Source: Bacillota bacterium (GTDB taxonomy: Bacteria; Bacillota; Clostridia; Lachnospirales; Anaerotignaceae). From it: DNA of 47,470 bases. Position 1 is the first letter of the stretch; the number at the start of each line of letters is the position of its first letter. The position numbers and the translations under genes are program-made. Of the stretch, positions 1 to 47,470 are shown piece by piece. The notes under the pieces were generated by a model. That model was not told the origin of the DNA, did no database searches, and saw only the letters and a list, made by a program, of their open reading frames with translations. The stretch covers positions 1-47,470 of the forward strand of contig JAFWDD010000051.1 of NCBI GenBank assembly GCA_017534115.1. Reading direction: 5' to 3'.

Positions 1-919
1 AGAATGTAGGGATTTCTTCGTCTTCATCATAGATAGCGATCTTTACACCGTAATCTGTGTAAGTACCAGCTTCGAAAGTTGTCTTTGTAACATCAGCGCC
101 GCTAACTGTGATTTCTGCTACTGCTCCGATTTTTGCGTCATCGGGAGTTACTTCGATTCCAGAAATGATGAATTCAGTTGCTTTCTTTACGGGAACTGTA
201 TTATCAAGGTGAATGATGATTTTTTTGTTGTTTGTAGGATCGATTTCAATATAGTCTACAAAATCATCGCCTAATACAGGAATATAACTTCCACAGTCTG
301 TGAACTTAAAGTTTTTGTTAAGTTTAAGCTCGATTTTTTTAGCTCTGTCAATAGCGCCTGCTGTTGTTTCAGAGATTGTAATGTCTTTAATAACTGCGCC
401 TGTTTCAGGAATGTTTACAGTTTTTTCAATTTTAGCTGTAGCTGCGCCTGATGTGCATACAGCGTATACACATGTTGCACTTGATACTAAAGAGTCTTTT
501 CCGTCTACTGTTACTGTGATATCACCTTTATCTGTAATCTTTGTAAATAAGGGGATACGATAGTACTTTTCTGATGCTCCTGCATCAATTGTTACAGTAA
601 CTTTTTTATCGCCTGCTTTTACAACACTAGCAATACCTGTTACGTCATATTTAGCAGGTGTAGCTCCTTCTTTGATATTTTCCATTTCATCAAGCCATTC
701 AGCGCCTTCAAGAGTCATTGTGAATGTCTGATCTTCAGAGCTTGCTGCGATATCGTCATTACCATCTTTAATTACTACTAAAGACTCTTCATTTGTTGTG
801 TCACCTTTTTCAACTGTTACAGTTTTATTAACGTATGTTGTTGTGCCAGCTAATGCTGTCATAGGAATTACGCCTGCAACCATAACTGCTGATAAAAGAA
901 TTGCTAATTTCTTTTTCAT
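1..919 (-). CDS. Secreted surface protein of unknown function, partial
   Basis: This open frame begins at an ATG (complement of 917-919) preceded by a strong GGAGG site and runs off the left edge after about 306 codons, so the C-terminus is missing. The first 24 residues form a classical signal peptide: MKKK, a hydrophobic core, then TALA before the predicted cut. The mature part is rich in Thr, Val, Lys and Asp with short alternating hydrophobic stretches, as in beta-rich extracellular proteins; three cysteines are visible. No catalytic motif was recognised. Clostridial proteins with this layout often end in anchoring or copper-amine-oxidase-N-like domains, but that part is not in the window. 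Codon use is plainer and more A/T-rich than in the housekeeping genes, which suggests high expression or a different history. It has its own consensus promoter. Confidence 0.8.
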   Translation of the reverse strand, partial: MKKKLAILLSAVMVAGVIPMTALAGTTTYVNKTVTVEKGDTTNEESLVVIKDGNDDIAASSEDQTFTMTLEGAEWLDEMENIKEGATPAKYDVTGIASVVKAGDKKVTVTIDAGASEKYYRIPLFTKITDKGDITVTVDGKDSLVSSATCVYAVCTSGAATAKIEKTVNIPETGAVIKDITISETTAGAIDRAKKIELKLNKNFKFTDCGSYIPVLGDDFVDYIEIDPTNNKKIIIHLDNTVPVKKATEFIISGIEVTPDDAKIGAVAEITVSGADVTKTTFEAGTYTDYGVKIAIYDEDEEIPTF

Positions 920-1009
920 GTTATTTCCTCCCTTTAAAATTTTTAATAAATAGATTAAATTAAGTGCCGTATTTCCATGCATAAGCAAAGAAATCATATT
1001 ACATTTGCC

Positions 1010-1038
1010 ATTATACACGACAGACGGAGCAGTTTCAA
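1010..1038 (-). promoter_or_regulatory. Sigma-A promoter of the surface-protein gene
   Basis: On the minus strand, TTGAAA (1033-1038) and TATAAT (1010-1015) are separated by 17 bases. Transcription would begin near 1003, leaving an untranslated leader of roughly 84 bases before the ATG at 919. Confidence 0.75.
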
Positions 1039-1053
1039 CCTGTTGGGTAAAAA

Positions 1054-1070
1054 TGTAACATAAGTGTAAC
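1054..1070. promoter_or_regulatory. Two TGTAAC direct repeats 11 bp apart (possible operator)
   Basis: TGTAAC occurs at 1054-1059 and 1065-1070, exactly one helical turn apart and about 16 bp upstream of the -35 box. Tandem 6-mers with 11-bp phasing are typical of OmpR/PhoB-type response regulators; the assignment is inference. Confidence 0.35.
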
Positions 1071-1075
1071 AATAA

Positions 1076-1096
1076 GCGCCCGAAGGCGCAATGAAG
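1076..1096 (-). repeat. Tail remnant of the composite hairpin repeat
   Basis: The bases form a mini-hairpin (GCGCC-TTC-GGGCGC on the minus strand) next to CTTCATT, matching the 3' tail of the larger elements described below. It lies just downstream of hepT and may also help end that transcript, although no long T-run follows. Confidence 0.5.
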
Positions 1097-1151
1097 ATGA
1101 GTCTACTGCGTTATTTTAACAATATTCCTCAATTATCTTCCAATTTCATAA

Positions 1152-1544
1152 TCATTCCTCCGAAAGAAATTCGGAAAGTTTTTTGAATACAGGAAGATAG
1201 TCGTTTTTTATACGATTAAATATTTCATCGGCGGTTTTCTCGTCATAAACATGAGATGTGAGATTTCTGTCGTCCAGAATTGCTATCCAGACATCTTCAT
1301 CGTCAATGATATCGTAAGAATATGCCTCTCGAAGAACTGATTTCGGACCTTTTACATCAAGGAAGCCTTGATCTATCAAATATAATCTTATGGTTTTCCA
1401 TGAAAGCTCAGCACAGAATTCAAACCTCTGGATAGCGCCGTCCCTTTTTATATCATTAGGTGATTCTTTATAATACTCAACTGCTTCATCGAGCCTTTGA
1501 ACAGCATTTTTCAGCTTTTCTTTTTTAGTCACCAGATCGCTCAT
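1152..1544 (-). CDS. hepT: HepT-like HEPN toxin (HI0074-type nucleotidyltransferase-binding protein)
   Basis: This is a 130-residue all-helical protein of the HEPN family, HI0074 subgroup. The signature R-x4-H-x-Y is present as RNLTSHVY near residue 93. In characterised systems HEPN toxins of this kind act as RNases, and the cognate MntA antitoxin blocks them by adding AMP to the tyrosine of this motif. The start overlaps the 3' end of the nucleotidyltransferase gene by 20 bases and follows a GGTGG site, showing translational coupling with the antitoxin first. A second, differently built HepT lies at 45378-45725. Family is clear; toxin activity is inferred from the motif and partner. Confidence 0.9.
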   Translation of the reverse strand: MSDLVTKKEKLKNAVQRLDEAVEYYKESPNDIKRDGAIQRFEFCAELSWKTIRLYLIDQGFLDVKGPKSVLREAYSYDIIDDEDVWIAILDDRNLTSHVYDEKTADEIFNRIKNDYLPVFKKLSEFLSEE

Positions 1545-1815
1545 AAATTACCACCCCATCCCTTTCTATATTCTTCATTAATTCTTCACTCGTCCAATCG
1601 GATACATATACAAGGTCAATTTTAAGCAAAGTGGGAAGCTCGTCAATATCCCACCAGAAATAACCGCGTTTATCATCAGCCAGACCGTAAATTGCCAAAT
1701 CTATATCGCTTCTTTCCCGGTTGTCCCCTCTTGCACGGGAACCAAAAAGCACAATTTTATCACAATTATACTTTTCACCAATCTTTTTAATCTCGTCATA
1801 TATTTCTTCTTTCAT
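1525..1815 (-). CDS. mntA: MntA-like minimal nucleotidyltransferase antitoxin
   Basis: This 96-residue protein has the minimal nucleotidyltransferase fold. The active-site signature GS-x10-D-x-D is intact: GS of GSRARG near residue 25, then SDID ten residues on. MntA proteins transfer AMP from ATP onto the tyrosine in the HEPN partner and so neutralise it. The ATG at 1815 is preceded by AAAGGAGG with an 8-base spacer. It is the first gene of a two-gene operon with hepT, transcribed from a promoter at 1837-1865. Confidence 0.9.
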   Translation of the reverse strand: MKEEIYDEIKKIGEKYNCDKIVLFGSRARGDNRERSDIDLAIYGLADDKRGYFWWDIDELPTLLKIDLVYVSDWTSEELMKNIERDGVVIYERSGD

Positions 1816-1836
1816 AGGAAAAACCTCCTTTATTTA

Positions 1837-1865
1837 AGTATACCCAAAGCGGATAATAAAGTAAA
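1837..1865 (-). promoter_or_regulatory. Promoter of the left mntA-hepT operon
   Basis: The minus strand has TTTACT (1860-1865) and TATACT (1837-1842) with 17 bases between them. Transcription would begin about 15 bases before the AAAGGAGG site. It diverges from the plus-strand promoter at 1914-1941. Confidence 0.55.
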
Positions 1866-1913
1866 GTTTTTTGCCCTCTGAGTCACAGGTAACATAGGTG
1901 AAGTTTGTTTTTG

Positions 1914-1941
1914 TTGAAAAATCTCAATCTTATGATATAAT
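1914..1941 (+). promoter_or_regulatory. Extended -10 promoter facing the small hydrophobic ORF
   Basis: TTGAAA (1914-1919), a 16-base spacer and TATAAT (1936-1941) preceded by TG one base upstream (extended -10). No annotated gene lies downstream except the tiny ORF at 2081-2152. The predicted leader of about 130 nt contains a CCTC-CGT-GAGG hairpin (1970-1980) and a CTAC-TTCG-GTAG hairpin (2037-2048, a cUUCGg tetraloop in RNA). Confidence 0.6.
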
Positions 1942-2080
1942 TTTACAAAAAAGCGAAAAAAATATGCAGCCTCCGTGAGGTTACATATCTTTTTGGGCAG
2001 ATTTAAAGCTGTTTTGCGAGGGCGGTTTGTCATCATCTACTTCGGTAGCAAAATTTCTATTTTCTACAGAAAGGCAGGTG

Positions 2081-2152
2081 ATGATTATGGCATACATAAT
2101 AATTTTTATGATTATGCTCTTCCTGCTTATATTGGCAGTAAGAAAAAAATAA
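2081..2152 (+). CDS. Candidate type I toxin: 23-residue hydrophobic peptide
   Basis: The frame reads MIMAYIIIFMIM then LFLLILAVRKK and stops at 2150-2152; a start at the second ATG (2087) would give 21 residues. It is preceded by AGAAAGGCAGGTG, which provides a ribosome binding site for either ATG. The peptide is one membrane-spanning segment with a positively charged RKK end, as in Fst, TxpA, BsrG and Ldr type toxins, though no specific family is recognised by sequence. It has a consensus promoter 140 bases upstream, a structured leader, and a convergent antisense transcription unit overlapping its 3' end. The leader can pair with the 3' untranslated region, a trait of type I toxin mRNAs. 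Toxicity is an inference from this architecture. Confidence 0.45.
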   Translation: MIMAYIIIFMIMLFLLILAVRKK

Positions 2153-2176
2153 CGCCCTTTCCGCCAAAAGGACGTT
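2142..2176 (-). terminator. Intrinsic terminator of the antisense RNA
   Basis: On the minus strand AACGTCCTTT and AAAGGGCGTT form a 10-bp stem (one G-U) with loop TGGCGG, followed by ATTTTTTT. In the plus direction the hairpin is followed by AATATAAA, so it is not a terminator that way. Confidence 0.75.
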
Positions 2177-2225
2177 AATATAAAATAAAGTTCTTTTGAC
2201 AAACCGCTCGGTCTGCCCTTTTCTA
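2142..2225 (-). ncRNA. Candidate antisense RNA (type I antitoxin), about 84 nt
   Basis: A minus-strand promoter at 2232-2260 would start an RNA near 2225, and a strong intrinsic terminator ends it at about 2142. No ORF with a ribosome binding site lies within it. The RNA is fully complementary to the last codons and 3' untranslated region of the hydrophobic ORF on the plus strand, the geometry seen in txpA/RatA and bsrG/SR4. Length is inferred from the promoter and terminator positions only. Confidence 0.45.
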
Positions 2226-2231
2226 TTTAAT

Positions 2232-2260
2232 ATTATAGCATAAACGCAATAATTATTCAA
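2232..2260 (-). promoter_or_regulatory. Promoter of the candidate antisense RNA
   Basis: TTGAAT (2255-2260) and TATAAT (2232-2237), 17 bases apart, with TG one base before the -10 (extended -10). It overlaps the rpe stop codon, so it cannot serve rpe and must serve something downstream. Confidence 0.6.
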
Positions 2261-2919
2261 CTGAATTTTGCAAATGCTTTAATAAACGCGTCCGCCGCCG
2301 CGCGGGTGTCCTTCCTGTCGAAGCAGGCGCTTCCCGCAACGATTACCTCCGCTCCTGCGTCCAGGACCTTGTCCAGATTGGAAAGCTTAACTCCGCCGTC
2401 GATTTCTATTTCGTAGGAATAGCCTTTCTCCTGACGGATCTTCGCAAGCTCCGTTATCTTCGGCAGGCAGTCCTCCATAAGGCTCTGTCCTCCGAATCCC
2501 GGCTCAACGGTCATTACCAGCACCATATCGCAGAGGTCCAGAACGTCTTCTATCTCGGAAACGGGAGTTTTCGGCTTGACGGAAATCGAGCTTTTCACGC
2601 CAAAATCCCGAATCATCTGCAAAATTCCTCTTTTGTCCTTAACTGTCTCAACGTGAACGGTTATTATGTCCGCTCCAGCTTTGACAAATTCCTCTATATA
2701 TTTTTCCGGCTCGCTTATCATGAGATGAACATCAAAAACCATACCGCTGACAGGCCGTATATCCTTCACTACCGCCGGACCGTAGCTTATGTTGGGCACA
2801 AAATGGCCGTCCATAATGTCCAGATGCAGGTACTGGGCGCCCGCGCCGTCAACGCACTTTATTTCTTCTTCAAGCTTTTTGAAATCCGCCGAAAGCAGAG
2901 ACGGAGCAAATTTAATCAT
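2257..2919 (-). CDS. rpe: Ribulose-phosphate 3-epimerase
   Basis: Interconverts ribulose 5-phosphate and xylulose 5-phosphate in the pentose phosphate pathway; a cytosolic TIM-barrel metalloenzyme. The 220 residues match the usual length. Family signatures are present: HLDIMDGHFVPN near residue 33 with metal-binding His and Asp, the VHVET segment near residue 90, and EIDGGV near residue 173 with the catalytic Asp. Its start overlaps the rsgA stop by 8 bases, so it is the last gene of the priA-to-rpe gene string, as in Bacillus subtilis. A separate promoter begins within its stop codon. Confidence 0.96.
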   Translation of the reverse strand: MIKFAPSLLSADFKKLEEEIKCVDGAGAQYLHLDIMDGHFVPNISYGPAVVKDIRPVSGMVFDVHLMISEPEKYIEEFVKAGADIITVHVETVKDKRGILQMIRDFGVKSSISVKPKTPVSEIEDVLDLCDMVLVMTVEPGFGGQSLMEDCLPKITELAKIRQEKGYSYEIEIDGGVKLSNLDKVLDAGAEVIVAGSACFDRKDTRAAADAFIKAFAKFS

Positions 2920-3796
2920 ATCTGTATTTCCTTTCTTCCCGAATCTCTTCCAGAAACTTCACGTAATGGGAATATCTTTCCTCGCTTATGGCTTTCCCAA
3001 GCTCTTCCCTGATCCCGCATTCCTCCTCGTTCACATGGGAGCATCCGTTAAACCGGCAGTTTTTCAGGAAAGGCTGAAACTCTCTGAAATACTTTTCCAG
3101 CTCCTCCGGCGGAATATGCAGTATGGAAAGGGATGAAAATCCCGGTGAATCCACCACAAAGGCTCCAGGAAAAATCTCCATGAGCTGAGTATGCCGCGTT
3201 GTATGCCGGCCTCTTTCGATCTTCGCCGAAAGCTCTCCCGTTTCCAGATTCATCTCCGGATTGAGGCTCATTATTAAGGAAGATTTTCCCACGCCCGAAG
3301 GTCCCGCAAGGACAGAGACCTTATCCGCAAAGAGTTTTTTCAGCTCTTCCGTGCCTTCGCCTGTCTCGGCTGAGTGGCACACAACATCAAATCCTGCTTT
3401 TTCGTACATTTCCTTCATGGGAATGTATCCGCCGTCCGGGTCTAAATCCGTTTTATTCAGGACTATTGCCGTCTCAAGGCCTCTTTCCGCCGCAAGAACA
3501 ATGAATCTGTCCATAAGATTTGTGTCCGGCTGAGGGTTTTTCACGGCGAAAACTATTACCGCCAGATCCACATTTGCCACCTTGGGCCGTATGAGGAAGG
3601 ATTTTCGGGGCAGTATTTCCTTCAGAAATCCTTTTTTCTTATTTTCGTCAGTAACATCTATCCCGGCATAGTCGCCCACAAGGGGAGTTATCTTTCTTTT
3701 GCGGAAAACGCCTCTCGCCCTGCACTCGTAAACACCGCACCCGGTGTCCACGTAGTAAAAACCGCCTATGCCCTTTATAATCACGCCTTTAATCAA
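2912..3796 (-). CDS. rsgA: Ribosome small-subunit maturation GTPase RsgA (CpgA/YloQ)
   Basis: A circularly permuted GTPase that acts late in 30S subunit assembly. The permuted order is visible in 294 residues: N-terminal OB fold, then NKTD (G4) near residue 113, the P-loop GPSGVGKSS near 165, and DSPGF (G3) near 215. The C-terminal zinc knuckle has the C-x4-C-x-H-x5-C pattern (CRFNGCSHVNEEEC). It lies between prkC and rpe; in B. subtilis the same protein is a PrkC phosphorylation target, so the operon couples kinase, phosphatase and a probable substrate. Confidence 0.96.
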   Translation of the reverse strand: MIKGVIIKGIGGFYYVDTGCGVYECRARGVFRKRKITPLVGDYAGIDVTDENKKKGFLKEILPRKSFLIRPKVANVDLAVIVFAVKNPQPDTNLMDRFIVLAAERGLETAIVLNKTDLDPDGGYIPMKEMYEKAGFDVVCHSAETGEGTEELKKLFADKVSVLAGPSGVGKSSLIMSLNPEMNLETGELSAKIERGRHTTRHTQLMEIFPGAFVVDSPGFSSLSILHIPPEELEKYFREFQPFLKNCRFNGCSHVNEEECGIREELGKAISEERYSHYVKFLEEIREERKYRYD

Positions 3797-3808
3797 AACA
3801 TCTCCTTT

Positions 3809-6190
3809 TTAAAAGCTTACGTTTCTGCTCCACTGATACTCATCGTTTATGTAAAGCTGGATCTCCGCCTGGCCTTCTCCCTGAAGCTGAACATCGAAGG
3901 GGAAGTCCGCTACTTTACGCTCTGTATCTATGAGAGTTGTTGTTTCTCCGGAAGCGTCAACCTTGTAAAGTTTGATTTTAACCATTTCATTCTCATCAAG
4001 ACCGATGGGCTTGTCAACCGTATATATTACGGCGTTGCTTTCGGGAGCCTGCTCTTTGGCGCTGCTTCCCTGGCTTACAATAAGGTCAACAGCCGAGTTT
4101 TTGGCAACCTCTTCGCCTTCCGCAACTGTCTGGGTTATAACATAGCCTTCCGCATATGTGTCGCTTTCAACAAGAGTTACGTCGCCTACCACAAGTCCCA
4201 TACCCAAAAGGGTCTTTTCTGCGTCCGCAAGAAGCTTTCCTTCAACAGCGGGAACTGCTACTGTTGCGGATTCCTCTCCTTTGCTGACTGTAAGGGTCAC
4301 GGGTGTGCTGTTTGAAACATTTTCGCCTTCCGCAGGAGACTGCTCCATAACCTTGCCCATTTCCACATCAGGACTGAACACATACTCAAGGTTTACACTT
4401 ACATTATTGGCTCCCGAACTCTGGGCCAGAGACATAATCCCTTTTTCGGCATCCGCTTCGGGCATTCCTACAACATTAGGCATCTGGAATACGGCAGGTC
4501 CTTTGCTGACAATAACGTTTATGACCATTCTGTCGGTAATCTCGCTGCCTGCTTCGGCATCCTGTGAAATAATCTGGCCTTCCGCAAATGTATCGTTATA
4601 GTCGTCGCCGGCTCTGATGATGGTATAGCCTTTTCCCTGGGCTTCTCTTACAGCCTCGTCATAATTCTTGCCGATAAGAACGGGAACTCCCGTTTCTTCA
4701 GGCTCTTCCGGGACCTCTTCTTTTTCCTGAGAGGATATAAAGGGAAGATTGAAGGGAAGCTTGAATCCGCTTAAAGGTGAATTCTCGCCCATGAAATATT
4801 TCACGCCTATGAAGGCTATTACCGCTACTATTACGATTGCAGTGATAATTGCCGCCGCGATAACTTTTCTTTCTTCCTTCTTGGTATACGCCTCTTCTTC
4901 CTGGGCGAATTCCTCATCATAATCCACATCCTGCATTTCCTTTTTAACTTTTTTGAAATGCTTTCTGACAGAAGCGTCCTCGGGATTTTCAGGATCTATT
5001 TTCAGTTTTTTGCTATACATATCGAAGCCGACTGTTGCAGGCGGAATATTGGGTTCTCCTCCTTCGGCTCCCGCAGACGGATCCGCGGAATCCGCCAGTT
5101 TTGCCGCCTCTGCTTCCGCCTCTACCTTGGCGGCCTCTTCCGCAAAGGCTTTTTTGGCGTCTGTCGCGGCTTCCTGCATTGTATTTTCCGCTGTGTTATC
5201 CGAATCGAACCAGACTCTTACGTCTCTTCCGCCTTCCGCAGGTATTTCGTTGTCCTTTTCCGACATATCTATATTGTAGAAATTGCTGGAAGGTCCTTCG
5301 GGAGCCTTTGCTCCGGATTCATCGGTATACTCCGCGTTCTTTCTTGCTATGAACTCATCGGAAACCTCTGTGAGGGCCAGCTTGAGGTCCTCAGCCATAA
5401 GGTCGATATCCGCGTATCTTTCGTCAACCTTTTTGTTTGCCGCCTTCCTTATTATACTTTCAAGGCTCTTGTTCATGGAAGGATTGTATTCCCTCATATC
5501 CGGAAGGTCGTCGTTTATATGCTTCAGGGCGATTGAAACGGAATTTTCTCCGCTGAAGGGAATTTTTCCCGTTACCATTTCATACATGGTTATGCCCAGC
5601 GAGTATATATCGCTTTTGTTATCCACAAAACCGCCTCTGGCCTGCTCCGGCGACAGATAATGCACAGAGCCTACGGCGCTGACCACGTTTGTAAGCGTGG
5701 AAATGTTGGCCGCTCTGGCTATGCCGAAGTCCATGACCTTTACATTGCCGTTTTTGGCGATCATAATATTCTGAGGCTTTATATCCTTATGAATTATTTT
5801 ATTCTTATGGGCGTATGAAAGAGCGTTTGCCACCTGAAGAGCTACGCTTATGGTGGTTATTGAATTGAAGGGAGCTTTTTCCTTTATAAGATCCTTCAGA
5901 GTTTTGCCCTCTATGTACTCCATTACTATATAATCGCAGCCCTTATCCTCTCCAACGTCGTATACGTTTACGATATTGGGATGAATCAGACTTGCCGCTG
6001 ATTTCGCTTCGTCTCCGAAACGGGCTCTTATATCCTCGTCCGCGGCAAGCTCCTCTCTGAGGATCTTTACCGCCACGTCTCTTCCCAGTTTTGTATCCTT
6101 CGCCAGATATACAACAGACATACCGCCAACGCCTATTTTCTCGACTATTTCGTATCTCTGGCTTAACATATCACCTTTATTAAGCGTCAT
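3809..6190 (-). CDS. prkC: PASTA-domain Ser/Thr protein kinase PrkC
   Basis: A membrane eukaryotic-type kinase that senses cell-wall fragments and phosphorylates cytosolic proteins. The kinase domain covers residues 13-270: glycine loop GVGGMS, catalytic Lys near residue 42 (VAVKIL), HKDIKPQN catalytic loop, DFG. A long acidic, Ala/Glu-rich linker follows, then one membrane span at about 443-467, and three extracellular PASTA repeats at about 500-710. A further region of about 80 residues (715-793) looks beta-rich and Ig-like and is not PASTA. At 793 residues it is longer than the usual 600-680. The start at 6190 has a GGGGG site 9 bases upstream; the phosphatase gene ends 14 bases before it. 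Confidence 0.96.
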   Translation of the reverse strand: MTLNKGDMLSQRYEIVEKIGVGGMSVVYLAKDTKLGRDVAVKILREELAADEDIRARFGDEAKSAASLIHPNIVNVYDVGEDKGCDYIVMEYIEGKTLKDLIKEKAPFNSITTISVALQVANALSYAHKNKIIHKDIKPQNIMIAKNGNVKVMDFGIARAANISTLTNVVSAVGSVHYLSPEQARGGFVDNKSDIYSLGITMYEMVTGKIPFSGENSVSIALKHINDDLPDMREYNPSMNKSLESIIRKAANKKVDERYADIDLMAEDLKLALTEVSDEFIARKNAEYTDESGAKAPEGPSSNFYNIDMSEKDNEIPAEGGRDVRVWFDSDNTAENTMQEAATDAKKAFAEEAAKVEAEAEAAKLADSADPSAGAEGGEPNIPPATVGFDMYSKKLKIDPENPEDASVRKHFKKVKKEMQDVDYDEEFAQEEEAYTKKEERKVIAAAIITAIVIVAVIAFIGVKYFMGENSPLSGFKLPFNLPFISSQEKEEVPEEPEETGVPVLIGKNYDEAVREAQGKGYTIIRAGDDYNDTFAEGQIISQDAEAGSEITDRMVINVIVSKGPAVFQMPNVVGMPEADAEKGIMSLAQSSGANNVSVNLEYVFSPDVEMGKVMEQSPAEGENVSNSTPVTLTVSKGEESATVAVPAVEGKLLADAEKTLLGMGLVVGDVTLVESDTYAEGYVITQTVAEGEEVAKNSAVDLIVSQGSSAKEQAPESNAVIYTVDKPIGLDENEMVKIKLYKVDASGETTTLIDTERKVADFPFDVQLQGEGQAEIQLYINDEYQWSRNVSF

Positions 6191-6204
6191 AAATTATGTC
6201 CCCC

Positions 6205-6936
6205 TTATCCCAGTAAAATTACAGAAATATTGTCGTGGCCTCCCAGCTCGTTTGCCTTTGCCACAAGCTCGTCAGCCTTCTTCTTGATGCTTTCTTCTGT
6301 GCCGAGAATCTCCGAAATCTCCTCATCAGTAAGCATTCCGTTCAGTCCGTCCGTACAGAGGAGAATCAGATCTCCCGAATTCACGGTATAGATGCCTGTG
6401 TCAACATCTATGTTTTCCGGAATTCCCAATGCTCTTGTGATGATGTTCCGTTTGGGGTGTACTCTCGCTTCATCCGCAGTGATCTGACCCATTTTTACCA
6501 GATCCATTACATAGGAGTGGTCGTGAGTCAGCTGCTGGAGCTTCCCCGAATTAAAAACATATATCCTGCTGTCTCCAACATGGACATAATACATTTTCTT
6601 GTTATGTATGCAAACAGCCGTGAATGTGGTTCCCATTCCTTCCAGCTCAGGGTCCATAAATCCCATTTTGCAGACTTTTCTGTTGGCATACTGCACACCG
6701 CCTACCATTGCTTCCAGAATTTCTTCCGGAGCGTTCTTGGGGTCATAGTTTTTGCCTATGTACTCATTGAAAGCCGATATGGCGGAAGAACTTGCTACCT
6801 CTCCTCCCAGATGGCCTCCCATTCCGTCGGCGACTATGCACAATTTTTTTAGAATATCATTAGGTTTTGAAATAAAGATTGCGTCCTCGTTGTTTTCCCG
6901 GACACGACCCTCAGATGTTCTTCCGATAGCAATCAT
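6205..6936 (-). CDS. prpC: PP2C-type Ser/Thr phosphatase PrpC (Stp)
   Basis: A metal-dependent protein phosphatase that reverses PrkC phosphorylation. The PP2C motifs are visible: RENNEDA near the N-terminus, VADGMGGHLGGE, VGDSRIY, LLCTDGLN and a terminal GGHDNIS. The start is set at 6936 (MIAIGRTSEG) because AGGAGG lies 7 bases before that ATG; the longer frame back to 6972 has no such site. This gives 243 residues, normal for the family. It sits 19 bases after rlmN and 14 before prkC. Confidence 0.95.
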   Translation of the reverse strand: MIAIGRTSEGRVRENNEDAIFISKPNDILKKLCIVADGMGGHLGGEVASSSAISAFNEYIGKNYDPKNAPEEILEAMVGGVQYANRKVCKMGFMDPELEGMGTTFTAVCIHNKKMYYVHVGDSRIYVFNSGKLQQLTHDHSYVMDLVKMGQITADEARVHPKRNIITRALGIPENIDVDTGIYTVNSGDLILLCTDGLNGMLTDEEISEILGTEESIKKKADELVAKANELGGHDNISVILLG

Positions 6937-6955
6937 TAATATGCCTCCTACATTT

Positions 6956-7996
6956 TCATGCGTTATCCTCAATGTAACCCTTTCTCAGCTGGCCGCAGGC
7001 GGCGTTTATATCGCTGCCCAGCTCCCGCCGGATGGTGGTCTCTATGCCTTTCGACCTGAGAATGGCGCAAAAATCCTTTATATCCCTGTCGGAACTTCTT
7101 GTGAACACCTCATCCTTTCCCTTAACATCGTTTACGGGTATGAGATTCACATGACAGAGAATATTCTTAAGACGCTCCCCAAGCTCACCTGCGCATTGGG
7201 GCGAGTCGTTTATCCCTTTTATAAGAGCATACTCAAACGTAACTCTTCTTCCTGTTTCTTCAGCGTACGCTCCGCAGGCGTCAACAAGCTCCTTCATGGG
7301 ATACTTTTTCGCCACGGGCATAGTCCTTTTTCTTATGTCATCGTTTGGCGCGTGGAGAGACACCGCAAGGGTTATCTGCAGTTTTTCCTCCATGAGCTCA
7401 TATATTTTATCTGTAATACCGCAGGTAGAAAGAGTTATCCTTCTCTGGCTCAGGTTATAGCCTTTTTCGGAATTTATGAGACGGATGAATCTTATCACCT
7501 CGTCGAAATTGTCCAAAGGCTCGCCGCTTCCCATGAGCACAACATGGCCGATCCTCTCGCCGCAGTCACGCTCCATAAGGTAAACCTCATTGAGAAGCTC
7601 TCCCGCAGTCATGTTCCTGTCTTTGCCTCCGATGGCGGAAGCGCAGAACTTACAGCCCATGTTGCAGCCTGCCTGAGTGGAAATACAGGCCGCGTATCCG
7701 TACCCGTATTTCATGAGCACTCCTTCTATTATAGTATTATTTTCAAATTCAAACAAGTATTTACACGTATTATCGGCGGATGACACCAGTTTTCGGATTA
7801 TTTTTCCTTCGCTGATATAAAATTCCGCCGAAAGCTGTTCCTTCAGCTTCTTTGGAATATTTTTCATGTCGTCAAAGGATTCGGCAAGGTTTTTGTTGAG
7901 CCAGCCGAAAATCTGGGCCGCTCTGAACCGGGGAATGCCTCTTTCTTTAAAAAGCTCTTCCATTTCCTCAATATAAAGACCTCTTAAATCAATCAT
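6956..7996 (-). CDS. rlmN: Dual-specificity 23S rRNA/tRNA adenine-C2 methyltransferase RlmN
   Basis: A radical-SAM enzyme that methylates A2503 of 23S rRNA and A37 of some tRNAs. The cluster motif C-x3-C-x2-C is present as CNMGCKFC, and the two catalytic cysteines lie in AACISTQ upstream of it and in NAACGQLRKG near the end. The start is placed at 7996 (MIDLRGLY), preceded by GGAGGAAGAGCG; the frame extends upstream to 8113, but that part lies within rsmB and reads poorly. The start overlaps the rsmB stop by 8 bases. The 346 residues match the family. Confidence 0.95.
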   Translation of the reverse strand: MIDLRGLYIEEMEELFKERGIPRFRAAQIFGWLNKNLAESFDDMKNIPKKLKEQLSAEFYISEGKIIRKLVSSADNTCKYLFEFENNTIIEGVLMKYGYGYAACISTQAGCNMGCKFCASAIGGKDRNMTAGELLNEVYLMERDCGERIGHVVLMGSGEPLDNFDEVIRFIRLINSEKGYNLSQRRITLSTCGITDKIYELMEEKLQITLAVSLHAPNDDIRKRTMPVAKKYPMKELVDACGAYAEETGRRVTFEYALIKGINDSPQCAGELGERLKNILCHVNLIPVNDVKGKDEVFTRSSDRDIKDFCAILRSKGIETTIRRELGSDINAACGQLRKGYIEDNA

Positions 7997-9341
7997 CGCT
8001 CTTCCTCCGTGCCGCCGAAACGAAAAATCCGTCCGTTCCCTGAACGTTTGGATAAAGCTCCGCGTAGCCGTACTTCCCTGATTTCCCGCACATGGCTTCG
8101 GGCAGGACCTCATTCAGGTCAATGTCCTCGAAACCGGGATTTTTCTCTAAAAACCACAGAAAGTTTTCCCGGTTCTCTTCTTTTGTCAGTGTGCAGGTGC
8201 TGTATAGGAGCCTTCCGCCGGGCTTTACGTATTTTGACGCCGTTTCCAGAATCTTTCTCTGGATCTCAACCAAAGCGCCTATATCATCCTTTGTTTTTTT
8301 AAGACGGATGTCCGGTTTTTTCCTGAGAAGTCCCAGTCCCGAACAGGGAGCGTCAACCAGGACCCTGTCGAATGCGGAAACATCCTCTTCGCAGAGGACA
8401 GAGGCGTCCTTTTCCTCCGTCCGGATTATGTCAAGCTTCAGCCTGTCTGCCGTATCCTCCAGCATTTCCAGCTTAAGCAGGCTTATGTCCCGGGAGACCA
8501 CCTCTCCTTTGTTTCCCATAAGCTCCGCAATAAGGATACTTTTGCCGCCGGGAGCGGCGCAGACATCCAGAATCCTTTCTTCCGGCTGAGGGTCCAGTGC
8601 GAAAACCGCCGCCGCGGAGGCCTCGTCCATAATATGGAAATGCCCTTTTCTGAAGCTGTCCAGTCTGGAAATATCCGCTGTTCCGGAAAGCTTTATTATA
8701 ATAGGAAAGAATCGGCTTTCCTCCGCCATGATCCCCTGAGCGGAAAATTCCTTCTCAAGGGTTTCTTTATCACACAAAAGGGTGTTCACAACAGCCGTTA
8801 CCTCCGGCGGAGTATTGTCCGCTCCGCAAAGGTCCTCCGTGAACTTCACCCCGTATGCTTTTATCCATGACTTTACCACCCATTCCGGATGGGAATATAG
8901 AATGGAAAGTCTTTTCGCGTTTGTGTTTTCATTCACATCGAACGCGTCCGGAGTCCTTAAGACATTCCTGAGAACTCCGTTTACAAAGGGAGCCAGTCCT
9001 CCCATTTTTCTTTTCTTTACCAGCTTGACCGCCTCGTCCACTACGGCATAAGGCGATTTTTTCATGAACTCAAGCTGATAAAGAGACATTCTGAGCACTG
9101 TGCGGATGTAAGGCTTCATTTTTTTTACCTTAACTCCCGAGACCTTCTCCAGAACATAATCAATATATATGACGTTCCGCAAAGTCCCGTTGACACAGTC
9201 CGTAACAAAGCCTCTGTCCTCGGCAGGCATTGCGCCGTTGGCCGAAAGGCTTCTTTTTAAAACTACATTATTATATCCGCCCTTCTCCAGAATCTCGAAA
9301 AGGGCAGACGCCGCGATTTCTCTCGGATTGATATTTATCAT
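7989..9341 (-). CDS. rsmB: 16S rRNA cytosine-967 C5-methyltransferase RsmB
   Basis: SAM-dependent methylation of C967 in 16S rRNA. The 450 residues hold an N-terminal NusB-like RNA-binding domain (about 1-130) and a C-terminal methyltransferase domain. Motif VCAAPGGKS binds SAM; the two cysteines of the NOL1/NOP2/Sun family are in DAPCSGLGLLRKKPD and STCTLTKEEN, the latter being catalytic. It begins 3 bases after the zinc peptidase stop and overlaps rlmN, so translation is coupled. Confidence 0.95.
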   Translation of the reverse strand: MININPREIAASALFEILEKGGYNNVVLKRSLSANGAMPAEDRGFVTDCVNGTLRNVIYIDYVLEKVSGVKVKKMKPYIRTVLRMSLYQLEFMKKSPYAVVDEAVKLVKKRKMGGLAPFVNGVLRNVLRTPDAFDVNENTNAKRLSILYSHPEWVVKSWIKAYGVKFTEDLCGADNTPPEVTAVVNTLLCDKETLEKEFSAQGIMAEESRFFPIIIKLSGTADISRLDSFRKGHFHIMDEASAAAVFALDPQPEERILDVCAAPGGKSILIAELMGNKGEVVSRDISLLKLEMLEDTADRLKLDIIRTEEKDASVLCEEDVSAFDRVLVDAPCSGLGLLRKKPDIRLKKTKDDIGALVEIQRKILETASKYVKPGGRLLYSTCTLTKEENRENFLWFLEKNPGFEDIDLNEVLPEAMCGKSGKYGYAELYPNVQGTDGFFVSAARRKSDD

Positions 9342-9344
9342 ACT

Positions 9345-10058
9345 CTAACGCCTTCTGCTTCCGTTTACTATGATCATAAGTCTTAAAAGGTTAGCTAAGG
9401 CTGATGCCGCCGCCGCTACATAGGTAAGAGCCGCCGCGTCCAGAACCTTTTTCGCGTGAGGTATTTCCTCCGGCGCCATTATTCCCGTTTCCTCCAGCAC
9501 CACCAGAGCCCTTTTCGAAGCATTGAACTCTACGGGCAGAGTGATGAATATGAAAATTACGGAAAATGAGAAGAAGCATACGCCTATACGGGCAAGTATG
9601 AGTCCGTCTCCGCCAACTCTTGACGCTGCCAGCAAACCGATTATTATAAGGGGCACTGCCGCCTTTGAGCCGAAGTTCGCAATGGGTACGAAGAATGAAC
9701 GCAGTCTCAGAGGACCGTATTCTTCGGCGTCCTGAAGAGCGTGGCCCATTTCGTGAGCCGCGATTGCCGATGCCGCGATGGATCTGGCACCGAAAACGCC
9801 CTGCGAAAGGTTCAGTGTCTTAGCCGACGGGTTATAGTCATCCGTAAGATTACCCGCTATGCTGTGCACCGTTACATTGTAAAGACCTTTCTGGTTTATA
9901 ATCGTTCTTGCCGTGTCGGCGCCTGTAAGTCCGCTTTTTATCGCAACTTTCGAATATGTGTTAAACGCCGATTTTACCTTTGCCTGAGCTACCATTGTGA
10001 AGATTATGGCAGGAATCAAAATCCACATGCCTGCCATGCTTATATATCCCCAATACAC
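9345..10058 (-). CDS. Membrane zinc metallopeptidase, YugP family
   Basis: A 237-residue membrane protein of the YugP (zinc-dependent neutral protease type 2) family. HEMGH near residue 104 supplies two zinc ligands and the catalytic Glu. Hydrophobic spans lie at the N-terminus (residues 9-25), at about 126-143, 150-172 and near the C-terminus. The start is probably the GTG at 10058, because AAAGGAGG stands 8 bases before it and the product then begins with a YWGY motif like relatives; the ATG at 10094 lacks a site. Its position between fmt and rsmB is often seen in Clostridia. Physiological substrate unknown. Confidence 0.88.
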   Translation of the reverse strand: MYWGYISMAGMWILIPAIIFTMVAQAKVKSAFNTYSKVAIKSGLTGADTARTIINQKGLYNVTVHSIAGNLTDDYNPSAKTLNLSQGVFGARSIAASAIAAHEMGHALQDAEEYGPLRLRSFFVPIANFGSKAAVPLIIIGLLAASRVGGDGLILARIGVCFFSFSVIFIFITLPVEFNASKRALVVLEETGIMAPEEIPHAKKVLDAAALTYVAAAASALANLLRLMIIVNGSRRR

Positions 10059-10149
10059 ACAAACCGCCTCCTTTGATGTTCTAACCGACTGCATAAAAAG
10101 GCCTGAACCGACGGAAAAAGTTAATAATAAAAAATATTTGTCCGCCTAA

Positions 10150-10179
10150 ATTATATATTCCTGAAAATATACATTTCAC
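10150..10179 (-). promoter_or_regulatory. Possible promoter of the yugP-like gene
   Basis: GTGAAA (10174-10179) and TATAAT (10150-10155) on the minus strand with an 18-base spacer, in a very A/T-rich stretch about 90 bases before the GTG start. The -10 is perfect, the -35 weak. Confidence 0.35.
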
Positions 10180-10207
10180 GCATATTAAACCCTGAGGGTT
10201 TCCGCCT

Positions 10208-10265
10208 ATGCCACGAATGCACCTCTACTGTAGCTTAGTACGCCTGCGATATGCATTCATGGCAT
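10208..10265. repeat. 58-bp near-perfect palindrome between fmt and the yugP-like gene
   Basis: Arms of 14 bases (10208-10221 ATGCCACGAATGCA and 10252-10265) match at 13 positions and enclose 30 bases that contain a smaller TACT...AGTA hairpin. No T-run follows on either strand, so it is not an ordinary terminator. It does not resemble the composite repeats. AAACCCT/AGGGTTT just beside it (10187-10201) is a further small palindrome. Confidence 0.6.
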
Positions 10266-10311
10266 TTCAGCCGCTCAAGCAGTCTTGAATTCTGCTTTCT
10301 TTGGGAAAGTC

Positions 10312-11241
10312 CTATTCAAAGACATCCCCGATCTCAATTTTGTTTCCTCTCATGAAAGAGCCTGCGTCCATTCGTTTCTTCCCCTGGAGCTGGACCTCTC
10401 CGGCCTTTACGGCTCCTTCGCCAGTCATAATGCTGAAGGATTTTTTATCTGTGTGTACAACCTGTCCGGGAACACCTTCGTATTCTCCGGAATCCTCTTT
10501 AAGTCTGAAAAATTTGATATTCTGGCCTTTCCACGTGGAATAGGCTCCCGGCTGAGGGTCAAGACCTCTCGCCAGATTTATTATATTATAAGCGGAATCG
10601 TTCCAGTTTATCCGCTCTGTTTCCTTATCTATCATAGGAGCGTAAGTGGCCTCCGCATCGTCCTGCTTTTCAGGAGTCAGCGTGCCGGCTTCCAGACCTT
10701 CCAGCGTTTCCAGAAGGACCTGGGCTCCCACATGGGAAAGCCTTTCGAAAAGCTCTCCGAAGGTCTCGTCCTCTCCGATCCGGACTTCTCTTTTTATGAG
10801 CATATCGCCTGTGTCCATACCTTCGTCCATGAGCATTGACGTAACTCCGCAGGTCTTGTCCCCGTTGATGATGCTCCGCTGTATGGGCGCGGCTCCTCTC
10901 AGTTTGGGAAGGATGGAACCGTGGATATTTATTGCCCCGTAAGGCGCGTACTCAAGAATGTCCTTCGGAAGAATTTTTCCGTAGGCCACAACCACCAGCA
11001 CATCAGGCTTATAGGCCTTCAGACTTTCCAGAAGCTCACCGTCCTTTGCGCTTTTCGGCTGAAGAACGTCCGTGCCGTGTGAGAGAGCAAGCTCCTTAAC
11101 AGGCGAAGGAATCATCTTTTTTCCTCTGCCCTTGGGCTTGTCGGGCTGTGTTACCACCGCCAGCACTTCATGCTTCTCATAAAGGGCTTCAAGAGACCTT
11201 GCGGCAAAATCGGGAGTTCCCATAAATACCGCTTTCAGCAT
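10312..11241 (-). CDS. fmt: Methionyl-tRNA formyltransferase
   Basis: Transfers a formyl group from 10-formyl-tetrahydrofolate to initiator Met-tRNA. The 309 residues have the family length. The N-terminal Rossmann domain begins VFMGTPDFA; the catalytic segment with Asn, His and Asp is seen in INIHGSILPKLRGAAPIQ near residue 107 and in MDEGMDTGD near 142. A C-terminal beta-barrel follows. Its ATG shares the A of the def stop codon (TGATG), so the two genes that add and remove the formyl group are translationally coupled. Confidence 0.96.
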   Translation of the reverse strand: MLKAVFMGTPDFAARSLEALYEKHEVLAVVTQPDKPKGRGKKMIPSPVKELALSHGTDVLQPKSAKDGELLESLKAYKPDVLVVVAYGKILPKDILEYAPYGAINIHGSILPKLRGAAPIQRSIINGDKTCGVTSMLMDEGMDTGDMLIKREVRIGEDETFGELFERLSHVGAQVLLETLEGLEAGTLTPEKQDDAEATYAPMIDKETERINWNDSAYNIINLARGLDPQPGAYSTWKGQNIKFFRLKEDSGEYEGVPGQVVHTDKKSFSIMTGEGAVKAGEVQLQGKKRMDAGSFMRGNKIEIGDVFE

Positions 11242-11714
11242 CAGTCATCTTCCTCCTCAAAAATAAGGTCCTCTTCGTCTATTTTTTTGTCTATATACAA
11301 AATTCCGTCCAGATGGTCGATCTCGTGGCAGAAAGCTCTCGCCAGAAGGCCTTCTCCCTCGTACTCCACATCCTCGAAATCTCTGTTTTTCGCTTTTACC
11401 TTAACATATTCCGGTCTTTCCACATATGCGGATTTGTTTGGCAGGGAAAGGCAGGCTTCCTCCTGAATATCCGCGCCTCTTGTCTCGATTATTTCGGGAT
11501 TGATAAGCTCCATAAGCCCGTCTCCCACATCGATGACCACTACTCTTTTCAAAATTCCCACCTGAGGCGCCGCAAGACCCACACCTTTGGCTCTGTACAT
11601 GGTCTCCGCCATGTCGTCCAGAAGGGTCCTTACGCCTTTTGTGACCTCCGGTACAGGACGGGATTTTTTCCGCAGTACCGCGTCCCCTTCATATCTTATG
11701 TTTCTGAATGCCAT
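11241..11714 (-). CDS. def: Peptide deformylase
   Basis: Removes the formyl group from new proteins in the cytosol; an Fe(II)/Zn metalloenzyme. All three motifs are present in 157 residues: [10 protein letters not shown] near residue 45, EEACLSLP (the usual Gly before CLS is Ala here; the metal-binding Cys is kept) near 90, and HEIDHLDG near 130. The C-terminus is an acidic tail ([12 protein letters not shown]). It begins 13 bases after priA and ends within the fmt start. Confidence 0.95.
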
Positions 11715-11727
11715 AAATTTTTACCTC

Positions 11728-14133
11728 CTAAATGACGCTTAATGGATTAAACGCCGGATATATATAAACATCCTTGTAACCTTTTTCCTCAAATCTTCTT
11801 ATTACGAAGTATACAAAGCTTTTGAGCCTCTCAGGGTCAGGACCGGTAAGAGTTACCCGCCAGCGGTGCATATCCTTGATTTTGGATTTATACGCCGGAG
11901 CCGGTCCCAGAACCTGAAACTCGTTCTTCGTATTGTAATACTTTATTATATCATAAAATTCATGTATTGACTTAATAATTTTTTTCTCATCGGGACCCCA
12001 GAGCATAATTGTGAAAAAGTTATTGAAGGGCGGATAACAGAACGTCTTTCTTATCATAATCTCGTTTCTGTAAAACTCCCTGTATGAGCCTTCCGCCGCG
12101 ATTCGCACGGCGTAATTTTCCGGCGAATAGGTCTGGATAAAGACCTTTCCGGGGAATTCGCCTCTTCCTGCTCTTCCGGCCGCCTGGGTTATTATCCTGT
12201 ATGTTCGCTCTCCGTCCCGAAAGTCGCCTGTGTTCAGAGACAGGTCCGCCGCAATGATGCCTACAATGGAAACCATGGGAAAGTCGTGGCCTTTGGCTAT
12301 CATCTGGGTCCCTATCAAAATGTCCGCTTTCTTTTGGGCGAATGCGGAAAGTATCTTCTCGTGGCCGTACTTGCCTTTTGTGGTATCGGCGTCCATCCGC
12401 AGGGTCTTCGCTTTGGGAAAAAGCTTTTTTATTTCCTCTTCCACCCGTTCGGTTCCCGTACCGAAGCTCTTTATATATTTTGAGCCGCACTTGGGGCATT
12501 TTTTCGGGATCGCCGCTCTTCTTCCGCAGTAGTGGCACAGAAGGACGTTTTCATTGGCGTGCAGCGTCATGGAAACACTGCATCTTTCGCATTTCACCAC
12601 ATATCCGCAGTTCCTGCAGGACACAAAGGAAGCGTAGCCTCTTCTGTTTATGAAAAGCATGGCCTGTCTGCCTTCGTCAAGGCAGTTTTTCAGCTCGGAC
12701 CTCAGAGCTTCGCCGAACATGGATTTATTGCCTTCGTGAAGCTCCTTCCGCATATCGATTATCTCCATTTTGGGAAGAGGTCTTCCGCCGACTCTTTCCG
12801 TCAGCTCGCAAAGAAGGAAATTTCCCTGCTCAGCCTCGAAAAACGTCTCCACGGAAGGCGTTGCGCTTCCCGCAAGGTATACGGCGTTATTTTGTCTGCA
12901 CCTGAACCGGGCGATCTCCTTGGCGTCATAGGCCGGCAGGTTTTCCGAATGGAAGGCGTCCTCATGCTCCTCATCCACGATTATTCCGCCCAGATTATCA
13001 AAGGGAGCGAACACCGCCGAACGAGGTCCGATTATTACGGAGACCTTGCCGCTTCGGGCTTTTTTCCACTGGTCGAATCTTTCCGCCGCAGTCATTCTGC
13101 TGTGGGTTATGGTCACTCTGTCCCCGAATCTGGAGAAAATCCGCCTTGTCATCAGGGGTGTCAGAGAGATTTCCGGCACCAGGAGGATCACCTGTTTCCC
13201 GTCGGAAAGGATCCTTTCTATCAGTCTTATATATACTTCCGTTTTCCCGCTTCCCGTTACGCCGAAAAGGAGAACCGGTTTTTTGCTGTCTTTTTCGTAT
13301 TCGTCTAAAATTCTGTCCAGAGCTGTTTTCTGCTCAGAGGTCAGCTCCGGCTCGGGAACGTCCTCCGGTTTTTCATAAAGGACCGCGTCCCGCATTACCT
13401 CTTTTTCGAATGTCCGCACAAGACCCTTGTCCTTCAGGCCTTTCAGTGAGGATCTCGAAGTGATTTTCCTCATCGGAAGTTCTTTTCTTTCCTTAATTAA
13501 AAGGAAGAGTTCCAGCTGGGTCTTCAGTCTTTTGCTGGCGGAAAGGATCTCTTCGCCTGACTCCTCGCCTTTTTCGGTGAGAGCGCAAAAAAGGCGGTTC
13601 CGCTTCAGGACGGGTTCCTGCAGCGCGCGGAATACTTCTACAATTCCGTCTTTTTCAAGCTCTTTTATAACCGGCTCGCTGTCTTTCAGCTGTGACAGCT
13701 GGCAGAGTCCGCCTTTGCGGGATATTTCGCCGCAGATTTTTGTCTTCTCGGCAGAAAGTCCGGAATAATCACCTTTTAATCTGACATATGTTTTTTCCTT
13801 CATGGAGATGCCCGCCGGGATTATGAGCTTTAAGGCACCTACAAGGCCGATGGAGTGTTCTCTGCTGAGCCACTGCGCCAGTTCAAGCATTTTCTTGTCG
13901 AACAGCGGGAAGTCGTCGGAAAACGAGATTATATCCTTGACTTTGTCTTCGGGAACTTCGGTGATCTCCGATGTATCTATGATATAGCCTTCTTTGCGTA
14001 TGTTTTTCGGGCCCAAGGGAACCAGAACGCGTCTGCCGAGAAGTGTTTCTTTCTCGTATTCCTCAGGTATCCGGTAGTCGAAAACGGTATCCTCTCTTGT
14101 TGACTTATTCATTATGATAACTTTGCCGAACAT
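11728..14133 (-). CDS. priA: Primosomal replication-restart helicase PriA
   Basis: Reloads the replisome at stalled forks. The 801 residues show an N-terminal DNA-binding part, Walker A GVTGSGKTEVY near residue 292, the DEEH box (VDEEHEDAFHS), and a cysteine-rich zinc segment (CRNCGYVVKCERC, then CHYCG and CPKCG) in the middle of the helicase lobes, followed by the second helicase lobe with a GTQMIAKGHDFP motif. AAGGAGG precedes the ATG by 9 bases. The gene is separated from rpoZ by about 460 bases carrying a composite repeat, so it may have a separate leader or depend on read-through. Confidence 0.96.
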   Translation of the reverse strand: MFGKVIIMNKSTREDTVFDYRIPEEYEKETLLGRRVLVPLGPKNIRKEGYIIDTSEITEVPEDKVKDIISFSDDFPLFDKKMLELAQWLSREHSIGLVGALKLIIPAGISMKEKTYVRLKGDYSGLSAEKTKICGEISRKGGLCQLSQLKDSEPVIKELEKDGIVEVFRALQEPVLKRNRLFCALTEKGEESGEEILSASKRLKTQLELFLLIKERKELPMRKITSRSSLKGLKDKGLVRTFEKEVMRDAVLYEKPEDVPEPELTSEQKTALDRILDEYEKDSKKPVLLFGVTGSGKTEVYIRLIERILSDGKQVILLVPEISLTPLMTRRIFSRFGDRVTITHSRMTAAERFDQWKKARSGKVSVIIGPRSAVFAPFDNLGGIIVDEEHEDAFHSENLPAYDAKEIARFRCRQNNAVYLAGSATPSVETFFEAEQGNFLLCELTERVGGRPLPKMEIIDMRKELHEGNKSMFGEALRSELKNCLDEGRQAMLFINRRGYASFVSCRNCGYVVKCERCSVSMTLHANENVLLCHYCGRRAAIPKKCPKCGSKYIKSFGTGTERVEEEIKKLFPKAKTLRMDADTTKGKYGHEKILSAFAQKKADILIGTQMIAKGHDFPMVSIVGIIAADLSLNTGDFRDGERTYRIITQAAGRAGRGEFPGKVFIQTYSPENYAVRIAAEGSYREFYRNEIMIRKTFCYPPFNNFFTIMLWGPDEKKIIKSIHEFYDIIKYYNTKNEFQVLGPAPAYKSKIKDMHRWRVTLTGPDPERLKSFVYFVIRRFEEKGYKDVYIYPAFNPLSVI

Positions 14134-14239
14134 TCAAGAATACCTCCTTCCCGTCCGGGGAAAATATCCCCATAGAATACATAAGCGGATATACAAACCA
14201 TCCGCTTTTCTTGGGGCTTAAGCCCCAAACCCCGACCGT

Positions 14240-14586
14240 CTCTCCGAGGGCTCAGGGGCGCTGCCCCTAAGAACCCCGTTCAGGGCTCTGCCCTAAAAAC
14301 CCGCAAGGGACTTCGCCCCTTGACCCTGTGTAGTATGTTTGAGACGGTTATCGGCTAAAGGCAAGTTTTCCAAAAATCGAAATCTCAGCCGAAAAACACA
14401 CTATTTCAGTGCGAAGCACTCTATTGAATCCGACAAAGGCGGATTCTTACCACAATTAGCACCTGAAAGGTGCGGCTTCATTAGCGAAGCGTCTTCATTC
14501 CTTCATTTGCGAAGCAAACTTCATTGCGCCGAAGGCGCGCCTCAGCTGCGCTTGCGCAATTTAGCTCGGCGGATCCGAATTTAGCT
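14240..14586 (+). repeat. Composite hairpin repeat, copy A (rpoZ-priA gap)
   Basis: Fixed-order modules: CTCTCCGAGGG head; AGGGGCG/CGCCCCT type hairpin; AAGGGACTTCGCCCCTT hairpin; TGTGTAGTATGTTT; GTGCGAAGCAC; AATCCG...CGGATT; AGCACCTGAAAGGTGCGGCT; CTTCATT-linked GCGAAGC hairpins; GCGCCGAAGGCGC; then two AATTTAGCT-linked hairpins reaching the rpoZ stop. An 18-bp palindrome (TTGGGGCTTAAGCCCCAA, 14211-14228) and an AAGCGGAT/ATCCGCTT hairpin precede it. The element points against the minus-strand genes on either side. Confidence 0.85.
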
Positions 14587-14591
14587 TTTCT

Positions 14592-14954
14592 CTATTCCGC
14601 TTCTTCTTCCGCCGGCGCATCTTCCGCTTCCTCCGCGTCAGCTTCTTCTGATTCTTTGAACATATCGTCTGATACTACGGAAATGTTCTCGTAATCGAGT
14701 TCGGGCTCTTCGATCTCAAGCTCGCCGCCTTCCGCGTAGCCTATTTTTATCTTGCCTTCGTAAAGCTCCTTAACTGCTGTGGAAACAGGTTTATCCGCGT
14801 CTCCGCCTTCTGTCAGAATGGGAGCGTGGTCCACTATTTCTCTGGCTCTTTTTGCCGTTGCCATAACTATTGTATAACGGCTTCCTGTTTCAAAAGAATC
14901 TTCCTGATCCTGGGATATTATTTCAAGTAAATCTGTATATGACGGACGCAACAT
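14592..14954 (-). CDS. rpoZ: RNA polymerase omega subunit
   Basis: The small subunit that helps assemble beta-prime into RNA polymerase. The conserved N-terminal part reads MLRPSYTDLLEI, with SRYTIVMATAKRARE near residue 26. At 120 residues it is longer than the usual 65-90: after about residue 75 it carries a Glu/Asp/Ala-rich acidic tail. Its ATG directly abuts the gmk stop (no gap) and has GGAGAGG 8 bases upstream. Part of yicC-gmk-rpoZ. Confidence 0.93.
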   Translation of the reverse strand: MLRPSYTDLLEIISQDQEDSFETGSRYTIVMATAKRAREIVDHAPILTEGGDADKPVSTAVKELYEGKIKIGYAEGGELEIEEPELDYENISVVSDDMFKESEEADAEEAEDAPAEEEAE

Positions 14955-15566
14955 TTAAAACACCTCTCCTTTAAATTCCTGTATGATCTCTTTGTTCCTT
15001 GATACTTTCTGTTTCTCGGCCATAACTATGCCCTTCAGGTCCTCGGCCGTTTGGTCTGAAACGTGGTTTATAACGAGATAATCGTACATATTGGCCACGT
15101 CCAGCTCGATAAGGGCTCTTTCCAGCCTTTCCAGAATGACCTCCTCGGTCTCCGTGCCTCTGCCCGCAAGCCTTTTTTTCAGCTCCTGGGCGGAAGGCGG
15201 TATCATAAATACAAGCACCGCTTCAGGGTATTCGTTCTTAACCTGCAGCGCGCCCTGTACCTCTATTTCCAGTATTATATTCTGACCTTTATCCAGTCTT
15301 TCCATTATTTCCTTTTTAGGCGTTCCGTAGCAGTTGCCGCAGAACTCCGCCCACTCCAGAAACTCGCCGTCCCTCACCTTTGAAAGGAACTCCTCCTTTG
15401 TCATGAAGTAATAATGCTCCCCGGGGATTTCGTAATCTCTGGGCGCTCTTGTTGTAGCGGAAACGGAAAGGAAATAATCGTCCTCCCGCGTGAGAATCTC
15501 CGCGACAGTGCCCTTTCCGGAGCCCGACGGACCGGATATAATAAGAAGAACTCCTCTGCTGTCCAT
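14955..15566 (-). CDS. gmk: Guanylate kinase
   Basis: Phosphorylates GMP to GDP with ATP. The P-loop SGPSGSGKGT lies near residue 10, followed by the GMP-binding stretch SVSATTRAPRDYEIPGEHYY and the lid region. The 203 residues are typical. GGGAGG precedes the ATG. It follows yicC by 47 bases; in many Firmicutes a remA-type gene lies in this gap, but none fits here. Confidence 0.96.
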   Translation of the reverse strand: MDSRGVLLIISGPSGSGKGTVAEILTREDDYFLSVSATTRAPRDYEIPGEHYYFMTKEEFLSKVRDGEFLEWAEFCGNCYGTPKKEIMERLDKGQNIILEIEVQGALQVKNEYPEAVLVFMIPPSAQELKKRLAGRGTETEEVILERLERALIELDVANMYDYLVINHVSDQTAEDLKGIVMAEKQKVSRNKEIIQEFKGEVF

Positions 15567-15613
15567 AAAAATTCCTCCCTTATTTTCTTCCGTATACGGA
15601 TTCAGAAACCCTT

Positions 15614-16492
15614 TTATTCGATGTTCTGAACCTGCTCTCTGATCTTCTCTATCTCGCTCTTTATCTCAACTACCTTTTTGGTAACGTCTATGTTATTGGA
15701 TTTTGAGCCGATTGTGTTGGCCTCTCTGTTCATCTCCTGAACAAGGAAATCCAGCTTTCTGCCCACCTGTCCGCCGTTTTCCAAAATGTTTTTCAACTGG
15801 TCTATGTGGCTTTTGAGACGGGTTATCTCCTCGTCAATGCAGGCCTTGTCCGCGAATATGGTTACCTCTGTCAGTATCCTCTGCTCGTCGATCTCCGTCT
15901 CGTCCAGAAGACCCGCAAGCCTCTGCATGAGCTTCTGTCTGTATTCCTCCGCAACAAGAGGAGCTTTTTCCTCGACTGCCTTCAGAAGAACAGCTATGTT
16001 GTCATTCTTCACAAGGATATCCTTCTTCAGGTTCTCGCCTTCGGCCTCGCGCATCTCGATGAATTTGTCCAGCGCCTCGTCCAGCGCGGGCAAAAGGGTC
16101 TCCCAGATAATATCCATGTCCTCTTCCGCTTTTTTGGAAGTAATAACATCGGGGTATCTTGCCACAAGGGTAAGCTTGTCGGGAGATGTAACGCCGTACC
16201 TCTCCTCTATCTGACGCACCTTTTCCATGTAGGAGTCCGCAAGATTCTCGTTGAATATAACCTCAACGTCGCCTTCGTAACTGCTTTCGAAATTTATATA
16301 TATATCTGTTTTGCCTCTGATCACCCGTGCAGCGGCGGTCTTTTTTATCCTGTCCTCAAGGAACATCATGAATCTGGGCATTTTTACGGAAATATCCCCG
16401 TACCTGTGGTTCACGGAACGCATCTCAACGATGAACTTTCTTCCGTCCTTCTCAAATTCGCCTCTGCCGTAGCCTGTCATGCTTCTTATCAT
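15614..16492 (-). CDS. YicC-family endoribonuclease
   Basis: The 292 residues start with the diagnostic MIRSMTGYGRGEF and end with the DUF1732-type C-terminus (DFLVQEMNREANTIGSKS). YicC-like proteins are ribonucleases that in E. coli act on small RNAs; the role in Clostridia is less clear. It is the first gene of the yicC-gmk-rpoZ operon, the usual clostridial neighbourhood. Confidence 0.92.
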   Translation of the reverse strand: MIRSMTGYGRGEFEKDGRKFIVEMRSVNHRYGDISVKMPRFMMFLEDRIKKTAAARVIRGKTDIYINFESSYEGDVEVIFNENLADSYMEKVRQIEERYGVTSPDKLTLVARYPDVITSKKAEEDMDIIWETLLPALDEALDKFIEMREAEGENLKKDILVKNDNIAVLLKAVEEKAPLVAEEYRQKLMQRLAGLLDETEIDEQRILTEVTIFADKACIDEEITRLKSHIDQLKNILENGGQVGRKLDFLVQEMNREANTIGSKSNNIDVTKKVVEIKSEIEKIREQVQNIE

Positions 16493-16542
16493 AATTTAAG
16501 TCATCCTTTTTTATTATTCTGTCCTGTGTTAAGATTAAACTA

Positions 16543-16572
16543 ATTATATATTAAATTATACACCTATATCAA
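16543..16572 (-). promoter_or_regulatory. Promoter of yicC-gmk-rpoZ
   Basis: Minus strand TTGATA (16567-16572), 18-base spacer, TATAAT (16543-16548), in an A/T-rich stretch. A second TATAAT-like box lies just upstream of it. Confidence 0.55.
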
Positions 16573-16619
16573 TAGAAAGAAAAATTATTTATAATATTGT
16601 AAAAAAATTTTTCGTTTTA

Positions 16620-16628
16620 TGATATACT
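16620..16628 (+). promoter_or_regulatory. Possible extended -10 promoter of rqcH
   Basis: TGATATACT (TG, one base, TATACT) on the plus strand; the nearest TTGTAA is 20 bases upstream, so only the extended -10 supports it. A TCCCTC-TTC-GAGGGA mini-hairpin follows in the leader. Confidence 0.3.
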
Positions 16629-16720
16629 TCAGGGGAAAAGAGCATTTCCCTCTTCGAGGGAGTTAATGCAGAATCTAAAACTTTACGAAAAACTAAAATT
16701 TATAAAATAAATTACAATAT

Positions 16721-16802
16721 CCGGTGCGAAGCACATAAAATAAATCTGCCTAGGGCAGATTTTGACCATAACTGTTCACTATTCAATATTCATTATTCAT
16801 TA
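16721..16802 (+). repeat. Composite hairpin repeat, partial copy L
   Basis: Contains the GTGCGAAGCAC hairpin, the AAATCTGCC/GGCAGATT stem (both strands of the stem changed relative to AATCCG/CGGATT copies), and an A/T-rich module with ATTCATTATTCATT (16766-16802). It lies in the rqcH leader, followed by a CTCTTCCGT/ACGGAAGAG hairpin (16805-16840). Confidence 0.7.
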
Positions 16803-16874
16803 ACCTCTTCCGTACACCGTGTTTGCGAACCACGGAAGAGCTGAAGAGTGGTAAAAAAAGGGAGATGACTACCT

Positions 16875-18635
16875 ATGTCAATGGACGGTATTTCCATTTA
16901 CGGAGTTCTTTGCGAACTGAAAAAAAATATAATCGGCGAGAGAATCGACAAGATCCACCAGCCCTACCGGGACGAGGTGGTTTTAAGCCTGCGGGGAAAA
17001 AACGGCGCTCAGAAGCTTCTGCTTTCCGCCAACCCAAGCCATCCGCGGATCCATATAACATCCATACAGAAGGAAAACCCCATGACTCCGCCTATGTTCA
17101 CCATGATCCTGAGGAAATACATCTCCGGCGGACGGATTACGGGTATCTCCCAGCCGGATTTCGAACGTATCGTATTTATAGACATAGAATCCTCCAACGA
17201 AATGGGCGACCTGAGCGAAAAACGCCTTATACTGGAGATTATGGGCAAGCACAGCAATATCATCCTCTGCGACGACAAGAGAATTATTCTTGATTCCGCG
17301 AAACGGATCACCCATGAAAAAAGCTCGGTCCGCGAGGTGCTGCCCGGCAGAGAATACACTCTTCCGCCCAACGACAAAAAGAACCCGCTTAGTGCGGAAA
17401 AACCGGAGTTTTTGGAGCTTTGCTCACAGAAAAGCGCCCAGAAGCTCCAGAATATAATATACCAGTCATACACGGGCATCAGTCCTGTTTCCGCGTCGGA
17501 AATCGTACTTCGCGCGGATCTGGATCCTTCGGACTGTCCCGAAAGAGTGTCACAGAATGACCTGGAGAAGCTCTATTCCGCCTTCGCCCAGTATTTCAGC
17601 GAGCTTAAAACGGAGGACTTCCATCCCGCAATGTACTATGAAAACGGGAAGATAAAGGATTTCGCCATATTGAAGTCTCTGATCTTCTCTTTGAGCGAGA
17701 AGAAGGAGTTCGGCAGTATATCGGAGCTTTTCGAGGGCTTTTACGCCCAGCGGGACGCATCCTATAACCTGAACCAGAGGACTCACGACCTGAAGAAGAT
17801 CGTGACCAACGCCTATGAGCGGTGCGTGAAGAAGAAGGAGGCTCAGCTGAAGACTCTTGAGGACATTAAGGACAAGGACAGCTGGCGGCTCAAGGGCGAG
17901 CTGCTCACAGCGTATATATATGAAGTAAAAAAAGGTATGACGAAGATCTCCCTGACGGATTTCTATTCCGAGGACGGACGGCAGGTGGAGATCGCTCTGG
18001 ATCCCCAGAAAACGCCGTCGGAGAACGCCCAGAAGTATTTTTCAAAGTACAACAAGGCGAAACGCACGGAGACGGCTCTGGCGGTACAGTTAGAGGAGAA
18101 CGAAAGGCTCATGGAGTATCTTGAAGGGGTTTCGGCGGCTATTGACACGGCGGAAAACGAGGCTGACATACGGGAGATACGCCGGGAGCTGGGCGAGACA
18201 GGGTTCCTGAAGAGGCAGAACGAGGGTAAAAAGCAGAAAAGTCCGCGCAAGTCTGCGCCCATGCATTTTATTTCATCGGAAGGGTTCCATATCTTTGTGG
18301 GCAAGAGCAACACACAGAACGATTATCTGACAATGCAGTTTGCAAAGCCCAGGGATATATGGATGCACACGAAAAAGATCGCGGGGAGCCATGTTATCAT
18401 TGTGTCCAACAACACGGAGATCCCGGAAACCGCCATAAAGGAAGGCGCGCTTCTGGCGGCGTATTACAGCAAGGGCAGGGAGTCGTCTTCAGTGCCTGTG
18501 GACTACACGTTCAAAAAATTCGTGAAAAAGCCTTCGGGCGCGAAGCCGGGTCTGGTGATTTATGAGACCAATTCTACGATTTATGTTACACCGCGGGAAG
18601 AAGAGGTTAAGCGCATAAAACGAGTCGATGCATAA
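16875..18635 (+). CDS. rqcH: Ribosome quality control factor RqcH (NFACT protein)
   Basis: Binds peptidyl-tRNA on split 50S subunits and adds alanine tails to stalled nascent chains. The 586 residues show the N-terminal NFACT-N domain with KRLILEIMGKHSNIIL near residue 117, a middle HhH part, a long charged coiled coil (about 290-430), and the C-terminal NFACT-R domain with DIWMHTKKIAGSHVII near residue 493. The start MSMDGISIYG has GGGAG upstream. Older annotations call this a fibronectin-binding protein. It is a single gene on the plus strand between repeats L and B. Confidence 0.95.
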   Translation: MSMDGISIYGVLCELKKNIIGERIDKIHQPYRDEVVLSLRGKNGAQKLLLSANPSHPRIHITSIQKENPMTPPMFTMILRKYISGGRITGISQPDFERIVFIDIESSNEMGDLSEKRLILEIMGKHSNIILCDDKRIILDSAKRITHEKSSVREVLPGREYTLPPNDKKNPLSAEKPEFLELCSQKSAQKLQNIIYQSYTGISPVSASEIVLRADLDPSDCPERVSQNDLEKLYSAFAQYFSELKTEDFHPAMYYENGKIKDFAILKSLIFSLSEKKEFGSISELFEGFYAQRDASYNLNQRTHDLKKIVTNAYERCVKKKEAQLKTLEDIKDKDSWRLKGELLTAYIYEVKKGMTKISLTDFYSEDGRQVEIALDPQKTPSENAQKYFSKYNKAKRTETALAVQLEENERLMEYLEGVSAAIDTAENEADIREIRRELGETGFLKRQNEGKKQKSPRKSAPMHFISSEGFHIFVGKSNTQNDYLTMQFAKPRDIWMHTKKIAGSHVIIVSNNTEIPETAIKEGALLAAYYSKGRESSSVPVDYTFKKFVKKPSGAKPGLVIYETNSTIYVTPREEEVKRIKRVDA

Positions 18636-19018
18636 CTCTCCGAGGGCTTAGGACTCTCAACCCCAAAATGCTTCTGCTTCACGATGTTTCGCTCCAGCAT
18701 TTTGGGGACCCCTAAGAACCCGCTTAAGGCTCTGCCTTAAGAATCCGCTCTCCGAGAACTCAGGGCTCTGCCCTGAGAACCCGCAAGGGATTTCATCCCT
18801 TGACCCTGTGTAGTATGTTTGGGACAGTAATCGGCTATATTTAAGCTTTTCACTTTCAGAAATTTATCCAATACAAATCCGTCTTTCGGTGCGAAGCACT
18901 TTAATTGAATCCGACAAAGACGGATTCTGACCGCAATTAGCACCTGAAAGGTGCGGCTTCATTAGCGAAGCGTCTTCATTCCTTCATTTGCGAAGCAAAC
19001 TTCATTGCGCCGCAGGCG
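18636..19018 (+). repeat. Composite hairpin repeat, copy B (after rqcH)
   Basis: Full-length copy directly after the rqcH stop: head, two CTCTGC hairpins (TTAAGG...CCTTAA and TCAGGG...CCCTGA), AAGGGATTTCATCCCTT, GTGCGAAGCAC, AATCCGACAAAGACGGATT, AGCACC...GGTGC, CTTCATT-linked GCGAAGC hairpins and GCGCCGCAGGCG. A 47-bp palindrome-ended module is inserted at 18661-18707. Confidence 0.85.
18661..18707 (+). repeat. 47-bp palindrome-ended module inside copy B
   Basis: Begins CCCCAAAATGCT and ends AGCATTTTGGGG: 12-bp perfect terminal inverted repeats around an asymmetric 23-bp core. The same module in reverse orientation lies at 30706-30750 in copy G. Confidence 0.75.
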
Positions 19019-19054
19019 TATTCATCCCGCCGGCCTTATTTGCTTTTCAAGGCA

Positions 19055-19084
19055 CAAAAAAAGACATCTTACGATGTCTTTTTA
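19055..19084. terminator. Bidirectional terminator between copy B and nrdR
   Basis: AAAAAAAGACATC-TTAC-GATGTCTTTTT: stem of at least 6 G/C-A/T pairs flanked by A-run and T-run, so it can end transcription of nrdR on the minus strand and of anything arriving from rqcH. Confidence 0.8.
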
Positions 19085-19564
19085 TTATTCTTTCTCTTTC
19101 TTTTCTCCGCTTTTTTCCTCCATGAGCTTCGCCAGCTCATCCATGAATGTGTTAATATCCTTGAACTGTCTGTAAACGGAAGCGAAGCGCACATATGCCA
19201 CCTCGTCTATATCCTTGAGTCGTTCCATAACCATGTTGCCCAGCTCGCGGCTTTCCACCTCGCGGCTGTGTCCGGAGGAAATGATGTTCTCTATCTCGTC
19301 GGCAATGCCTTCCATCTGGCTGATGGTAACGGGACGTTTGTTGCAGGATTTTATGATTCCGTTCAGAAGCTTGTTTTTATCGAAAATCTCACGGGTTCCG
19401 TTCCTTTTAACCACCGTAACGGGGATAGTATCCACCTTTTCATAGGTATTGAACCGTTTCCCGCATTTCTCGCAAAGCCTTCTGCGCTTTATAATTCTGT
19501 TGTCGTCGTGGCTCCGAGTATCTATTACCTTTGTATCGTCATAACCGCAGTAAGGGCATCTCAT
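19085..19564 (-). CDS. nrdR: Transcriptional repressor NrdR
   Basis: Controls ribonucleotide reductase genes in response to dATP/ATP. The 158 residues start MRCPYCGYDDTKVIDTR, with the second Cys pair in RRLCEKCGKRFNTYE (zinc ribbon), followed by an ATP-cone domain from about residue 48. The start at 19564 is chosen because it gives the conserved N-terminus and has GGCGGGAG upstream; the open frame goes on to 19678 across the promoter. An NrdR box overlaps its own promoter, so it is probably autoregulated. nrdD, its likely main target, lies 1.1 kb away. Confidence 0.96.
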   Translation of the reverse strand: MRCPYCGYDDTKVIDTRSHDDNRIIKRRRLCEKCGKRFNTYEKVDTIPVTVVKRNGTREIFDKNKLLNGIIKSCNKRPVTISQMEGIADEIENIISSGHSREVESRELGNMVMERLKDIDEVAYVRFASVYRQFKDINTFMDELAKLMEEKSGEKKEKE

Positions 19565-19638
19565 ATGTCTCCCGCCTTTCCGAAATTTTTTCCTTTTTTC
19601 TTTATCTGCACATAAACATGATTTTATTTCACCAAAAA

Positions 19639-19654
19639 ACACTACATATAGTAT
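19639..19654 (-). promoter_or_regulatory. NrdR box overlapping the nrdR promoter
   Basis: ATACTATATGTAGTGT on the minus strand agrees with the NrdR-box consensus ACACWATATATWGTGT at 14 of 16 positions and overlaps the -10. No convincing second box was found 31-32 bp to either side. Confidence 0.65.
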
Positions 19655-19678
19655 ACTATAAAAAATTTTTATGGTCAA
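19650..19678 (-). promoter_or_regulatory. Promoter of nrdR
   Basis: TTGACC (19673-19678) and TATACT (19650-19655), 17 bases apart, on the minus strand. Confidence 0.65.
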
Positions 19679-19688
19679 CGATTAAAGG

Positions 19689-19974
19689 TGCGCCTTCGGT
19701 GCAATGAAGTTTGCTGCGCAAATGAAGAAATGAAGACGCTTCACTAATGAAGCCGCCCTTTTGCAAAGGGCTAATTAAGGTCAGAATCCGCCTGAAGTCG
19801 GATTCAATTAAAGTGCTTAGCACTGAAATAGCGTGTTTTTTGTCTGAAATTTCGATTTTCGGAAAGTGTCATTTTAACCGATAACCATCCCTTACTTATT
19901 GCACAGGGTCAAGGGATGAAATCCCTTGCGGGTCCTTAGGGGCAGAGCCCCTGAGCCGCCGGAGGCATAGCCAG
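19689..19974 (-). repeat. Composite hairpin repeat, copy C (nrdR-ylmC gap), inverted
   Basis: Reverse orientation relative to most copies. The modules read in the same order from the minus strand, with variant stems: AGCCCTTTGCAAAAGGGCGGCT, GTGCTAAGCAC, AATCCGACTTCAGGCGGATT, AAGGGATTTCATCCCTT, AGGGGCTCTGCCCCT and GCCTCCGGCGG. It separates nrdR's promoter from the ylmC-like stop. Confidence 0.8.
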
Positions 19975-19995
19975 AGCCCCATGACAGCTCTGATT

Positions 19996-20265
19996 TCAGC
20001 GGGCAAAAGGCGGACGCGGCGGACCTTTTTTATCCACCAAAACAGCGTCGTCCCCGATTTTGCGTATCTCGCTCCACTCTATTATCTCCCGCTCCTTCTT
20101 CCCGCAGAGGAAGGAACAGCAAAATCCCTTTTCCTTTGTGAGAAAAATCTTGCAGATCCTGCCGCTTGTCAGCTCTATCTCCATATCGGAAATATACCCG
20201 AATTTATTCCCCGTGTGTATGTCGATGAACACCTTTTCCTTGAAAATACTGTACTTTTCAAGCAT
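19996..20265 (-). CDS. YlmC/YmxH-family PRC-barrel protein
   Basis: An 89-residue protein with a single PRC-barrel fold: KVFIDIHTGNKFGYISD, then ELTSGRICKIFLT and a WSEIRKIGDDAVLV strand near the end. The YlmC/YmxH family is found in spore-forming Firmicutes and is often annotated as sporulation-related; its biochemical role is unknown. Three cysteines are unusual for so small a protein. It is a single-gene unit, with GAGGAG upstream of the ATG, divergent from nrdD. Confidence 0.85.
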   Translation of the reverse strand: MLEKYSIFKEKVFIDIHTGNKFGYISDMEIELTSGRICKIFLTKEKGFCCSFLCGKKEREIIEWSEIRKIGDDAVLVDKKGPPRPPFAR

Positions 20266-20386
20266 CCTCTCTTCTCCTCATCATCTTTTTTAAATTTTAT
20301 GAAAAAAGGGCTTGATTAAATTCCCATTTGGTAATCTTGCTCAATGTATACCGTAAATTTTATATAAAGATTGTTTCTTTTTTTGT

Positions 20387-20415
20387 TTGACTAATTATAG
20401 TATACCATGTACAAT
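20387..20415 (+). promoter_or_regulatory. Promoter of nrdD
   Basis: TTGACT (20387-20392), 17-base spacer, TACAAT (20410-20415). Start of transcription near 20422, giving a leader of about 230 nt that includes repeat copy D. Confidence 0.6.
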
Positions 20416-20456
20416 ATTTAGAGAAAATTCCTTATTCAAACACCTATATATTGTGT
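20409..20456 (+). promoter_or_regulatory. Pair of NrdR boxes at the nrdD promoter
   Basis: Box 1 (20409-20424) matches the consensus ACACWATATATWGTGT at 11 of 16 positions and overlaps the -10; box 2 (20441-20456, CACCTATATATTGTGT) matches at 13 of 16. They are exactly 32 bp apart, about three helical turns, the known spacing of NrdR box pairs. Confidence 0.7.
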
Positions 20457-20547
20457 TTTCGGCACGGGTACAGAATAGCGGAACCATATGTTCCGATGCG
20501 CCAAAAACAGCATTCGCAAAACATTCCGAAGGCAAAAAAAATCCCCA

Positions 20548-20632
20548 GCATATTACATGGGGTCAAGGGGCGAAGTCCCTTGCGGGTCCTTAGGGCAGAG
20601 CCCTAAGCCGCCGGAGGCACACCCTCGGAGAG
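20548..20632 (-). repeat. Composite hairpin repeat, head-only copy D in the nrdD leader, inverted
   Basis: Holds only the head modules in reverse: AAGGGACTTCGCCCCTT, AGGGCTCTGCCCT, GCCTCCGGCGG and CTCTCCGAGGG, the last ending about 18 bases before the nrdD ATG. The element therefore lies within the transcribed leader, right beside the ribosome binding site. Confidence 0.75.
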
Positions 20633-20650
20633 AAAGAAAGGGGTATAAAT

Positions 20651-23032
20651 ATGACAGCGAAAACATCTGAATTTGTTTCTCTGATGAAGATCACAAAGAG
20701 AGACGGCCGTACAATGGATTTTGATATAAACAAAATCGCTACGGCAATATCAAAAGCGTTCAGCGCAACAACGGGCGACAAGGACTACTCCATCTGCCTT
20801 AAGCTTGCGGAGCAGGTAACAGACACACTTGTAGAAAACGAAATGCTTCAGCCCTCAGTTGAGGATATACAGGATATAGTAGAAAAAACACTTATGAAAA
20901 ACGGCTTTGTAAAGACCGCAAAGGCATACATCCTTTACAGAGCCGAAAGAACAAGGATCAGGAATATGCAGGACCGCCTGATGAAGACATTCGAGGACAT
21001 CACATATTCCGACGCAAACGACAGCGACATCAAACGTGAAAACGCCAACATCGACGGCAACACAGCCATGGGCGCAATGCTGAAATACGGCTCCGAGGGT
21101 GCGAAACACTTCAACGAGATGTTCGTTCTTAAACCTTCACACTCAGAAGCACACGCGTCCGGCGACATCCATATTCACGATCTGGATTTCTATACACTGA
21201 CCACCACCTGCTGCCAGATAGATATAATCAAACTGTTCAAGGACGGATTCTCCACAGGCCACGGAGTTTTGAGAGAGCCCAACGACATCGCAAGCTACTC
21301 CGCTCTCGCCTGCATCGCTATCCAGTCCAACCAGAACGACCAGCACGGCGGACAGTCCATCGTAAACTTCGACTACGGCCTTGCGGAAGGTGTTAAGAAA
21401 ACATACGTTAAAAGATACAGAAAAGCCCTTTCCTACGCTCTTGAGCTTACAGCAGGCAAGGACATCGAAAAAGAATTCAAGGCATTCCTTGAAACACTCT
21501 ATAAATCAGAAAGCTTAAGACCCACAATCGACGGTGACGAAGCATATAATAACAAAGAGACCGAATATCTGGCATCTCTGGGCTTCACATCCGAACAGAT
21601 AGAAAAGGCAAGAGCCTTCGCAAGAACAAAAGCATACGACGAGACAGACAGAGCTACATTCCAGGCAATGGAAGCGTTCATCCACAACCTGAACACAATG
21701 CATTCCAGAGCCGGCGCTCAGACACCCTTCTCCTCCATTAACTATGGTATGGACACATCCACAGAAGGCAGAATGGTAGTCAAAAATATTCTCCTCGTTA
21801 CGGACGCAGGTCTCGGCCACGGCGAAACACCTATTTTCCCTATCCAGATATTCAGGGTAAAGGAAGGCGTGAACTACAATCCCGGCGACCCTAACTACGA
21901 CTTATTCCAGCTTTCATGCAAGGTAAGCGCAAAGAGACTGTTCCCCAACTTCTCATTCATAGACGCGCCTTTCAACTTAAGATATTACAAGGGAACACCC
22001 GAAACAGAGATCGCTTACATGGGCTGTAGAACAAGGGTTATCGGAAACATTTACGATCCTTCCAGAGAGACCTGCTACGGCAGAGGAAACCTTAGCTTCA
22101 CATCCATTAACCTGCCCAGAATCGCTCTGCGCTCCAACGGAAACGTTGAATGGTTCTTCGAGGAATTAGACAGAAAGATCGACCTTGTTATAGATCAGCT
22201 TCTTGAAAGATTCGCTATTCAGTGCAAGAAGAAAGTAAGCAACTTCCCCTTCCTTATGGGCGAAGGAGTCTGGATAGATTCCGACAAGCTTGGATTTGAC
22301 GACGAGATCGGAGAGATCCTGAAACACGGAACACTTTCTCTCGGATTCATCGGTCTTGCGGAGACACTTGTGGCATTGATCGGCAAACACCACGGTGAAG
22401 ACGAGATCGCTCAGAACCTTGGTATTGACATTATCAGCCATATGCGCCGCAGACTGGACGACAAGTCCAAAGAAACAGGACTTAACTTCTCACTGCTGGC
22501 AACTCCCGCTGAGGGACTTTCCGGAAGATTCCTCAGACTGGACAGACAGAAATTCGGTATTATCCCCGGAATCACGGACAGAGAGTATTACACAAACAGC
22601 TTCCATATTCCCGTATACTACCCTATTTCAGCTTACAAGAAGATCCAGCTTGAGGCGCCTTATCACGAGCTTACGAACGCCGGACACATCACATATGTTG
22701 AGCTGGACGGAGACACCACCCAGAACCTGGAAGTTTTCGAGAAGATCATCCGCTGCATGAAAGAGTCCGGAATCGGATACGGCTCCATCAACCATCCCGT
22801 TGACAGAGACCCCGTATGCGGATACAACGGAATTATCGGGGATACCTGTCCCAACTGCGGAAGAAGCGAGGATGACGGCGGTCCCGCGTTCCAGAGGATC
22901 CGCAGGATCACAGGTTACCTTGTAGGTACTCTGGACAGATTTAACAACGCCAAGAGAGCGGAAGAGCGCGACAGAGTTAAACATTTCGCGAGAAATGAAT
23001 CCTGCTCAGCCTGCTCCGAAGACTATGAATAA
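20651..23032 (+). CDS. nrdD: Anaerobic (class III) ribonucleoside-triphosphate reductase
   Basis: Makes deoxyribonucleotides from NTPs without oxygen, using a glycyl radical. The 793 residues have an N-terminal ATP-cone (about 12-100, KITKRDGRTMDFD), the large barrel with the TTTCCQID segment, a C-terminal zinc site (CGYNG then CPNCG) and the glycyl radical loop RRITGYLVGTLDRFNNAK near residue 750. The end CSACSEDYE is an additional cysteine pair. AAAGAAAGGGG precedes the ATG. Regulation by NrdR is indicated by the two boxes upstream. NrdG follows after a 400-base gap. Confidence 0.97.
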   Translation: MTAKTSEFVSLMKITKRDGRTMDFDINKIATAISKAFSATTGDKDYSICLKLAEQVTDTLVENEMLQPSVEDIQDIVEKTLMKNGFVKTAKAYILYRAERTRIRNMQDRLMKTFEDITYSDANDSDIKRENANIDGNTAMGAMLKYGSEGAKHFNEMFVLKPSHSEAHASGDIHIHDLDFYTLTTTCCQIDIIKLFKDGFSTGHGVLREPNDIASYSALACIAIQSNQNDQHGGQSIVNFDYGLAEGVKKTYVKRYRKALSYALELTAGKDIEKEFKAFLETLYKSESLRPTIDGDEAYNNKETEYLASLGFTSEQIEKARAFARTKAYDETDRATFQAMEAFIHNLNTMHSRAGAQTPFSSINYGMDTSTEGRMVVKNILLVTDAGLGHGETPIFPIQIFRVKEGVNYNPGDPNYDLFQLSCKVSAKRLFPNFSFIDAPFNLRYYKGTPETEIAYMGCRTRVIGNIYDPSRETCYGRGNLSFTSINLPRIALRSNGNVEWFFEELDRKIDLVIDQLLERFAIQCKKKVSNFPFLMGEGVWIDSDKLGFDDEIGEILKHGTLSLGFIGLAETLVALIGKHHGEDEIAQNLGIDIISHMRRRLDDKSKETGLNFSLLATPAEGLSGRFLRLDRQKFGIIPGITDREYYTNSFHIPVYYPISAYKKIQLEAPYHELTNAGHITYVELDGDTTQNLEVFEKIIRCMKESGIGYGSINHPVDRDPVCGYNGIIGDTCPNCGRSEDDGGPAFQRIRRITGYLVGTLDRFNNAKRAEERDRVKHFARNESCSACSEDYE

Positions 23033-23098
23033 TTCTTTATAATATTTTATTCGAATAAATTCCTGTGATGATGGGACGCAGGAAAAAACCAACGAAAA

Positions 23099-23131
23099 GG
23101 GCACCTTAAAACAGGTGCTCTTGGGTTTTTT
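23099..23131 (+). terminator. Terminator after nrdD
   Basis: GGGCACCT-TAAAAC-AGGTGCTC (8 bp, one G-U) followed by TTGGGTTTTTT. It suggests nrdD and nrdG are at least partly separate transcripts. Confidence 0.7.
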
Positions 23132-23371
23132 ATGCACCCTGTGAGGGTGCAAATGAATAATGAATATTGAATAATGAACAGTTATGGATAGAATCCGCTG
23201 AAGCGGATTCATATTAAAGTGCCTTCGGCACAATTATAGCAGTACATTTTTTACGAAAAGCTATAATTTGTCAAAAAATTTCAGCCGGCAGTGCGAAGCA
23301 CTCTATTGAATCCGACTTTAGGAGGATTCCGACCTCAATTATTCACTATTCACTATTCATTATTCATTATT
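23132..23371. repeat. Composite hairpin repeat, rearranged copy E (nrdD-nrdG gap)
   Basis: Two half-elements face each other. The left half is inverted: A/T-rich ATTCATT module at 23152-23187, GAATCCGCTGAAGCGGATTC, GTGCCTTCGGCAC. The right half is direct: GTGCGAAGCAC, AATCCGACTTTAGGAGGATT and an ATTCATT module at 23336-23370. The result is a 240-bp imperfect palindrome with the same module at both ends. Confidence 0.75.
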
Positions 23372-23433
23372 TCTCCTCTATGGCTTATACTTTTAAACAC
23401 TCGCATACAGAATATAAAAGGAAGGATTACATT

Positions 23434-23931
23434 ATGAATATACGTATGTTTGGCTATTCGCCGGAATCAATAGTAGACGGAAAAGGGTTCCGTTTTTCCA
23501 TATTCGTTCAGGGATGTCTCATGGACTGTCCCGACTGCCACAATCCCGAAAGCCACGATCTGAACGGCGGGTATTTCATGGATACTGAGGCTCTTATAAA
23601 GGAAATCTCCGAAAATCCGCTTCTGGACGGAGTTACGTTTTCAGGCGGAGAGCCTTTTCTTCAGCCGGAGCCTCTCATCGAAATAGCTGAAGCCGTTAAG
23701 AAAATGAATTTAAACATCTGGATCTATTCCGGATACACATTCGAGGATATCCTGGCGTCCGGCGACGAGGCAAAGATAAATCTTCTCCGCCAGGCCGATG
23801 TTCTGGTTGACGGTCCCTTTAAGAAGGACGAACGCTCTCTGGAGCTGAAATTCAAGGGCAGCCGTAACCAGAGACTGGTGGATGTTAAGAAAAGTCTGGA
23901 CGCCGGAGAGGCAATTCTTTTCGAATTATAA
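23434..23931 (+). CDS. nrdG: NrdD-activating radical-SAM protein NrdG
   Basis: Generates the glycyl radical on NrdD using SAM and a [4Fe-4S] cluster. The cluster motif C-x3-C-x2-C is present as CLMDCPDC near residue 28, and the GG(E)P motif as FSGGEPF near residue 70. The start at 23434 (MNIRMFGYSPES) follows AAGGAAGG; the longer frame to 23380 runs into the repeat. The 165 residues are the usual length. Confidence 0.95.
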   Translation: MNIRMFGYSPESIVDGKGFRFSIFVQGCLMDCPDCHNPESHDLNGGYFMDTEALIKEISENPLLDGVTFSGGEPFLQPEPLIEIAEAVKKMNLNIWIYSGYTFEDILASGDEAKINLLRQADVLVDGPFKKDERSLELKFKGSRNQRLVDVKKSLDAGEAILFEL

Positions 23932-23957
23932 AATCTAATGAAAATTTAATAATCCAA

Positions 23958-23993
23958 AGGGCCGGAAATTCAAAGTTTTCGGTCCTGTTTTTG
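23958..23993 (+). terminator. Terminator after nrdG
   Basis: AGGGCCGGAAA and TTTTCGGTCCT pair over 11 positions (with G-U pairs) around a 7-base loop, followed by GTTTTTG. Confidence 0.75.
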
Positions 23994-24076
23994 CGCTGAA
24001 TTCCGCCATTTTTTGCGGATTGAAAAAAACTCTTAAAAATTTCTTAAAAATAAAGATTAAAAATAGGAAAAAACTC

Positions 24077-24104
24077 TTGACAACAGGCGTTTTATCGCTA
24101 TAAT
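24077..24104 (+). promoter_or_regulatory. Promoter of the marR-ABC operon
   Basis: Perfect TTGACA (24077-24082) and perfect TATAAT (24099-24104) with a 16-base spacer. Such a strong promoter ahead of a MarR gene implies repression. Confidence 0.75.
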
Positions 24105-24106
24105 TA

Positions 24107-24141
24107 AAGTGTTAATTAAACGCTTAACTATTTAACGCTTA
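24107..24141 (+). promoter_or_regulatory. Candidate MarR operator at the transcription start
   Basis: AAGTGTTAATTAAACGCTT (24107-24125) is an imperfect palindrome centred on TTAATTAA right behind the -10; the half-site TTAACGCTTA recurs at 24132-24141. Position and symmetry fit autorepression by the MarR protein encoded next. Confidence 0.5.
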
Positions 24142-24168
24142 TTTATTTTTTTGAAAGGAGAGGATTTT

Positions 24169-24687
24169 TTGACAGATATCCAGAAAAGTATTGTTCGTGA
24201 AATCGATACTCTTACTCTTTTGAAAAAAATTTCAGTCGCGAAAATGTGTAATGACGTAGGCCTTTATTACGGCCAGCCGCCCATTATCGAATATATACTC
24301 TACCACGACGGGTGCACCCAGAAGAACATTGCCGAGTTTTTCAATGTAACTCCCGCCTCCATAGCTCTTTCCACAAAGAGACTGCAGAAGGCCGGATACA
24401 TAGAGAAAAAGACGGACGAGCACAATCTCCGGTGCAACAGCCTTCACGTTACTGAACACGGAAAAGAGGTTTCCAAAAAGTGGCGCGAGGAGCTGGATTT
24501 ATACACCCAGAGCATTTTTTCAGGGTTTACACAGGATGAACTGGAAACTTTCTGCTCCTTCCTCAGAAGGATGAACGAAAACACTTCAGGCGGAAAGAAA
24601 ATAAACTCCGACAAGGAATTTTTCGACCTTCTGAACGAAGCGAAAATGACAAAAAATAACAACAACGCGGAGGTGGAAAATGGATAA
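24169..24687 (+). CDS. MarR-family transcriptional regulator
   Basis: A 172-residue winged-helix repressor. The DNA-binding part is visible as GCTQKNIAEFFNVTPASIALSTKRLQKAGYI, followed by the wing (KKTDEHNLRCNSLHVTEHG). Start: TTG at 24169 with GGAGAGG five bases upstream; an in-frame TTG at 24151 would put the ribosome site inside the gene. The 3' end overlaps the first ABC gene by 8 bases. Likely represses the exporter operon and is relieved by a ligand, as is usual for MarR-ABC-ABC operons. Confidence 0.92.
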   Translation: MTDIQKSIVREIDTLTLLKKISVAKMCNDVGLYYGQPPIIEYILYHDGCTQKNIAEFFNVTPASIALSTKRLQKAGYIEKKTDEHNLRCNSLHVTEHGKEVSKKWREELDLYTQSIFSGFTQDELETFCSFLRRMNENTSGGKKINSDKEFFDLLNEAKMTKNNNNAEVENG

Positions 24688-26404
24688 ACGTCTTCTAGCC
24701 TTTTTAGAGAAACAATACAGAAAATACGCCATTCTCTCCCCTATTACTGTAATCGGAGAGGTTATAATAGAGGTTTACCTGCCATTCCTCATGGCAAAAA
24801 TCGTGGACGTAGGCATTCCCAACATGGATATGGCCTACATACGGCGAATGGGAATACTCATGATCGTTCTTGCGGTCATCGCCCTTCTCCTTGGCGTGCT
24901 CAGCGGAGTTTTCGCCGCTATTGCCAGCACAGGACTTTCAAAGGGCATAAGAAAAGCCCTTTTCAGCAAGATCCAGGACTTTTCCTTTGCCAATATCGAT
25001 AAGTTCAGCACAGCGTCCCTAATTACAAGAACAACAACGGACGTAAACAACATTCAGCTTTCATTTATGATGATAATCCGAATCCTCATGAGAGCTCCCG
25101 TTATGCTTATATGCTCAGCCGTAATGGCTTACAGGATAAATCCTTCTCTTTCAAGGGTCTTCCTTATTATAATACCCCTGCTGGCCATTGCCATGGGTCT
25201 TATCGGATACGCTACATTCAGAAAATTCAAGGAAATGCTGACTCACTATGATTCAATGAATAAGTCCGTTCAGGAAAACCTTATCGGAATCAGAGTTGTA
25301 AAATCTTTCGTAAGAAAAGCGTATGAAAACAACAAATTCCTTCTGGCGCTCACAAACGTAAGAACGACCCAGATGCAGGCCGAAGGCCGGTCCTTCTTCA
25401 TATTCCCTGTGCTTATGTTCTTTACTTACGCCAGCGTAATCTCCATCGCCTGGTTCGGCGGAAGGCAGATTATGGTGGGAACCATGCACGCCGGTCAGTT
25501 CTTCAGCTTCATAAGCTATTCCAGCCAGATACTTATGTCCATGATGATGATCGCCATGATTTTCGTAAGCATTATTCTTTCAAGGGCATCCGCTGTCAGG
25601 GTCATGGAAGTCCTTGATGAGGAAATTGATATTAAAGACAATCCCGACTCAACCGTTCAGCTTGAGGACGGCTCAATCGAGTTTAAAGATGTGGATTTCA
25701 GCTATGCCAAGTCCATGGACTCATTGGTTCTGACAAATATAAATCTTTCAATCAAATCCGGCGAGACTGTCGGAATAATCGGCGGAACAGGCTCCGCCAA
25801 GTCCACGCTGGTGCAGCTTATTCCACGGCTTTATGACACCACAAGCGGAACAATACTCGTGGGCGGACACGATGTAAAAGATTACGCACTGAGGACCCTC
25901 AGAGACGGCGTTTCCATGGTTCTTCAGAACAACGTGCTCTTTTCCGGCTCCATTGAGGAAAACCTGAAATGGGGCAATCCCGATGCTACTCACGAGGAAG
26001 TTGTAGCTGCGTGCAAATCCGCCTGCGCCGACGATTTCATAAACTCGTTCCCTGAAGGGTATAATACCGACTTAGGTCAGGGCGGCGTTAATGTTTCCGG
26101 CGGACAGAAGCAGAGGCTCTGTATCGCGAGAGCCCTTATTAAAAACCCGAAGATACTTATTCTGGACGATTCCACCAGCGCAGTAGATACGGCGACGGAT
26201 AAGAAAATAAGAGAAGCCTTCAGCAAATATCACGCGGAAACAACAAAGATAATAATCGCGCAGAGGGTCTCCTCCGTTATCGAAGCGGACAAAATCATCG
26301 TTATGGATGACGGAAAGATCAACGCCATTGGAACTCACGACGAGCTTCTGGCGGATAATAAAATCTATCAGGAAGTTTATTATTCACAAAGGGGGGTGGC
26401 TTAA
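24680..26404 (+). CDS. Heterodimeric ABC exporter, subunit with degenerate ATP site
   Basis: A 574-residue half-transporter: six-helix membrane domain (about 1-310) then the nucleotide-binding domain. Walker A is GGTGSAKST, the signature VSGGQKQ is canonical, but Walker B ends ILDDSTSAVD, with Asp instead of the catalytic Glu, and the switch His is Gln (IAQRVSS). Such residues mark the non-catalytic site of heterodimeric exporters (BmrC/BmrD, TM287/288 type). It overlaps marR by 8 bases and is followed after 3 bases by its partner. Substrate unknown; drugs or lipids are likely. Confidence 0.93.
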   Translation: MDKRLLAFLEKQYRKYAILSPITVIGEVIIEVYLPFLMAKIVDVGIPNMDMAYIRRMGILMIVLAVIALLLGVLSGVFAAIASTGLSKGIRKALFSKIQDFSFANIDKFSTASLITRTTTDVNNIQLSFMMIIRILMRAPVMLICSAVMAYRINPSLSRVFLIIIPLLAIAMGLIGYATFRKFKEMLTHYDSMNKSVQENLIGIRVVKSFVRKAYENNKFLLALTNVRTTQMQAEGRSFFIFPVLMFFTYASVISIAWFGGRQIMVGTMHAGQFFSFISYSSQILMSMMMIAMIFVSIILSRASAVRVMEVLDEEIDIKDNPDSTVQLEDGSIEFKDVDFSYAKSMDSLVLTNINLSIKSGETVGIIGGTGSAKSTLVQLIPRLYDTTSGTILVGGHDVKDYALRTLRDGVSMVLQNNVLFSGSIEENLKWGNPDATHEEVVAACKSACADDFINSFPEGYNTDLGQGGVNVSGGQKQRLCIARALIKNPKILILDDSTSAVDTATDKKIREAFSKYHAETTKIIIAQRVSSVIEADKIIVMDDGKINAIGTHDELLADNKIYQEVYYSQRGVA

Positions 26405-26407
26405 ACT

Positions 26408-28303
26408 ATGCCCGGTCCCGGTCAAGCTCCAGGTAAAATGTCAAAACCCCGGAATACAAAGAAAACATTTAAAAGACTCTTGTCCTATTTGGGAGATTAC
26501 AAGCCCCAGCTTGTATTGGTGTTCATAGGTATTCTGGGTTCAACGGCCTCAAGTGTGGCAGGCACCTACCTTCTCAGGCCATTGCTTAACAATTATATTG
26601 TGCCTTTAATCGGAAAACAGAATCCTGACCTTACAGGGTTCATACACATGATAGGGATCATGATTACGGTTTATGTTATGGGTATTCTGTGTTCGCTTAT
26701 GTATACGCAGATAATGGTACGCGTATCCTCCAACATACTGAAGACCATAAGAACACAGCTTTTCACCCATATGCAGGATCTGCCCATCAGGTATTACGAC
26801 ACTCATACTCACGGTGAGCTTATGAGCAGATACACGACCGATACGGATACTTTGAGAGAAATGCTTTCCATGGGTCTGCCTCAGCTCATAGCGGCTGCTG
26901 TATCCATGATAAGCGTGCTGGTAATGATGTTCATCATAAGCGTGCCTCTTGCTCTCATAGTAATAGGAATTCTTGTCGTTATGATTCTCTGTATCAGGAC
27001 TATCGGCGGACGAAGCGGAAAACTTTTCGTCGAACAGCAGAGAAATTTAGGCAAGCTCAACGGATATGTTGAGGAAATGACAGAGGGATTGAAGGTCGTT
27101 AAGATCTTCTCCCGCGAACAGATATTAAAAGACGATTTCGAAGGAATAAACGAGGATTTAAGACAGACAGCCAAAAAAGCCAACACTCTTGCCAACATCC
27201 TCATGCCCATTATGGGAAACCTGTCCTACATCACATACTCCATTGTGGCTATGGTAGGCGCGCTCCTTGTAATAGGCGGTACTCTGGATATAGGAGCTAT
27301 CGGCTCTTTCCTCCAGTACACAAGGACATTCTCAATGCCCGTTTCCCAGATCTCACAGCTTTTCAACTCAATACTCAACGCTCTTGCAGGCGCGGAGAGA
27401 ATATTCAATCTTATTGATGAAGAGCCGGAAGTGGACGAAGGCAGAGTTACCATGGTATTCGCGAGAGAAGCGGAAGACGGTACTCTTACGGAGATTCCCG
27501 ATTTCGAAGGCGTCTGGGCATGGAAAGTGCCTCTTGATGACGAAGGCAAGGAATTCAAGCTGGTTAAGATCAGAGGCGATGTACGCTTTGAGGACGTAAC
27601 CTTCGGATATAAAGAAAACAAGACTGTGCTTCATCACGTAAGTCTTTATGCGAAGCCCGGTCAGAAAATCGCGTTTGTTGGCTCCACAGGCGCCGGCAAG
27701 ACCACCATTACGAACCTTATCAACAGGTTCTATGATACGAATTCCGGGTCCATCACATATGACGGGATACCCATTAAGGATATTAAGAAGGCTGACCTCA
27801 GGAAGTCGCTGGCTATGGTGCTTCAGGATACGCACCTGTTCACAGGCACTATAATGGAAAACATTCGTTACGGAAGGCTTTCCGCTACTGATGAAGAGGT
27901 GATGACGGCCGCTAAGCTGGCTAATGCCGATTCATTCATACATCTTCTGCCCGATGGGTATCAGACGGTTATTTCCGGTGACGGAGCGAACCTCTCCCAG
28001 GGACAGAGACAGCTTCTTGCCATTGCCAGAGCGGCTGTGGCTAATCCGCCCGTACTTATACTTGACGAGGCTACAAGCTCAGTTGATACAAGGACTGAGT
28101 CACTCATTGAGAAGGGTATGAACAAGCTCATGCAGGGCAGGACGGTATTTGTTATTGCACACAGGCTGTCTACTGTTAAGAATGCCAACGCCATACTCGT
28201 TGTTGAGGACGGTCAGATTATCGAAAGAGGGGATCATGACGATCTTCTGAAGCAGCGGGGCAGATATTACCAGCTTTATACAGGTATGTTCGAGCTGACT
28301 TAA
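26408..28303 (+). CDS. Heterodimeric ABC exporter, catalytic subunit
   Basis: A 631-residue half-transporter with a Pro/Gly-rich cytosolic N-terminus, six membrane helices (about 35-330) and a complete ATPase site: Walker A GSTGAGKTT, Walker B ILDEATSSVD with catalytic Glu, and IAHRLST with the switch His. Its signature is LSQGQ rather than LSGGQ. About 45 extra residues between membrane and ATPase domains (around residues 345-395, charged) are typical of this subfamily. It ends the operon, before a strong terminator. Confidence 0.94.
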   Translation: MPGPGQAPGKMSKPRNTKKTFKRLLSYLGDYKPQLVLVFIGILGSTASSVAGTYLLRPLLNNYIVPLIGKQNPDLTGFIHMIGIMITVYVMGILCSLMYTQIMVRVSSNILKTIRTQLFTHMQDLPIRYYDTHTHGELMSRYTTDTDTLREMLSMGLPQLIAAAVSMISVLVMMFIISVPLALIVIGILVVMILCIRTIGGRSGKLFVEQQRNLGKLNGYVEEMTEGLKVVKIFSREQILKDDFEGINEDLRQTAKKANTLANILMPIMGNLSYITYSIVAMVGALLVIGGTLDIGAIGSFLQYTRTFSMPVSQISQLFNSILNALAGAERIFNLIDEEPEVDEGRVTMVFAREAEDGTLTEIPDFEGVWAWKVPLDDEGKEFKLVKIRGDVRFEDVTFGYKENKTVLHHVSLYAKPGQKIAFVGSTGAGKTTITNLINRFYDTNSGSITYDGIPIKDIKKADLRKSLAMVLQDTHLFTGTIMENIRYGRLSATDEEVMTAAKLANADSFIHLLPDGYQTVISGDGANLSQGQRQLLAIARAAVANPPVLILDEATSSVDTRTESLIEKGMNKLMQGRTVFVIAHRLSTVKNANAILVVEDGQIIERGDHDDLLKQRGRYYQLYTGMFELT

Positions 28304-28337
28304 TTAATGTAAATAAAAATCATCTTCCTTTCATTTT

Positions 28338-28373
28338 ACCGCTGAGAGATAAAATTCTTTCAGCGGTTTTTTT
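28338..28373 (+). terminator. Terminator of the marR-ABC operon
   Basis: ACCGCTGAGAG and CTTTCAGCGGT form an 11-position stem with one G-U pair, followed by seven T. Confidence 0.85.
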
Positions 28374-28802
28374 GTGCCTCCGGCGGCTCTCCGAGGGCTC
28401 AGAGGCTCTGCCTTAAGAATCCGCAAGGGACTTCGCCCCTTGACCCCATGTAGTAAGTAAGGGAATGTTATCGGATATACGTTAGCTTCTCACTTTCGGA
28501 ATCTCACGAGGCTTCTGAATTGTGCCGTAAGCACTTTATTGAATCCGCTTGTCGGATTCCCACCTTAGCTGCGCTTGCGCAATTTCGCTCGCCGAAGGCG
28601 AATTTAGCTCCGAAGGAATTTAGCTCGGCTGAAAGCCGAATTTAGCTTCACCTTTACGGTGCTGGTGCGAAGCACTTTAATTGAATCCGGCTTCAGACGG
28701 ATTCTCACCGAAATTAGTCCCCACCGGGGACGGCTTCATTAGGGCTGAAATCCCGACTTCATTCCTTCATTTGCGAAGCAAACTTCATTGCGCCGCAGGC
28801 GC
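28374..28802 (+). repeat. Composite hairpin repeat, copy F (longest of the two-tail type)
   Basis: Head GCCTCCGGCGG-CTCTCCGAGGG, AAGGGACTTCGCCCCTT, GTGCCGTAAGCAC, AATCCGCTTGTCGGATT, then a tandem array at 28565-28650 with the 9-base linker AATTTAGCT/AATTTCGCT between four different hairpins, then a second GTGCGAAGCAC, AGTCCCCACCGGGGACGGCT and the CTTCATT-linked tail ending GCGCCGCAGGCGC. Lies between convergent genes. Confidence 0.85.
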
Positions 28803-28810
28803 ATAAACAC

Positions 28811-28857
28811 AAAACCGCCGTAACCATCTATTCCATGATGATTACGGCGATTTTTAC
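28811..28857. terminator. Bidirectional terminator behind copy F
   Basis: CGCCGTAA and TTACGGCG form an 8-bp stem with an inner CATC/GATG stem; TTTTT follows on the plus strand and CGGTTTTGT on the minus strand. It would end the lipoprotein transcript. Confidence 0.75.
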
Positions 28858-28881
28858 CAACACATTTTGTCCTGTAAAGAA

Positions 28882-29865
28882 CTATTCCTTATTCAATTCA
28901 TATTTCTCATGCGCAATCTCCACATACTCCACCTCTTCCGGGTTCAGCACTGTGAAAAAAGCCTTAAGCACCTTAAAGGCTCCCGTACTATCCGACAGGT
29001 CATGCAATTTCACGCCTGTTCTGCTGTAAGCGTCTATATAATACCCGTTTTTATGTCCCAGACGCACGGTTTTCGCGAAATTGGGGTCGGCCTGCGCCCA
29101 CAAAAACCGTTCCTCGTCGGTTTCGGGCTGCTTTTCAGGGTAAAACCAGCTCGCATAATCGGACTTATTCGCCGAAACATACACATAAAGAGGAGTAAGG
29201 GCTATTTTGCCGTCGAGAATGTTTTCGTTGTCAATATCCATTTCCACCGATTTTCCGACCTTTTCCAGTGTCCATGAAACCGTCAGAGGTTCATCGGGCT
29301 TCCAGATAATTTCATCCAACTCATAGTCCTGCCTGATTTCACCGTTTTCGTCATAGGCTTCCGGCGGGAATTCTTCTTTACTTTGGGAAATCTCCGACAG
29401 TTGTAAATTCAGAGTCATTTCTTCTTCCAATTCAGGTGTATCGAAAGCATAGGTGCCCAAATATGTCAGGGAATTTTTCTCCTCATCGTATCTTAATTCC
29501 GAAGACCCCGAACGATGCAGAGACACCCTGTCCTCCACTGAAAATTCAAACTTTGCGTTTATGGTGTAACCATCCGTCACCTTTCCGATTTCTTCGTCAA
29601 GGTCAGCTTCCGCCAGGATACATATCATGTTCTCATATGCCACAGTCTGAAGCACCCGAAGAGTTGCTCCGTCCTTTTCTTCTTCCGCATATACGTCCTG
29701 AACGCTGTCCTCCAGCAGGTATTTATTGTCTTCTGTAACGGAAAATTTTTCCGCAATTTCGCTCTCCATGTTCACCGAGCTCACGGGCGTCTTGTTCTGG
29801 CCGCAGGCCGAAAGAAAAAGAATCCCGCAAACTGCCGCTATACCAAATTTACGCATATTTCTCAT
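28882..29865 (-). CDS. Predicted lipoprotein, DUF4179-like extracellular region
   Basis: A short N-terminal signal with lipobox LSAC followed by GQN shows export and lipid anchoring at the Cys near residue 20. The mature region of about 305 residues is acidic and beta-rich; its pattern resembles the extracellular domain of clostridial anti-sigma-like proteins (DUF4179), but there is no cytosolic anti-sigma domain. The start is set at 29865 because AAAGGA lies 8 bases upstream and the promoter at 29914-29942 starts transcription after the first in-frame ATG at 29910; 29874 is an alternative. Function unknown. Confidence 0.75.
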   Translation of the reverse strand: MRNMRKFGIAAVCGILFLSACGQNKTPVSSVNMESEIAEKFSVTEDNKYLLEDSVQDVYAEEEKDGATLRVLQTVAYENMICILAEADLDEEIGKVTDGYTINAKFEFSVEDRVSLHRSGSSELRYDEEKNSLTYLGTYAFDTPELEEEMTLNLQLSEISQSKEEFPPEAYDENGEIRQDYELDEIIWKPDEPLTVSWTLEKVGKSVEMDIDNENILDGKIALTPLYVYVSANKSDYASWFYPEKQPETDEERFLWAQADPNFAKTVRLGHKNGYYIDAYSRTGVKLHDLSDSTGAFKVLKAFFTVLNPEEVEYVEIAHEKYELNKE

Positions 29866-29913
29866 GGGTTTCATCCTTTCTCTGTTCGCATCGGACAAAA
29901 TACTTACCATTTA

Positions 29914-29942
29914 ATTATATCATAGGGGCTTGCCTTCTTCAA
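29914..29942 (-). promoter_or_regulatory. Promoter of the lipoprotein gene
   Basis: TTGAAG (29937-29942), 17 bases, TATAAT (29914-29919) with TG one base before it (extended -10). Confidence 0.7.
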
Positions 29943-29959
29943 CCTTTAGCCGGGACCTG

Positions 29960-30595
29960 CTATTTCACCCTTCTTGCCACCCGTTCTTCGCCGATCATTT
30001 TCACGATATCCTGACCGGAGGAGAGCTCGGACATTTTCTTCATAAATCCGCTTTCGAATTCCGGCTCCATAAGGACTTTGGCCGTCACCTTATCCGTGTA
30101 CTCGATGCCCTTTATCATGAAGCCTTCCGTCTGGATGTAATATTCTATCTTGCCGAAAAGGCTGTAATCCGCGGTGATTTCGTATTCATGCATAAGGACC
30201 ATTTCGGAGATACCGGCCGCCTCTATGCCCAGAGACGCCGCTTTGCCGTATGCGCGGACCAGACCGCCTGTGCCCAGCAAAATTCCGCCGAAATATCTTG
30301 TGACAACTATGGCCGTGTTCCTGATGTCTCCGCCTTTCAGCACGTTAAGCACGGGCATTCCTGCTGTGCCCTGCGGCTCGCCGTCATCGGAGAACCTTTG
30401 GATCTCGCCCTTTTCGCCCACCTGATAGGCAAACACGTTATGGGTAGCGTCCCAGTGTTTTTTCTTTATTTCGTCTATAAACGCGCGCGCCTCTTCTTCC
30501 GTGGAGACCTTGCGCACGTATGCGATGAATCGGGATTTCTTCTCCACGAACTCGGCCTGAGCGTTTTGTGTAATTGTCCTGTATTTATCAAGCAT
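29960..30595 (-). CDS. YigZ/IMPACT-family protein
   Basis: A 211-residue protein with the UPF0029 N-terminal domain (SRFIAYVRKVSTEEEA, FSDDGEPQGTAGMPVL, TRYFGGILLGTGGLVRAYG) and a smaller C-terminal ferredoxin-like domain. Relatives bind ribosomes or nucleic acid and are related to the eukaryotic translation regulator IMPACT; the bacterial role is not settled. The start at 30595 follows GGAGAGG; the frame's first codon, a GTG at 30604, touches that site. Stands alone between copy G and the lipoprotein promoter. Confidence 0.92.
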   Translation of the reverse strand: MLDKYRTITQNAQAEFVEKKSRFIAYVRKVSTEEEARAFIDEIKKKHWDATHNVFAYQVGEKGEIQRFSDDGEPQGTAGMPVLNVLKGGDIRNTAIVVTRYFGGILLGTGGLVRAYGKAASLGIEAAGISEMVLMHEYEITADYSLFGKIEYYIQTEGFMIKGIEYTDKVTAKVLMEPEFESGFMKKMSELSSGQDIVKMIGEERVARRVK

Positions 30596-30618
30596 TCTTT
30601 TCACCTCTCCTCGGGGCT

Positions 30619-31008
30619 GTGCCTCCGGCGGCTCTCCGAGGGCTCAGGGCTCTGCCCTGAGAACCCGCTTAAGGCTCTGCCTTAAGAATCCGCAAGCTCG
30701 GGGCTCCCGAAATGCTGGAGCGGAACAACGTGAAGCGGAAGCATTTTGGGATAAGACTTCGCCCCTTGACCCTGTGTAATATGTTAGGGATAGTTATCAG
30801 CTGTATTTAATCTTTTCATTTTCAGTAATTTATCCAATATAAATCCGTCTTTTAGTGCGAAGCACTTTTATTGAATCCGCTTGTCGGATTCTCTCCTTAG
30901 CTGCGCTTGCGCAATTTCGCTCGCCGAAGGCGAATTTAGCTCCGAAGGAATTTCGCTCGGCTATAAGCCGAATTTAGCTTCCCTGCGCCGCAGGCGCACT
31001 TTAGCTTT
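30619..31008 (+). repeat. Composite hairpin repeat, copy G (yigZ-trmD gap)
   Basis: Head GCCTCCGGCGG-CTCTCCGAGGG, TCAGGGCTCTGCCCTGA and TTAAGGCTCTGCCTTAA hairpins, an inserted 45-bp module (30706-30750), GTGCGAAGCAC, AATCCGCTTGTCGGATT, then the AATTTAGCT/AATTTCGCT-linked array (30897-31008) ending seven bases before the trmD stop. Flanking genes both run on the minus strand. Confidence 0.85.
30706..30750 (-). repeat. 45-bp palindrome-ended module inside copy G, inverted
   Basis: Read on the minus strand it begins CCCAAAATGCT and carries the same core as the module at 18661-18707. It interrupts the head region and replaces the first arm of the AAGGG...CCCTT hairpin. Confidence 0.7.
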
Positions 31009-31014
31009 CTTTGC

Positions 31015-31752
31015 CTATTTCTCCTCACGGGAAACATACTCCTCGTAAATCCTTCTCTCCTCATCCGAAAGCTTTTCCCTGTCTATCAGATCCGGTCTCT
31101 TCTTCAAAGTCCGCAAAAAGGACTGTCTTCTGCGCCATTTATCTATATTGGCGTGGTGTCCGGAAAGAAGGACCTCCGGCACAATCCTGCCCAGAAACTC
31201 CGGCGGTCTTGTGTACTGCGGGTACTCCAGAAGGCCGTCTCCGGAAAAGCTTTCGTCCGACGAGGACTCATCGTTGCCCAGAACTCCGGGAATCAGTCTG
31301 CTGACGGCATCCACCACTATCATGGCGCCCAGCTCTCCGCCGGAAAGCACGAAATCGCCCACGGAAATCTCGTCCGTCACAATTTCTTCGATGACCCTTT
31401 CGTCAATACCTTCGTAATGTCCGCAGAGTATGACTATCTCCTTCTCTTTGGACAGCTCTTCCGCTATTTTCTGGCTGAAAACTCTGCCCTGGGGCGTCAT
31501 GTAGACCACTCTCGTGCCTTCGGGAACTCCAAGGCTTTTGTACGCTCTGTATACGGGCCCTGGCTGCATGACCATTCCGTTTCCGCCACCATAAGGATAG
31601 TCGTCCACATGGTTGTGCTTATCCTCGGAAAAATCCCGTATATCCACTGTATTCAGTTCAATAGTCCCGTTTTTTCTGGCTCTGCCGATTATGCTTTCGC
31701 TAAGAGCGTCGTCCACCATTTTCGTAAACAGGGTCAAAACATGAAACTTCAA
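31015..31752 (-). CDS. trmD: tRNA (guanine-N1)-methyltransferase
   Basis: Methylates G37 of tRNAs, preventing frameshifts. The 245 residues carry the SPOUT knot motifs [13 protein letters not shown] near residue 55, [11 protein letters not shown] near 112 and [11 protein letters not shown] near 130. The ATG directly abuts the rimM stop. In most Firmicutes rplS follows; here copy G follows instead. Confidence 0.96.
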
Positions 31753-32262
31753 TTATCTCAGTCCTTTCAGCAGCCGAACAGTCATTTTCCGTCCCGCAAC
31801 ATCCACATTGAGGATACAGTCCTTTATGGCGGGAATGAGCAGATCCGGCTCGCCTTCCTTGGAAATCACATAAACGTCATTGGCGCCTGTGGGGAAAACA
31901 TCCTTAATAATGCCCAGAAGCTCTCCTTCCTCTGTAAAAACCTCCATGTCATAAAGGTCGCGCACATAGTATTCGTTTTCCTCAAGAGGCACAGCGTCTG
32001 ACTCCTCAATAAGTATCCTGCCTGTTTTGTAAGCTTCCGCATCCGTCATGGAATCGATTCCGGAAAGCTTAAGAAGCACAAACTGCTTATGATACCCTAC
32101 ATTTTCCACATTATGGACCTCGGTCTTTCCCCGAAGCTCCACAAACACTTTTTTCAGTTTCTTAAACCTTTCGGGATAGTCCGTTGTGGGGAATACCTTC
32201 AAAACGCCCTTGATCCCGTGGGTATTGGATATAACGCCTATTTCAAAAAATCTGTTTTCCAT
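31753..32262 (-). CDS. rimM: 16S rRNA processing factor RimM
   Basis: Helps mature the 30S head by binding ribosomal protein S19. The 169 residues have the N-terminal RimM barrel (EIGVISNTHGIKGVLKV, PTTDYPERF) and a C-terminal PRC barrel (YYVRDLYDMEVFTEEGELLG). It is separated from khpA by 260 bases, an unusually long gap for this operon, holding a CAG-GCAGT/ACTG-CTG hairpin just before the ribosome site but nothing recognised otherwise. Confidence 0.95.
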   Translation of the reverse strand: MENRFFEIGVISNTHGIKGVLKVFPTTDYPERFKKLKKVFVELRGKTEVHNVENVGYHKQFVLLKLSGIDSMTDAEAYKTGRILIEESDAVPLEENEYYVRDLYDMEVFTEEGELLGIIKDVFPTGANDVYVISKEGEPDLLIPAIKDCILNVDVAGRKMTVRLLKGLR

Positions 32263-32522
32263 AATTCACCTCGTACAGCAGTAAAAAACTGCCTGTTCCC
32301 GCAAGAATTTCGATCTGCGAGCTGTAATATCACTCTGTTTTCATAAGCAAAACTCTTGTATTCTCGCCAAAAATATCCTTCCGCTCAAGCCGAAAATCTT
32401 TCGCCAAAACACAAGAGGCACTTCATAAAGAAGCCCTTAAGGGGTAAACGGCTTAAGGAAGCACAGATTGGATTATGCAAAGCTTCCAGCGCCTTTTTTC
32501 TTTATGGAGTACCTCTTTTCGA

Positions 32523-32753
32523 TTACTGCACGATATCAACAACAATCTTTTTATTCTCGTGGACGGATGCCGCTTTAACAACTGTTCTTATAGCCTTGGC
32601 GATTCTGCCCTGTTTGCCGATAACCTTTCCCATGTCCTCAGGAGCAACCTTGAGTTTCAAAACTATTGAACGTTCGTCTTCAACTTCAGTAACACTGATT
32701 TCGTCGGGCTTTTCCACCAGGTTTCTGGCAATAACTTCCAATAATTCTTTCAT
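32523..32753 (-). CDS. khpA: KH-domain RNA-binding protein KhpA
   Basis: A 76-residue single KH domain with the GxxG loop in VIGKQGRIAKAIRTVV. KhpA binds RNA, often as a dimer with KhpB, and affects cell division and wall synthesis in other Firmicutes. It lies 23 bases after rpsP, its normal place. Confidence 0.94.
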   Translation of the reverse strand: MKELLEVIARNLVEKPDEISVTEVEDERSIVLKLKVAPEDMGKVIGKQGRIAKAIRTVVKAASVHENKKIVVDIVQ

Positions 32754-32776
32754 AAAAAATCCTCCTTCAGAGAAGA

Positions 32777-33022
32777 TTATTCAATAACTCCTGCTTTTTT
32801 AAGCAAAGCCTTAACAGTGTCGGAAGGCTGAGCGCCTGTTGAGAGCCATTTTTTAGCTGCGTCTGCGTCTACTTTAAGAACAACGGGCTCTTTTGTGGGG
32901 TCGTAATATCCGATCTCCTCGATTGTTTTTCCGTTTCTTGCTGTTCTTGAGTCAGCTACCACTATTCTGTAAAAGGGTGCTTTTTTAGCTCCTAATCTTT
33001 TAAGTCTGATTCTTGTCGCCAT
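32777..33022 (-). CDS. rpsP: Ribosomal protein bS16
   Basis: An 81-residue protein of the 30S subunit with the expected start ([20 protein letters not shown]) and the [19 protein letters not shown] stretch. First gene of rpsP-khpA-rimM-trmD. ACGGAGG precedes the ATG. The 208 bases before it, behind ffh, contain A/T-rich sequence and a weak TTGGAT with TAAAAA but no clear promoter. Confidence 0.97.
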
Positions 33023-33230
33023 AATAAATTTACCTCCGTGTATTTTCTTTGTATGTTTATTTTTTTAATATATTTACGAAAACGATCCAATCTAACTGCG
33101 CACATTTCCGTTGTATTTTCAAGGCTGATTTTTTCCGCCTTTATAATCTTTTTTCTTCCGCTTACGCGAAATTTCTGTCTGACTGAAGCGCTCTGCCCAA
33201 GGTCGGATTCCCGTGAGCTTATTTTCTCTT

Positions 33231-34565
33231 TTATCTGAAGAACGGCATTCTCAGTCCTTTTCTGCCCTTTTTCAGATTGCCCATCTGCTTCATCATCTTT
33301 TTCATTTCCTCGAACTGCTTGACCAGACGGTTTACCTCCGCGATGGACGTTCCGCTGCCCATGGCGATACGTTTCTTTCTGGGTCCGTTGAGAATGGAAG
33401 GATTTCTCCTTTCCTCCGGAGTCATGGACTGGATTATAGCCTCTATATGACCCATTTTCTTGCTGTCGAAGTCATCTGGATTAACTTTCATCTGTCCCAT
33501 TCCGGGAAGCATTCCGATAAGGTCCTTCAAAGGTCCCATCTTCTTTATCTGCTGAAGCTGTTCCAAAAAGTCGTCCAGTCCGAACTCGTTGGACATGAGC
33601 TTTTTGCTGGCCTCCAGAGCCTGCTTCTCGTCAAAGTTCTGTTGAGCCTTCTCGATGAGTGTGAGAACATCGCCCATTCCCAGTATCCTCGAAGCCATTC
33701 TGTCTGCGTGGAAGACTTCAAGATCCTCCATCTTCTCGCCCATACCTACGTATTTGACAGGTCTGCCCGTAACCTTTGAAACGGAAAGAGCCGCTCCGCC
33801 TCTGGCATCGCCGTCCAGTTTGGTAAGGATTACTCCGCTGATTCCAAGCTTTTCGTTGAAAGCTTCCGCGACAGTGACTGCATCCTGACCGGTCATGGCG
33901 TCCACAACAAGAAGTATCTCCGTAGGTTTCACAGCCTCTTTCAATGTGAGAAGCTCGTCCATAAGCTCCTCGTTTACGTGGAGACGTCCTGCCGTATCCA
34001 GGATGATAACGTCGTTTTTGTCCTTCTCCGACTGCTCGATAGCTTTTTTGGCGATCTCCCACACAGGGTACTGGTCGCCCATCTCAAAAACGGGAAGATT
34101 GTAGTTTTTGCCCACAACCTGCAGCTGTTTGATAGCCGCCGGACGATATATGTCGCAGGCTACCAGAAGGGGATTTTTGCCCTGCTTCCGCAGAAGGCCT
34201 CCCAGCTTGCCGGCTGTCGTTGTTTTACCAGCTCCCTGAAGACCTACCATCATATAAACCGTAGGCGGATGCTTTTCGAACACCAGCGCGCTGTCCTCGG
34301 AACCCATAAGGTTTATAAGCTCCTCGTTTACTATTTTTATTACCTGCTGTCCGGGATTAAGTCCTTCCAGAACTCCGCTGCCCACAGCTCTGTCTGTAAC
34401 GGTTTTGGTAAACTCCTTAACTATTTTGAAGTTTACGTCCGCTTCCAGAAGCGCTATCTTGACCTCACGCATGGCCTCCTTAACGTCCTTCTCGGAAAGA
34501 ACTCCCTTGCTTCTTAACTTTTTAAAAACCTCCTGAAGCTTTCCCGATAAACTCTCAAAAGCCAT
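33231..34565 (-). CDS. ffh: Signal recognition particle protein Ffh
   Basis: The SRP GTPase that delivers membrane proteins to FtsY and SecYEG. The 444 residues show the N domain, P-loop GLQGAGKTTTAGKL near residue 107, DTAGRL, TKLDGDARGG, and the Met-rich M domain (LIGMLPGMGQMK) that binds 4.5S RNA. It begins 12 bases after ylxM. Confidence 0.97.
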   Translation of the reverse strand: MAFESLSGKLQEVFKKLRSKGVLSEKDVKEAMREVKIALLEADVNFKIVKEFTKTVTDRAVGSGVLEGLNPGQQVIKIVNEELINLMGSEDSALVFEKHPPTVYMMVGLQGAGKTTTAGKLGGLLRKQGKNPLLVACDIYRPAAIKQLQVVGKNYNLPVFEMGDQYPVWEIAKKAIEQSEKDKNDVIILDTAGRLHVNEELMDELLTLKEAVKPTEILLVVDAMTGQDAVTVAEAFNEKLGISGVILTKLDGDARGGAALSVSKVTGRPVKYVGMGEKMEDLEVFHADRMASRILGMGDVLTLIEKAQQNFDEKQALEASKKLMSNEFGLDDFLEQLQQIKKMGPLKDLIGMLPGMGQMKVNPDDFDSKKMGHIEAIIQSMTPEERRNPSILNGPRKKRIAMGSGTSIAEVNRLVKQFEEMKKMMKQMGNLKKGRKGLRMPFFR

Positions 34566-34577
34566 AAAACGGTCCTC

Positions 34578-34928
34578 CTAAATCAAATCAACTATGGATG
34601 AAGCTATGTCCTTAAGCCGGTCTATTTTCCCGCTTTCCTCCGGTTTTTCTCTCTGGATGTCCTCAAGAATTACCGTCATAGCCTCGGTCTTCTCCTTTAT
34701 TTTCAGGAATTTTTCCACCAGTCTGAGCTTATCCTCATACTCGCGAAGGGCTTCTTCTCCCCTTTTGAGCTGTCGGGACACGCCCTGACGGCTGATTCCC
34801 TCAATATCTCCGATCTCACCCAGTGAAAGGTCATCGTAAAAGTGCATTTCGAAAAGTTTCCTCTGCTTCTCGGTCAGAAGCTCGCCGTAAAAGTCGTATA
34901 ACAGCGTGTTTTCAAGAATTTTCTCCAT
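34578..34928 (-). CDS. ylxM: YlxM-family (UPF0122) DNA-binding protein
   Basis: A 116-residue helix-turn-helix protein with a sigma-70 region-4-like fold: YGELLTEKQRKLFEMHFYDDLSLGEI then a recognition helix in GISRQGVSRQLKRGEE. In Firmicutes it is always next to ffh and is thought to modulate SRP; details are lacking. The start at 34928 follows AGGAG; a GTG three codons earlier overlaps that site. Confidence 0.93.
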   Translation of the reverse strand: MEKILENTLLYDFYGELLTEKQRKLFEMHFYDDLSLGEIGDIEGISRQGVSRQLKRGEEALREYEDKLRLVEKFLKIKEKTEAMTVILEDIQREKPEESGKIDRLKDIASSIVDLI

Positions 34929-34995
34929 TTGACGCACTCCTCTTTATGATGTCAGCTCCCCAAGGGTGTAAACCAGTTTTGATTGATACCTGAAT

Positions 34996-35024
34996 ATTCT
35001 AACCTATTTTGACTGCGGTGTCAA
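34996..35024 (-). promoter_or_regulatory. Promoter of ylxM-ffh
   Basis: TTGACA (35019-35024), 17 bases, TAGAAT (34996-35001) on the minus strand. A CAACC-TTTTTT-GGTTG palindrome (35022-35037) overlaps the -35, and the motif TCAAAA-2-GGTT occurs on each side of the -10. Confidence 0.65.
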
Positions 35025-35053
35025 CCTTTTTTGGTTGAAAGGTATGGTTTTTT

Positions 35054-35531
35054 CTCTCCGAGGGCTCAGAAGCGCTGGCTATACCTCCGGCGGCTCAGGG
35101 CTCTGCCCTAAGAACTCGCAAGGGATTTCATCCCTTGACCCTGTGTAATAAGCATCGGAAGATTATCGGCTATATTCACTCTTGTGCCGAAGGCACTTTA
35201 ATTGAATCCGCTTGTCGGATTCTGGCCGAAACTGTGCATAATACACACTGTAAATCTTACAATGCCTGCAAATTCAAAAAACCGATAAAACTTTTCCCAA
35301 CTATATTTTGCACAATATCGCGTCCCGAAGGGACCCATCGCTTTGTAAAGCAAACTATCATCCGCCAAAGGCGGCAATCGCCGCGCCCCTTGGGCGTCTG
35401 TGCCGAAGGCACTTTAATTGAATCCGACTTCAGGCGGATTCTGACCATAATTAGCCCTCGCAGAGGGCGGCTTCATAGCGAAGCACTTCATTCCTTCATT
35501 TGCGAAGCAAACTTCATTAGGCAAAAAGCCT
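35054..35531 (+). repeat. Composite hairpin repeat, copy H (longest, three linker types)
   Basis: Starts CTCTCCGAGGG; includes CCTCCGGCGG, TCAGGGCTCTGCCCTAA, AAGGGATTTCATCCCTT, GTGCCGAAGGCAC and AATCCGCTTGTCGGATT. A unique insert at 35235-35397 holds an array of TCCCGAAGGGA, TTTGTAAAGCAAA, CCGCCAAAGGCGG and a GGGCG hairpin separated by ATCGC-like linkers. A second GTGCCGAAGGCAC starts a second element body with AGCCCTCGCAGAGGGCGGCT and the CTTCATT tail. Lies between divergent promoters. Confidence 0.85.
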
Positions 35532-35535
35532 CTTA

Positions 35536-35564
35536 TTGCGCCTTTGCCTCTCTTGTGCTATACT
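35536..35564 (+). promoter_or_regulatory. Promoter of the Memo-AMMECR1 gene
   Basis: TTGCGC (35536-35541), 17 bases, TATACT (35559-35564), just behind copy H. An ATGCCC-AA-GGGCAT hairpin (35587-35600) stands in the leader before GGAGG. Confidence 0.6.
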
Positions 35565-35623
35565 ATTTAAAATCAATGAATTTTTTATGCCCAAGGGCAT
35601 TAATATAAAGGAGGACATTAAGC

Positions 35624-36985
35624 ATGCCTGTTGTTTTCGGAATGGCTGTTCCTCATGAGCCGAATATACTTCCCGAGGTAAATCCCAACGCTCATCTGGA
35701 ATACGCAAAAACTTTACAAGCTTATGACGAGGCGGCGCAGAAACTGATCGAAAAGAACATCGACACCATCGTGATAATAAGCCCGCACTCCAAAAACTAT
35801 AACGGATATTTTTACTTCCCCACAGGAAACTGGGCAACCGGTTCTCTGGCTCCCTTCGGAGCGAGAAACGTGGCTGTCCGCGCTCTTTGCGACAGAGACA
35901 CAGCGAAAGACCTGTATCTTTACTGCGCGGAAAGCAAGATCCACGTAGGCTTCCACAAGACCATGACAAGCAAAATGCTGGATTACGGCTCCGTCGTGCC
36001 GCTCACCTTCGTGGCAAAAAGGCAGAGGGCCTTTGCCATTATCAGAATCTCCATCTCCGGACAGAGCATGGAGGACCATTACAGACTGGGCAAATGCATT
36101 TCCGACGTATTTTCGGGCTTTGACAACAGACGGGCGGCCATAATCGCCAGCGGAGATATGTCTCCCCGACTTTCCAAGGATTCCCTCATGGGCTATGCTC
36201 CCCAGGGCGCGGAGTTTGACAAGCGTATGTGCAATTACATGAAAAAGGGTGATTTCGAATCCGTTATCACCACAAAAGAGGATTTCTGCATTGAGTCAGG
36301 CGCCGATATATACAAGCCTTTGGCTGTTTTAGGCGGAGCTTTGGACGGAAAGGTATTCGATTCCGAGCTGCTTTCATACGAGAAGGTAAACGGCTCCGGT
36401 TTCGCCATCGCCACATACACTGTGGACGAGGAAAAGACTGTTGACCCCTACGCAATAGATCGTTACAACGAGTCGGAGTACGTGCAGATAGCGCGAGGCA
36501 CTCTGGAGACCTTCATTACAAAGAAACTGAAGAGGAAAATGTCAGCGCCCAGGAATATTCCCGAACGGTTCAGGATCAGGAGCGGTGTTTTCGTAACGCT
36601 CCGCTGGAGAGGAAAGTATATTGGATGCATGGGAACTATTGAGCCGAAAACATCCAGTATTTACAAGGAGATCATGGACGCCGTTGTATTCGCCGCCCGT
36701 GAGGACAAGTCCGGAAACCCCGTTAAGCTGTTCGAGCTGAAGGATCTGGACTACACTGTGGACGTAATTTCGCCTCTTGAGGAGATTTTCGATTTATCGG
36801 ATCAGGACGTTACAAAACACGGGCTTGTAATCGCCAATGGTAATATTAAGGCCGTTGTACTGCCCGGCGCCACGGGAATCAAGACTCCTGCCGACCAGGT
36901 GGATGACGTTCTGCGGAAGCTTAACGCCGATTCCATGAAAAGGACTTTTAAAATGTACAGATTCACCATCGACAGATATAAATAA
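35624..36985 (+). CDS. AmmeMemoRadiSam protein: Memo-like and AMMECR1 domains fused
   Basis: A 453-residue two-domain protein. The N-terminal part (about 1-275) belongs to the LigB-type extradiol dioxygenase/Memo superfamily: PHEPNILPEV and ISPHSKNY hold the likely metal-binding His residues, and GDMSPRLSKD and ESGADIYKP follow. The C-terminal part (about 285-453) is AMMECR1, with VFVTLRWRGKYIGCMGTIEP. The third usual member, a radical-SAM enzyme (AmrS), is not in this window. Ribosome site GGAGG is 9 bases before the ATG. The family is conserved from archaea to humans but its chemistry is still unsettled; only the domain calls are firm. Confidence 0.92.
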   Translation: MPVVFGMAVPHEPNILPEVNPNAHLEYAKTLQAYDEAAQKLIEKNIDTIVIISPHSKNYNGYFYFPTGNWATGSLAPFGARNVAVRALCDRDTAKDLYLYCAESKIHVGFHKTMTSKMLDYGSVVPLTFVAKRQRAFAIIRISISGQSMEDHYRLGKCISDVFSGFDNRRAAIIASGDMSPRLSKDSLMGYAPQGAEFDKRMCNYMKKGDFESVITTKEDFCIESGADIYKPLAVLGGALDGKVFDSELLSYEKVNGSGFAIATYTVDEEKTVDPYAIDRYNESEYVQIARGTLETFITKKLKRKMSAPRNIPERFRIRSGVFVTLRWRGKYIGCMGTIEPKTSSIYKEIMDAVVFAAREDKSGNPVKLFELKDLDYTVDVISPLEEIFDLSDQDVTKHGLVIANGNIKAVVLPGATGIKTPADQVDDVLRKLNADSMKRTFKMYRFTIDRYK

Positions 36986-36987
36986 GA

Positions 36988-37017
36988 TAAAAAAGAGCGG
37001 TTTACCGCTCTTTTTTT
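36988..37017. terminator. Bidirectional terminator after the Memo-AMMECR1 gene
   Basis: AAAAAAGAGCGG-TTTA-CCGCTCTTTTTTT: 6 G/C-rich pairs extended by A-T pairs, with a T-run on both strands. Confidence 0.88.
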
Positions 37018-37020
37018 GCG

Positions 37021-37295
37021 CTCTCCGAGGGCTCAGGGGCTCTGCCCCTAAGAACCCCGCAAGGGACTTCGCCCCTTGACCCCGTGTAGTATGTTTGGGA
37101 CGGTTATCTGCTAAAGGCAAGTTTTCCGAAAATCGAAATTTCGGTCGAAATACATGATATTTCAAGTACGTAGCACATAAATTAAATCTGCCGAAGGCGG
37201 ATTTTGACCTAAGCTGCGCCTGTGCAATTTCGCTGCTCGAAGAGCAATTTCGCTCCCAAAAGGGAATTTAGCTCGGCGAAGCCGCCTTTCGCTCC
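37021..37295 (+). repeat. Composite hairpin repeat, copy I
   Basis: Head CTCTCCGAGGG, AGGGGCTCTGCCCCT, AAGGGACTTCGCCCCTT, a GTACGTAGCAC variant, AAATCTGCCGAAGGCGGATT, then a linker array (37211-37295) of GCGCCTGTGC, GCTCGAAGAGC, CCCAAAAGGG and CGGCGAAGCCG separated by AATTTCGCT/AATTTAGCT. Lies between convergent genes. Confidence 0.85.
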
Positions 37296-37330
37296 ATAAA
37301 AAAGAGAACCGGCTTTATCGTCCGATCCTC
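37296..37330 (-). terminator. Terminator of trkA-trkH
   Basis: On the minus strand GAGGATCGG and CCGGTTCTC pair fully (two G-U pairs) around a 9-base loop, followed by TTTTTTAT. Confidence 0.75.
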
Positions 37331-37338
37331 TTTCCATA

Positions 37339-38823
37339 TTAATTAAACTCATCTTTAATTTTACCTTTTCGTCTTCCCTTATCTCCGCTGTGCCTCCATG
37401 CGGCCGGCATGATCAGCAGAAGCATAGGGAATACCTCCAGTCTTCCGGCCAGCATATCGAATATAAGCACCGATTTGGTAAGGACTGAGAAGAACCCGTA
37501 GTTTCCCATGGGTCCGACAAGGTCCAGACCGGGACCGATATTACTTATGCAGGCGATGACCGCCGTCAGGCTCGTTGTGGAGCTGTATCCGTTAAAAGCG
37601 ACTACAACAAACGAAATCAGAAGAATCATTATATACGCGCCGAAGAACACAAAGGCTGTTCTTTCCACGACCTCGCTTATGGGTCTGCCCTCAAGGGTAA
37701 TGCATTGAACGCTTCTGGGATGGAATATTTTGTAAACTTCCTTTTTAATGCCCTTAAGCAGGATTATAAGTCTGGAAACCTTTATTCCGCCTGCCGTGGA
37801 GCCGGCGCAGGCGCCCACGATCATTATGGCGACCAAAAGGGACCTTGAAAGCCACGGCCATGCGTTGAAGTCCGCCGACGAGAATCCCGTTGTGGAGATT
37901 ATGGAGCCGACCTGGAACGCCGCTGTCCTGAAGGCTTCGTATCCAGACGGGAAATGACTCATAATATTCATGCCTATAATGAAGACCGAGCATATTATGA
38001 TCAGAAGGTAGACCTTGACCTCTTCCATATTAAAGGCCTGCTTGAATTTCTTGGCTATGATGAAATAGTACATATTGAAGTTTATGCCGAAAAGCACCAG
38101 AAACACGGTTATTACATTCTGCTGAAGAGGCGTATACTCTCCGCAGCTGGAATTCCTTACTCCGAAGCCTCCTGTTCCGGCTGTGCCGAATGCGATTGCT
38201 ATGGAATCGAAAACCGGCATTCTGCAGGCTATCAAAAGTCCCATTTCAACAAATGTAAGCACCATGTATATTTTGTAAAGGAGCATTGCCGTTTCCTTTA
38301 TCTTCGGCACCAGCTTGCCCACCGAAGGACCCGGACTTTCCGCCCTCATAAGCTGTATATTCTGACCGCCTGCCAGTGGTATGATGGCAAGAAGGAATAC
38401 GATAACGCCCATACCGCCTATCCAGTGGGTAAAGCTTCGCCACATAAGACTGCACTTGGCCAGCGGCTCGACCGCGCTCAGGATACTTGCTCCCGTAGTG
38501 GTAAATCCGGAAACCGTCTCGAAAAGAGCGTCTATGAAATTGGGGATGTCTCCGTTTATTACAAAGGGCAGGCATCCGAAGGCGCTCATGGCGATCCAGC
38601 TGAGGGCTACTATAAGGAAGCCTTCTCTTGCGTAGTATCCCGTTTTCTTAGGCTTTTTCCTTCTGAATAATGTACCCACGGCAAGGGTTATAAGCATTAC
38701 GATCAGGAAGGCTATACCCTGTTTTTCTCCGTATATTATGGCTGTGATACAGGGAAGCAGCATAAACGCCGCCTCGATGGTCAGCACATAACCTAAAATA
38801 TAAATTATCGCTGCAACATTCAT
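37339..38823 (-). CDS. trkH: Potassium uptake channel subunit TrkH
   Basis: The membrane-embedded K+ translocating subunit (TrkH/TrkG/KtrB superfamily). The 494 residues hold about ten membrane spans and the four pore-loop repeats, visible as GFTTTGAS, GTAGTGGFG, STTGFSSADF and SNIGPGLDLVG. It begins 9 bases after trkA. Length suits TrkH rather than the shorter KtrB. Confidence 0.94.
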   Translation of the reverse strand: MNVAAIIYILGYVLTIEAAFMLLPCITAIIYGEKQGIAFLIVMLITLAVGTLFRRKKPKKTGYYAREGFLIVALSWIAMSAFGCLPFVINGDIPNFIDALFETVSGFTTTGASILSAVEPLAKCSLMWRSFTHWIGGMGVIVFLLAIIPLAGGQNIQLMRAESPGPSVGKLVPKIKETAMLLYKIYMVLTFVEMGLLIACRMPVFDSIAIAFGTAGTGGFGVRNSSCGEYTPLQQNVITVFLVLFGINFNMYYFIIAKKFKQAFNMEEVKVYLLIIICSVFIIGMNIMSHFPSGYEAFRTAAFQVGSIISTTGFSSADFNAWPWLSRSLLVAIMIVGACAGSTAGGIKVSRLIILLKGIKKEVYKIFHPRSVQCITLEGRPISEVVERTAFVFFGAYIMILLISFVVVAFNGYSSTTSLTAVIACISNIGPGLDLVGPMGNYGFFSVLTKSVLIFDMLAGRLEVFPMLLLIMPAAWRHSGDKGRRKGKIKDEFN

Positions 38824-38832
38824 AACTATCCT

Positions 38833-40197
38833 CTAATTTTTCGCAATTATATCTTCTATGTTTCCCAGACCCATATCCGAGGTAACAACTATTACGGAAT
38901 CGCCCTTCAGAAGCATATCGTGGCCTCTGGGGATAATGATCTTTCCGTCTCTGCTGATACCGCCTATAAGGACATCGGATTTTGTTTTCATATCCATAAG
39001 AGGTATCCCCGTTACTTTGGAATCGTTCTGGATATAAAACTCTACGGCTTCGGCCTTGTTGTCGTTGATTTTGTAAAGGGCCTCTATGTTGTTGCTGCCC
39101 ATGGAGTTCTGTCTGCCTCTTACATATTTTATAATATATCTTGCCGTCAGATGTTTAGGGGAGACCGTGCTTCCCAGATCCAGCTGGTTTATTACTTCGC
39201 CAAAGTCAAATTTATTTATCTTGGTAACAAGCTTTGCTTTTGAATGATTTCTGGCGAAAAAGCTCAGCATAATATTTTCCTCGTCCATATTGGTAAGGGC
39301 GATGAACGCGTCCGTGTATTCTATGCCTTCTTCCATAAGGACTTCTCTGTCCGTACCGTCGGCGCAGATAACAAGGGCTTCCGGCAGAAGTTCATTAAGC
39401 TGTTCGCATCTTTCCCTGTCCTTTTCGATTATCTTTATGCGGACTCCCATGTAAATAAGCTGCTGCGCCAGGTAATACGCGGTTTTTCCGCCGCCTACTA
39501 TCATGGCGTTTCTTACCTGATTGGTCCTGATTTTAATTGTTTTGAAGAAACGGGCCGTACTCTTTTTGTCGCCTACAAATGAGATAATATCCTTTGCCTC
39601 AAGAACAAAGTTTCCGTCAGGGATGATTATCTCGTCGCCTCTTTCAACAACACATACAAGGACATTGCATTTGAAATGGCCCGTAATATCCATAAGAGGA
39701 TGGCCCACAAGGACATTATCCTCGGGAAGCCTGAATTTCAGAAGCTCCATTTTGCCTCTGGCGAAGGTATCGATTTCAATAGCCGCGGGAACCCTAAGGA
39801 TTCTGGCGATTTCATCGGCCGCCGTAAATTCGGGGTTAATTACCATGGCAAGACCCAGCTCTTCCTTCAGAAAGCCTATTTCCTGGTTATATATCGGATT
39901 CCTTACACGGGCTATGGTTTTGCAGTTTCCTCTTTTTTTCGCGATAAGACAGCAAAGGAGGTTCACCTCGTCGGAGTCCGTAACGGCTATCATCAGGTCC
40001 GCATCCTCAACTCCCGCTTCCATAAGCACGTTATAGCTGGCGCCGTTTCCCGTTACTCCGAGGATATCATACTTAAGGGATATGTTCTCCACGTTTTCCA
40101 CCTTTGTGTCCACAACGGTAAGGTTATGGCCCTCTTTGCTCAGGTTATCCGCAAGGGCGTCGCCTACCTTTCCGCATCCCACAATAATAATATTCAT
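38833..40197 (-). CDS. trkA: Potassium uptake regulatory subunit TrkA
   Basis: The cytosolic gating ring of the Trk system. The 454 residues are two tandem RCK units, each with a Rossmann NAD-binding half (GCGKVGDALADNL at the start and GGGKTAYYLAQQL near residue 233) and a TrkA-C half. Opening depends on nucleotides in relatives. First gene of the two-gene operon, with two predicted promoters upstream; no c-di-AMP riboswitch was recognised in the leader. Confidence 0.95.
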   Translation of the reverse strand: MNIIIVGCGKVGDALADNLSKEGHNLTVVDTKVENVENISLKYDILGVTGNGASYNVLMEAGVEDADLMIAVTDSDEVNLLCCLIAKKRGNCKTIARVRNPIYNQEIGFLKEELGLAMVINPEFTAADEIARILRVPAAIEIDTFARGKMELLKFRLPEDNVLVGHPLMDITGHFKCNVLVCVVERGDEIIIPDGNFVLEAKDIISFVGDKKSTARFFKTIKIRTNQVRNAMIVGGGKTAYYLAQQLIYMGVRIKIIEKDRERCEQLNELLPEALVICADGTDREVLMEEGIEYTDAFIALTNMDEENIMLSFFARNHSKAKLVTKINKFDFGEVINQLDLGSTVSPKHLTARYIIKYVRGRQNSMGSNNIEALYKINDNKAEAVEFYIQNDSKVTGIPLMDMKTKSDVLIGGISRDGKIIIPRGHDMLLKGDSVIVVTSDMGLGNIEDIIAKN

Positions 40198-40261
40198 AAA
40201 AAATTCATTCCTGTCCTGTTATTTAAGAATAATAATCAAAAGTTCAAATTTATCCAGAATA

Positions 40262-40289
40262 ATTATATACCATTACGGGAATTTGTCAA
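40262..40289 (-). promoter_or_regulatory. Proximal promoter of trkA-trkH
   Basis: TTGACA (40284-40289), 16 bases, TATAAT (40262-40267), about 65 bases before the ATG. Confidence 0.6.
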
Positions 40290-40338
40290 AGCTCAGCCTT
40301 CCCATAGGGACTGTTACGGATAAATTCTTTCACAGATT

Positions 40339-40366
40339 ATTATACCTTATGCCGGAATATTTTCAA
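40339..40366 (-). promoter_or_regulatory. Distal promoter of trkA-trkH
   Basis: TTGAAA (40361-40366), 16 bases, TATAAT (40339-40344). Its transcript would contain a 9-bp inverted repeat (AATTTATCC, 40318-40326 with 40248-40256) enclosing the proximal promoter. Confidence 0.5.
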
Positions 40367-40444
40367 CACAACGTCATTAAGACAGCTGTTTTTCCGCGTG
40401 GTTTTCATGAATTTGCTGTTTTTTCAAAATATTTTTTGCGCTTA

Positions 40445-40473
40445 TTGAAAAGTACCGTAAAAAATAATACAAT
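40445..40473 (+). promoter_or_regulatory. Promoter of upp
   Basis: TTGAAA (40445-40450), 17 bases, TACAAT (40468-40473), about 80 bases before the start codon. No PyrR-type attenuator was seen in the leader. Confidence 0.65.
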
Positions 40474-40554
40474 AATAGTAAGAAAAATCAAAAAAATACT
40501 TCGGGCGGCAAAAAAAACAGCGTCAGACCCGAATCAGAAGGAGACATGAGGAAA

Positions 40555-41184
40555 ATGGGAAAATTACATATTATAGATCATCCTCTTATACAGCACAAAC
40601 TCACTATAATGAGGGATAAAAACACAGGTTCAAAGGATTTCAGGGAGCTTCTGGAGGAGATAGCTCTGCTTTTAGGCTATGAGGTCACACGGGATTTTCC
40701 TCTTGAGGATGTAGAGATAGAGACGCCTTTGGAGAAGATGACGGCTAAAACCATTTCCGGTAAAAAAGTTGCCATTGTGCCTATTTTACGCGCAGGCATC
40801 GGCATGATCGACGGGTTGGTACAGCTTCTGCCCGTTGCGAGGATCGGGCATATAGGGCTTTATCGCGATGAGACGACACACAAGCCCGTTGTATACTACT
40901 GCAAGCTGCCTTCGGATATTGATCAGAGGTTTGTTATTCTCACCGACCCTATGCTGGCTACGGGAGGCTCCGCCTGCGACGCTATTTCCATGCTGAAGGA
41001 AAGCGGATGCACCAATATCCGGCTTATGTGTCTGGTTTCCGCGCCTGAAGGCGTTGAAAAGGTACAGGCTATGCATCCCGATGTGGATATCTACACCTGC
41101 GCTCTGGACAGGTGCTTAGACGAAAACTGCTATATACGTCCCGGTCTCGGAGACGCCGGCGACAGGATCTTCGGCACGAAGTAA
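40555..41184 (+). CDS. upp: Uracil phosphoribosyltransferase
   Basis: Makes UMP from uracil and PRPP. The 209 residues are exactly the family length when started at [17 protein letters not shown]; an ATG three codons earlier lies too near the AAGGAG site. The PRPP loop is [13 protein letters not shown] near residue 128, and the C-terminal uracil-binding [10 protein letters not shown] is intact. Leads into two uracil-permease genes on the same strand. Confidence 0.97.
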
Positions 41185-41189
41185 AAAAT

Positions 41190-41487
41190 CTCTCGATGGA
41201 TTTAGGGGCTCTGCCCCTAAGAACCCCGTTTAGGGCTCTGCCCTAAAAACCCGCAAGGGACTTCGCCCCTTGACCCGTGTAATATGTCAGGGATTGTTAT
41301 CGGCTAAAAATATGCTTATCGAAAATCGAATTTTCAGCCATACTATACAACATTTCACGTGCGAAGCACTTTATTGAATCCGCTTGTCGGATTCCGACCT
41401 TAATTAGCCCTTTTTTAAAGGGCGGCTTCATTAGCGAAGCGGCTTCATTCCTTCATTTGCGAAGCAAGCTTCATTGCGCCGAAGGCG
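41190..41487 (+). repeat. Composite hairpin repeat, copy J (upp-uraA gap)
   Basis: Begins with a degenerate CTCTCGATGG head directly after the upp stop; TTAGGGGCTCTGCCCCTAA and TTAGGGCTCTGCCCTAA hairpins, AAGGGACTTCGCCCCTT, GTGCGAAGCAC, AATCCGCTTGTCGGATT, AGCCC...GGGCGGCT and the CTTCATT-linked GCGAAGC tail. Flanking genes and element all point the same way, so it is probably transcribed. Confidence 0.85.
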
Positions 41488-41521
41488 TCCGCCTTCCGCG
41501 CTCGCCAAAAGGAGGCCTTGT

Positions 41522-42874
41522 ATGAAACTTCTGGACACCCTCTTTCCCAGCTCAAAAGAATACGGAAACGTCAGCACCGGAAAAATCTGGGCTCTTGGCT
41601 TCCAGCATGTGTTAGCCATGGCCTGCGCCACGATCATGGTGCCTCTGGTTACAGGTCTGGACGTCAGCATAACTCTCTTTTCAGTCGGCATAGGGACACT
41701 TTTATTCCATATAATTACAAAAGGCAAAGTACCCGCTTTCTTAGGCAGCTCATCCACCTTCATCGCCGCAATATGTTTAATTATGGCAAACCCTTCTTTC
41801 GGCGCAACAAGCCGTGAACGCGCAGCCGCGGCCATGGGAGGCATTATTTTTGTGGGCATAATATATGTTATTGTGTCCTTTATAATCAAGGTGTCCGGCA
41901 CAAACTTCATAGAAAAGCTCATACCGCCGCTGGTGAGAGGTGTTGCCGTTGCCCTCATAGGTCTTAATCTCGCCGGAATAGCCATAAAAAACATCCAGGC
42001 AAACAACGGATTCGAGCTTTACAGTTCAGGCTATGTCTGGTGCTGGTGCATAGCCCTTTTCGTACTAATCCTTGCCATGTATCTTTCCGCATACGGGAAA
42101 GGAATGGCGAAAATGATTTCCATATTCATAGCATTGGTATCCGGATACGCCGTTACCTTTATATTCGTAAAAACAGGTCTGGCGCCTCAGGGGCTTATGG
42201 ATTTTGAAGGTCTTGCGGCGCAGGGCAGAGGCCTTGCCAGAGCCTTGATCGAAATGCCCAAGCTCACATTTCCGGTCTTCAACGGAAGAGCCATCGCCAT
42301 GATAGCTCCTTTAGCCATTGTGAGCTGTGTTGAGCATATAGGCGATATTTACGCCATAAGCGCAGTTGCCGAAAAGAATTTCGCAAAGGATCCCGGACTC
42401 CACAGGACCATTCTCGGCGACGGTCTTGCCACAGCTTTAGCCGGCGCCATCGGAGCGCCTTCAAATACAACATATTCGGAAAATACCGCCATACTTGCCA
42501 CAACGGGAAACTTTAATCCCGCATCCATCAGAGCGGCCGCCGTAATAACTATCGGCATCAGCTTTTTCGGAAAGGCCGTAGGCGTGATCGAGACAATGCC
42601 CAGCTGTGTGTTAGGCGGCATATGTATTCTCCTTTACGGAATGATCGCGTCCGTAGGCTTAAGAACTCTCGTTGACAGCAAAGTGGATTTCACAAAAAAC
42701 AGAAATCTTTCCATTGCGGCCGTTATGCTGGTCCTTTCTCTCGGCGGAGCCGTCATAGGCGGTCCTGATTTCAGCCTTACGGGAATCAGTCTGGGCATAA
42801 TATCGGGAATTATCCTGAACAGCGTACTTCCCGGAAAAACTGCCGATGACAAAAGCGACAAAAGTTTTATGTAA
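41522..42874 (+). CDS. uraA: Uracil permease, NCS2 family (first copy)
   Basis: A 450-residue nucleobase:proton symporter with about 14 membrane segments. Family features: QHVLAMACAT near residue 29, FLGSSSTFI near residue 78, IVSCVEHIGDIYA near residue 265 with the conserved Glu, and SNTTYSENTA near residue 315. AAAGGAGG precedes the ATG at 41522. Context with upp supports uracil as substrate. It has no clear promoter, so read-through from upp across copy J is likely. A strong terminator follows. Confidence 0.93.
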   Translation: MKLLDTLFPSSKEYGNVSTGKIWALGFQHVLAMACATIMVPLVTGLDVSITLFSVGIGTLLFHIITKGKVPAFLGSSSTFIAAICLIMANPSFGATSRERAAAAMGGIIFVGIIYVIVSFIIKVSGTNFIEKLIPPLVRGVAVALIGLNLAGIAIKNIQANNGFELYSSGYVWCWCIALFVLILAMYLSAYGKGMAKMISIFIALVSGYAVTFIFVKTGLAPQGLMDFEGLAAQGRGLARALIEMPKLTFPVFNGRAIAMIAPLAIVSCVEHIGDIYAISAVAEKNFAKDPGLHRTILGDGLATALAGAIGAPSNTTYSENTAILATTGNFNPASIRAAAVITIGISFFGKAVGVIETMPSCVLGGICILLYGMIASVGLRTLVDSKVDFTKNRNLSIAAVMLVLSLGGAVIGGPDFSLTGISLGIISGIILNSVLPGKTADDKSDKSFM

Positions 42875-42882
42875 GCAAACTT

Positions 42883-42912
42883 CCGCTCCCAAAAAAAGGA
42901 GCGGTTTTTTTT
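42883..42912 (+). terminator. Terminator after the first uraA
   Basis: CCGCTCC and GGAGCGG (7 bp) around an A-rich loop, followed by eight T. Confidence 0.9.
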
Positions 42913-43097
42913 ATAAAAAATATTGACAGAAAATGCGAAACAAAAGTCTTGTCAGTCTTATTTGATTTTACCAATAAAACTTTGCAAATAAAAATCCACA
43001 AAAAAATATCCGAAAACCCATATACAAAATACACAAAGCAACTTACAAAAACGCGGGTCCGATTTATCCCCGGGGCATTTCGGCCCAACGGGTCTAT

Positions 43098-43126
43098 TTG
43101 ACAAAATCCGAATAAAAATTTATATT
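43098..43126 (+). promoter_or_regulatory. Promoter of the second uraA-like gene
   Basis: Perfect TTGACA (43098-43103), 17 bases, TATATT (43121-43126). The transcript leader is about 110 nt and carries no recognised riboswitch or PyrR site. Confidence 0.65.
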
Positions 43127-43244
43127 AAATACAGGAAGAAAACCGCGGAATACAAAAAAACAGGCTTCAGAGGGAAAATCTTTGAAATTTACTGTTTTTT
43201 TTTGCGGAAAAGTAAGCTTTTTAACTAAAAAAAGGAGGATTTAT

Positions 43245-44642
43245 ATGAGTCTGTTAACTACTCTTTTTCCCGGCTCAAAGGAATATGAGCCCAACAGTCT
43301 GGGAAAAACATGGACCCTCGGTCTGCAGCACGCTTTTGCCATGTCCTGCGCTACCATTCTGGTGCCTTTGCTCACAGGTCTGGACGTAGGCGTTGCGTTA
43401 TTCGCGGCCGGCGCCGGAACGCTTCTGTTCCACATTATAACCAGAGGTAAAATGCCTACGTTCTTAGGAAGCTCATTCTCGTTCATCTCAGCGTTGTGCG
43501 GAATTATCGGAAACGACGCCTTCGGAGCCTCCAAGGCAGAACAAATATCTGCGGCCATGGGCGGTATTATCATAGCCGGTTTGATTTACGTTATCATTTC
43601 CTTTGTAATACGAGGCTTCGGCTCCAAATTCATAGACAGGGTATTTCCTCCTGTTGTCCGCGGAGTCGGCATCGCCATTATAGGACTCAATCTTTCCGTA
43701 TCAGCTATAAACAATATCCAGGCCAACAACGGTTTTGAGATGTTCAGCTCAGGCTATGTATGGAGCTGGTGTCTGGCGATTTTCGTTTGTATCCTGGCGG
43801 TATGCCTTTCCAGCTACGGAAAGGGCATGGTAAAGATGGCATCAATTTTCCTCGCCCTGGTAATAGGATACGTTGTCACGCTTATATTGGTAAAAACAGG
43901 GCTTGCGCCTCAGGGGCTTATGGATTTCGGCGGACTTGCCGAACAGGGCAGAGGTCTTGCCAGAGCAGTGTTTGAGGTGCCTCAGTTCACCTTCCCGACC
44001 TTTAACGGGCGAGCCATAGCAATGATCGCGCCGATCGCCATTGTTACCTGCGTTGAGCATATCGGAGACGTATATGCCAACAGCGCTGTTGTAGGCAAGG
44101 ATTTCGTTAAGGATCCCGGTCTCCACAGGACAATGCTGGGCGATGGTCTCGCTACTATCCTCGCGGGATTCATCGGCGGACCTTCCAATACCACATATTC
44201 CGAGAATACTGCCGTTCTTGCCACGACAGGCAACTACAACCCTTCGGCTATCCGTGCGGCGGCTGTAATCGCCATTGTAGTCAGCTTCATAGGCAAGGCC
44301 ATCGGAGCTATTGAGACAATGCCCAACTGCGTTTTAGGCGGAACCTGTATAGTCCTTTACGGCATGATCGCTTCCGTCGGTTTAAGGACTTTGGTCGAGA
44401 ACCACGTTGACTTTACCAAGAACAGGAATCTTTCCATTGCCGCAATTATGCTGGTTCTGGCCATCGGCGGAGCTACCATCGGCGGTCCCGATTTCAGTTT
44501 CTCCGGTATTGGTCTGGGGATCATCGCGGGAATTATACTTAACGCTGTACTTCCCCTCAAGACTCCTGAGGACGAGGAAAAGCTCGTTTCCCATACCGTA
44601 CCTGAAAACGAGATCATCGAAGAAAGACATGATAATTATTAA
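43245..44642 (+). CDS. Uracil permease, NCS2 family (second copy)
   Basis: A 465-residue paralogue of the preceding permease, alike over almost its whole length (same start LLTTLFPGSKEYE, same QHAFAMSCAT, FLGSSFSFI, CVEHIGDVYA, SNTTYSENTA motifs) with a charged extra C-terminal tail. AAAGGAGG precedes the ATG. Unlike its neighbour it has its own promoter and terminator. It may differ in affinity or accept another base; the sequence does not decide this. Confidence 0.92.
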   Translation: MSLLTTLFPGSKEYEPNSLGKTWTLGLQHAFAMSCATILVPLLTGLDVGVALFAAGAGTLLFHIITRGKMPTFLGSSFSFISALCGIIGNDAFGASKAEQISAAMGGIIIAGLIYVIISFVIRGFGSKFIDRVFPPVVRGVGIAIIGLNLSVSAINNIQANNGFEMFSSGYVWSWCLAIFVCILAVCLSSYGKGMVKMASIFLALVIGYVVTLILVKTGLAPQGLMDFGGLAEQGRGLARAVFEVPQFTFPTFNGRAIAMIAPIAIVTCVEHIGDVYANSAVVGKDFVKDPGLHRTMLGDGLATILAGFIGGPSNTTYSENTAVLATTGNYNPSAIRAAAVIAIVVSFIGKAIGAIETMPNCVLGGTCIVLYGMIASVGLRTLVENHVDFTKNRNLSIAAIMLVLAIGGATIGGPDFSFSGIGLGIIAGIILNAVLPLKTPEDEEKLVSHTVPENEIIEERHDNY

Positions 44643-44653
44643 TAATAGCAATA

Positions 44654-44689
44654 AAACCCGTGGAACGAAAAGTTCTTCGGGTTTTTTTG
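44654..44689 (+). terminator. Terminator after the second uraA-like gene
   Basis: AAACCCG and CGGGTTT outer stem with an inner GAAC/GTTC stem, then seven T. Confidence 0.85.
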
Positions 44690-44692
44690 TCG

Positions 44693-45004
44693 CTCTCCGA
44701 GGGCTTAGGCCCTCTGGATACGCCTCCGGCGGCTCTCCGAGGGCTTAAGGCTCTGCCTTAAGAATCCGCAAGGGATTTCATCCCTTGACCCTGTGTAATA
44801 TGCAGGAAAAGGTTATCGGCTATGTTTAAAATTAACGAAAATTGAATTTTTAGCAATGCTTTCTGTTGTTTCCGTGCGAAGCACTTTTATTGAATCCGCC
44901 TTTGCGGATTCTTACCATAATTAGCCCTTTATAAAAGGGCGGCTTCATTAGCAAAGCGTCTTCATTCCTTCATTTGCGAAGCAAACTTCATTGCGCCACA
45001 GGCG
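44693..45004 (+). repeat. Composite hairpin repeat, copy K (before the right TA genes)
   Basis: Two successive heads (CTCTCCGAGGG twice, with GCCTCCGGCGG between), TTAAGGCTCTGCCTTAA, AAGGGATTTCATCCCTT, GTGCGAAGCAC, AATCCGCCTTTGCGGATT, AGCCCTTTATAAAAGGGCGGCT and the CTTCATT tail ending GCGCCACAGGCG. Confidence 0.85.
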
Positions 45005-45012
45005 ACTTATGG

Positions 45013-45041
45013 TTGATTATTTCCCTGTTTTTGGTTATACT
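45013..45041 (+). promoter_or_regulatory. Promoter of the right mntA-hepT operon
   Basis: TTGATT (45013-45018), 17 bases, TATACT (45036-45041), about 23 bases before the start codon. Confidence 0.65.
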
Positions 45042-45064
45042 CTAATCAGAAGGAGGTGAGGCGG

Positions 45065-45391
45065 ATGCTTCCCTACACTATTGACGAAATAAAGCGCAGG
45101 ATAACTCCTGTTGCCAAAAAATACAATCTTGCCGCCGTTTATCTTTTCGGCTCATACGCCAGAGGAGAAGCCACGGCCGAAAGCGACATAGATCTCCTTG
45201 TGGACCTTACGGGGTCTTCTGTGAGAGGATTCATTTTCGGCGGACTTTATAACGACCTGGAAGAGGCTCTTGAAACCGAAATCGATCTTATTACAGTTGC
45301 CTGCTTAAATCAGCCTGCTGAGCACGCAACAGAAAAGCAGTTTAACGAAACTGTTATGCGGGAAAGGATGATGATTTATGCAGCTGCGTGA
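45065..45391 (+). CDS. mntA: MntA-like minimal nucleotidyltransferase antitoxin (second)
   Basis: A 108-residue minimal nucleotidyltransferase with the intact GS-x10-D-x-D active site (GSYARG, then ESDID). The start at 45065 follows AAGGAGG by 8 bases; a GTG at 45056 would touch that site. Predicted to modify and neutralise the HEPN toxin encoded next, with which it overlaps by 14 bases. It is clearly diverged from the left copy, so this is not a recent duplication. Confidence 0.9.
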   Translation: MLPYTIDEIKRRITPVAKKYNLAAVYLFGSYARGEATAESDIDLLVDLTGSSVRGFIFGGLYNDLEEALETEIDLITVACLNQPAEHATEKQFNETVMRERMMIYAAA

Positions 45392-45725
45392 CACTCTGCG
45401 AATCGCGCGTATACTAAACTACTGCAATGACATCGAAGCTGTAATAGAGCGTTTTGGTAATAATTACGATATCTTTGTATCCGATAAGGATTATCATGAT
45501 GTTGTGGCTTTCCGAATACTCCAAATCGGAGAACTTTCGAGCGGTATTTCTGAAGAATTGCGCAATGCCACCTCAAAAGATATGAATTGGCAGCAAATCA
45601 AAGCTATGCGTAATATTATTGCTCATCATTACGGAAAAATCGAGCTTGCCATAGTTTGGGATGCCGCCGTAAACGACATTCCTGAGCTTAAGACCTTCTG
45701 CGAAGAATATCTTTCAAATATGTAA
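45378..45725 (+). CDS. hepT: HepT-like HEPN toxin (DUF86 type)
   Basis: A 115-residue helical protein of the DUF86/HepT group with the R-x4-H-x-Y motif as RNIIAHHYG near residue 78; the preceding MNWQQIKAM segment is typical of this group. Expected to be an RNase toxin held inactive by AMP on the motif tyrosine. Unlike the left pair, which has an HI0074-type HEPN partner, this is the DUF86 form. A terminator follows at once. Confidence 0.9.
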   Translation: MQLRDTLRIARILNYCNDIEAVIERFGNNYDIFVSDKDYHDVVAFRILQIGELSSGISEELRNATSKDMNWQQIKAMRNIIAHHYGKIELAIVWDAAVNDIPELKTFCEEYLSNM

Positions 45726-45730
45726 CTTGC

Positions 45731-45756
45731 AAGTCCCGTTCATCGGGGCTTTTTTA
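45731..45756 (+). terminator. Terminator after the right hepT
   Basis: AGTCCCG-TTCAT-CGGGGCT (7 bp with one G-U) followed by TTTTTTATT. Confidence 0.8.
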
Positions 45757-45855
45757 TTGCCCGTAAGCTTTGTTTTTTCAGCAAGATCTCTGCACCCTGC
45801 TAAAAATTCCATTCTTTTCCAAAACGGCAAAATCTCTGTTTGTATATCTATTGTG

Positions 45856-45884
45856 TTGCATTCTGCATCACTTTTGTTTATAAT
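45856..45884 (+). promoter_or_regulatory. Promoter of relB-relE
   Basis: TTGCAT (45856-45861), 17 bases, perfect TATAAT (45879-45884). Transcription would start about 18 bases before the ATG. Confidence 0.7.
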
Positions 45885-45908
45885 AAAACCAGAAAGGTGG
45901 TGCATGGC

Positions 45909-46202
45909 ATGGCTACTAAAACAGCAAATGTAAATTCCAGAATCAAACTTGATATAAAACAGCAGGCAGAGGCCATTCTCGACCGTTTGGGAATTCCTCG
46001 CTCCGTTGCCATTGATATGTATTACAGACAAATTATCGCTCACAACGGCATACCGTTTTCTCTGACTCTTCCGATTACAGTACCCGCAAGGGACGAAATG
46101 ACAACAGCGCAGTTTAATCAAATGATGGACACAGGCCTTCAACAGGCAAAGGACGATGATTCTTTTGGCATAGATGAAGTTTTTGCCGAGCTGGAGGATT
46201 AA
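45909..46202 (+). CDS. RelB/DinJ-family antitoxin
   Basis: A 97-residue antitoxin. The N-terminal ribbon-helix-helix reads MATKTANVNSRIKLDIKQQA, then AILDRLGIPRSVAIDMYYRQI, the classic RelB/DinJ pattern. The C-terminal half, acidic near the end, should wrap the toxin. The start at 45909 is set by AGAAAGGTGG 8 bases upstream; the frame opens earlier but upstream of the promoter -10. The toxin gene follows after 3 bases. Autorepression through the RHH domain is typical. Confidence 0.92.
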   Translation: MATKTANVNSRIKLDIKQQAEAILDRLGIPRSVAIDMYYRQIIAHNGIPFSLTLPITVPARDEMTTAQFNQMMDTGLQQAKDDDSFGIDEVFAELED

Positions 46203-46205
46203 CAA

Positions 46206-46541
46206 ATGAAGACATATACTGTAAAAATCACCAGACAGGCGCGGGAGCATCTTCGGAGCATACGAAAATACATTTCAGAAGATCTCCTTGCTCCGGATTC
46301 TGCCATAAACACAATGGCCGCATTGAAAAAGGAAATTGAAAGTCTTTCTGTTATGCCGGAGCGAATTAGACTGACTGATGAGGAACCGTGGAGAAGCGAA
46401 GAAATTCATCAAATGCGGGTAAAGAATTATTATGTATATTTCTGGATCGATAAAGATGCCGGAAAAGTTCAAATAACAGCGGTTATCTATGTTGCTCGCA
46501 GTCAGGCTCTACAGCTGGGATCCATGGAAATTGAGAAATAA
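46206..46541 (+). CDS. RelE/ParE-family toxin
   Basis: A 111-residue protein of the RelE/ParE superfamily: starts KTYTVKITRQAREHLRSIRKYI, contains the MRVKNYYVYFWID strand pair and ends in VIYVARSQALQLG. Members are either ribosome-dependent mRNases (RelE) or gyrase inhibitors (ParE); residues seen here do not decide which, though the RelB/DinJ partner leans to the RelE type. Confidence 0.9.
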   Translation: MKTYTVKITRQAREHLRSIRKYISEDLLAPDSAINTMAALKKEIESLSVMPERIRLTDEEPWRSEEIHQMRVKNYYVYFWIDKDAGKVQITAVIYVARSQALQLGSMEIEK

Positions 46542-46573
46542 GACCCCAAAAACTCTTCAAAAAACCTCATTTT

Positions 46574-46589
46574 CGTTGCTCAGGCAACG
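46574..46589. repeat. Small perfect hairpin CGTTGC-TCAG-GCAACG
   Basis: A 6-bp stem with 4-base loop between relE and the ferredoxin-like gene; no T-run follows, so it may be a weak terminator or an operator. A TATAAT at 46616-46621 downstream is a possible -10 for the next gene. Confidence 0.4.
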
Positions 46590-46667
46590 TACTCTATTCT
46601 CCTTTTCCGCTATCATATAATCAGAAACAAAAAAACAGAGAAAGACCTGTTGGAAAGGAAGGATACT

Positions 46668-47369
46668 ATGATCAGAAAGATAATTCAGATAGATGAAGAA
46701 AAATGCACGGGCTGCGGACTTTGCGCCGATGCCTGCCACGAAGGCGCCATAGGAATGGTAAACGGAAAGGCAAAGCTCCTTAGGGACGACTACTGCGACG
46801 GCTTCGGAGACTGTCTCCCTGCCTGCCCTGCGGATGCCATTTCATTTGTTGAACGAGAAGCGGCCGCATACGATGAAAAAGCTGTTGCCGAAAACAAGCT
46901 GAAAAAAGCTCAGGCGGCTCCCCTTCATCCCGGATGTCCCGGATCCCAATCCCATACGTTTGTAAGAAAGGAAGAAGCAAAACCTGCGTCTGCCGAAGGC
47001 CCCGTATCCCAGCTGACACAATGGCCCGTTCAGATAAAGCTTGCGCCTGTAAAAGCTCCATATTTTGACGGAGCCAACCTTCTTATCGCCGCAGACTGCA
47101 CGGCCTACGCATACGGAGATTTCCACAACAGATTCATCAAGGGCAAGGTTACGCTGATAGGCTGTCCAAAGCTGGACGAAGGCGACTACACGGAAAAGCT
47201 CACGGAAATCATTAAAAATAACGACATAAAGAGCCTTACTGTTGTAAGAATGACGGTTCCTTGCTGCGGCGGAATCCAGCGAGCGGCTGTAAACGCCCTG
47301 AAAGCAAGCGAAAAATTCATCCCCTGGCAGGTAGTGACCATTACGCTTGACGGAAATATACTTGATTAA
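46668..47369 (+). CDS. Ferredoxin-like 4Fe-4S protein with C-terminal Cys-rich domain
   Basis: A 233-residue protein. The N-terminus has a ferredoxin fold: the first cluster site CTGCGLCADAC is complete, while the second reads CDGFGDCLPACP, so one of the four ligands is Phe. Relatives keep a similar CDGxG pattern, so this is a family trait rather than damage. After an Ala/Glu-rich linker the rest (about 115-233) contains cysteines in ADCTAYA, LIGCPKLDE and VPCCGGI that could bind another metal. Start at 46668 follows AAAGGAAGG; an ATG six codons earlier lies within that site. Redox role likely, partner unknown. Confidence 0.88.
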   Translation: MIRKIIQIDEEKCTGCGLCADACHEGAIGMVNGKAKLLRDDYCDGFGDCLPACPADAISFVEREAAAYDEKAVAENKLKKAQAAPLHPGCPGSQSHTFVRKEEAKPASAEGPVSQLTQWPVQIKLAPVKAPYFDGANLLIAADCTAYAYGDFHNRFIKGKVTLIGCPKLDEGDYTEKLTEIIKNNDIKSLTVVRMTVPCCGGIQRAAVNALKASEKFIPWQVVTITLDGNILD

Positions 47370-47413
47370 AAAATCGGATTTTGATACAGTTCTCCCTAAA
47401 TCCAAAATATAGA

Positions 47414-47441
47414 CCCCTTGAAGTTTTTACGCTCCAAGGGG
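47414..47441 (+). terminator. Weak terminator after the ferredoxin-like gene
   Basis: CCCCTTG and CAAGGGG (7 bp) with a 14-base loop, followed by CTTTCCAGTTTT, a poor T-run. Confidence 0.5.
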
Positions 47442-47470
47442 CTTTCCAGTTTTAACACGATCCTTGTTTC

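Follow-up and report, generated by a model that had tools for sequence, protein, structure and literature searches.

The window, the whole stretch of 47,470 nucleotides analysed here, is contig C43 of G000, a genome of 1.86 Mb in 91 contigs. It carries tandem arrays of mini-hairpins separated by the linker AATTTMGCT, and with a probability of roughly two in three these arrays derive from mobile elements that have S23/IVP (PF05635) as their only gene, being themselves one-armed and gene-less. PF05635 is the gene of 23S rRNA intervening sequences and its product is a four-helix-bundle protein; to our knowledge it has no known nuclease domain and no known catalytic activity. In other genomes the full element is found either as a two-armed array directly before an IVP gene or as an IVP gene between inverted short-repeat arrays. 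Unit anatomy, the cognacy of linker and protein, and the presence or absence of whole blocks at two ruv spacers are demonstrated by the comparisons described here.

The exact linker occurs 14 times in the window, every time on the + strand; 100 dinucleotide shuffles gave 2.01 on average and never more than 6. Arrays A, F, G and I hold 2, 4, 4 and 3 of these copies, respectively, and a lone copy is located at 29755; the fourth linker of array I is degenerate (CCTTTCGCT). In copy F the hairpins GCGCTTGCGC (28571-28580), CGCCGAAGGCG (28590-28600), CCGAAGG (28610-28616) and CGGCTGAAAGCCG (28626-28638) alternate with linkers beginning at 28581, 28601, 28617 and 28639. An earlier note on this DNA had described copy F in this way and had placed the same arrays in G, I and at the end of A, and both descriptions are confirmed. 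The window arrays are intergenic, with F and I lying between convergent ORFs. No Rfam family matches anywhere in the window, and none covers the arrays in seven further loci. The features are listed in Table 1.

Table 1. Arrays and associated modules in the window.
Feature	Coordinates	Strand	Remarks
Array F	28571..28647	+	4 hairpins, linkers AATTTCGCT, AATTTAGCT, AATTTAGCT, AATTTAGCT; class AATTTMGCT, one arm
Array G	30903..30979	+	four-hairpin order as in F, last hairpin CGGCTATAAGCCG
Array I	37216..37284	+	GCGCCTGTGC, GCTCGAAGAGC, CCCAAAAGGG, CGGCGAAGCCG; last linker degenerate
Array A	14548..14586	+	GCGCTTGCGC and CGGCGGATCCG, 2 linkers
Module 5' of array F	28522..28563	+	GTGC..GCAC hairpin, GAATCCG..CGGATTC hairpin
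Outer module CTCTCCGAGGGCTC...CGCAAGGGACTTCGCCCCTTGACCC	28385..28456	+	begins directly 3' of intrinsic terminator
CTTCATT-linker array	28734..28789	+	class adjoining the only IVP gene of G000
CTTCATT-linker array	14476..14525	+	
CTTCATT-linker array	18957..19006	+	
CTTCATT-linker array	19703..19752	-	
CTTCATT-linker array	41426..41475	+	
CTTCATT-linker array	44943..44992	+	

Arrays were collected throughout the genome, as the earlier note had proposed. The pattern linker-N5..20-linker has 74 matches in G000 (39 forward, 35 reverse) versus 0 for the reversed pattern, and the set that was read (29 genome stretches and the four window arrays) comprises 35 arrays with 91 internal cassettes. Linkers are nearly invariant: 76 of 126 are AATTTAGCT, 37 are AATTTCGCT and 13 have one mismatch, so that 113/126 are exact AATTTMGCT. 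The cassettes fall into 39 distinct sequences, with 340 of 358 stem pairs formed within cassettes as compared to 1448 of 2902 (50%) when halves of different cassettes are combined; the stems are thus real by this covariation test, and the proposal of a fixed linker with a variable palindromic cassette holds. Cassette loops are GAA in 54, GCA in 19 and GGA in 2 of 91 cases, i.e. GNA in 75/91; DNA mini-hairpins of the d(GCGAAGC) type are extra-stable.

The stem types form classes that recur by slot across the 35 arrays, which answers a question the earlier note had raised: slot 1 is mostly GCGCTTGCGC or CGCCGAAGGCG, and the last slot mostly CGGCTGAAAGCCG or CGGCGAAGCCG. By hand count, 26/35 arrays have four hairpins. 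Since the arrays hardly vary in length, exchange of cassettes takes place mostly within slots, and the suggestion that units are gained and lost one at a time therefore stands only in part. Some unit changes do occur: L230 has an extra two-hairpin block which is missing in its relative L238, and L245 is without its whole right arm. One L030 array does not have a CCGAAGG unit present in the other L030 array; the alignment of the L030 array with L035 can also be explained by the loss of a last unit together with stem growth. If the arrays were ordinary satellites, lengthened and shortened through slippage of identical linkers, the block duplication in L230 and the repeated units of a 12-hairpin array in L066 would be accounted for, but such an origin is highly improbable given that four hairpins are so often kept, that the arrays are dispersed to many sites, and that elsewhere they are two-armed with an IVP gene.

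The AATTTMGCT arrays seen in G000 are all one-armed. Nearly all are preceded by the GTGC..GCAC and GAATCCG..CGGATTC hairpin module, which occupies the place of the left arm in other genomes. The separate outer module opens several composite repeats of the window (14240-14326, 18636-18800, 28387-28456, 35054-35140, 37021-37107, 41189-41276 and 44693-44810); the modules at 28387 and 37021 lie directly 3' of an intrinsic terminator. Hairpin-less TTCACTATTCATTATTCATT-type repeats are located at 16758-16802 and 23325-23369, and in inverted orientation near 23146-23190. These repeats and the hairpin arrays alternate 3' of the same two-hairpin module, and words similar to TTCACTATTCATTATTCATT flank IVP genes in L246 and L259.

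A search for three linkers in 84,980 species, each represented by one genome, returned at least 116 stretches. Among the matches listed, most come from gut Clostridia and Oscillospiraceae MAGs, with ruminants as a frequent source, and 95/116 hold at least two palindromic cassettes. The array in these matches is usually two-armed, with AGCKAAATT on the left, a centre near AATTAAATTCGCC..AGCT, AATTTMGCT on the right, and three or four hairpins per arm; the window arrays correspond to the right arm only. Some of the 116 stretches are not arrays, e.g. those in Methanosarcina (L058) and Kiritimatiellae (L072). Viral contigs gave 11 three-linker stretches; visual inspection identified a hairpin array in L164 alone, the others being tandem or coding repeats. 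The longest array seen among the matches listed is the 12-hairpin AATTTAGCT array at L066 3557-3946, which contains repeated cassette blocks. In L059 (6080-6240), a truncated IVP start lies between two two-armed elements, apparently a decayed unit. The conserved word AACCCACTAT[AG]ACACTTTC, which adjoins arrays in the MAG loci L046, L068, L081, L085, L103, L115, L145 and L148, had been taken as a C-terminus and is another non-coding hairpin.

Modelled as RNA, the two-armed element of L063 adopts a fold in which the linkers of the left arm pair with those of the right and the hairpins protrude (z -4.02). Array F as a folded strand is no more stable than its shuffles (RNA z +0.91, DNA z -0.08), and covariation between left and right linkers (M versus K) is apparently absent, as judged by eye. 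A rival proposal is that the arrays are selected RNA or DNA regulatory structures (terminators, mRNA stabilisers or supercoiling sites) rather than mobile ends. Conserved stems, the frequent location 3' of terminators and the position of F and I between convergent ORFs all suit such a role; it is nevertheless improbable, as shuffles fold just as well as the one-armed array F, whole blocks are present or absent at ruv sites, and the distribution is sporadic, with palindromic arrays in G000 only within its family (G053 has a single non-palindromic match).

The link to a protein comes from the genes beside the arrays. The largest cluster of flanking ORFs is S23/IVP (7/175 ORFs among the matches listed), and all seven clustered IVP genes have a two-armed array a short distance 5' of the start codon. 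From 48 loci picked from L042-L157, with non-Clostridia records left out, 46 genomes were reached, and PF05635 was found in 46/46 (among the matches listed), as compared to 3/57 genomes of the window's family (two over the cut-off) and 10/146 of its order, a comparison confounded by kinship. Of the IVP loci found in array-bearing genomes, 90 were taken, which together with that of G000 gave 91; 82 were parsed first. Two-armed inverted word arrays occur within 400 bases upstream of IVP in 33/79 cases and downstream in 3/77. Similarly, a 7-mer is present at least five times upstream in 43/79, downstream in 9/75 and in 2/1580 shuffles. The words linked to IVP genes include ATATMACT, ACTTCAC, CATCATT and ATTTCAY, and hairpin-less repeats such as AATTGACAATTGACA are found on both sides of the gene.

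Adding 13 genes from the order and family searches, which were not selected for arrays, gave 104 IVP genes. Under a fixed rule, linker or short-repeat arrays lie beside 73/104 of these versus 7/560 control spots; 31/104 are without an array by this automatic rule, and the unselected order and family set, including the gene of G000, has an array in 3/14 and none in 11/14. Inverted flanks exceed the 99th percentile of 1120 controls in 7/14 unselected and 41/87 other IVP genes, and in a cruder test of 250-base flanks 28/97 exceed the 99th percentile of mismatched pairs, 7 of them above the maximum of those pairs. L291 (a weak IVP match that was not located) and loci with too little flank were omitted from the counts, and L304-L314, picked afterwards, were viewed and left uncounted. 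An intrinsic terminator abuts 13/31 of the IVP two-armed arrays versus 12/620 random positions, and by eye these arrays often follow tRNA genes.

The linker word follows the lineage of the protein. On a tree of the 104 IVP proteins, which is based on a short alignment with few columns, leaves many forks open and includes near-copies that inflate clustering, linker class changes 12 times, as compared to a shuffled mean of 39.6, and a value as low was reached in 0/200 shuffles. IVP genes with AATTTMGCT group together (2 changes for 21 rows), and those with ATATMACT, CTTCATT and ACTTCAC likewise cluster. Hairpin-type classes are nearly all in one part of the tree and hairpin-less repeats are mainly outside it. 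Counted by genome, an association of IVP-linked with dispersed class is indicated for two classes (p about 0.003; CTTCATT 5/6 vs 6/35, ATATMACT 5/5 vs 9/36), but in tests that include the IVP-adjacent array itself; by inspection, the ATATMACT signal is largely lost when that array is removed, with G084 and G095 having only their own arrays.

G000 has a single IVP gene by PF05635, which lies outside the window on contig C86 and is preceded by a two-armed array with the linker AATGAAG/CTTCATT. Its protein sits among the CTTCATT IVPs on the tree and has a match (E 4.5e-30) to PDB chain 2rld_A, which is itself uncharacterised. Arrays of the CTTCATT class match at 44 places in G000, including six in the window, and a dispersed one is identical to the IVP-linked array over 32 bases. 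No AATTTMGCT-class IVP was found in the assembly (95% complete), which is the weakest link for the window. The AATTTMGCT arrays of G000 may for this reason be relics of a lost gene, may have been moved by the CTTCATT IVP, or may belong to a gene that lies in a gap.

Presence or absence as a block can be read at two spacers. Between ruvA and ruvB, G073 has a spacer of 441 bases that contains an IVP gene with AATTGACA-type arrays on both sides; in 13 of the 26 further loci where ruvA was matched the spacer measures 15 to 57 bases, and the remaining 13 are longer, with other or unclear inserts, including a gene-less inverted array in G113. The ruvC-ruvA spacer of G116 is 474 bases long and holds an IVP gene flanked by GTTGAGAGTGGAGAG-type arrays, and 16/20 other readable loci have 38 to 87 bases, the exceptions being a gene-less array in G113 and other or longer inserts in L266, L279 and L289. 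In G113 (L264), both spacers carry gene-less inverted TTAGGA-type arrays. Two IVP genes of G178 (L293 and L301) lie inside 23S rRNA genes (RF02541), flanked by AATTTAGAGGTTAGAAGG-type inverted repeats, and the classic 23S intervening sequences share this array-IVP-array anatomy. Element ends read AATT..AATT in L260 and L293, and the relatives at the ruv spacers are too diverged for a target duplication to be read. An alternative is that the arrays are independent and spread by something else, with IVP genes as parasites inserting preferentially beside or into them. Gene-less arrays do far outnumber IVP genes in G000, and in many loci the whole two-armed array lies to one side instead of surrounding the gene; however, linker class tracks IVP phylogeny, and in the ruv spacers the gene is flanked by inverted arrays in a block that most relatives lack entirely, so this alternative is unlikely.

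Under the favoured explanation, that the arrays derive from IVP-bearing mobile elements, IVP would recognise its own linker on the inverted arms, and the arm hairpins would allow the DNA or RNA to form a ladder of junctions. The protein would then help to copy the unit and its gene-less arms to new sites, often just 3' of intrinsic terminators, with cutting presumably provided by a host enzyme. Cassettes would vary because any stem suffices and identical linkers permit exchange. An IVP of the AATTTMGCT class would have seeded G000 and is now absent from the assembly, where the CTTCATT-class IVP remains. A reverse transcriptase (PF00078) was not found in 29/47 genomes, G000 and G073 included, and judging from the assemblies it is apparently dispensable.

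Such a system works like REPIN/RAYT but is unrelated to it. In REPtrons, many gene-less palindromic copies accompany a cognate protein gene that adjoins an array copy (PMC8266576). The same likeness is found here, with dispersed copies cognate to a protein lineage, though of a different family: the RAYT protein is a Y1 HUH transposase whereas IVP is a four-helix bundle, and a constant palindrome with a GTAG/CGTC tag is replaced by the constant linker AATTTMGCT with variable hairpins. That the window arrays are themselves REPIN-like elements moved by a Y1 (RAYT/IS200) transposase is very improbable. The arrays are dispersed intergenic palindromes and PF01797 gives two matches in G000, of which one exceeds the cut-off, but both Y1 loci hold 0 AATTTMGC and 1 CTTCATT each, no Y1 gene is near the arrays, the linker has neither a GTAG nor a CGTC tag, and it is IVP that tracks the linker.

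MITEs and BIMEs are short and intergenic, with inverted ends and mosaic composites, and the element family described here resembles them. The ends here are instead arrays of 7-9 base linkers, no transposase family was found and no target duplication was seen; terminal inverted repeats are present in the two-armed copies of other genomes and not in the one-armed window copies. CRISPR arrays were rejected, since these need non-palindromic unique spacers and the cassettes here are palindromic and reused (39 kinds in 91). The 23S rRNA IVP is named in a figure on CRISPR associations in another paper (PMC10910872). PF05635 resembles Avd of diversity-generating retroelements, according to PMC10053308; a diversity-generating retroelement was rejected, there being no PF00078 match in G000.

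The 23S intervening sequences of Coxiella, Leptospira and others have the same gene family, and the 23S copies in G178 have the same inverted short-repeat flanks. RNase III excises such sequences from the rRNA precursor. In contrast to them, the arrays of the window lie between genes, as do most of the IVP genes examined, many arrays consist of hairpin cassettes, and gene-less copies are dispersed; the window arrays are not inside a 23S rRNA gene, as L293 and L301 are, and the window encodes no S23/IVP. For Coxiella S23p, PMC4990558 describes tandem GACAGAT heptamers before the start, in 2 or 3 copies by strain, and recalls an old suggestion that the intervening sequence is a mobile element whose gene serves mobility. 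No publication on IVP-flanking arrays was found in the literature searched, which did not extend to most subscription papers or to any preprints. The observation in the earlier note was right and understated. Neither the two-armed form nor the S23/IVP gene nor the further linker classes could be seen from the letters it had.

More broadly, and with somewhat less assurance than for the window itself, the evidence tilts towards S23/IVP being the hallmark of a large class of mobile elements. Each would encode a protein of ~120 residues that recognises the linker of its own lineage, 7-9 bases long, and this protein would spread inverted linker arrays with or without the gene. The classic 23S intervening sequences would be members that landed in rRNA, and hairpin cassettes a derived invention of one IVP clade. 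If true, S23/IVP, a family without an assigned function, would gain both a function and a way of spreading, and so would the 23S rRNA intervening sequences, whose mobility was only suggested. It would also explain many short intergenic repeats in gut Clostridia and represent a new way for palindromic repeats to multiply, and the pairing of a small protein without a known catalytic site with a short DNA or RNA word would become directly testable.
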